Source: Planctomycetaceae bacterium (GTDB lineage Bacteria; Planctomycetota; Planctomycetia; Pirellulales; Pirellulaceae). From it: a stretch of DNA of 36,116 nt. The stretch covers positions 1-36,116 of the forward strand of contig JAIYDQ010000373.1 in assembly GCA_027487375.1 (NCBI GenBank), written 5' to 3'. Positions 1 through 36,116 of the stretch are shown piece by piece. Under the pieces are notes generated by a model that was not told the origin of the DNA, did not search any database, and worked only from the letters and a program-made list of their open reading frames with translations. The translations under genes and the position numbers were made by a program. Position 1 is the first letter of the stretch. Each line of letters opens with the position of its first letter.

Positions 1-1
1 T

Positions 2-280
2 GAATCGTATCGTGAACTGGGCTACAAACCGTCTCCGTTGAGAGAACATCCCACTGGGCTTTTCCCGTATTCGTATTCCCTGCCCGCACTCGTACTCCTA
101 CTCCTACTCGTACTCGTACTCGTACTCCTACTCGTACTCCTACTCGTAATCGTAATCGTAATCGAGTTCAAACCGATCGAGCACGAGCACGAGCACGAGT
201 GTTATTTCTTTGAGGACGAAAAGCGGAAATACGGGCTTGCTAACTGGACCTTCCATTTAGACCAGCGGCAAAAGAACTGA
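2..280 (+). other. Possible 3' end of a gene cut by the left edge, running into hexamer repeats
   Basis: A reading frame open from the window edge (frame 2) encodes a protein-like start, ESYRELGYKPSPLREHP, and then runs through the CGTACT repeat. There it becomes a run of Leu/Val/Ile followed by a (Glu-His) run, and it stops at 278-280, overlapping the 3' end of the convergent GntP gene. If a real upstream gene ends here, the repeat has extended its C-terminus. Frame 3 also offers a short edge fragment ending at 39-41. Nothing inside the window decides between these, and the hydrophobic stretch is simply the translation of the repeat. Confidence 0.25.
66..201. repeat. CGTACT-type hexamer repeat with inverted CGAGCA arm
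   Basis: From 85 to 162 there are 13 consecutive hexamers drawn from CGCACT, CGTACT, CCTACT and CGTAAT, preceded by two CGTATT units at 66-77. At 178-201 come three CGAGCA units and one CGAGTG. The segment 87-110 is an imperfect inverted match to 178-201 (about 19 of 24 positions pair), with a 67-nt centre. The whole element lies between an unknown gene at the left edge and the 3' end of the GntP gene. Confidence 0.85.
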
Positions 281-1774
281 AGCGATCAAAGTTACGATCA
301 ATCCACTGAAGGCAATCGCAGTGGAAAGAATCGTCCACGACTGAAGGGTTTCTTTTTGGGTCATCCCGCTCAATCGGCTCACAACCCAGAAGCCACTGTC
401 GTTCATCCAAGAACAGGCGGACGCTCCGAAACCAATGGCGAGATAGATATACAAAGTGCTGTAACCCAACTCCGCAGACGTGAGCATCGGCGCAATCATC
501 GATGCCGTGGTCAGCATCGACACGGTTGCGCTTCCTTGTGCGATACGAATTACCAAGGCAACAACAAACGACAACACGATTAAGTTGATCGACTGCCCTT
601 CCGCAGCAGCCTTCACGGCGTCGCCGACTCTTGCCGCTCGAAGCATCCCACCAAAAGCGCCCCCTGCACTCGTGATCAAAATAATCATCCCTGCTGTCTC
701 CAGAGGGGGACCTATCAACGACTCTAGTTTCTCCTTGCCAAAAGCGCGTTCCTTAGCAAGCACCCAGATCGCGACGGCTGCCCCAATTAACAACGCCATG
801 TTTTTGTGTCCGATAAAATCAACGACGGCACGAACGGAATTGAAACCTGCTTCGCCCCCGAATGCTTGATACAACGCGATACACCAATCCGCTCGACGGT
901 CCTCAGGTCCCGTTGCACCATCGGAAATCACACGAAACAACGAAGAAAAGCCAATCAGCAAAATCGGTAGCAGAACGGGAAGGATGGACCAGAAAAAGCT
1001 AGGGAGCTCGGATTCAGGCTTCTGAGATCGTTCATCATTAAAGGAAGTATCTCGCAACGGAATCACTGTCCTCGAGTTCAGAAGCACACATACACCGTAG
1101 CATATAGCCGCTGGCAACAAGCCTCCGAGTAAACCCGCGATGAGCGAAAGACCAATATCGATTTGCAGCGTATCCACCATCGCAATCGGTCCGGGGTGGG
1201 GGATCGTGAGGGCATGCGTGATCATCCCGCCGCAACAAATGCACATCAAATACAGCAAGTAGTCTTTGCCTGTTCGAACGCGAAGCGCTTTCGCTAGTGG
1301 CACCATCAGCATAAACATCGTGTCAAAGAAGATTGGAATGCTCAGGATGTAAGTCGACCATAGCAGCGCCCAACCGGCTCGCTTCTCTCCAAAAACCTTC
1401 AGGAAGCGTCGTACTACTTTGTCAGCGGCACCGCTTTCCATCAGGCACATTCCGATGACGGAAGCCAGTGCAATGGATATCGCTATATCACGAGCCGTAT
1501 CACCCAAACCTTTTGCGATCAGCTCGACTACGCCCACCCAATGCGTATAGACAACCTCCTTCCCGTCCTTCCCTACGACAGCCCAGGAATCACGACTCGC
1601 AAGCATTCCCGCGACGAGCGATGCAAGCAGCAATGCGACAAACGCATGCAAACGCAACCAGCTAATGGCTGCGATAATGAAAAGAACGCTCACTGCCAGC
1701 ACCACAAAGGGCCACCACCAAGCAGAAGTCATAGAATCTAACGATAGAGAGGAAAGCATATTCATGATCCGCAT
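257..1774 (-). CDS. GntP-family gluconate/organic acid permease
   Basis: This is an inner-membrane permease of the GntP family, whose members import gluconate or related sugar acids with protons. The protein has about a dozen hydrophobic segments. It also shows family-typical stretches, including [20 protein letters not shown] and the HPGPIAM loop, and near the C-terminus [17 protein letters not shown] and [12 protein letters not shown]. At about 505 residues it is longer than the usual 440-450 because of extra loops. The reading frame is open back to 1816, but residues before the ATG at 1774 are Cys/His-rich and unlikely to be membrane protein; ATGs at 1765, 1759 and 1732 are also possible. 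No Shine-Dalgarno is visible. The gene is divergent from the RNase PH gene with a very short gap. No gluconate kinase or dehydratase lies nearby, so the substrate is unknown. Confidence 0.9.
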
Positions 1775-1845
1775 ATGATAATCACAATCACACCGATGCG
1801 GTGCCTCCGCCCGCATTTACTCTTGCTGATATTTTTGATCAAGTT

Positions 1846-2562
1846 ATGTTTGCCTGCATGCAAACTCTCAGACCAATCAAAATCCAGCGTCACTTCACCA
1901 AACACTCGGCAGGCAGCGTTCTCTATCAGTGCGGGGACACCGTGGTTCTCTGCACAGCAAGCATTGAGTCGCGTGTCCCAGACTGGCTCGCCGGTAAAGG
2001 TCGCGGATGGATCACCGCCGAATACAACATGCTTCCACATAGCACCTCGCCACGCAAAAGCCGAGAGCGAGCAGGCAAGGTCGATGGGCGCACTACGGAG
2101 ATTCAGCGACTTATCGGACGCTCCATGCGTGCAACAGCCGACCTAAAGCTTTTGGGTGAACGATCAATCTCGATCGATTGCGATGTTTTGCAAGCCGACG
2201 GTGGAACTCGAACCGCCAGCATCACTGGCGGCTTTATCGCCTTGATTGACGCTCTCCATGCCGAGTTCCATTCAGTGCCTCGCGAGCTTTACCCCCTCTC
2301 GGACAGCGTTGCCGCGATCAGCGTGGGAATCGTCGATGGCGCAACTACACTCGATCTCGACTACCAACGCGATTCGGCTGCCGAGGTCGATATGAACGTG
2401 GTGATGACTGGAAAAGGGCGATTCATCGAAATTCAAGGGACCGGCGAAGAGGCTACCTTTGACGATGACCAACTCACGAGCATGATCGCGCTTGCAAGAA
2501 AAGGAATCGCACAACTCCGGCTCGAACAACAAAAGGCACTCGGGGACGCTTGGCCGTTCTAG
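1846..2562 (+). CDS. rph: Ribonuclease PH
   Basis: RNase PH is a phosphate-dependent 3'-5' exoribonuclease that trims tRNA precursors and other RNAs. The body of the family is well conserved: [19 protein letters not shown] near the N-terminus, [11 protein letters not shown], the phosphate-binding [12 protein letters not shown] at about residues 81-92, and [18 protein letters not shown] at about 112-129. The C-terminal half has two conserved Asp residues in the [13 protein letters not shown] segment. Length (238 aa) is normal. The start is uncertain. ATG 1846 places seven residues before LRP, ATG 1858 fewer, and a GTG at 1801 gives 253 aa with an unusual N-terminus; an in-frame stop lies at 1765. 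The usual N-terminal RxDGR-like motif is not visible with any of these starts. The 3' end is only 3 bp from the convergent gene at 2566. Confidence 0.93.
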
Positions 2563-2565
2563 TTT

Positions 2566-3093
2566 CTAGTTTCTACTGGTCGCCTTTTCATATTTCGCGG
2601 CAACGGATTCGGATTTTCCGTGGCGGATTCTTTTGAGGCACCAGATGACCGGAATAGCTTCCGCAAGCGTCGAGGCCTTTGCGTTTTCGCTCGCGCCGTT
2701 GGTCTTCGTGAACAAGATGGGATAGGTATTCACCCCAGCGGTAACGCTGTCGACATGCCAGTCACCCCCTTGGTGCTTGATCAGCGTTGTACCGACATAG
2801 GCTCCCCAAGTAAGGACGATTTGACTTAGCTCTTTTTCGGGAATTGGCGCGTTTCGATGACGTCGGTGAATTGGTTCCAAGATCGTGTCGATTTCAGCAA
2901 CCGATTGCGGTGAATAGTCCAACGTAACCTTGTATTCCTTTGCGGCCGTCGCGACTGCTTGCTTTGCAAAGTCTTGCATGCGAGCCTTTATGCCTGCTTT
3001 GGGGCCTTGAAGCTCGGTCTTCCAAACTGCGAACACACCCAGGAACAACGTGATAAAGCCAATTAACGCAAGCCAGTACCATTCTAAGATCAT
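2566..3093 (-). CDS. Hypothetical membrane-anchored protein
   Basis: I do not recognise this 175-aa protein with certainty. It has one N-terminal transmembrane segment (about residues 4-22, LALIGFITLFLGVFAVW) followed by a soluble domain with the conserved-looking stretch LSQIVLTWGAYVGTTLIKH and a Trp-rich core (GGDWHVDSV). The C-terminus is basic. This architecture suggests a single-pass protein with a small alpha/beta domain, of unknown role. It is the last gene of a minus-strand run with the BshC-like gene and glycosyltransferase upstream (42-nt gap to the former) and converges on rph with almost no spacer. Confidence 0.7.
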   Translation of the reverse strand: MILEWYWLALIGFITLFLGVFAVWKTELQGPKAGIKARMQDFAKQAVATAAKEYKVTLDYSPQSVAEIDTILEPIHRRHRNAPIPEKELSQIVLTWGAYVGTTLIKHQGGDWHVDSVTAGVNTYPILFTKTNGASENAKASTLAEAIPVIWCLKRIRHGKSESVAAKYEKATSRN

Positions 3094-3135
3094 TTTAACG
3101 CAAACACTCTTATGTTGACTTAATTGGTGATGGCT

Positions 3136-4887
3136 TCATGTCGACGCTGCGACTGTGTCGTGAGTTCGCCGCGTGCTGAGTTTCGCTAAATGAAGTAGCC
3201 TTTCTTGAGTCCACCCATCCGGAAAGACGGCGATGGAATACTCTCGTGATGATCTTAGCTTTTGCTGTTGGTCTTCAGAGAGCGCTTCCTGCAATTGGCT
3301 GCCGAGAAGCGTTTGATCGATGCCTGACTCTTTTGCAAGAGCAGAACGAATCGAGGACTTGAGCTCCTGCAATGATTCATGCCAAGCGATTTTTGCTAAA
3401 CCGGCTGGTATGCTTTGAAGTCGATTCATGAGTTCGGTACGCATGTTTCGGATTTCCTCGCTCGCGCCATCCGACAGAAGTCGCTCGGGGTTGAATCTAT
3501 AATCCCGCACTCGATCGCGAGCATCCGATGTCACCAATGCGCTACGCGACCAATTCGCATATGGTTTCATGGGAAGAAAGAGAGTTGCCGTGGCGACCGC
3601 AAAAGTCGGTGGAGTAATTCCGCACCATCTTTTCATGATGAGGTCCGTGATTTGGTCGTATTTCCCCCCGCCGATACCGTGGACAAAAAGGTCTCCGATA
3701 GCAAGACGCATGAAAAGAGTCGACGTGAGCGCCCGCGGACGTATTGCTACTTGAGATCGAATCAGGGTCTGCCACCATGCGAAGACGGCTTCGAAGCCTG
3801 CTTCTCGCCCGATATGCGATTCCCACTGCTCCAAATCGCTCAAGATAATCTTATGATCATCATATCGAATCCATAACGCTCGCCGTGTCGGTGATTTCGC
3901 ACTGTATACCCAAAAAGGGGCCTCAGCCCAAGCAAATCCGCCTTTGAATTGTTCGGCTAGCCGGGGAATCGGTTGCGAATCATTCTTGATTTGGTGATGA
4001 CTTCGATAATCATTTCGCGAACGATGGTATATATCTCGGAATGACTCAATCGATGAAATGATTTCAAATACAAACGCAGCAAAGCCACGGCCTTGGGCTA
4101 ACTGGCTGAACAGAACTTCGTAGTTGTTGATCCCGAAGTCACGTTCAATTTGATGCCGAGCCGCCGCGATCGCTTTTCCGATCGGAGCGCCCGCGGAAAT
4201 CGACTGTCGAATCATCGGGACCATTTTTTGAATGAGCGGTTTGCCTATGTCCAGTGATGCAAGCAGTCCCGAAACATCGTCTTGGAACTTTTGCCAATTG
4301 AGGCAACCATCGTCGGTCATGAGTTCCCACGGCACATTTGCCTGCGATTCACCTGACGCAGTTCTCAACTCCGCCCAACCTTCGAGAGCCACGCTTTTTG
4401 ACCCGATCGTCCCGTCATCGTTTGCAAATGGAACAGCGATTGAAATTGGTGAAGCAGCATCATGATCGATCACCACGTTCAGCGAAACAGCGTTCTGCTC
4501 CCGAGCGGCTTCATAAAGAACAAAATTCTTGAACCAAACACCGGGATGGAAGAACTCCGGTTGATGACCGCTGACATACCACAACTTAGAATCTTGCGAG
4601 CACTCTGACGTCAAGTCCGAGCACGAGTTTGTGTTGCAATGCGAGAACCGAATGGCATCTCGACGCGTCCACATGCGAATGTCTTGGAGAGGAATTCCGC
4701 TCCAACGAACATCGCTGGTCGAAATTGATTCGCTGCGCCGCCCCAGAAACGGATCAGCCGCGTCCGTGTTGCTGGCGTTATTTGATCGGATGTTAGCGGA
4801 CGCAGCAGAAGCCCACGCACTAGCCGGAGGCTCACAAAAAACTGCTTCATTCGCACGAGGTGCCTTGTACTTGGCAAACTCGATCAC
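3136..4887 (-). CDS. Hypothetical protein, weakly BshC-like
   Basis: This is a 583-aa cytoplasmic protein with no signal peptide or membrane segment. After a variable Ala/Ser-rich N-terminus, residues about 106-130 (VSGHQPEFFHPGVWFKNF then a helix) and a following DHD triad (VVIDHDA, about 139-145) resemble the start of the nucleotide-binding-like domain of BshC, the putative cysteine ligase of bacillithiol synthesis, where GGQQAGLLTGP and GEDHD occur at equivalent spacing. The rest is largely helical. The resemblance is a by-eye inference and the function is unproven. The GTG at 4887 overlaps the TGA of the upstream glycosyltransferase as GTGA, favouring translational coupling; a TTG at 4893 is the alternative start. 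The neighbour is a GT2 enzyme, not a BshA-type GT4, so bacillithiol synthesis is not otherwise supported. Confidence 0.75.
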   Translation of the reverse strand: MIEFAKYKAPRANEAVFCEPPASAWASAASANIRSNNASNTDAADPFLGRRSESISTSDVRWSGIPLQDIRMWTRRDAIRFSHCNTNSCSDLTSECSQDSKLWYVSGHQPEFFHPGVWFKNFVLYEAAREQNAVSLNVVIDHDAASPISIAVPFANDDGTIGSKSVALEGWAELRTASGESQANVPWELMTDDGCLNWQKFQDDVSGLLASLDIGKPLIQKMVPMIRQSISAGAPIGKAIAAARHQIERDFGINNYEVLFSQLAQGRGFAAFVFEIISSIESFRDIYHRSRNDYRSHHQIKNDSQPIPRLAEQFKGGFAWAEAPFWVYSAKSPTRRALWIRYDDHKIILSDLEQWESHIGREAGFEAVFAWWQTLIRSQVAIRPRALTSTLFMRLAIGDLFVHGIGGGKYDQITDLIMKRWCGITPPTFAVATATLFLPMKPYANWSRSALVTSDARDRVRDYRFNPERLLSDGASEEIRNMRTELMNRLQSIPAGLAKIAWHESLQELKSSIRSALAKESGIDQTLLGSQLQEALSEDQQQKLRSSREYSIAVFPDGWTQERLLHLAKLSTRRTHDTVAAST

Positions 4888-5666
4888 GAGCAATCACCGT
4901 TACAGGCTTTACCTTGAGGCACCGCACGCACAGGAATCGAATGCCCGCGCTGAGTCATCTTGGCAATGCTTTCATCGAGCACTTTGTTGTAGTAAGCCAA
5001 TCGCACTTCGGCTTGGTCCAATGATCCGCCGAACGAACGATTGAGATCTAAATAAAGTAACGGAACTGGAATCTCGATAATTCGGAAGTTAAGCATAGCC
5101 GCTTGAGTCCATAGCTCTAAAGGCATCGCGTAGCCTTCATCTTGAATGTCCAAGAGTTTCAGGGCCGAGGTGCGATACGCTTTGAAGCCACAGAATGCAT
5201 CCGTTAGGCAAAGCCCGAAACGATCGTTGATCTGACGAGTGATCTGCTTGTTAATAAACATACGCTGCGCAGGAGGAGTGCTATCTCCCTCATACTGTTT
5301 CAAGTATCGGCTACCCGAGACGATGTCGCAGTTTCTGCAAGCCGCAACAAATCGCGGAATCCGGACCGGTTGGTGTTGCCCATCGCAATCAAGCGTTACA
5401 ACAATTTCGTATTCTTCATCAATCGCATACTGAAACGCCGATTTGAGTGCTGCACCATATCCGCGATTTTCAGGGTGGCTGATGACGTGAATATCATTGC
5501 GCTCAGCAAGCTTTTCTGCTGTCCCGTCTGACGAACCATCGTTCACAACAAGAATGTCTGTCGCGTATTTGGAAACTTCGTCCAAAATTGCATGTACGGA
5601 GCTGGCCTCGTTATAGACCGGGAGCGCAGCAAGCCATCGAGTTCTCATTTTTGCTTCTTTCGACAT
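4884..5666 (-). CDS. Family 2 glycosyltransferase, dolichol-phosphate mannosyltransferase-like
   Basis: This enzyme should transfer a sugar from a nucleotide donor to a lipid-phosphate or other acceptor at the cytoplasmic membrane. The GT-A fold motifs are clear: ALPVYNEASSV at the N-terminus, VVNDGSSDGT, the NRGYGAALKSAF segment, and the metal-binding VTLDCDGQHQP; the acceptor region has DAFCGFKAYR. There are no C-terminal membrane helices, so it resembles the short DPM1/DPG-synthase type (260 aa). The frame is open to 5759, but the extra 31 residues are Arg/Ser-rich; ATG 5666 has a GAGG about 8 nt upstream and is preferred. It is first in a probable three-gene minus-strand operon and overlaps the next gene by 4 nt. 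Acceptor and donor cannot be told from sequence. Confidence 0.88.
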   Translation of the reverse strand: MSKEAKMRTRWLAALPVYNEASSVHAILDEVSKYATDILVVNDGSSDGTAEKLAERNDIHVISHPENRGYGAALKSAFQYAIDEEYEIVVTLDCDGQHQPVRIPRFVAACRNCDIVSGSRYLKQYEGDSTPPAQRMFINKQITRQINDRFGLCLTDAFCGFKAYRTSALKLLDIQDEGYAMPLELWTQAAMLNFRIIEIPVPLLYLDLNRSFGGSLDQAEVRLAYYNKVLDESIAKMTQRGHSIPVRAVPQGKACNGDCS

Positions 5667-5880
5667 TTCCATTTCCTCACCGACGCATTCTAGGCAGCGA
5701 CGACGCGATTTCAATGAAATCAATCCCCGACTTTCCTGGGATAACCGTTTCACCGCCATAAATGTCGGAAAAATCGATCACGCTACTCTCCGAAAGCAAT
5801 TGCTGAGCCTAAAATTTGCCGTTTTCGAGTCTTAGAAACGAAATTTTCCGGCTGCACTAAACGATTTTTCCCTTTCGATC

Positions 5881-6384
5881 ATGCCAAAATCTACACGTCA
5901 ATCCCAGCGCACAATCACCCACTGGTTGATGAAAACCGAGCCAGATGTGTTTTCAATTTTTGATTTGGAAGCCGCGCCGAATCGTTCTACGTGCTGGGAT
6001 GGTGTTAGAAATTATCAGGCTCGGAACTTCATGCGCGATCAAATGAGGGTTGGCGATCCGATCCTAGTTTACCATAGTAATGCCCAGCCCTCGTGCGTTG
6101 TGGGTGTTGCTCATGTGTCCGCAGCAGCCTATCCAGACCACACCGCATTCGACCCTCAAGATCCCCATTACGACCCGAAGTCCAAGTTGGAATCTCCGAC
6201 TTGGTTCATGGTCGACATTCAGCTCGATTGGATTTTCGAAGTGAGCCTATCGCTTGAGATGCTCCGAAGTGTTGCAGGCTTGGAAAAGATGGAACTGCTT
6301 CGAAAAGGATCGAGATTAAGTGTCCAGCCAGTCTCGAAAGGTGAGTTTCAAACGATCGTGAAGCGTGGTGGTAAGCGAGCTTGA
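5881..6384 (+). CDS. EVE-domain protein (thymocyte nuclear protein 1 family)
   Basis: The 167-aa protein is a single EVE domain, a PUA-like fold. Family members bind modified nucleic acid bases, and some are fused to restriction or RNA-modification enzymes. Diagnostic stretches are HWLMKTEPDVFSIFDLE near the N-terminus, WDGVRNYQARNFMRDQMRVGD, and ILVYHSNAQPSCVVGVAHV, followed by the conserved PTWFMVDI segment. Length is typical for the stand-alone bacterial form. It stands alone on the plus strand, divergent from the glycosyltransferase and convergent with the large secreted protein at 6456. No methyltransferase or restriction gene is adjacent, so a defence role is not indicated; the ligand is unknown. 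Confidence 0.92.
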   Translation: MPKSTRQSQRTITHWLMKTEPDVFSIFDLEAAPNRSTCWDGVRNYQARNFMRDQMRVGDPILVYHSNAQPSCVVGVAHVSAAAYPDHTAFDPQDPHYDPKSKLESPTWFMVDIQLDWIFEVSLSLEMLRSVAGLEKMELLRKGSRLSVQPVSKGEFQTIVKRGGKRA

Positions 6385-6455
6385 TTGATTAGCATCACGG
6401 ACAATCTGCATGCGATGCTTGGCTTTTCACAATTGAACGCGGAAGCCTAGTCGAT

Positions 6456-9400
6456 TCAAAAATCAAGTTGGCTCAACGCCACATCAATCACATTCTCGCT
6501 TTCAAGGGGACTCGTCGCTCCGAGCACTAACTTGGTAGAAGATCGCGGGTTAGTAAGTGATGCAAGATTGAGCGGCGACGCTAGCGTGATCCATCGCAAA
6601 CCAGGTGCTGCTGCGACTAGATTCCGAGCGCTTCGTAGGTCGGCTGCCGATACGATGCCATCTTTGTTAATGTCTTCGATTCGACTAGCGCCAACAGGAC
6701 GATTTGATACTGCGGTCCGAATCGTATTCAAATCAATTGCATTGGTTCGCTGTGCAACCGGATCGATATAGACGTCCCCTGGGGCGCTTCCGAACAAGAA
6801 TGTATCAGGCCGTGTCAGTCCCGTTCTGGCATTTGCAAGGACACGTATCTGTAGCCAACTTCTTGCGATTGCGTTGTCAATAAAGCTGAACTTAACTCGC
6901 ACGATGCCTGGGCCGCGTGGGCTAGCAAGGACCGTTACAGGATTCACCGGTACGAAAGCTGAGCTTGGAAGCGGTGTCCAAGTGGTAGTCGTGTTTGTGT
7001 TCCCAGTAGAAAGTTCAAAGTCGAACAATCCAATCGCGCTCGCATTCGCTCCCGCAATATCCACAATCACCCCGTTTAGCCCACGATCGTAGTTGCTTAC
7101 ATTTGCACGAGTCGCTTTGCCATCGGTGAGAGGAACTTTGCTAGAGTCAATAGCCTGTTGCGAGTCTGGCGTCGTATCAAAAGACGAACCTCGATAGAAA
7201 ATATGACGCCCGACAACTTCTGCGGACACTTGAATAGTCGTCGTTGCGATAGAAGACAAACGAGGAGTTCCATTGTCTGTAACTCGTAATGCAATCGTTC
7301 GATTACCAGCTGATGCGTAAGTGATCGAGGACGCGAATCCGGTCGCAGTCGGAACGAATGTTGTACCATTAAAGTTAAAATCCCATTCGTAACTTAAGCT
7401 TTGCCCGACATCAGGATCGGAACCTGCACCGAGCACATCTATCGGCTGCCCAACGATTCCCGAGTAGGGCCCCGTTGTTTGTGCAGTCGGTAACTCGTTT
7501 ACGTCGTTGACTGTAATCACAAAAGCCTGAGAGAAAGTCGCCCCAGACTGATCGCTGGTTGCGATCCGAATCGAATAAGAAGATTTAACCTCGAAGTTGA
7601 ATGGACCATTGATTCGCAACTGGTTGTTCAGAATGTTGAAGCTTGCGTTATCGACGGCTCCTGTTCCTGTAACCAAGGAGTACGAAAAGGTATCTCCAAG
7701 ATTCGGATCTACTGTGCTCAGATTACCGACTATTGCATTGACGGCTCCATTTTCGTCGATGCTTGCGTTCGATAAGTTTATCGCGGTTGGTGGGCTATTC
7801 GTATTGAGAACAGAAGAGAAAACAACATCATCGATTCCAAGAATATCATCGTTTCCGGTGTCGTCAGCGTCTCTCCAACGCAACACAAGATTCTGTCCCG
7901 GAAGCCAATTGATTCCAGTGACCGTTGCCGATCTCGCGGTTCGGTTGGCTGCTGCGTTACCATCTAGTTTCGTGACCGTTGCTGTGCCGGTCGGTGAAGA
8001 AAAGTTGAGACCGGTGACGGCAGTGAAAGTGCTTGCCCCCGCGTCGAGCAAATTGTTGACTCCAACACCATATTCAAAAGTCAAAGTATTCGCTGCTGTC
8101 GACTCATTCCGCCACATCTCACCGACATAGCTCAACGTGAAATTCGTAATCGCAGCGGCCGTTTGATTGATGAAGGTTGCTCCGAAGGTTCCTACAAAGG
8201 AAGCCGATGCTAAAGCCCCCAATGCACGATCGACTACGGTTGTTCCAACCGCAGGGCCGAGACTGTAAATAGCTCCCGCGGTAGCTGCTCCACCATCGCC
8301 AATCGTGAACAAAGAGTTCGCCGAAGAGCCACTGCGCTTTCCGAATGCCCATCCATCAACGCCGGTCGCTCCAATCTCGCGACCGTTCATTTGAAAAGGA
8401 CCACTTCCCGCGGTAGTGAAATCACCCACGGAATAATAGGGAAGCGTGTTAAAGTCTTGCGTATAGGTGCTACCACTAAATGGTATCGCAGCGGGCTGAG
8501 AAGTCGTCGTCACGAAACGATAGTCTGCGACCACAGGCAAGTGATCGCTCGTCGTCCCCAAGTTATTAAGGACAGTCAATCGATCAGGTCTTGTTGGCAA
8601 AGCAGTGTTGCTGGAATCGGTAATGCTTCCACCCCGCGAGACAGTCCCGTTGTTTGCAAACGTTCTGTACGAGCCAGGCACATATTCGAGTCCTACTCCA
8701 TCGAACCATTCACCGGTCAACAACTGAAAGTCAAAACGGTCATCGAGGCCGCCTCCGACAAAACTGCCCGGTGGATTAACTAGTGGAGCCTGCGTAAAGA
8801 TATTCAGTGGGACACCAGATTGTGTCCAGTTACCTGGTCGATTAATGGGATCTATTGCCTGTGCATTGCCTGCAGCAAGCAATCGCGTGTATCCGAGCTC
8901 GCTGCTCGTGTACATATTGAAGTCACCCGCGTAGATAATGTGAGTGTTTGCCGGTAGTGCATCGGCGTCTGCGCGAATCGTCTCAGCTTCTACAGCACGG
9001 CGTGCGGCGTCTTCCGGAGAATCAACTGCTTTATAGTGACTGTTGTAAAGATAGAAATCGTTACCGAGCCCGACACCCAATGGACGAAGCTGATATCGCA
9101 TCACTTGACGTGCTTGTCCGCTTGCACTTGCGGTGCCTATACCAGCTTGAGCAATAAGCTGAATTGTCTGCGTGTTGTAAACGATTCCCTGTCCAAATCC
9201 GAACTGATTTCCATTGAGCGTGCCACGCGCGTAAAGCCCAGGAGTTCCGTAAGCCGTATTGAGCTGATTCACTACCGCTTGAGCCGTTACTGACTGACTC
9301 AACACTTCTTGCATCGCAACAATATCAACTCGACGCGACCGACCATTATAGACTTCGTCGCCGATTGCTTTCAGGACGCTACCAACGGTTGCTTGAGGCT

Positions 9401-9647
9401 GGCCATCACCCATGCCGGAAACGATGTTGTAGGTAACAATTCGGAGATCCCCGACCGCCATTAAAACGCGGCTCTCCAATCCCTCGAATAGAAGCCTACG
9501 TATCGAAACAGTTAGTCCTGAACGTCTTTCCCAATTTGCAGAGCGACGCCGCGCAACATCCGGGGCAAGCTTGCCCATGAAGTACAGAAACGGTCGCATT
9601 GAGTAGCGACCGAGCGGCATGCTTATGAGAGAAAACAAACGATACAT
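6456..9647 (-). CDS. Large secreted endonuclease/exonuclease/phosphatase-fold protein with cadherin, PKD and dockerin-like modules
   Basis: A 1063-aa exported protein. Its basic N-terminus contains the planctomycete motif LFEGLESRVLMA (residues about 53-64), which marks many large extracellular proteins of this phylum. An endonuclease/exonuclease/phosphatase domain follows (about 67-378) with its expected residues: QEV at 113-115, NSHY at 202-205, GDFN at 241-244, DDRFD at 302-306 and SDH at 367-369. Next come a beta-rich module (about 385-610), a cadherin-like domain (about 615-720, ending ITVNDVNE), a PKD-like domain (about 725-810, SYEWDFNFNGT) and a further beta region. A dockerin-like segment (DINKDGIVSAADL, about 992-1004) lies before an 60-residue tail. 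Catalysis on extracellular DNA or phosphoesters is likely from the intact motifs, but the substrate is unknown. It lies about 370 bp after the permease gene and may be separately transcribed. Confidence 0.92.
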   Translation of the reverse strand: MYRLFSLISMPLGRYSMRPFLYFMGKLAPDVARRRSANWERRSGLTVSIRRLLFEGLESRVLMAVGDLRIVTYNIVSGMGDGQPQATVGSVLKAIGDEVYNGRSRRVDIVAMQEVLSQSVTAQAVVNQLNTAYGTPGLYARGTLNGNQFGFGQGIVYNTQTIQLIAQAGIGTASASGQARQVMRYQLRPLGVGLGNDFYLYNSHYKAVDSPEDAARRAVEAETIRADADALPANTHIIYAGDFNMYTSSELGYTRLLAAGNAQAIDPINRPGNWTQSGVPLNIFTQAPLVNPPGSFVGGGLDDRFDFQLLTGEWFDGVGLEYVPGSYRTFANNGTVSRGGSITDSSNTALPTRPDRLTVLNNLGTTSDHLPVVADYRFVTTTSQPAAIPFSGSTYTQDFNTLPYYSVGDFTTAGSGPFQMNGREIGATGVDGWAFGKRSGSSANSLFTIGDGGAATAGAIYSLGPAVGTTVVDRALGALASASFVGTFGATFINQTAAAITNFTLSYVGEMWRNESTAANTLTFEYGVGVNNLLDAGASTFTAVTGLNFSSPTGTATVTKLDGNAAANRTARSATVTGINWLPGQNLVLRWRDADDTGNDDILGIDDVVFSSVLNTNSPPTAINLSNASIDENGAVNAIVGNLSTVDPNLGDTFSYSLVTGTGAVDNASFNILNNQLRINGPFNFEVKSSYSIRIATSDQSGATFSQAFVITVNDVNELPTAQTTGPYSGIVGQPIDVLGAGSDPDVGQSLSYEWDFNFNGTTFVPTATGFASSITYASAGNRTIALRVTDNGTPRLSSIATTTIQVSAEVVGRHIFYRGSSFDTTPDSQQAIDSSKVPLTDGKATRANVSNYDRGLNGVIVDIAGANASAIGLFDFELSTGNTNTTTTWTPLPSSAFVPVNPVTVLASPRGPGIVRVKFSFIDNAIARSWLQIRVLANARTGLTRPDTFLFGSAPGDVYIDPVAQRTNAIDLNTIRTAVSNRPVGASRIEDINKDGIVSAADLRSARNLVAAAPGLRWITLASPLNLASLTNPRSSTKLVLGATSPLESENVIDVALSQLDF

Positions 9648-10017
9648 CGATTACATGCCGGTCCGGAAAAACTTCTTATCAAGGATCAAACCACCAATAG
9701 TCGACCGATCGCTGATTTCTGTCAAGAAGTTTCAATGAGGTTTTGCCACGAAATTGTGGGTGAACAGGGGTTCGTCTAATCGATTTTCGCCCACGATCGG
9801 CTATGAGAATTCCATCCTCATTCGATGGCAAATCCAACAAAAGTGACTTGCGCCTTTTGAAGTTGATCATTTTGAAGTGCGAATCAAGAAATCGTACTCG
9901 TGCTCGCACGACCGGTTTCAAGCACGAGCACCGTCTTCGACTGAGTACGAGTAGGGAAAACCGAGAACAAACGTCTCAAACACCGCACTTTCAAAACCAG
10001 CGCCAGCAGCTTAAAGG
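9648..10017. other. Intergenic region, 370 bp, with one inverted-repeat element
   Basis: No convincing gene is present here. The stretch separates the permease 3' end from the secreted-nuclease start, both on the minus strand, so it should contain the nuclease promoter. A short inverted repeat of CGTACT/CGAGCA words is listed separately at 9892-9950. A minus-strand frame of 80 codons across 9679-9921 is Arg-rich, lacks family features and crosses the repeat; it is not called. Confidence 0.6.
9892..9950. repeat. Short inverted repeat of CGTACT/CGAGCA words
   Basis: TACTCGTGCT at 9895-9904 pairs with AGCACGAGCA at 9921-9930 (9 of 10 positions) around a 16-nt centre. In a nested alternative, CGTACTC at 9893-9899 pairs with GAGTACG at 9943-9949. 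The words are those of the repeat at 66-201, which suggests the two sites belong to one family. Confidence 0.65.
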
Positions 10018-11613
10018 TTACTCGATGCCTGTTGCGGTTGATTGTCGGAACAGGAAATAGTCATACGAAAACTTTTTTCCAATCGCCATGGCTTCATCAT
10101 AGTTTTCATCGGAGATATGGTCTTCCAGTTCTTCGATACTGTGCATCAATTCATCCAGTTGTTGGTATTGCTCGGGAGTGAATGTTTCACCTCGAAGATA
10201 CATACCGACTTGAAGCTTTCTTAGCCAGTCTTCCACGGATGGAATCCAATACATTGCGCCGGCCCAGTCCTTTGACATGACTCGAGTTGAAACTTCCGCA
10301 TTGGAAACCTGCAACTGCTCGTAAACGACATGTCGTGGCGGGTAGTACAAATAGCAACCGTAAATACTTGCCCAAACTAATCCGCCGATGGCAATCAATC
10401 CGGTAACCTTTGGAGGGATGACGATGTCCCGACCAATTGGTTGAACACTTGGTGTTGATCCGCTGGAGTCTTTACTGTGACGGGCATCCAAACTGTTTGA
10501 CGTGTTTGAATTGCCAGACAGTCGCTTCTCCCAAGATTGCTTGGGATCGATCGCGTAGACAATTCCTCCGAGCAAGACGAGGACGCCATAAATTGCGAGC
10601 GAGTATCCCGCAAACGCAGGCGTGCTGTCATAGATCAGCGTCTTGGCTGTTTCCATCGGCGATTTGGAATCGTCACTTATCGGTCGGCAGAATTGGTCAA
10701 ACGCATGAGTATGCCCTTCGGATTGAACTCCCTCAGGGTAGAGCGGTTTTTCGATCGCGTAGGCAATCAACAGCACCAAAAGCACTGCAACGCCGATCCA
10801 TACGAATGCCTTCTTCCACTGATAGGTCTTTCCGATCCAGAAGATCATTCCCAAATTCAATCCGGTCCCCAGAATCAGCAGAGTAAACGCAGCAGCGATC
10901 GAATTACCGTGTTGAAACATCGTCGCTAGCTGCACCATCGCATTCATGGGTGTGACATAAGCGGGAAGGGCCACCAAGGCCATCTTGAGCGGCGCAGTCC
11001 AATCATCCGACTCGGCCGATTGTTGAAGCGAATTAGCGGGAAGAAGAAAAGTCAACATCGCCACGCCACTGATACCGATCAGCATGTACAGCGAGTCACG
11101 ACTGAAAGCGATTCGAAGCATCGCCAAAAACACACTTGCTACGCGTCGAATTCCGTAGGGTGTTGCTGCCATCGGTGCGGGTTCGATAAACTCCCCCTTG
11201 AACATGCGATCCCAAAACAATCCCATGACAGTTACCAGAGCCAGTGATGCCATGCAGATCGTAAAGATCACCACAGGATGACTGAGCGTTAGACCGTACA
11301 AAACCGAAAGCGGGTTGAATATAGGTGCCGTCAGTCCGAACGCGAGAATTGTTCCGCCAATGAGTCCCGCCTTTCGCAACTCAGTCATCACTGGAATTGC
11401 CCCCAGTGAACAAACCGGAAGAAGCATACCCATCGCCCAAGCCTGAGGGATCTGTCGCCAAGTTCGACCACCAAAGACCGCGAGCGTATTCTCACGGCCC
11501 AAGACCCGTTGAAAGATTGCTGCGACAAGGATTCCAACGATGACCGTCGGAGCAGCCTCGACCGCCGCCTGAACGACGCGAACTATCGCACTCCAAAACA
11601 AGACTTCGATCAC
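10018..11613 (-). CDS. YraQ/DUF318 (UPF0718)-type permease with C-terminal helical domain
   Basis: This is an inner-membrane permease of the YraQ/DUF318 (ArsP-like) group. Related proteins export methylarsenite or are linked to metal resistance, but most are uncharacterised. The first hydrophobic block contains the family signature region: a helix with PTVIVGILVAAIFQRVLG, then MGMLLPVCSLGAIPVM and TAPIFNPLSVLYG. A second block after about residue 170 repeats a similar pattern (VALPAYVTPMNAMVQLATM). A last membrane helix lies at about 403-424, and the final 107 residues form a soluble, acidic, helical domain (EELEDHISDENYDEAM) not usual in the family. It is the last of three minus-strand genes (47-nt gap to the DUF3299-like gene), which suggests joint function. 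The substrate is unknown. Confidence 0.88.
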   Translation of the reverse strand: MIEVLFWSAIVRVVQAAVEAAPTVIVGILVAAIFQRVLGRENTLAVFGGRTWRQIPQAWAMGMLLPVCSLGAIPVMTELRKAGLIGGTILAFGLTAPIFNPLSVLYGLTLSHPVVIFTICMASLALVTVMGLFWDRMFKGEFIEPAPMAATPYGIRRVASVFLAMLRIAFSRDSLYMLIGISGVAMLTFLLPANSLQQSAESDDWTAPLKMALVALPAYVTPMNAMVQLATMFQHGNSIAAAFTLLILGTGLNLGMIFWIGKTYQWKKAFVWIGVAVLLVLLIAYAIEKPLYPEGVQSEGHTHAFDQFCRPISDDSKSPMETAKTLIYDSTPAFAGYSLAIYGVLVLLGGIVYAIDPKQSWEKRLSGNSNTSNSLDARHSKDSSGSTPSVQPIGRDIVIPPKVTGLIAIGGLVWASIYGCYLYYPPRHVVYEQLQVSNAEVSTRVMSKDWAGAMYWIPSVEDWLRKLQVGMYLRGETFTPEQYQQLDELMHSIEELEDHISDENYDEAMAIGKKFSYDYFLFRQSTATGIE

Positions 11614-11659
11614 AACAGTTCGCCCCTCTTAAGTTGCGTTTAGGTAGCCTTCAAGTCTC

Positions 11660-12427
11660 TTAGTAACCGCGATAAATATCCGCGTCCATTTGATAGTAAA
11701 CGCCTTGAAGATCAGCGATCGGCTTCAATTGCGTATCGACGTGCAATGTGCCCGCCACTTTGACTTGACGCTGGGCGTACCGAGCGAAATTGTCACCCGA
11801 TAAGGTTACTTCGACCATGTGTGTCAATTTTGGCTGACCACCAAAACAACAAGTCCCTAGGTCGGGAACGAGAATGAACTTCTGAGCCGCCCCGCTGACG
11901 ATCGACGTTGGGTGGATATAACCTTTCAGAAACACATCTTTTCCGTTCAGTTCCAGTGCCGAAGGCGGAGGATAATCGTATCCATACGCGTCACTCTTGA
12001 GCTCTCCAAAAGAAGATCGGATGTAGCCCTCGGGAACTTCTGTCAAGTAAGTGTACGTGTGAAGCGCCGGTGAGCCGATCAGGAAAAGAGCATTCACCGC
12101 GATTGCCAGATAGGCAATCGTCGTGCCTGTCAATTCACCTGGGAACGCACGAATGTTTTTGATCCCCACGATCCCGAGGACCAATCCAACTAACGGCAAC
12201 AAGATCAGAGGAACAAACAAAAGACTCAATGTCGCCAGTACGCCAATCACTAGTGAAGCGATCGCCGCACGGCTCACCGCTTTGTAAATCGAATCATCTG
12301 ACTCGAAGTCGTCAGCACCGCCTCCGAACGATACGGACTTACTAGTCAATGCTGCTTTACCGAGTTCATCCACCTCAATTGATGACTCAATCGACGACTC
12401 GGGACGCGATGAAAGGGCTTGATCCAC
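11660..12427 (-). CDS. Membrane protein with DUF4190-like and DUF3299-like regions
   Basis: The 255-aa protein has an acidic cytoplasmic N-terminus (1-50), two or three membrane helices at about 55-125 in the arrangement of DUF4190 proteins, and a soluble C-terminal domain (about 135-250). The latter (VFLKGYIHPT, FILVPDLGTCCFGGQP, VKVAGTLHVD) resembles DUF3299, a periplasmic beta-barrel-like domain associated with metal or lipoprotein-export genes. A vicinal Cys pair lies at 193-194 in GTCCFGG. The gene sits between the CPFC exported protein and the permease on the same strand with short gaps, so the three probably form an operon. A role in handling a metal or thiol ligand for the permease is conceivable but only inferred. 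Confidence 0.8.
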   Translation of the reverse strand: MDQALSSRPESSIESSIEVDELGKAALTSKSVSFGGGADDFESDDSIYKAVSRAAIASLVIGVLATLSLLFVPLILLPLVGLVLGIVGIKNIRAFPGELTGTTIAYLAIAVNALFLIGSPALHTYTYLTEVPEGYIRSSFGELKSDAYGYDYPPPSALELNGKDVFLKGYIHPTSIVSGAAQKFILVPDLGTCCFGGQPKLTHMVEVTLSGDNFARYAQRQVKVAGTLHVDTQLKPIADLQGVYYQMDADIYRGY

Positions 12428-12523
12428 CGTGAAACCTTCAATTTGAAAAAACGAGCTAGCGGACGAGGCCGGAAAACACCCTGAATTACCGGTCCGGATG
12501 AACTAGAGGCCTCAACAAAACGC

Positions 12524-14245
12524 CTATTGTACGCTGTTTCGGCTGTTGTCGTTCACTCTATTTCTAGGGTTTCCGTGAGTCCAGCGGTGGGCCCAGGCCC
12601 AACTCTTGTGAAGCCTCGTCGAAATTCGATCGGGCCGTCCAGAAAGGATCATCCACATAAACAGCAAGAGCGTCGTCGACGACAAAAGCGCCGCCGCACA
12701 CAGTTCGATAGGCCGAGCAATCGTCGCCCCGGGCGTAACTCCCATGATCAAGTCAGGAGAAACCGGCTGCGTTGCTACGTTGAAAATCTCGCTTTGGAAT
12801 GGGGCTGCAGCAGGACTAACGGCTTGATTTCCAACTTGACTTCGTGACGCAACGCTATCGCCAGTACGGTTCATCTGGGTGCGGAATGCGACCGGGCTAC
12901 GTGCTCCTAGAGGCATCCGCATGATGGACGCTTGTACGTCTGCCGGGGGAGCAGTGAAGAAGCTTGTCTCGTTTTTATTGGCAGGGGCGACAGCTCCTGG
13001 AGCGTCCGTCACAGGCGGAGTGGCTTTCGATGAATCAGTTTCCGTTTTCGAAGGTTCCGTTGTGGCTGAAGGAGTTGCAGCGGGCTCAGGTGCAACTGGT
13101 TGCGGTATTGGAAAGAACGTCGCCGCTCGCTTGACGGCTTTGGGGTCGATCTTTTCTAGCTCAATCAAAGTTGCTTTGGCTTCGGGTAATGGGCAGGCTC
13201 GCAAATAGTTGACAACCGGGACTCGAACCCAGCTCGAGTTGTCATCGGCATCTCGGAAGAGCTTGGCCATCCGTTCAATCTGAGACCAATCTTCCCATCG
13301 TGCTAGATCGGGAATCACTAAGTCCGCAAAGTCAGGACGGTCCAGCATCCATCGCATCGAGGCGACTACCTTATTGCGATCGATCACACCACCTTCGGTT
13401 CCGTGAAATCGCAAAGCCATAACGGCTGCGAATGTATCTGGATACGACGCTCGAGTGTTCTTTAAAAAGAGTTCGTCAACCGTCGGCAGCCCAGCTTCGC
13501 CAACAATCGTCAGATAACAAGCAATCAATGCATCCAGCCCCGAGCGCGTGGTTTCATCTTCTGACTTTAAAAGTGATTCAAGAAGCGGTGCATCTTTTTT
13601 ATCCGAGATGACTCCGAGCAACGTGTAATACAATCGCTTTCGATCTGGTGCTACATCTTTGCTCTTAATCCACTCAATCAGTTTTGCATGATCCAACGAG
13701 TCGCGAATCTTCTTGACGTCTTCGTAAGGCGTTTGAGCAAACTCGTCGTAGGAATCGCGAGCAAGCAACGCTTCAGGATTCTCCAGGAAGTTCAAATAAA
13801 ACTTCAAACGTTCAGCTCGGTCTTCTGGAAGGTGGCTTGTTTGACGAAGATACTTCTCGGCCTCAGTCGTCACAGACAGAGGCGAAGACCAAAGAACTTC
13901 CGTCTGGTGCACTCCCATCAATAGGAAGCGGCCAGTGCTTTTCGCGGGGCCATAATAAGGGGCGGAGATAATCGTTCCGACAGGGACAATGCTGTCGCCT
14001 CGAAGCGATTCCACAATCTTGAACTCGGCAACACCAGCTAGATTTTCTTCTGACTCAGTCGGAGTACCTACTATCGATTGCGGTTTGCTTTTTCCAGTCG
14101 GAATCAGCTCGCCAAACGCAACCACGTCCATTGCAGCCATGTCTTGACGCAATGTTTGAGCGGTTGCCGAGCAAAACGGGCATGCAGTCGCCAGCTCGGA
14201 GATACCGAGAACAGCAACCAACGCCATTAAAAAAATTTTTGTCAT
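12524..14245 (-). CDS. Exported CPFC-motif protein with C-terminal membrane anchor, function unknown
   Basis: The predicted 573-aa protein starts with a signal peptide (MTKIFLMALVAVLGISELATA) immediately followed by CPFC at residues 22-25, so the mature protein may begin at or near a CxxC motif. A beta domain follows to about residue 160 (DVVAFGELIPTG, VAEFKIVESLRGD). A long helical region that may be HEAT-like runs from about 160 to 370, then a Pro/Ala/Thr-rich linker and a C-terminal membrane helix (about 515-540) with a basic tail. ATG 14245 is chosen because it starts the signal peptide; the frame is open 28 codons further. It is first in a probable operon with the DUF3299-like protein and the permease. 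I know of no function for this family. Confidence 0.82.
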   Translation of the reverse strand: MTKIFLMALVAVLGISELATACPFCSATAQTLRQDMAAMDVVAFGELIPTGKSKPQSIVGTPTESEENLAGVAEFKIVESLRGDSIVPVGTIISAPYYGPAKSTGRFLLMGVHQTEVLWSSPLSVTTEAEKYLRQTSHLPEDRAERLKFYLNFLENPEALLARDSYDEFAQTPYEDVKKIRDSLDHAKLIEWIKSKDVAPDRKRLYYTLLGVISDKKDAPLLESLLKSEDETTRSGLDALIACYLTIVGEAGLPTVDELFLKNTRASYPDTFAAVMALRFHGTEGGVIDRNKVVASMRWMLDRPDFADLVIPDLARWEDWSQIERMAKLFRDADDNSSWVRVPVVNYLRACPLPEAKATLIELEKIDPKAVKRAATFFPIPQPVAPEPAATPSATTEPSKTETDSSKATPPVTDAPGAVAPANKNETSFFTAPPADVQASIMRMPLGARSPVAFRTQMNRTGDSVASRSQVGNQAVSPAAAPFQSEIFNVATQPVSPDLIMGVTPGATIARPIELCAAALLSSTTLLLFMWMILSGRPDRISTRLHKSWAWAHRWTHGNPRNRVNDNSRNSVQ

Positions 14246-14329
14246 CCAACAGTACCTTGGAGTCTCTACGACCAATGCGACCACTTGGGAACCGCTTCCA
14301 AACGAAGCAACAATCCGGTCGCATATCAA

Positions 14330-14777
14330 TGTATGTCACGCTCGGCCCCTCTGGCCAGACGTTTTCTTGAGGAAAAACAAAAATCAGATTGCGAAAATTC
14401 ACTTTGTAAGTCGCCTTCGAGCCTTAGAACCGTCACAATCGGTGTCTGCGGTGTAATCGAGCCCAAGGGTAGATCGCCCTACTCAAAAATCAATTGTTTC
14501 GCGAAATCTCGCTAAACGCCACCAACAGCTCTGTGTCCTCCGTGCTCGTTTGTTTCAATTTCATACGATTGCCCTTTGCTTCGCTAGATTTGCGCAAGCA
14601 CGGATTCTGGAAACACAGAGGCACAGAGTGCACAGAGAAAAACGAGGGCCATTCGCGGCTCTAGAATATAAAGATGGTAGTTGGCTTAAAACGTGGCCCG
14701 GCTTTTGCAAAGTGATGCTGCGACAGGCTTTTTAGCCTGCCGATCTTGTATCAACGTCCAGGTGGAGACCGTAAACA
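14330..14777. promoter_or_regulatory. Intergenic promoter region between the CPFC operon and clpB, with hairpins
   Basis: About 450-530 bp separate the divergent operon and clpB and should hold both promoters. I could not identify a sigma-32, HrcA/CIRCE or other heat-shock site with confidence. A perfect 6-bp hairpin (CAGGCT and AGCCTG around TTTT) lies at 14724-14739 in the probable clpB leader. A GGTGGAG at 14761-14767 is the likely ribosome-binding site for ATG 14778. An inverted repeat at 14529-14620 is listed separately. Confidence 0.5.
14529..14620. repeat. Inverted repeat of CACAGAG/CACGGA words
   Basis: CTCTGTGT at 14529-14536 pairs with ACACAGAG at 14613-14620, and TCCGTGCT at 14539-14546 pairs with AGCACGGA at 14597-14604. 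All 16 positions match, with a 50-nt centre. The right arm continues into further CACAGAG words to 14637. It has the same design as the elements at 87-201, 17722-17824 and 17984-18086. Confidence 0.75.
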
Positions 14778-17438
14778 ATGGCATTTCGATTCGACAAACT
14801 GACCGTCAAAGCGCAAGAAGCGATTGCCGAGGCGCAGAGCAAGGCGACTTCGTTCGGCAACCCCGAGTTAGACAGTTTGCACGTGCTGTGGGGATTGTTG
14901 CAAGATCGCGACGGAGTTCCGTTGGCGCTGCTCAAGAAGATCGGTGCGAATGTTGGCCAAATACAAAGCCTTGTTGAAAGCGAGATGAATCGACTGCCGA
15001 AAACATCCGGCGGTCGTGCTCCTGGTGTTGGGCCATCGCTACAAACGGCATTCGAAGCGGCTGCTTCCCTCGCAGAAGGAATGAAGGACGAGTATTGCAG
15101 CACAGAACACTTACTCCTTGCAATCTGCAAAACAGACAACAAGGCCGGGGCGCTGCTAAAGCTCCTTGGAATCAACGAGAAAGACCTCCTCCAAGGCCTT
15201 CAATCTGTCCGTGGAAGTGCACGCGTTACGGATCAAAACCCAGAAGGTAAATTCCAAGCACTCGAAAAGTACGGTATCGATCTCGTTGCCCAAGCGGCCA
15301 AAAGCAAGCTCGACCCAGTCATCGGACGTGACAACGAAATTCGTCGAGTGATACAGGTCCTTTCACGCCGAACCAAAAACAATCCAGTTCTCATCGGGGA
15401 GCCAGGCGTTGGTAAAACAGCCATTGCCGAAGGGCTTGCCGCACGCATTGTGCAAGGCGATGTGCCACAGAGTCTCAAGAATCGGCGACTTGTCGCGCTC
15501 GACATGGGCGCGTTAATCGCAGGTGCCAAATTCCGAGGTGAATTCGAAGAGCGACTCAAAGCCGTTCTTCGCGAAGTCAAAGAAGCCGATGGCGATGTGA
15601 TTTTGTTCATCGATGAACTACATACGGTCATCGGTGCCGGAGCTGCCGAAGGAAGCAGCGACGCCGCGAATCTACTAAAACCCGAACTTGCTCGCGGTCA
15701 GTTGCGTTGCATCGGCGCGACAACGCTCGACGAGTATCGTAAACACATCGAAAAGGACGCCGCACTCGAGCGACGATTCCAACCGGTCTACGTTGGAGAG
15801 CCTTCGGTCGAAGACACGATCACGATTCTTCGTGGACTCAAGAGTCGTTATGAGTCACACCACGGAGTGAAGATTCGTGACTCGGCATTGGTTGCTGCTG
15901 CCAATCTTTCTGCACGCTATATCGCTGACCGTTTTTTGCCCGACAAGGCGATCGACCTCATGGACGAAGCTGCTTCGCGACTCGCAATGGAACGCGAAAG
16001 TGTTCCTGCCGAGATCGACCAGATTCAACGTCGATTGCGACAGTTAGAACTTGCGCAGCGACAATTAAATGAAGAAGGGGATGACGCGACTGCCGGTTCG
16101 CTGGAAGACATCGAAGAAGAAATCGCCAAGCAACAGAAGGCCCTCGCGTCGCTTCGTGAACAATGGGAAGCGGAAAAGCTCGGGGTCTCTGGTGTGCAAT
16201 CGATTCGGCTGGAACTTGAGCAGACCGAAGCTCAATTCAAGTCGTTGGAAGTATCCATCAAAGAGAATCAATCGCTCGGTCGCGGCGTTCCAGAAGGTGA
16301 CTATCAAAAGCTTTTCGAACTCGACCAAAAGCGTCGCAAACTCCGCACTCAAATGGAACACGATGAAGAGGCTTCGTCAGGAGATGCTCAACCAGAAAAA
16401 GACAAACCCAAGCCCGCACAGCGACTCCTGCGCACCGAAGTCACCGCCGATGAAATCGCGACCGTGGTCTCTTCTTGGACCGGCGTACCTGTTAGCCGTA
16501 TGCTGGAGACCGAACGAGCAAAGCTGTTAGTCATGGAAGAGCGACTTCATCAACGTGTTATCGGCCAAGACAAAGCGGTCGAAGCTGTTAGTAACGCGGT
16601 GCGACGTAGTCGCAGTGGCTTGCAAGACGTTCATCGTCCAATTGGTTCGTTCTTGTTCCTTGGACCCACCGGTGTTGGGAAAACGGAACTTTGCAAGGCG
16701 CTCGCTGAAGTACTTTTCGATGACGAACAAGCCATGGTGAGGCTCGACATGAGCGAATTCATGGAGCGACACACGGTCTCGCGGCTCATCGGTGCACCTC
16801 CAGGTTATGTTGGCTACGAAGAAGGAGGCAAGCTAACCGAAGCGATTCGGCGCAGACCATACAGCGTTCTACTGCTGGATGAAATCGAGAAGGCTCACCC
16901 GGATGTGTTCAACGTTTTGTTACAAGTGCTCGATGATGGACGACTCACCGACGGTCACGGTCGCACTGTGGACTTTACGAACACCATGATTGTCATGACA
17001 AGCAACATCGGAAGCCAAATGATTCAGAAGGTCGCTGAGGAAGGTGGGTCAGAAGAAGAAATGGTCGAAGCGGTACAAGAATCATTGAAGGCAAAGTTCC
17101 TTCCTGAATTCTTGAATCGTATCGACGAGACAATTGTCTTCGAACCACTCGGTCGTGATCAGATCAAACGTATCGTTACGCTTCAGCTGGATAGCCTGAC
17201 AAAACAGCTTGCCAAGAGCGATCTCGTACTCGAAGTAACCGACGCTGCTTCGCGAGCAATCGCGGATGAAGGCTACGATCCCGTTTACGGAGCAAGACCG
17301 CTCAAACGAGTCATTCAAAGACGATTGCAAAACGCACTCGCCAGCGAGCTACTCAAACGCGACGTCTCCGAAGGCGGAAAGATCACCGTCGACTACGCAG
17401 ACGGCGGTTTCATATTCGAGGTCACAACAAACATTTAG
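14778..17438 (+). CDS. clpB: Chaperone ClpB, AAA+ disaggregase
   Basis: ClpB is a hexameric ATP-driven disaggregase that, with DnaK, pulls polypeptides out of aggregates in the cytoplasm. The 886-aa protein has all expected parts. The Clp N domain spans about 1-145. The first AAA+ domain has Walker A GEPGVGKT at 207-214 and Walker B VILFIDE at 275-281. The substrate pore loop KFRGEFEER lies at about 251-259, with Phe where Tyr is common. The coiled-coil middle domain, about 405-545, distinguishes ClpB from ClpA/C. The second AAA+ domain has Walker A GPTGVGKT at 629-636 and Walker B VLLLDE at 697-702, and GAPPGYVGY at 672-680. There is no ClpP-binding loop. GGTGGAG upstream supports the start. 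The gene is monocistronic; a hairpin lies 12 nt after its stop codon. Confidence 0.98.
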
Positions 17439-17443
17439 TAAAC

Positions 17444-17476
17444 CAATGTGGATCAGCTGTCCCCAGCTGATCAGTG
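17444..17476. repeat. Direct repeat copy 1 with perfect hairpin after clpB
   Basis: GATCAGCTG (17451-17459) and CAGCTGATC (17464-17472) form a perfect 9-bp stem with a TCCC loop, beginning 12 nt after the clpB stop. Its position suits a terminator, though there is no T-run. The same 33-bp sequence recurs at 17618-17650 with two differences. Confidence 0.85.
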
Positions 17477-17617
17477 CTCTCAGTGACATTCCACCAAAGT
17501 TGATGAAATGGCCCACTAGAGTCTCAATACACCCTTTTACCAAACCTAGCCTAAGTTGCTACAGGTTCTGCGGGCTCGGCGTAAACGCCGCGAGAAACAG
17601 CTGAAACAGCTGTTCTA

Positions 17618-17650
17618 CAATGTAGATCCGCTGTCCCCAGCTGATCAGTG
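17618..17650. repeat. Direct repeat copy 2
   Basis: This is the second copy of the 33-bp repeat at 17444-17476. It differs at two positions, one of which (GATCCGCTG instead of GATCAGCTG) puts a single mismatch in the 9-bp stem. A more degraded relative, sharing TGATCAG and the following TATGAAA/TGTGAAA stretch, lies at 18223-18249. Confidence 0.85.
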
Positions 17651-17721
17651 TGTTGTGAAAATCCCCGTTGACGCTGAAATAGCCGCGGATTCACATCACT
17701 TGCACTAATACGTTTTTGATG

Positions 17722-17824
17722 GGACACGGAAGGCACGGATTTGATTTGGTTGTTTTGCAATCCTTGAGAAACACCATCGGATCAACGCCCCAATGCTCTT
17801 GTCTTCTCCGTGTCGTCCGCGTCC
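17722..17824. repeat. Inverted repeat of CACGGA words
   Basis: GGACACGGAAGGCACGGA at 17722-17739 is an inverted match (15 of 18) to TCCGTGTCGTCCGCGTCC at 17807-17824, around a 67-nt centre. Arm words are close to those of the 14529-14620 element, so the two probably share an origin. Confidence 0.75.
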
Positions 17825-17983
17825 AATACCAATCACGCGAAGGAGAAACTTACAAACAGTGGCAAAAACAAATCGGCCCGATCGAATTTGACCCCCAATT
17901 GCCTGCCGTTAGTTCCTCAAGCAATTGAAGTTGGAATCAATCCGAGAACGCTAATGAACAGCAAATTTGACGTGAACATTATG

Positions 17984-18086
17984 CCCGCAAATTACGCTAA
18001 TAAACTCGGATTAATGCGGACCACAAGTTGTTGTAGTATTCCCTAAGGCGTTCAAACTATTCGCGTAAATCCGCGTTATTCGCGGG
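17984..18086. repeat. Inverted repeat of GCGAAT/GCGGAT words
   Basis: The 26-nt segments 17984-18009 and 18061-18086 are imperfect inverted copies (about 18 of 26 match), starting CCCGCAAATTACGC and ending TTATTCGCGGG, around a 51-nt centre. The total length, 103 bp, equals that of the neighbouring element at 17722-17824, but the arm sequence is different. Confidence 0.65.
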
Positions 18087-18399
18087 TAAAGAAAGCATGT
18101 TGCGACGATTCCAAATCAATAGCCAGCAATTCTTCCGCCATAAGGTTTAGTGGGTGTCCCAGAGCCCCACTCTTCATAAAAATCGCTCCGTGTGCGTCGT
18201 AGTAGCACTGAGTAAATCGGTTGCCCAATTGATCAGCGCGCTATGAAACTCGCATCAATGTTAAGGCATTTTACAACAACAGAAGCAGGCGTCATACGTC
18301 AAGCAACGCATGCTATAGTTCTCGGAAGTAAATTCGCGGTCATCTACCGCTTTGCGTACCACAGCTTGGTTCTGTCTTTTGCCGGTTACCCAATCGTGA

Positions 18400-20379
18400 C
18401 TATGGCGAGGTTGTGATGTTGACCACCAGGAATGACGCCGGCAAACCGGGGACGGTTTGGAGTGTTGGGGTTAGCTCGGTCGCATCGTAACTAAGAAGTC
18501 TCTCTTCGCCAACGAAGTAGTTGTGATTGTCGGCGACTACTAGATTGTAAGTTTCCACGTCTAAACCTTCCTCAATCGATCTAATCGTTGAAGTGCCCGA
18601 CGCATTATGAATTCTCATCCCAACTTCGAGTTCCTTGGTCCGGGTCCATCCTCGACCAGCAATCCACCAAAAGTGCCCCAAAGTTGCCTGAACTTTTCCC
18701 GTTTCCGTTTCGAAGACTAGCGTCTTTGCTGGGGGGCGAACGGTAGTCCTTATGACTGGCCTCATCGCCAATTCACCGGTAGTGATATTTTGCGAAAGGA
18801 CCAAATCACCTTGTCGGATTGCTTTGATATCTTGCAAACCCCGATCGGTTTGAATTAGAGTTCCGGCCACAAGGCACGAAACATATCTCTCCGATGCTGA
18901 TTCCGTTCTCAGTTCGTTGTGAGATTCGACAATCACATCGGAACTGATCGTGTACGCTTTACTGCGGTCCTCTAAGTAGTATGTTTTGCTTTGAGACGAT
19001 GTGATTCGAATTCGCTCATTATATTCATCCCACCATCGCCACCACGAAGGTGAATCACTTATCTTGTCGGTTCCAGCGCAAATGTTTAAGAACCAAATAA
19101 TCCTGTCCTGTCGAAATTTTGCTTCGTCCTTCGCTTTAAGGTGGGCTGCTGAAATACGCTCGGATTCCCTCTTCGCGTCCTCATGAAGGCTTTCGTCTAC
19201 CACTTTGTTTTCATCATAGAGCACCGCAGCTCCAAGCCAACTTTTTGAAAAACCTGCCACGGCTCTTACCTGGACTACGGACGTTGTTCCCCTCCGTCGC
19301 GAATGAATCGTTTCAGTATCTGTATTTTCATGGAGTAAACTTTGACTAACTGTCGCTTTTCCGATTCGGCGGTCTAAGACAGAATCAATTACTGCAACTT
19401 TCTCAAAGCTTCGAAGATGTTCTCGATGGATTTGACGTAAAACTCGTTCGCCGTTTGCCCGCTTAAATATTAGGAATTCAACGTTTGAACCGCCTGCAAG
19501 TTGTGATATTAGGTTCGGAACATAAAACTCCATCGGATACTCTTTCACGCCCTCGATCGCGACTTGCCCGAACTTCGAAGATGGATCGACAAGTGCAATT
19601 CGAGCTAGAGTTTCACAAGCCTCTTGACTTCGAAACTTACGAATCGTTTGAATAAACGGAATGGCGTTATCGTCAGCCAATTGTGCGGCGGTGACCCCCA
19701 TCGCAAAAACCGATTCGATATCTTTTATTGCTTTTAGCTCATCGATGGCTTTCAGCTTTAATTTTGTGTCCATCCCCACGATAGATGCCGCAATGCGTTT
19801 CATCGAAGGCATCCATTTGCTCAAACTACGCATCTTTTCTTTGGCCGCAATCGACGCATCGCGGATGTCGTCATCAGTCATCCATTCACCGTCGACAAGT
19901 TGAAATTTTAGTTTCTTGCGAGCCGCTAGGTCGTTTGAAGATAAATCGAGGACACCAAACCAGTGAGCATCAGCCTGCATTTTGAGATCGCGTTCTTCAC
20001 ACCAACCTGCCATGCGTCGGTGGCCGCCCACATCTAGATCGTTATCGCCACGTTCTTTCAAGTATCGTTTCATGAGCGCTGACTGCGTTGAGTCATCGAT
20101 TTCATTAAACGGCATCCATTTCTTATCGATCCAAACTTCACCGCTATGCCACCGCGCTTCGTCAGAACCTTCGGCTTTCTCGTCAACCAAAAGCTCTCTT
20201 CGATCGACGATCACTCCAGCGTCTTCAGCACGTAGCACTTTTTCGATGGGACCATTCAATGCATCCGGCTCGGATTTGACTTCGGCGGCGGTAAAAGAAC
20301 TTCCGCCTATTCCGGCAACTAGAAATGTCGCCGTTCGAAAGTACCAAAGGTAAGAGTTTGCAAGCAAGCGAATCATCAT
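18400..20379 (-). CDS. Exported planctomycete protein with C-terminal Hint domain
   Basis: The 659-aa protein has a signal-like hydrophobic N-terminus (about 10-30) and a long charged, mainly helical region (about 35-495) with no family I recognise. A Hint domain follows at about 502-632. It starts with the nucleophile-type Cys in CLVAGTLIQTDRGLQDI, then DLVLSQNITTGEL. The Hint B-block-like TLGHFWW has its His near 569, and the terminal YNLVVADNHNYFVGEERLL is typical. Hint domains in inteins and pretoxins cleave at their borders. Here the usual C-terminal His-Asn is replaced by SYDAT and only about 27 residues follow, so C-terminal cleavage is doubtful and no toxin is attached. Related planctomycete proteins are frequent; their role is unknown. 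The gene stands alone, divergent from the TPR protein at 20673. Confidence 0.85.
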   Translation of the reverse strand: MMIRLLANSYLWYFRTATFLVAGIGGSSFTAAEVKSEPDALNGPIEKVLRAEDAGVIVDRRELLVDEKAEGSDEARWHSGEVWIDKKWMPFNEIDDSTQSALMKRYLKERGDNDLDVGGHRRMAGWCEERDLKMQADAHWFGVLDLSSNDLAARKKLKFQLVDGEWMTDDDIRDASIAAKEKMRSLSKWMPSMKRIAASIVGMDTKLKLKAIDELKAIKDIESVFAMGVTAAQLADDNAIPFIQTIRKFRSQEACETLARIALVDPSSKFGQVAIEGVKEYPMEFYVPNLISQLAGGSNVEFLIFKRANGERVLRQIHREHLRSFEKVAVIDSVLDRRIGKATVSQSLLHENTDTETIHSRRRGTTSVVQVRAVAGFSKSWLGAAVLYDENKVVDESLHEDAKRESERISAAHLKAKDEAKFRQDRIIWFLNICAGTDKISDSPSWWRWWDEYNERIRITSSQSKTYYLEDRSKAYTISSDVIVESHNELRTESASERYVSCLVAGTLIQTDRGLQDIKAIRQGDLVLSQNITTGELAMRPVIRTTVRPPAKTLVFETETGKVQATLGHFWWIAGRGWTRTKELEVGMRIHNASGTSTIRSIEEGLDVETYNLVVADNHNYFVGEERLLSYDATELTPTLQTVPGLPASFLVVNITTSP

Positions 20380-20672
20380 CGTTACTCCCAGTGAACCGTA
20401 TCAAGAAAAGGGGATGTGTTAAGAACATCCAGATCGACTCTCTGCTCACTGTAGCAACTTTAACTCTTTGAGAATATAACTTTTAAGCAAGTAATCTGTT
20501 TCTTCATTTTTCGAACACATGACTCAGATCGCAATCCGATTCAGACTGTTTGCTTTCGCTTATCGCTAAGCAAAAAACAACGACGATTCTTCATATAAGA
20601 GCATTAAGATCTTTAACGTTCCGGAACTCGTTTCTACTCTCATCAATCAACTTTCTAAATCGGAGCGTGTGT

Positions 20673-21941
20673 ATGACTTACAGAGCAATACTTAGCTTTT
20701 TGCTATTTGCGAACGTTGCGACTACTGTTTTCGGACAAGAAGCTTCAACGCCCGTTTCGAGTGATATCGAAGCAATCAAGAATATCCATCGCGAGTTCGA
20801 TTTGCATATGTCTCGAAAGAAGACGCTGTTGCAGGAATACGAGAGGATCACGCAGACCTTGAAGTCAACGGAAACCGAATTTCAAAAGCTGGCAAACGAT
20901 AACGTGCAAAAGCAAATGGCAAAGCTCATGCTTGAGTGGAACCAGGCAATGCTTGAAAGTTCGATTATCGAAGAATCGAGATCATTTGATATTCGAACCA
21001 CCGGGCCCAACTTGCGTCCTCACGTTCTCACCTCAGAGCTCAACCTTGTTTTGAATCTAGGGGAACAATCGACAGTTGCTATCGATTTACAGCAGATAGA
21101 AGGCGCAGGCCGTGTTGTTGTCGAGCGTCGGCTAAAGACATTTCAAGATGGTGCGAAATGGAGAGAAGACTATTCGAAATGGACTGGCGAGCGTCCGGGT
21201 TACTTCTACCAATACTGGCGATTTACCGATCCGAGTCTCGTTTACTCGCAGCCTGAATGCGAAAGGCTCTTGGAAACTCTGAAATTAAAATCGAATGAGA
21301 ATTGGCCTGCGTCGCTTGCCGTAGCGATCCTTGAATTGAGGCTAGGTCAAACGAATTCAGCTAACCAAACGCTAAACGAAATCGTTGAAATGAGAACTCC
21401 TTTGCACAACGTGGCGTTGGCCGGGCGTGCGATTGTATTTGCATATGAAGGCGATATGAAAAAAGCAAAAGCAGAGATCGCTTCGTCATTAAAAATCGAT
21501 CCGAGCAATGCTTATGTTCGATTTATGCGGGCTCGTATCGCGGCGAGTGAGCGAGACTGGCCGAAAGCAGAACAAGATTTTAAAGCGGTACAGAAAGTCC
21601 CTAACCTTTCGATCGATGTAACACGTAATTTGGCATTTATCCAAGCGATGAAGGCTGAAAAGAACGACAAGCTTGTACCTAAGATTACAGAGAAAATCAA
21701 ACTGCTTCACGCTTTGGTCGGTACAAATGATTGGCAGTCTGAGTTGCTTACGGCTTGGGCACACAAAATCGCAAACGAAAAGGATCAGGCGCTCGCTGCG
21801 GCCACCACCGCAGAAACACTGGCTCGCGACGACAACCGAACAGTGTGCACGGATCTATATCAAGCGATCAATGATGATGAGCAATTCGAGTGGGATTTCC
21901 TCCGTGGTGAAGCAAGGGGCCGTGTTTCATTTACGAAATGA
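20673..21941 (+). CDS. Exported TPR-like protein, function unknown
   Basis: The 422-aa protein begins with a signal peptide (MTYRAILSFLLFANVATTVFG, cleaved about residue 21). A coiled-coil stretch follows (about 35-90, rich in Lys/Glu/Gln). The second half has at least two TPR-like helix pairs, for example AVAILELRLGQTNSANQTLN and GRAIVFAYEGDMKKAKAEIA followed by SLKIDPSNAYVRFMRARIAA. The chosen ATG 20673 has GGAG about 7 nt upstream and starts the signal peptide; the frame is open back to 20550 but that extension is not protein-like. Such repeats usually mediate protein contacts in the periplasm. The gene is divergent from the Hint-domain gene and could share its promoter region (20380-20672). 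Confidence 0.8.
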   Translation: MTYRAILSFLLFANVATTVFGQEASTPVSSDIEAIKNIHREFDLHMSRKKTLLQEYERITQTLKSTETEFQKLANDNVQKQMAKLMLEWNQAMLESSIIEESRSFDIRTTGPNLRPHVLTSELNLVLNLGEQSTVAIDLQQIEGAGRVVVERRLKTFQDGAKWREDYSKWTGERPGYFYQYWRFTDPSLVYSQPECERLLETLKLKSNENWPASLAVAILELRLGQTNSANQTLNEIVEMRTPLHNVALAGRAIVFAYEGDMKKAKAEIASSLKIDPSNAYVRFMRARIAASERDWPKAEQDFKAVQKVPNLSIDVTRNLAFIQAMKAEKNDKLVPKITEKIKLLHALVGTNDWQSELLTAWAHKIANEKDQALAAATTAETLARDDNRTVCTDLYQAINDDEQFEWDFLRGEARGRVSFTK

Positions 21942-22276
21942 TTTACGTAAGAAGGCGGTGACTTTCGGTAAACATTTCGCCGCATAATCGGAGGTAAGTC
22001 TCGTCTCTGTGAACTTCCTCTTGGATCAGTCCCTGATTTTGCAGAGTATCTTCTAGGGGCAATCATTGTTTCAAGAATGAGACAGACTAGCGATGAATTC
22101 TTATATGGCTTCGATTTCGGAAGCAGCTTAGAAGGACTATTATCCAATCGTCGCGGCACACACAGCAAATCGATTCAGCATATGCTGCATGCCCGAATCT
22201 ACAGTTGCCTATGGAGAGACACCTTTAGTACGGGGAATCGGCAAGGAAGCGTATTACTAAAGTGCCCTTGCCCCAT
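21942..22276. other. Intergenic region, 335 bp, between convergent genes
   Basis: This gap lies between the 3' ends of the TPR gene (+) and the DUF1552 gene (-). I see no gene, RNA or clear terminator; a 67-codon plus-strand frame at 22077-22280 has no protein-like character. Confidence 0.5.
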
Positions 22277-23626
22277 TTAGGTGATTGAGAGGCGTTCGGT
22301 TGAGTCTCCGAAGTGGTCTAGAGTTACACCCATGCGATTGATTAGGTCTAAGTGTAGATTTGCCATCGGTGTCCATTCGGCTACTTTTTGATGGCGGCCG
22401 CCCTTCAGGCCGGCTGTCTTTCCACCGGCTAAGATGACTGGGAGGTCGTCGTGGTTATGACGATCTCCGTCGCAGATTCCGCTTCCGTAGACGATCATCG
22501 TGTTGTCCAAAAGCGATTGTCCGGATGCGTCTTTGCGGTCCTTCATGATCTTTAAGAAGTATGCGAACTGCTCGCAGTAGAACTGGTCAATTTGAGCAAT
22601 TTTCTCAAGTCGATCTGGATCTTTCTTGTGGTGTGACAAATCGTGGTGACCGTCTGCGATGTTGATGTCGCGGAATGATCGATTGCTTCCGTCGTGGGCA
22701 AACATAAACGTTGCAACGCGAGTCGAATCGGTTTCAAATGCCAGCGCGAGAACGTCTCCCATCAATCGAATATGCGCTCCGTAGCTATCGGGGATTCCTG
22801 AAGGAGTTGGGTGATCGGGATCGTGCGGCAGTCCAAACTGCTCCGACTTTTGAATGCGTTGCTCGATGTCACGAATTCCTGCGAGATACTCGTCGAGCTT
22901 ATAACGATCTTCGCGTCCGAGTCGTCGATGGACTTGGTTGGTTTCTTCTTTCAAGAAGTCAAGCATCGAGAGTTGGCTGGCTTGGCGAAGTTCATAGTTG
23001 GCTTGACGTTGCCCATGAGTGCCGTTTCCGAAAAGTCTTTCGAAAACCAATCGCGGATTCGATTCCGGAGCAACTGGAGTACGTTCGTCGGCCCATGCGA
23101 GATTGAATTGATAAGCACATGCGTAACCCGAGTCGCAACCGCCGGACCGGCGTACACCGTCGCAAGACAACTCGAGCGATCGGAGTCGAGTCTGATCTGC
23201 GAACTTCTGTGCAACGATTTGATCTGCGGAAACGCCAAGATGGATATCCGTTCCCGCTGTCTTGAGCGGACGCGAACCAGTCAAGTAGGTCGCGTTGGCT
23301 CGCGCGTGATCGCCGCCACCATCTTTTCCACCGATAGCATGCTTGTGAGAGAGCCCGCTTATGAATCGGAGGTCGTCTCGGAATGGCTCGAGTGCTGCTG
23401 TTGAGCGGTTGAACGTGAGCGATTCATTTTCGCCACCTGGACGCCAGTGCTCCATGTTTACTCCGTTCGGGACGTACAGATAGCACAAACGCAACTGTGA
23501 CGATGTTTCAGCCGCAACGACTGCAGAAGGCATCAAGCTTGGCATCGCGGGTAACGCGAGCGCGAGGCCGGACGCCTTGAGAAAGCTTCGACGTGTCGCA
23601 GATAGTCGGTTGTTTGTGCTGGTCAT
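22277..23626 (-). CDS. DUF1552 family protein, Tat-exported
   Basis: The 449-aa protein belongs to the DUF1552 family, abundant in planctomycetes and related to the sulfatase/DUF1501-like alkaline-phosphatase-fold proteins; no activity is established. The N-terminus has a twin-arginine signal (RRSFLKASGLALALPAMPSL), so it should be exported folded. Characteristic stretches are LCYLYVPNGVNMEHWRPGG, RFISGLSHKHA, GDHARANATYLTGSRP, and near the C-terminus DNTMIVYGSGICDGDRHNHDDLP followed by AGGKTAGLKGGRH. ATG 23626 is preferred because it leaves a normal-length Tat n-region; the frame is open to 23677. It follows the DUF1592-type gene by about 80 nt on the same strand, the usual operon order for this pair. 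Confidence 0.93.
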   Translation of the reverse strand: MTSTNNRLSATRRSFLKASGLALALPAMPSLMPSAVVAAETSSQLRLCYLYVPNGVNMEHWRPGGENESLTFNRSTAALEPFRDDLRFISGLSHKHAIGGKDGGGDHARANATYLTGSRPLKTAGTDIHLGVSADQIVAQKFADQTRLRSLELSCDGVRRSGGCDSGYACAYQFNLAWADERTPVAPESNPRLVFERLFGNGTHGQRQANYELRQASQLSMLDFLKEETNQVHRRLGREDRYKLDEYLAGIRDIEQRIQKSEQFGLPHDPDHPTPSGIPDSYGAHIRLMGDVLALAFETDSTRVATFMFAHDGSNRSFRDINIADGHHDLSHHKKDPDRLEKIAQIDQFYCEQFAYFLKIMKDRKDASGQSLLDNTMIVYGSGICDGDRHNHDDLPVILAGGKTAGLKGGRHQKVAEWTPMANLHLDLINRMGVTLDHFGDSTERLSIT

Positions 23627-23705
23627 TGGGACGGTGTCCGTGGAGTTAAAAATTGAAGTGTGTCGTTGTGTGTGCAACTGTCGGCTGGACTTCGTAACGA
23701 TTGGA

Positions 23706-26261
23706 TTACTTTGCGGCTGCTACGGCTTCGCTGTCGGTCGTGCGACAATGCGTGAAGGGGACGCTGGTGAGGATTGCGCGGTAGAGCGTTTTCATGCTAC
23801 CGTTATCTTTTTTCATCTCTTCAACAATGTTGTCTACCGCTGTTGTGTCGCGATAGGTTAATCCTCGGCCAAGTGCGAAAGTCATCAACTTTTCGGTTAG
23901 GCAGCGATAGTAATCTTCCTTCCGTTTATCGGCGAGCAGTTCTGCTAACTCGGCGACGCTTGCAAAGGTTTCGCCACTTAGTAGCTTTCCTGACGGATCA
24001 ATCGGGTGATCGGGTTCTGCAGGGCGACCGCGGAATGCAGGACGTCCTTTTTCAACGTCTCGCCACTGGCCGATCGCGTTGAAGTTTTCCATCGCTAATC
24101 CCAGTGGATCCATTCGATCGTGGCAGCCCGCACAACCCGGATCACGTCGATGGAATTCTAATATTTCACGAAGCGACGCATTCTTGAGCGCGCCTGTTTT
24201 TGATTCTTCGAGAGCAGGAACGTTTGGCGGTGCAGGTGGCGCGGGCGTACCGAGCAAATTATCCAACAAAAACAAACCTCGCTTCACTGGGCTCGTTCGT
24301 GTTGGGTTGCTTGTAACGACAAGCAGCGAACCGTGGCTAAGGACACCTCGACGACGGCTCTCGGGTGGCAAGTCGACCTTCTGCATCTTCTCGCCGCGAA
24401 CTCCTTCGATGCCATAAAACTTGGCAAGTGGTTCGTTCAAAAATGTGTATCGGGCATTGAGCAATTCTTCCGCCGGACGATTTTCAACAAGCAAGTGCTG
24501 ATACATGGCCAGCGTCTCCTTGGGCATTGCCTGGCGCACCTTCCAGTTGAAGATATCGTTCGCTTCCTCGTCACTACGGATTTGCAGAATCACCTTGGCA
24601 TCGATTTGCGATTCCTGAACATCACGTGTTTGGAGCCACTGCCCAACGAAGTTTTCAATACCTCGTTCGAGCCTCCAATCAACCGCGATCATTCGATCAA
24701 ATTGTTCGAGCAATTTACTGTGCATCTCACCTGCAGCGGCAACCTGAAGAAGCTTATCATCCGGAGGTCCTCCCCATAGAAAGAAACTCAATCGAGTTGC
24801 GAGCGAGTAATCATCGATCGGAACTGCGGACGATGATGCATTGGGTGCGAGTGCCTTTTGTGCGATCTTGGGTTCTTCAATACGATAAAGAAATCGAGGG
24901 GACGCAAAGACTAGCTGCATCGCTGTGGCGGCACCATGCTCGTATCGCTTTCCGGGCTCGTTTGCGACTCGCATACCGATATCACAAATGCGATTTAGGG
25001 TCGGCTCATCGATCGGACGACGAAATGCTTTGTCCGCTAAACTGCGAACAATTACCTTCATATGTTCGCGAACTTTCGCTTGATATTCTGCAGATTTCGC
25101 TTCTTCGCGGTCCTTGGGCGTAGGTGGTGGACCATTAAAGAACATTTTGCGAGATTGCTCGCGATACTCCACTTCGCTTCCATCAAGAGGGCCGATCAGG
25201 TTTAGCTTTCGAATCGAAAATTTGTACTTTAGTTCTTTAACACTCTCGACATTTGTTTTGCTATCGGAGTTGATCGACTTGAAATCCGCGATCACCTTCA
25301 TGTCACCTTTGGGGAGATCGAGTTCCGCTGATATCAATCCTTTACCTCCGGTACTGAAGTCCACCTTCTGCTGGCCGAGAATCTTCGGTTTGCCATCGCG
25401 ATCCATGAACGAGAAGACAAGTTGGGCTTCCTGCGGAGTCGATGTCCACGCGCTATCCATCTTCCAATCAAGTTCGACGCGATACCGAGCTTCCTTCTTC
25501 ACTTCGCGAGTCAGATAAAAACTAATGGATTCCTCGAACCCGATTGATTTTGCTTCGGGGCCATCGAACGCATTCATTTTCCATTGGTTACCCCAGTAAT
25601 ATTTTTCGACAGGTGTTGGACCTTCGAACTGAGTAAATTTTGCAACGATGTCCGATGCCGCAGCCAGGTACTTTTCGAGCAGTACTGGCGATAAAGTAAG
25701 TGCTTCGCCGATCGTGTCGAAACCATAGCCTGTGTCGTCTGCGGGGAACTCCTCGCGCACGTCGTAGTCGACGCCTGTGAGCTCGCGAACCGATTCTTTG
25801 TATTCACTGCGATTCAGCCTACGCAACACGACGTGTCCCGGGTCGATTTGCGTCGGATCAAGCTTGAAGACATCTGCTTGAATCCAGTGGACCCATTCGG
25901 AACGGACTTCCGGAGTAGGCGGTTCTGCCTCGGCAGGTGGCATTGTTTGAGCTCGCACGTTCCGCCAAACGGCTTCCCATTTTGCTTGAGTGTCGTCGCC
26001 GTACTTACCCGAAGCGAGTGTTTCGAAGTTGAAGCCACCCTCTTCGGAACCATTTCCATGGCAATCAAAACAATGCTTTCCGAATCTTCGTTCGACTGTC
26101 GTCGATAGATCAGTCGCAAGAGCAGGAATCGCAAACGAAACCAAACAGAATGTTGCAATGGAACTCGAAAATGCTGCAATCAAATCTAGTCCAGAGAACC
26201 GCGGCACTCGCTGAAATGGACTAGCGAAAGTCGGTTTGTATTCCAAGTTTTTGCAACTCAT
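23706..26261 (-). CDS. DUF1592/DUF1588/DUF1587/DUF1595/DUF1585 haem c protein
   Basis: The 851-aa exported protein is the usual partner of DUF1552 proteins. After a signal segment (about 25-50) comes a planctomycete cytochrome c-like domain with the haem motif CFDCH at 64-68. In order follow DUF1587 (about 125-190, LRRLNRSEYKESVRELTGVD), a beta carbohydrate-binding-like insert (about 215-350), DUF1595 (about 390-455, ADKAFRRPIDEPTLNRI), DUF1592 (about 470-610, SLATRLSFFLWGGPPDD), DUF1588 (about 640-745, HGSLLVVTSNPTRTSPVKRG and a second CxxCH, CAGCH) and DUF1585 (about 770-840). The presence of haem motifs suggests electron transfer linked to periplasmic oxidation or breakdown of a polymer, which is inferred and unproven. 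It is the first gene of a two-gene operon, divergent from the GH-like gene. Confidence 0.95.
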   Translation of the reverse strand: MSCKNLEYKPTFASPFQRVPRFSGLDLIAAFSSSIATFCLVSFAIPALATDLSTTVERRFGKHCFDCHGNGSEEGGFNFETLASGKYGDDTQAKWEAVWRNVRAQTMPPAEAEPPTPEVRSEWVHWIQADVFKLDPTQIDPGHVVLRRLNRSEYKESVRELTGVDYDVREEFPADDTGYGFDTIGEALTLSPVLLEKYLAAASDIVAKFTQFEGPTPVEKYYWGNQWKMNAFDGPEAKSIGFEESISFYLTREVKKEARYRVELDWKMDSAWTSTPQEAQLVFSFMDRDGKPKILGQQKVDFSTGGKGLISAELDLPKGDMKVIADFKSINSDSKTNVESVKELKYKFSIRKLNLIGPLDGSEVEYREQSRKMFFNGPPPTPKDREEAKSAEYQAKVREHMKVIVRSLADKAFRRPIDEPTLNRICDIGMRVANEPGKRYEHGAATAMQLVFASPRFLYRIEEPKIAQKALAPNASSSAVPIDDYSLATRLSFFLWGGPPDDKLLQVAAAGEMHSKLLEQFDRMIAVDWRLERGIENFVGQWLQTRDVQESQIDAKVILQIRSDEEANDIFNWKVRQAMPKETLAMYQHLLVENRPAEELLNARYTFLNEPLAKFYGIEGVRGEKMQKVDLPPESRRRGVLSHGSLLVVTSNPTRTSPVKRGLFLLDNLLGTPAPPAPPNVPALEESKTGALKNASLREILEFHRRDPGCAGCHDRMDPLGLAMENFNAIGQWRDVEKGRPAFRGRPAEPDHPIDPSGKLLSGETFASVAELAELLADKRKEDYYRCLTEKLMTFALGRGLTYRDTTAVDNIVEEMKKDNGSMKTLYRAILTSVPFTHCRTTDSEAVAAAK

Positions 26262-26564
26262 GAACGGTAAATCAAATCTTCGGGTAGGATTTCGAACGAA
26301 AATTTGGTTTTCGGCCGAAGTTGGGCGGGCTGGACAACTGTTGGGAGGAAAATCGCATGGGCGATTCTGCTGCGAGTTGGCGTCTCATGCAGCACCACAT
26401 ATTGTAGTCGAACAGGTCATGTCGGGGAACCGAGAAACTAGGTATGGAACCGAAGTGGAATCTCGACAATAACCGCCCCCGACTCCGCAAATCTGATACG
26501 ATAGTGGCTTGGAAGGGTAACTGCCCCCTCTGAAATCCGCCTCGGCTTTGGTCTGCGTTGGGTT

Positions 26565-27668
26565 ATGAATACATTGCTACAAATCGCTTTCGCCTCCTTG
26601 ATTTTTGCGATTTCAACCGCGCATGCCATATCAAGCGATTTGCCAAAGACCTCGCTTACGATCATCGGGGAGGACTTTCATATCAATGGGAAACCGACTT
26701 ATCCTGGCAGGTATTGGAACGGTCATCGAGTTGAAGGCTTGTTGTTGAATTCGAGGATGGTGCAAGCCACCTTCGATGATTTGAACCCCGAGACAGCCAA
26801 ACGATGGGCCTATCCGGATACGCAAAAATGGGACGCCGAGCGAAATGTTCGCGAGTTCATTGCTGCGATGCCCGAGTGGAAAGAGCGTGGACTTCTAGCG
26901 ATCACGGTGAATTTTCAAGGCGGGTCCCCTGAAGGATATTCCAGGAAGCAGGAGTGGATTTCGGGAGCTTTTGAGAGCGATGGCTCCTTGCGTCCGGAGT
27001 TTGCCGATCGGATGAAGCGTGTTCTTAACGCTGCTGACGAACTTGGAATGGCAGTTATCCTTGGCTACTTCTACTTTGGCCAAGATCAAAATCTCAAGGA
27101 CGAAGCTGCGGTCATTAACGCCACCGACGTCGCCACACGATGGTTGCTCGATGGTGGTTGGGAGAACGTGCTTGTCGAGGTGAACAACGAAACCGACGTT
27201 CGAGCTTATGATCATGAGATCCTCAAACCGGCGCGAGTCCATGAGCTCATCGAGCGAGTTCGTTCGGTTCAACGCGATGGTCGCAGGCTGCTTGTTGGGA
27301 CCAGCTACGGCGGTGGATCTGTTCCCAAGGAGAATGTGGTTCGCGCTTCGGATTTTTTGCTGCTTCACGGTAATGGAGTCACAGACCCTCGAAGAATCAC
27401 GGAGATGATCCAAGAAACGCGCAGGGTCCCCGGGTATCGGCCGATGCCTGTTCTTTTCAACGAAGACGATCATGAGCGGTTCGATGATCCATTGAATAAC
27501 TTCTCCGCCGCGATCGAGGAGCACGTATCGTGGGGATGGTTCGACTATCGCCGAAAGGGAGAATCCCTGGAGGACGGATTCCAGTCGCCGCCAGTGAATT
27601 GGGGCATAAGCTCGCCTCGCAAGCGCGAGTTCTTTCACTATCTCAAGACAGTCGCCGGAAGTAAGTAG
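26565..27668 (+). CDS. Exported glycoside-hydrolase-like protein (clan GH-A-like)
   Basis: The 367-aa protein has a clear signal peptide (residues 1-21, ending AHA) and a single domain that reads as a TIM-barrel glycosidase. LVEVNNETD, with Glu209 after an Asn in the position of a clan GH-A acid/base, and PVLFNEDDHE, with Glu300 in the position of the nucleophile, are about 90 residues apart as in GH5-like enzymes. Other barrel strands include LLAITVNFQGG (about 110-120) and GMAVILGYFYFG (about 161-172). The family number and substrate cannot be assigned by eye. The gene is alone, divergent from the DUF1592/DUF1552 operon over about 300 bp, which could reflect co-regulation. Confidence 0.72.
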   Translation: MNTLLQIAFASLIFAISTAHAISSDLPKTSLTIIGEDFHINGKPTYPGRYWNGHRVEGLLLNSRMVQATFDDLNPETAKRWAYPDTQKWDAERNVREFIAAMPEWKERGLLAITVNFQGGSPEGYSRKQEWISGAFESDGSLRPEFADRMKRVLNAADELGMAVILGYFYFGQDQNLKDEAAVINATDVATRWLLDGGWENVLVEVNNETDVRAYDHEILKPARVHELIERVRSVQRDGRRLLVGTSYGGGSVPKENVVRASDFLLLHGNGVTDPRRITEMIQETRRVPGYRPMPVLFNEDDHERFDDPLNNFSAAIEEHVSWGWFDYRRKGESLEDGFQSPPVNWGISSPRKREFFHYLKTVAGSK

Positions 27669-27858
27669 CTGAACGCCATATCACACCGCGCTCTCTTTTG
27701 GATTCACTCTTTAGAGTCGCCAATGAATCTGCTTTTTGGGCAGAACACTTTGCCGGGTATCTTCTCTCGATAACTCTGCAGCGCACTAATCGTTTGCTCC
27801 GCGTCGCAATTCATTCATTGAAATTTTTTCTCAGACTTCCAAGTCTCAAATACCCCAC

Positions 27859-29832
27859 ATGACTACGCTTCCTACAACAGAGACCGAACTCCCTCCACGT
27901 GGTAATTTATTGGGATTTCGCAAGTATTTTAAGCAAGATTTCACATCTGGCTTTTTCGTTTTTCTCATTGCTCTGCCCCTTTGTTTGGGCATTTCCATGG
28001 CCAGTGGCTTTCCTCCGATGGCCGGAGTGTTTACCGCAATCGTCGGTTCGATTTTGACTACCTTTCTCAGCAACTCTGAGCTAACAATCAAAGGCCCAGC
28101 GGCAGGATTGATCGTGATTGTTCTGGGATGTGTCGAAGATTTTGGAGGGGGGAAGGCTGGTGATATTGCGGGAAATCTAGAGGCCTATCGAGCCGCGCTA
28201 GCGGTTGGTGTTGCGGCAGCAATACTCCAAATTGTTTTCGGTGTTTTTCGAGCGGGGATACTCGGCGAGTTTTTCCCGCGTTCTGCTATCCACGGGATGC
28301 TAGCTGCAATTGGGATCATCATTATTGCCAAGCAAATCCCGGTCGCATTAGGAGTCACCGCGAAAGGGGAACCGCTGGAACTGCTGGCTGAGATTCCGCA
28401 CTTTATCATGGAAGCTAACCCGGCGATCGCTGTGATCGGAGCGACCAGTCTCTTGATCCTGTTTGGTTGGCCGAGCGTTCGAAATCGGCTCGGTGCGATG
28501 AAGTCTTTCCCTGCTCAACTAATCGTGCTGGTTGTCGCCGTTATTCTTGGATGGTTTTTCGATTTGTTACATAAACACTCCTATGTATTACAAGGACACC
28601 AATACCAACTAGGCGAGCAATTTCTTGTTGAGATGCCTGGGCAAATGTTTGGCATGCTGTCGGAGATCACGTTTCCAAATTTCAATGCATTACTAGAAGT
28701 CAAGGCTTGGTACTGGGTCTTTATGTTCTTTGTGATTGGAACGCTAGAATCCATCATTAGTGCAAAGGCGATCGACACAATCGATCCATGGAAACGCAAG
28801 ACAAATATGGACCGCGATATTCGCGCGGTATGTATCGCGAACTGCTGTGCCGCTATGATTGGCGGGCTACCCATGATCTCCGAAATCGTACGTAGCAAAG
28901 CCAACATCGATAATGGTGCTCGAACAAGATTTGCGGATCTATGGCACGGTGTTTGGTTGCTGAGTTGCGTGGCATTGCTACCGACAACGCTCCACTTGAT
29001 TCCTAAAGCAGCACTAGCTGCGATGTTAGTCTACACGGGTTTTCGATTGGCGCATCCGTCAGAATTCGTCAACGTTTATCGCATCGGTCGCGAGCAATTC
29101 ATGATCTTTGTCATCACGCTCATTGCGACCTTAATGACAGACTTGCTAGTCGGTGTCGCTATCGGAATTGGAGTCAAGATTGCTATCCATATTTACAACG
29201 GTGTTCCAATCAAATCACTTTTCAAATTGTACCTAGACGTGGAGCAAGTCGATGAAACGACCTGCCTTATTCGAGCTCGAGAATCAGCCGTTTTCAGCAA
29301 TTGGATACCATTCAAGCGTCAATTAGAAGATCTCGCCTTAGTCCAACGTCAAAACGTCATTGTCGATGTTTCGGAAACCCAGTTTATCGACCACACATTC
29401 CTCGAGAAGCTGCATGAGATGCAGCACGAGATTCAGCTTGAAGGTTTGAAGCTGGACATCGTCGGACTGGAAAATCAGATCCCGTTAGCTTCTCACGAAC
29501 AAAGTGCACGAAAGCGCGGGATGGTCCGTGTTAGACGAATAACTGTGATTGCGAGCGAGTCGATGGAAGCCCTGCTAACGCAGAAGTTTGTCGCTATGGG
29601 AGCGACAGGATACACCGTAATGAAATGCCATGGAGCAGGACGAGCTGCTGCCTTGTCGGCTCCAGGTTCCGTTGCCACGCAACTCGAGAACCAAGTGCGT
29701 ATCGAAACAATCGTCCCAGTTGGAGTAAGTGATGAGATATTGACTTACCTCCGACGTGACGTCTTACCCATGGGACATGTCACCGCTGCAGTCGAAACGG
29801 TAGAAGCAGTTGTTGCGGATCAGTTTGTGTAG
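27859..29832 (+). CDS. SulP-family anion transporter with STAS and PII-like domains
   Basis: An inner-membrane SulP transporter, a family that imports sulfate, bicarbonate or other anions. The membrane part (about 25-425) has the hallmark N-terminal region [18 protein letters not shown] and [12 protein letters not shown]. It also has [17 protein letters not shown] and [25 protein letters not shown] domain follows (about 435-545; [19 protein letters not shown]). The last 105 residues (about 551-657) form a PII/SbtB-like ferredoxin fold: [18 protein letters not shown], then [15 protein letters not shown] at about 581-595, a short T-loop-like segment, [13 protein letters not shown], and [17 protein letters not shown] domains bind nucleotides and regulate partners, so self-contained allosteric control is inferred. 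No carbonic anhydrase gene is adjacent. A terminator-like hairpin follows at 29858. Confidence 0.93.
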
Positions 29833-29857
29833 GCAGCACTGCGAATCGATTATTCAA

Positions 29858-29884
29858 GATGGTGGTCCCCCCAATCCCACCATC
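29858..29884 (+). terminator. Terminator-like hairpin after the SulP gene
   Basis: GATGGTGG (29858-29865) and CCACCATC (29877-29884) form a perfect 8-bp stem with an 11-nt loop, 25 nt after the SulP stop codon. There is no following T-run, so rho-independent function is uncertain. Confidence 0.5.
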
Positions 29885-30012
29885 GCTTCAGTACACCTTA
29901 ACCCACAGGAAGGAGAAAACGTAAAGGCATCCGTTTCAAAACCGCACCTTTAAGTTTTGCTAACGCACTCGCCGTTAGCGGCAACGTCGACCGTAGCGGG
30001 TGCAATTGCCCA

Positions 30013-30032
30013 AAGCTAGTTCCAACTAGCTT
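30013..30032 (-). terminator. Tight 9-bp hairpin across the stop codon of the small minus-strand gene
   Basis: AAGCTAGTT (30013-30021) and AACTAGCTT (30024-30032) pair perfectly around two bases. The TAG stop of the minus-strand gene (30026-30028) lies inside the stem, so this may be the end of that transcript or an RNA-stabilising structure. Confidence 0.45.
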
Positions 30033-30505
30033 CGGTAGAGATAGTGGACCAAAATTGTGGTCCACATCAGGGCGGTAACCACAACTCCTAAGCAAGCTGT
30101 CTGAACCCAGAATCGGGTTGTTGCTTTGTTCCAACTTGTTGATGAGTTGGTCGGTGTGTCGCGATCTAAGAATTTCTGGCGAAGCTCTGCATCTTCGAAG
30201 AGTGCTGTTTGGCTGGCTTCGAGCAAGCCATATTGGACCGAGAAATCAAGGATGCCATACAGCATATGGCGGCGACCAACCGGGTCGATACCGAGGGCTT
30301 CAAAGTGCCAGAGCTGGCTTCCGAATGCCGAATCCGTTTCTTCTTCAAAATGGACACATCGCAAATTCTCGACCCGCGATTGCTGGTCACAGAATTCACG
30401 TTTTACCAAGCATCGACGCGCTTGATCAGAAACAAGTTGCCAAGTTTGTCGGGGGAATTGAATTGGGTCGATTTCCGGTTGCACGATCCGAGTCCCTGAG
30501 ATCAT
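30026..30505 (-). CDS. Hypothetical protein with C-terminal membrane anchor
   Basis: The 159-aa protein has a soluble N-terminal part with four Cys residues (ARRCLVKREFCDQQSRVENLRCV) and an acidic, helical middle (about 60-115). A single membrane helix at about 132-155 (VQTACLGVVVTALMWTTILVHYLY) sits at the very C-terminus. This tail-anchored arrangement and coherent composition favour it over the overlapping plus-strand frames at 30118-30528, which are Arg/Ser-rich. I do not recognise the family. It is convergent with the SulP gene. Confidence 0.6.
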   Translation of the reverse strand: MISGTRIVQPEIDPIQFPRQTWQLVSDQARRCLVKREFCDQQSRVENLRCVHFEEETDSAFGSQLWHFEALGIDPVGRRHMLYGILDFSVQYGLLEASQTALFEDAELRQKFLDRDTPTNSSTSWNKATTRFWVQTACLGVVVTALMWTTILVHYLYRS

Positions 30506-31034
30506 TAATGGATTTAATTCCGCCTTAAGGTCGGCACCATGTCGACCATCTGTTCATTCTACGTTTAAACCGCTATCTAGGTCACCACCGTAATCGACAA
30601 GTTCGCAAATTTTTTTAAGATTTTTCCAAAATCCCGCTTCGGCTACCCGTGATTTTAACAATTGGTTGTTAAGCAAACGCATGCCGTTCAATCGAAGGAA
30701 CGAATTTCTGAACGCAAGTGTTATCCTCTGGCGCTTTCGGGAGGAAATGTGGCGACACAAATGCTGTTGGCTGATCACTTCGATGGGCGGTTATTCGCAA
30801 GCGCGTGGATGATGCCGATTGAACACGGCTAAAGCCCTGTGACGTGCGCTTCGTTTGTGCAACCTTGAAAGGCTACTGAAAACGAAGAATTTCGTAGTTG
30901 CAATTAGTCTAAAGGCTGCAGGCACTCGAATCATTGCCGGCGGGTTCAAGTAAGTGCACCATCTCATGGATTACATGTACGGAGTTACAAATACAAAAGG
31001 AACGCAGACACTCAGTTGAGATTCATGCTTGGGT
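30506..31034. other. Intergenic region, about 530 bp
   Basis: The stretch lies between the starts/ends of two minus-strand genes and should contain the promoter of the small tail-anchored gene. No convincing long gene is present. A 27-codon plus-strand frame at 30749-30832 starts with GTG just after GGAGG; it is noted as a candidate small protein only. Confidence 0.4.
30749..30832 (+). CDS. Candidate very small protein (27 aa)
   Basis: A GTG start follows a strong GGAGG at 30740-30744 with 4-nt spacing, unusual in this window where such sites are rare. The predicted product contains MLLADHFDGRLFASAWMMP. There is no homology that I recognise, no partner gene and no promoter evidence, so this may be chance. 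Confidence 0.2.
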   Translation: MATQMLLADHFDGRLFASAWMMPIEHG

Positions 31035-32135
31035 TTACTGAGTCGTTTTCTCAAGTAAGTTTATTGTCAGCTCGATTTCTTTTGTTTCACGGAGGATAGC
31101 GACTGGTTGAGGTTGATCGATCGGGAGCTGTTCCACGATGCTTGCAAGGTCGGCAGGCGAGCGTACGACCTGATCGCCGAGCTTTACAATCACATCGCCC
31201 TTCTGGAGCCCCGCCTTTTCGGCTGCCTGACCGGAACGCATCCGAACGACGATAACTCCTCCGCGGATTGGAAGATCAAGCTGGTCAGCGATCTCTTCTG
31301 GCAACGGAGCAACCGTAATCCCCATGGTTGCCCTGCGGACCTTCCCGAAGCTTGTGAGTTCGCTCGTGACCCATTGAACTCGATTCGAAGGAATTGCAAA
31401 GCCAACGCCTTGATATGATCCTGATGAGCTTGCGATGGCCGTGTTGATTCCGACTAGCTGACCGTCCAGATTGACAAGTGCGCCTCCCGAGTTCCCAGGA
31501 TTGATCGCAGCGTCTGTTTGCAAGAGTTGCCCGTTGACTAGCCCGGGGAGACTGCGAGCTTTCCCGCTGATGATCCCAGCACTGACGGTTTGTTCGATTG
31601 CGAAAGGACTTCCAATAGCAAGTACCCAATCACCAACGCTTAAACCGCTCGATTCGGCAACTTCGACAAAAGGTAATGGCTTGGTCGACTCTATTCGCAG
31701 CACAGCCAAGTCGCTTGGCGCATCTGACCGAATGTCGGTGGCTGGGAACTCGCGGCCATCGGGCAATCGAATCCGGACTCGCTTGGAATCGGCAACCACA
31801 TGATGGTTCGTCACGATAAGTCCGTCAGCGCTGAGGATGACTCCCGAGCCGATGTTGTAGTCTTTGCCAGGTTCGCCCTCGAGAAAGTCCAGCGTCTCAA
31901 TCTGCTCAAGTTTGTCATCCTTGTTAGGCTTTTTCGCAAAAACCATGACGACACATGGGAGCGCTCGTTCTGCCGCTGAACGAAAGGCTTTCGATAGCTC
32001 CCGCGCGCCGACAGACTGTGTCGATTGCGGGCCCTCTCGCTTTGCTATGGCCGGAGGGATATTTTTTGCATTTTCCTCCTGAGAAAATGCCTCTTCGAAA
32101 GAAAACGCCCAAATCACGAACATCACATAGCGCAT
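31035..32135 (-). CDS. HtrA/DegQ-type serine protease with one PDZ domain
   Basis: This is a periplasmic or membrane-associated quality-control protease of the HtrA family. From ATG 32135 (366 aa) there is a short hydrophobic signal segment (MRYVMFVIWAFSFEEAFS), a variable linker, and a trypsin-like domain. The complete catalytic triad is His112 in TNHHVV, Asp142 in APSDLAVL and Ser216 in the GNSGGAL motif. One PDZ domain follows (about 267-355; GGVIVVRMRSGQAAEKAGL, then GDVIVKLGDQ). A single PDZ is like DegS rather than the two of DegP/DegQ, so substrate recognition may be restricted. The frame is open to 32264 and ATG 32183 is an alternative start. The gene is divergent from the nucleoside-salvage operon. 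Confidence 0.93.
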   Translation of the reverse strand: MRYVMFVIWAFSFEEAFSQEENAKNIPPAIAKREGPQSTQSVGARELSKAFRSAAERALPCVVMVFAKKPNKDDKLEQIETLDFLEGEPGKDYNIGSGVILSADGLIVTNHHVVADSKRVRIRLPDGREFPATDIRSDAPSDLAVLRIESTKPLPFVEVAESSGLSVGDWVLAIGSPFAIEQTVSAGIISGKARSLPGLVNGQLLQTDAAINPGNSGGALVNLDGQLVGINTAIASSSGSYQGVGFAIPSNRVQWVTSELTSFGKVRRATMGITVAPLPEEIADQLDLPIRGGVIVVRMRSGQAAEKAGLQKGDVIVKLGDQVVRSPADLASIVEQLPIDQPQPVAILRETKEIELTINLLEKTTQ

Positions 32136-32375
32136 GTAAATGCAAAGCGAATGTAAGCGGTTGCGTTCGTGGATGTTGCTCATGAAATACAGACAAAAGA
32201 GGCGTGATCGCACAGCAGGACTACAAAGTTTTGTATAGTCTATCCTGAGTAATTGAAATGTCATGTAGAGAAAGTTCCGTTGTGTCCACTTGTCCGTTGC
32301 AAGAAATGGTTTGTGGAAGCCACGCTCGACAAATTATTTGTCGTACAAGCCGTTGTTCATTCAGTTTGAGGAAAC

Positions 32376-33659
32376 ATGTTTAATCCGGTAACCATCATCG
32401 AGCATAAACGCGATGGGCTTTGCCTCTCGAAAGACGAGATCAGGTTTTTCATTTCGGAGTATGCTCGCGACGCAATTCCCAATTATCAAATGTCTGCGCT
32501 CGCCATGGCGATCTACTTGAAGGGTATGTCAGCCGAGGAGATTGCGGACTTAACCTCGGCAATGATCGACACAGGGGAACGATTACAACAAGTCGGGAAT
32601 TCTCCTCGAGTCGACAAGCATTCGACCGGTGGACTTGGTGACAAAGTGTCATTGATCTTGGCTCCGTTGCTAGCGGTGCTAGATGTGCATGTCCCAATGA
32701 TCAGCGGACGCGGATTGGGAATAACCGGAGGAACACTGGACAAACTGGAGGCGATTCCCGGCTATAGAACCAATCTGAGCGAATCCGAGATCGAGAAGCA
32801 ACTCGCCGAAATCGGATGCGTCATCACGGGGGCATCGGAGCGAATCGTTCCAGCCGATAAACGTCTTTATGCGTTACGTGATGTCACAGCGACGGTACCC
32901 TCCATACCGCTCATCACCGCAAGTATTCTATCGAAAAAAACCGCCGAATCATTAACCGCGCTCGTTCTGGATGTGAAGTTTGGGAGCGGAGCGTTTATGC
33001 AAACAGAAGCAGATGCGAGGGCGTTAGCTGCATCGCTTGTCTGTACTGGCAAACATTTGGGGGTCAAAACCTCTGCGCTTTTGACAGATATGACCCAACC
33101 TCTCGGCAAGATGGTCGGCAACGCAAACGAGGTCATGGAGTCGATTGAAACCCTTCGCGGCAAAGGTCCTTCGGATGTTCGCGAGTTAACACTCGAGCTT
33201 TGTGCCAAGCTGCTCGTAGATGTTGGTCGATGCGGAACCATTCACGAGGCACGAACCCTGCTTGTCGATAAACTCGACTCAGGTGCAGCTTACGAACGAT
33301 TCGAAGCGATGGTGAACGCTCAAGGTGGGCGACTTGAACAACTTCCTCCGCTCGCACCCTCGTTTGATTTCTGCGCGACACACGACGGGATTATCCAGTC
33401 GATGAATGGGCAGCGACTTGGCTATGCCGTAATCGCTCTCGGTGGCGGTCGCAAGGTTGTTGGTCAGGCGATCGACTTTGTTGTTGGGCTAGAAATGCTT
33501 TGTCGAGTCGGAGATAGCGTTACTTCGGGGCAACCACTTGTTCGCGTCTACTATTCGGCAACTTCCGAGCGTGCTGCCGCCGAGGAATGGATCTCACAAG
33601 CATTCCAAATTGGTCACGAATCACCTAAACCAGTTCCATTGTTTCAGGAGCTAAACTAA
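32376..33659 (+). CDS. Pyrimidine-nucleoside/thymidine phosphorylase
   Basis: The enzyme phosphorolyses thymidine or uridine to the free base and (deoxy)ribose-1-phosphate in the cytoplasm. The 427-aa sequence matches the family throughout: an N-terminal helical domain, KHSTGGLGDKVS at about 81-92 (phosphate-binding region), and the family signature SGRGLGITGGTLDKLE at about 110-125. RLYALRDVTATVPSIPLI and TAESLTALVLDVKFG follow, and the C-terminal domain has AVIALGGGRKVVGQAID. Length fits the bacterial pyrimidine-nucleoside phosphorylase (pdp) as well as thymidine phosphorylase (deoA), so the specificity is left open. A GAGGA 4-8 nt before the ATG is a good ribosome-binding site. Cytidine deaminase follows after 3 nt, a salvage operon. 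Confidence 0.95.
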   Translation: MFNPVTIIEHKRDGLCLSKDEIRFFISEYARDAIPNYQMSALAMAIYLKGMSAEEIADLTSAMIDTGERLQQVGNSPRVDKHSTGGLGDKVSLILAPLLAVLDVHVPMISGRGLGITGGTLDKLEAIPGYRTNLSESEIEKQLAEIGCVITGASERIVPADKRLYALRDVTATVPSIPLITASILSKKTAESLTALVLDVKFGSGAFMQTEADARALAASLVCTGKHLGVKTSALLTDMTQPLGKMVGNANEVMESIETLRGKGPSDVRELTLELCAKLLVDVGRCGTIHEARTLLVDKLDSGAAYERFEAMVNAQGGRLEQLPPLAPSFDFCATHDGIIQSMNGQRLGYAVIALGGGRKVVGQAIDFVVGLEMLCRVGDSVTSGQPLVRVYYSATSERAAAEEWISQAFQIGHESPKPVPLFQELN

Positions 33660-33662
33660 CCG

Positions 33663-34091
33663 ATGGCCCAAGACGCTTTACCTTCCAACGGCGTGTCACC
33701 CGAGTTGCTCGAGCGACTTTTTGAATCGGCTAGAGATGTCGCTACAAGAGCTTACGCTCCCTATTCCAATTTTCACGTTGGAGCGGCGTTGCTGACAAAG
33801 GAAGGACGCATCATCACCGGCTGCAACGTGGAGAACAGCTCCTTCGGTGTAACGATTTGCGCGGAGCGAACCGCCGCGACGCGGGCTGTAGCGAGCGGCC
33901 TAAGAGAGTGGACGGCGATTGCAATCGTCTCTCCCACGGGCGTGAGTCCCTGCGGTGCATGTAGGCAATTCTTAGCGGAGTTTGCCCCGCAACTCGCGGT
34001 CTGGTTCGGACACTTGGATCCAAGTAAGCCAACGGTCGGGCCCATTTCGATGGAGCAGCTTCTTCCGGCTGCGATGAAGTTTCCATCGTGA
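33663..34091 (+). CDS. cdd: Cytidine deaminase
   Basis: Cytidine deaminase converts cytidine and deoxycytidine to uridine and deoxyuridine, feeding the phosphorylase encoded just upstream. The 142-aa protein is the small tetrameric type. It has YSNFHVGAALL at about 34-44, the substrate-binding CNVENSSFG at about 54-62, the zinc ligand and proton shuttle in CAERTAA (Cys66, Glu68), and the two other zinc ligands in PCGACRQ (Cys97, Cys100). The start codon lies 3 nt after the phosphorylase stop, with GGAG inside the end of that gene, so translation is likely coupled. Confidence 0.96.
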   Translation: MAQDALPSNGVSPELLERLFESARDVATRAYAPYSNFHVGAALLTKEGRIITGCNVENSSFGVTICAERTAATRAVASGLREWTAIAIVSPTGVSPCGACRQFLAEFAPQLAVWFGHLDPSKPTVGPISMEQLLPAAMKFPS

Positions 34092-34222
34092 CGGCCTTCG
34101 AAAGCATGACTTTCGCCAAGGAAGTTCCTGCTTTCCCTCTTGACGCGACCTAGGTACAGTAATAACAGTTAATAGATACAGGTGGGATATTCACGACTTC
34201 TTTCGATTGAGGACTCCCAGGA

Positions 34223-34777
34223 ATGGCTTACGAGATCACGTCCAATCAAGATGCTTCAAGCAAGACGCTAGACCGATTCTTTTCCGGTTTTGCGGAGTAC
34301 ATTTTTCATTCGCGGCTAGGTGTCGCTGATACCGAATTGGTTACTTATATCAGTGACCTGCTGATTCGGTTTACCAAGATGGAATCACTCCACAGAGTCA
34401 GACATTTGAACGGCAAACCAGCGACAGAAGTCGTAGGCATGATGGCAGAGGGGCAGCAGAGAATCGGCGTTGCCAAGCGAGAAGTCCATCGCCATATTGG
34501 TGATTTTGCTTTGTTCTGGACAGGAGTTTATCCCGAGTCCCTTCGTGAGTTGCAAGGTCCTGATCGACGAGATCAATTTTTGAATTATTGCGATCAAGGT
34601 AAACGGGCTTATGAAATCGCGAGCGAGATCCCTCCTGATTCGGAAGTACTTACTTCTTCCTCACTTCTGAAGCGATTAAGCGAACAGTTTGACATGTGTG
34701 CTTACGGGCTTCGTGAAGTTCGTCGCCAATGGGAAACACCGGACAAAGATCAAAACAATGGTCCAATATTGATCTAG
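34223..34777 (+). CDS. Hypothetical helical cytoplasmic protein
   Basis: The 184-aa protein is mostly helical with no signal peptide or membrane segment. Notable stretches are LDRFFSGFAEYIFHSRLGVAD (about 17-37), GMMAEGQQRIGVAKREVHRHIGDFALFWTGVYPE (about 72-105) and a C-terminal DMCAYGLREVRRQWE. The compact, balanced composition and good codon regularity indicate a real gene. I do not recognise the family and nothing in the neighbourhood defines a role. It lies about 130 nt after cdd with its own GAGG upstream, so it may be independently expressed. Confidence 0.75.
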   Translation: MAYEITSNQDASSKTLDRFFSGFAEYIFHSRLGVADTELVTYISDLLIRFTKMESLHRVRHLNGKPATEVVGMMAEGQQRIGVAKREVHRHIGDFALFWTGVYPESLRELQGPDRRDQFLNYCDQGKRAYEIASEIPPDSEVLTSSSLLKRLSEQFDMCAYGLREVRRQWETPDKDQNNGPILI

Positions 34778-34921
34778 CCCCTTATGTCGCGGGCGCTTGG
34801 TCGAACTGATTCGCTAATCGATTGCGACCGTGTTGGAGGACAGCCGTTAGGCGCGAAGCATCTTCGATTTGCCAAAAGCGGCTGAAGCCTGAAGTCCAAC
34901 GCAAACTTGGCGTTGACCAAC

Positions 34922-35746
34922 TTAGTATCTCGGCTGAGTCGATGGCGCTTGCGATGTCATGTTTCCGCCAGCAGGTGTCGAAGCGGGCGTTGATGTACCA
35001 GGGCCGGTGCCTGTCGCAATGTTGGTTGGCGTTTGTGTTGCAGAGATGCCTTGGTTGATTGTCTGTTGGATGGCTTGTTGGCTGTTACGAATATCAATCG
35101 CCGCAACACGTTGATAGACATCCGGTTGAAGCGAGTTGATCGATAAGCTTTGGGCATAGTTCTGTCTTGCTTGAACGAGGTCGCCAGTGCTTTCACGTAA
35201 TCGCCCTTTCGCAGCCCATGCGGCAGCATTGTTTGGTTCCATCGCGATCGCTTCATCTAGATATTGTTCAGCAAGCTTGGTTTGGCCATATTCCTGATTG
35301 AGCCTCGCCAATTCGATGCGTGGGTCGGCGAGAGTTGGGTTCTTTTGCGACCAGTTCTTTAGCAACGTGAACGCTTTGTCGGAGCGGTTGCTTTCGGCCA
35401 GCAAAACGGCGAGCCCTCGATAACATGCTGTGTGATTCGGAGAGATGTCTAAGCATTGGTTATATAGTGATTCCGCTTGCTCGATCATCTTCGGGTCTTT
35501 TTGTGTAACACCCATTCGATGATATGTAGACGCTAGGTTGTAGTATGAATCGGGGTTGCCTGGATCCGTTTGCTTGGCAGTTTCAAACTGCTGAAGGGCT
35601 TCTGCGTATCGCCCTTGCTGATACAACTGAACACCCAAGCTGTTCTTGCCCATCCCCGTCCACCGACAACCAGTTCCCGTCGTACTCAACACAAACAGAA
35701 TCATCGCTCTGCAAGCGATCAATCGGCAAGTTTCTGAAGCGATCAT
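34922..35746 (-). CDS. TPR-repeat protein, probable lipoprotein
   Basis: The 274-aa protein begins with a basic n-region, a hydrophobic core (AMILFVLSTTGTGC) and a Cys at 27 that may be lipid-modified, although the lipobox is weak. Five to six TPR units follow (about 35-230). Clear examples are NSLGVQLYQQGRYAEALQQF, then DSYYNLASTYHRMG and AAAWAAKGRLRESTGDLVQA. The C-terminus (about 230-274) is a Gln/Thr/Pro/Gly-rich low-complexity tail. Such proteins usually scaffold envelope complexes; no specific partner is suggested here. Adjacent genes are unrelated. Confidence 0.9.
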   Translation of the reverse strand: MIASETCRLIACRAMILFVLSTTGTGCRWTGMGKNSLGVQLYQQGRYAEALQQFETAKQTDPGNPDSYYNLASTYHRMGVTQKDPKMIEQAESLYNQCLDISPNHTACYRGLAVLLAESNRSDKAFTLLKNWSQKNPTLADPRIELARLNQEYGQTKLAEQYLDEAIAMEPNNAAAWAAKGRLRESTGDLVQARQNYAQSLSINSLQPDVYQRVAAIDIRNSQQAIQQTINQGISATQTPTNIATGTGPGTSTPASTPAGGNMTSQAPSTQPRY

Positions 35747-35965
35747 CAGTACGCACCTTCATCAAAGGTGACTAAGGCAATTGTCGTCGAACATCATTGC
35801 ACGAGGAACTTGAGCCTAAGTCAGAAGAAAACCAAAAATCAACTTGTTGATAAGGATTTTCGCTCTCTGAGCACAATGGCAATTCCCTTATGCCACGTCA
35901 TGAAGTTGACGCAGTCTGATGCATCAGTAACCTGCGACTTGCAATCCTTTGTTTCAGCGTCAAGC

Positions 35966-36116
35966 TCAGACTTGTTGTTGCAAAGTTCGCTCGTCCCAAA
36001 GAAGGAACCAAAAGCCAAGGCTTCCAATCAGTCCTGCAATCGCGACAGGGAGAATGATGCGATGGAGAGCGTGAGCTGATTCGGTATTGATTGACACACC
36101 AAGCGATTTAAAGACA
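35966..36116 (-). CDS. C-terminal end of a membrane protein, cut by the right edge
   Basis: A minus-strand frame enters from the right edge and ends at 35966-35968. Its 49 residues include SINTESAHALHRIILPVAIA and a continuing hydrophobic run with GLIGSLGFWFLLW, which looks like a C-terminal membrane helix followed by a short polar tail (DERTLQQQV). This is more protein-like than the overlapping frames at 35768-36079 (+) and 35839-36027 (-). The family cannot be named from this fragment. Confidence 0.55.
   Translation of the reverse strand, partial: VFKSLGVSINTESAHALHRIILPVAIAGLIGSLGFWFLLWDERTLQQQV

What the first reader, a model, noticed from the sequence alone, without database searches (positions are those of the whole stretch)
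17722..18086. Two adjacent stem-loop elements of identical length but different arm sequence; part of a five-site family
Elements 17722-17824 and 17984-18086 are both 103 bp, with inverted arms made of short repeated words (CACGGA; GCGAAT/GCGGAT) and central parts of 67 and 51 nt. The same design appears at 87-201 and 14529-14620, and in shorter form at 9892-9950. Shared architecture with unrelated arm words implies selection on structure rather than sequence, or a mechanism that writes short repeats in inverted orientation. From memory, similar low-complexity tracts are scattered in planctomycete and verrucomicrobial genomes, sometimes near small four-helix-bundle (S23-like) genes; none is visible here. 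They could be non-autonomous mobile elements, RNA structures or recombination sites.
Basis: partly seen in the sequence, partly recalled or inferred. Interest (0 to 1): 0.8.

Follow-up and report, generated by a model that had tools for sequence, protein, structure and literature searches.

The report
Repeat-word hairpins tied to nuclease genes
The two small DNA hairpins belong to scattered families of gene-less elements whose ends are built from short repeated words; across many bacterial phyla elements with the same kind of ends carry one small gene, usually a predicted DNA-cutting enzyme (GxxExxY) or an S23 protein, so they look like an overlooked kind of miniature mobile DNA.

Summary
Elements A (17722-17824) and B (17983-18087) are real inverted repeats with arms of short tandem words and have relatives across the genome and in a same-genus species. 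B is a family of 22 aligned copies of nearly constant length; A-spacer-B recurs as one composite unit.

The larger find is outside the window. Genes of two small families, GxxExxY (PD-(D/E)XK nuclease fold) and S23 (four-helix bundle), usually sit between such word arms: 53/70 named GxxExxY loci from many phyla, 23/26 planctomycete GxxExxY loci and 22/29 planctomycete S23 loci exceed 99% of control positions. In GxxExxY elements both arms share word variant and exact word spacing (104/104), but spacer letters do not match. Gene-less copies far outnumber gene-bearing ones and occur mainly in GxxExxY genomes.

Best reading: non-autonomous relatives of one-gene nuclease elements, mobilised in trans, now mostly old here. 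Shown: association, grammar, turnover between species. Inferred: the nuclease binds the words and moves the elements. No target-site duplication was seen, and the resident GxxExxY gene carries other words.

The parts
17722..17824 (.). Element A: inverted arms of CACGGA words (about 9-nt period), words pointing inward; left arm 17722-17739, right arm 17807-17824, centre 67 nt
   Evidence: relatives in own genome and G001
17825..17982 (.). Spacer between A and B; part of a composite A-spacer-B repeat whose other copies are 85% identical over 261 bp
17983..18087 (.). Element B: arms of three 7-nt words with 2- and 3-nt spacers, left 17986-18011, right 18059-18084, outer termini (T)GCC..GGT
87..201 (.). 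Element E1: arms of 6-nt CGTACTC words; family with dozens of places in each of the two genomes
9892..9950 (.). Element E2: short, degenerate CGTACTC-word element, absent at the orthologous site of G001
14529..14637 (.). Element E3: CTCTGTG-TC-CTCCGTG left (14529-14544), CACAGAG-G-CACAGAG-TG-CACAGAG right (14614-14637); words point outward; same word as many GxxExxY elements; the G001 site holds a CGTACTC element instead

Best explanation
A and B are gene-less members of a class of small DNA elements whose two ends are arrays of a short word (about 6-9 nt period) in inverted orientation. Autonomous members carry one gene: GxxExxY, a predicted PD-(D/E)XK nuclease (words CRCNRA[GT], spacers 1-3 nt), or, as a second class, S23. 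Shown: the arms flank these genes far above controls in many phyla; both arms of one GxxExxY element share word variant and spacing; gene-less copies with the same words and polarity outnumber gene-bearing ones and are enriched in GxxExxY genomes; elements differ between species at orthologous sites. Inferred: the nuclease (alone or with host factors) recognises the tandem words at both ends and cuts there, so that the element is excised, copied or inserted, and gene-less copies are mobilised in trans, as REPINs are thought to be by RAYT. In this genome most copies look old and vertically inherited, and the resident GxxExxY gene has other words, so A and B are probably immobile now.
For: Flank tests: GxxExxY 23/26 planctomycete loci above the 99th percentile of 255 control positions and 53/70 named loci from many phyla; S23 22/29 against 346 controls. 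Grammar in 52 loci parsed without aligning the arms: word variant shared 0.886 vs 0.651 permuted (0/2000), spacer lengths 104/104 vs 0.50, spacer letters 0.534 vs 0.467 (not significant). Protein identity correlates with arm-word similarity, Mantel r 0.35, 0/5000; partial on GC 0.33, 0/2000. Catalytic E, D, E, K invariant in 18/18 and 34/34 sequences; model pLDDT 92.6 with nuclease-fold neighbours, best Cas4 SSO0001 Z 8.9, also BamHI and Hjc. Gene-less copies: pattern ACCACRGAGNCACRGAG in 39/199 genomes, up to 467 hits in one, reversed-control pattern nearly zero; 36 convergent and 0 divergent neighbouring pairs, 33 of them 32-235 nt apart; GxxExxY present in 35/39 pattern genomes vs 61/160 others (p 2e-9). 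B obeys the same grammar, with words .79-.96, spacers .50-.68, loop about .40-.64 and outer flanks about .27-.31 identity. Turnover: E3 site holds different word families in own and G001; E2 absent in G001; nested word element of G227 absent at the orthologous site of four same-genus species.
Against: No target-site duplication or excision product seen; intergenic DNA was too diverged. The one GxxExxY gene in the own assembly (87% complete) is flanked by a different word family, so no cognate partner of A, B, E1 or E3 was found here. The protein-arm correlation could be plain co-inheritance of one unit. Four pattern genomes lacked a GxxExxY hit. 17 of 70 named GxxExxY loci show no arm above threshold. 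Several own/G001 orthologous sites share an element, with one arm decayed in one species, so recent mobility in this genus is not shown. The CGTACTC family has no cargo gene identified. E3 has the opposite word polarity. The pattern search covers only CACRGAG words, so the solo/cargo ratio for A, B and CGTACTC types is not measured.
Confidence: 0.55

Rival explanations
1. Host-maintained RNA hairpins (terminators, processing or stability elements), conserved for RNA structure.
For: Both strands of A and B, and the + strands of E1 and E3, fold better than shuffles, z -2.1 to -3.8; location between genes.
Against: No compensatory covariation in B; fixed A.C mismatch in 21/22 copies; spacers do not pair; orthologous copies lose one arm without compensation; no Rfam match; no terminator-like U-tract match at B or spanning A.
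Confidence: 0.12
2. RNA-level intervening sequences of the S23/IVS type: the arms form a double-stranded stem cut by RNase III, which makes insertions into transcripts harmless; gene-less copies are decayed IVSs.
For: S23 elements have the same arm design; the own S23 gene sits exactly between CusB stop and CusA start, and G014 has an S23 there with different words in both arms; the published Coxiella 23S IVS has an inverted-repeat stem and tandem heptamers upstream of its S23 ORF (PMC4990558); S23 spacers match better in register than off (0.75 vs 0.52, biased by alignment choice).
Against: Window elements use GxxExxY-type words, are intergenic and hold no S23; pairing of B arms is not conserved.
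Confidence: 0.15
3. They are REPINs mobilised by the resident RAYT (Y1 transposase).
For: Inverted doublets with spacer, about 100 nt, intergenic, high copy (PMC3116915); Y1_Tnp genes present in own and G001.
Against: Several of those Y1_Tnp genes are flanked by other palindromes (TGGCCAAAGGCCATATTCA, AGCCAGGGGCAACGCCCCTGG, GCCTAGCCCAGGCT); none has the window words as flanking arms; GxxExxY elements elsewhere carry CACAGAG/CACGGAG words.
Confidence: 0.06
4. Low-complexity DNA generated by replication slippage and hairpin template switching, with no element biology.
For: Orthologous arms gain or lose words in 9-nt units on one side only, and one left arm is a near-perfect 9-nt array.
Against: Specific association with two gene families across phyla, mirrored spacer lengths, consistent convergent polarity.
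Confidence: 0.05

Closest known systems
REPIN / RAYT system (Bertels and Rainey 2011, PMC3116915)
   Same: Short intergenic hairpin elements made of two inverted conserved ends around a variable spacer; many gene-less copies; an enzyme gene flanked by the same ends
   Different: Ends are arrays of 6-9-nt-period words that vary between elements; enzyme is a PD-(D/E)XK-fold protein or S23, not an HUH tyrosine transposase; no compensatory changes in the B stem; cargo gene multi-copy in many genomes, whereas RAYTs are described as single-copy
23S rRNA intervening sequences with an S23 ORF (e.g. Coxiella, PMC4990558)
   Same: S23 gene between inverted ends; tandem heptamers reported at the 5' end of the Coxiella IVS
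   Different: Window elements are intergenic, have no ORF, and carry GxxExxY-type words
MITEs (general)
   Same: Short, gene-less, multi-copy, inverted ends shared with gene-bearing elements
   Different: No target-site duplication shown; partner is a small nuclease of unproven mobility; ends are word arrays with mirrored spacing
Cyanobacterial STRR / heptanucleotide repeats (from memory, not tested)
   Same: Short degenerate tandem words that can form hairpins in intergenic DNA and introns
   Different: Recalled only; no link to GxxExxY or S23 known to me

Membership tests
REPIN/RAYT | Two inverted conserved ends with a variable spacer, intergenic, multi-copy | tested here: met
REPIN/RAYT | The same end sequence flanks a RAYT gene | tested here: not met
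   7 Y1_Tnp loci of own and G001 lack the window words as flanking arms; several carry other palindromes
[quoted passage not shown]
   B family, (0.071 vs 0.066 shuffled)
S23 23S-rRNA IVS | S23 ORF in the loop | tested here: not met
   Window elements A and B have 47-67-nt loops without an ORF; the own genome's only S23 gene (L041) does lie between word arms
S23 23S-rRNA IVS | Excised by RNase III | not testable with these tools
   needs RNA
MITE / non-autonomous element | Multi-copy with conserved ends and unrelated flanks | tested here: met
   words .79-.96, outer flanks about .27-.31
MITE / non-autonomous element | Target-site duplication | tested here: inconclusive
   Empty sites found but intergenic DNA too diverged
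MITE / non-autonomous element | Ends shared with a gene-bearing element in the same genome | tested here: not met
   Own GxxExxY (L042) and S23 (L041) have other words; assembly 87% complete
GxxExxY word-arm element (class described here) | Three or more CRCNRA[GT] words per arm with equal spacer lengths on both arms | tested here: met
   Element B (spacers 2,3 on both arms), with substitutions allowed: its left arm has CTCGGAT; A has a 6-nt CACGGA core with about 3-nt spacers; E3 has the words but the opposite polarity
PD-(D/E)XK nucleases (GxxExxY) | E..D..ExK residues and restriction-like fold | tested here: met

The most novel reading that the evidence does not exclude
A previously undescribed, widespread class of mobile DNA: a single small PD-(D/E)XK nuclease (GxxExxY) or S23 protein between ends written as tandem copies of a freely evolving short word, where specificity lies in word plus mirrored spacing, and which spawns gene-less copies by the hundred.
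Probability: 0.45. Interest if true: 0.9.

Novelty: new variant of a known kind. Interest (0 to 1): 0.74.

Why it matters
GxxExxY and S23 are common, unexplained bacterial gene families; S23 is known mainly from rRNA intervening sequences. If both are the cargo of word-arm elements, their role becomes directly testable (does the nuclease bind and cut its own arm words?), and a large amount of 'low-complexity' intergenic DNA in environmental genomes gets an explanation. Arms that share spacing and words but not spacer letters are not, to my knowledge, a described property of any transposon end.

Tried and rejected
Rfam scan of the window: nothing. Promoter/terminator scan around A and B: at chance level. 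Paper searches: no text links GxxExxY to inverted or tandem repeats; the two papers that hold the word are unrelated (a CRISPR-RT annotation; an algal virus genome). Searching papers for the related CACGAAG words: none. GxxExxY in phages: none; plasmids: only 5, so no near-identical plasmid pair for a target-site test. A sequence profile of GxxExxY finds no convincing solved relative. Chance and pure slippage rejected (see rivals). RAYT tested with a Y1_Tnp search and not supported.

Full report
Observation. The window is contig C335 of a 5.46-Mb, 529-contig, 87%-complete planctomycete-group assembly (the group is inferred from the relatives drawn on and from named hits); G001 is a same-genus genome. 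A (17722-17824) and B (17983-18087) are real: arms of A are 81% complementary over 21 nt with a 67-nt centre; B consists on each side of three 7-nt words with 2- and 3-nt spacers. Their arm scores exceed 100/100 dinucleotide shuffles, as do 87-201 and 14500-14650; 9892-9950 is weaker. A search of the own genome with the A-B region finds 27 further places in two sequence families that often lie side by side, and the A-spacer-B unit itself recurs. 87-201 and 9892-9950 belong to a third, larger family (CGTACTC words, 52 matches in each genome, some of them the two strands or arms of one element). A de novo scan of 400 kb of G001 gives 27 intergenic tiles with strong inverted repeats against 1 in shuffles; of the non-redundant cases about a third are word elements (CGTACTC, CACGGA, CGCAGAG), the rest other palindromes.

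Sequence, not structure. 22 B copies (8 own, 14 G001; some tandem or orthologous) align over 109 columns. Words are conserved (.79-.96), spacers in the same arms much less (.50-.68), the loop about .40-.64 and outer flanks about .27-.31 (which included one further partial copy). With the stem written explicitly, covariation equals shuffles (0.071 vs 0.066), and column pair 17/93 is unpaired in 21/22 copies (A opposite C); spacer positions pair no better than shuffled. Orthologous copies in own and G001 change word number in one arm by 9-nt units or lose one arm without compensation. So the arms are conserved as words, not as a base-paired structure. Single-strand folding is still better than shuffles (z -2.1 to -3.8), as any inverted repeat would be.

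What the words belong to. The own genome has one S23 gene; it lies exactly between a CusB stop and a CusA start and is flanked by inverted arms of AT-rich words. At the same site G014 has an S23 with different words in both arms, and most other relatives have only a short gap there. Among 29 strong planctomycete S23 loci 22 have inverted word arms above the 99th percentile of 346 control positions; the words differ from locus to locus, period 7-9. GxxExxY genes (PF13366) behave the same: 23/26 planctomycete loci and 53/70 named loci from many phyla including Planctomycetota, Verrucomicrobiota, Cyanobacteriota, Pseudomonadota, Acidobacteriota, Chloroflexota, Bacteroidota and Armatimonadota. Their words are mostly C-R-C-N-R-A-G, and in some C-R-C-N-R-A-T with 3-nt spacers: the words of E3, of A (CACGGA) and of B (CGCNRAT). 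In L042, L155 and L165 each side of the gene is a complete hairpin, i.e. looks like a gene-less element.

Grammar. In 52 GxxExxY loci where three words could be parsed on each side independently, the two arms share the word variant (0.886 vs 0.651 under permutation between loci, 0/2000), spacer lengths agree in 104/104 cases (0.50 permuted), and spacer letters agree no more than by permutation (0.534 vs 0.467; 264/2000). Copying of one arm from the other in the recent past would also have copied the spacers. Arm-word similarity follows protein similarity (Mantel r 0.35, 0/5000; 0.33 given GC, 0/2000); this shows that gene and arms travel together, and is compatible with, but does not prove, recognition.

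The enzyme. GxxExxY keeps E, D, E and K of the PD-(D/E)XK site in 18/18 and 34/34 aligned sequences. Its predicted model (pLDDT 92.6) has nuclease-fold neighbours, best Cas4 SSO0001 at Z 8.9 (rmsd 3.4, 95 residues), then BamHI (7.5) and archaeal Hjc (6.4) among many; Z under 8 is common and shows only a shared fold. Seven of 41 named ORF stretches contain a stop, in four of them within the conserved part, as expected of decaying mobile DNA.

Gene-less copies. The pattern ACCACRGAGNCACRGAG occurs in 39 of 199 planctomycete genomes, up to 467 times in one, with almost no hits of the reversed control. Among the listed places, neighbouring hits within 1 kb are convergent in 36 pairs and divergent in none; 33 pairs are 32-235 nt apart, too short for the gene. 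Pattern-bearing genomes hold GxxExxY in 35/39 cases against 61/160 (Fisher p 2e-9); part of this comes from the gene-bearing elements themselves. A nested gene-less element of G227 is absent at the orthologous site of four same-genus species, with 33 nt there in G292 against 298 nt. Between own and G001, E2 is absent from G001, the E3 site holds a CGTACTC element in G001, and a 4.8-kb stretch with A and B is missing there; but several other sites share an element, so most copies in this genus look old.

Mechanism. The evidence supports word-plus-spacing as the conserved feature of the ends and a tight link to one small gene. The most economical mechanism is recognition of both ends by the element's own protein, with gene-less copies using it in trans. 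Steps shown: linkage, grammar, conserved catalytic site, interspecies turnover. Steps inferred: binding, cutting, insertion. Y1_Tnp/RAYT genes of these genomes do not carry the window words as flanking arms, so a REPIN explanation is not supported, although the logic is the same (PMC3116915). For S23 elements an RNA-level role is a serious alternative, since IVSs with S23 are cut by RNase III and the Coxiella IVS carries tandem heptamers (PMC4990558).

Verdict. Real feature; new variant of a known kind (miniature inverted-repeat elements with a partner gene), possibly a new class. The window copies themselves are probably inert remnants; the interest lies in the class.

Noticed in passing
17439-22265: A 4.8-kb stretch holding A, B and a 659-aa ORF with a pretoxin-HINT domain (18400-20379, - strand) is absent at the orthologous position of G001, where about 140 bp join the flanking genes.
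   Followed up: partly
17444-17476 and 17618-17650: A further dispersed palindromic repeat, CAATGTRGATCNGCTGTCCCCAGCTGATCAGTG, two copies in the window, also next to an A/B locus on C461 and at the G001 junction.
   Followed up: no
L220 about 1500-1606 vs G001 C58 about 156200: A CGTACTC element looks inverted in place between the two species: its AGGCGnAAGCC half lies left in one and right in the other.
   Followed up: no
L042:1003-1063, 1917-1977: The own genome's only GxxExxY gene is flanked on both sides by a complete hairpin of another word family (GGCAGAAAGATCGAACGCAGAAATATG).
   Followed up: partly
L373, L374: Y1_Tnp (RAYT-like) genes flanked by classic REP-like palindromes different from the window words.
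   Followed up: no
L140:1483-1881 and similar GxxExxY loci: Arm words are read into the ORF as an N-terminal 'NHRDTEAQR'-type stretch; such N-termini in annotated proteins are probably arm DNA, not protein.
   Followed up: no
14529-14637: E3 and a G001 solo element (C58:159724-159815) carry CRCAGAG words pointing outward, opposite to all 36 convergent pairs.
   Followed up: no
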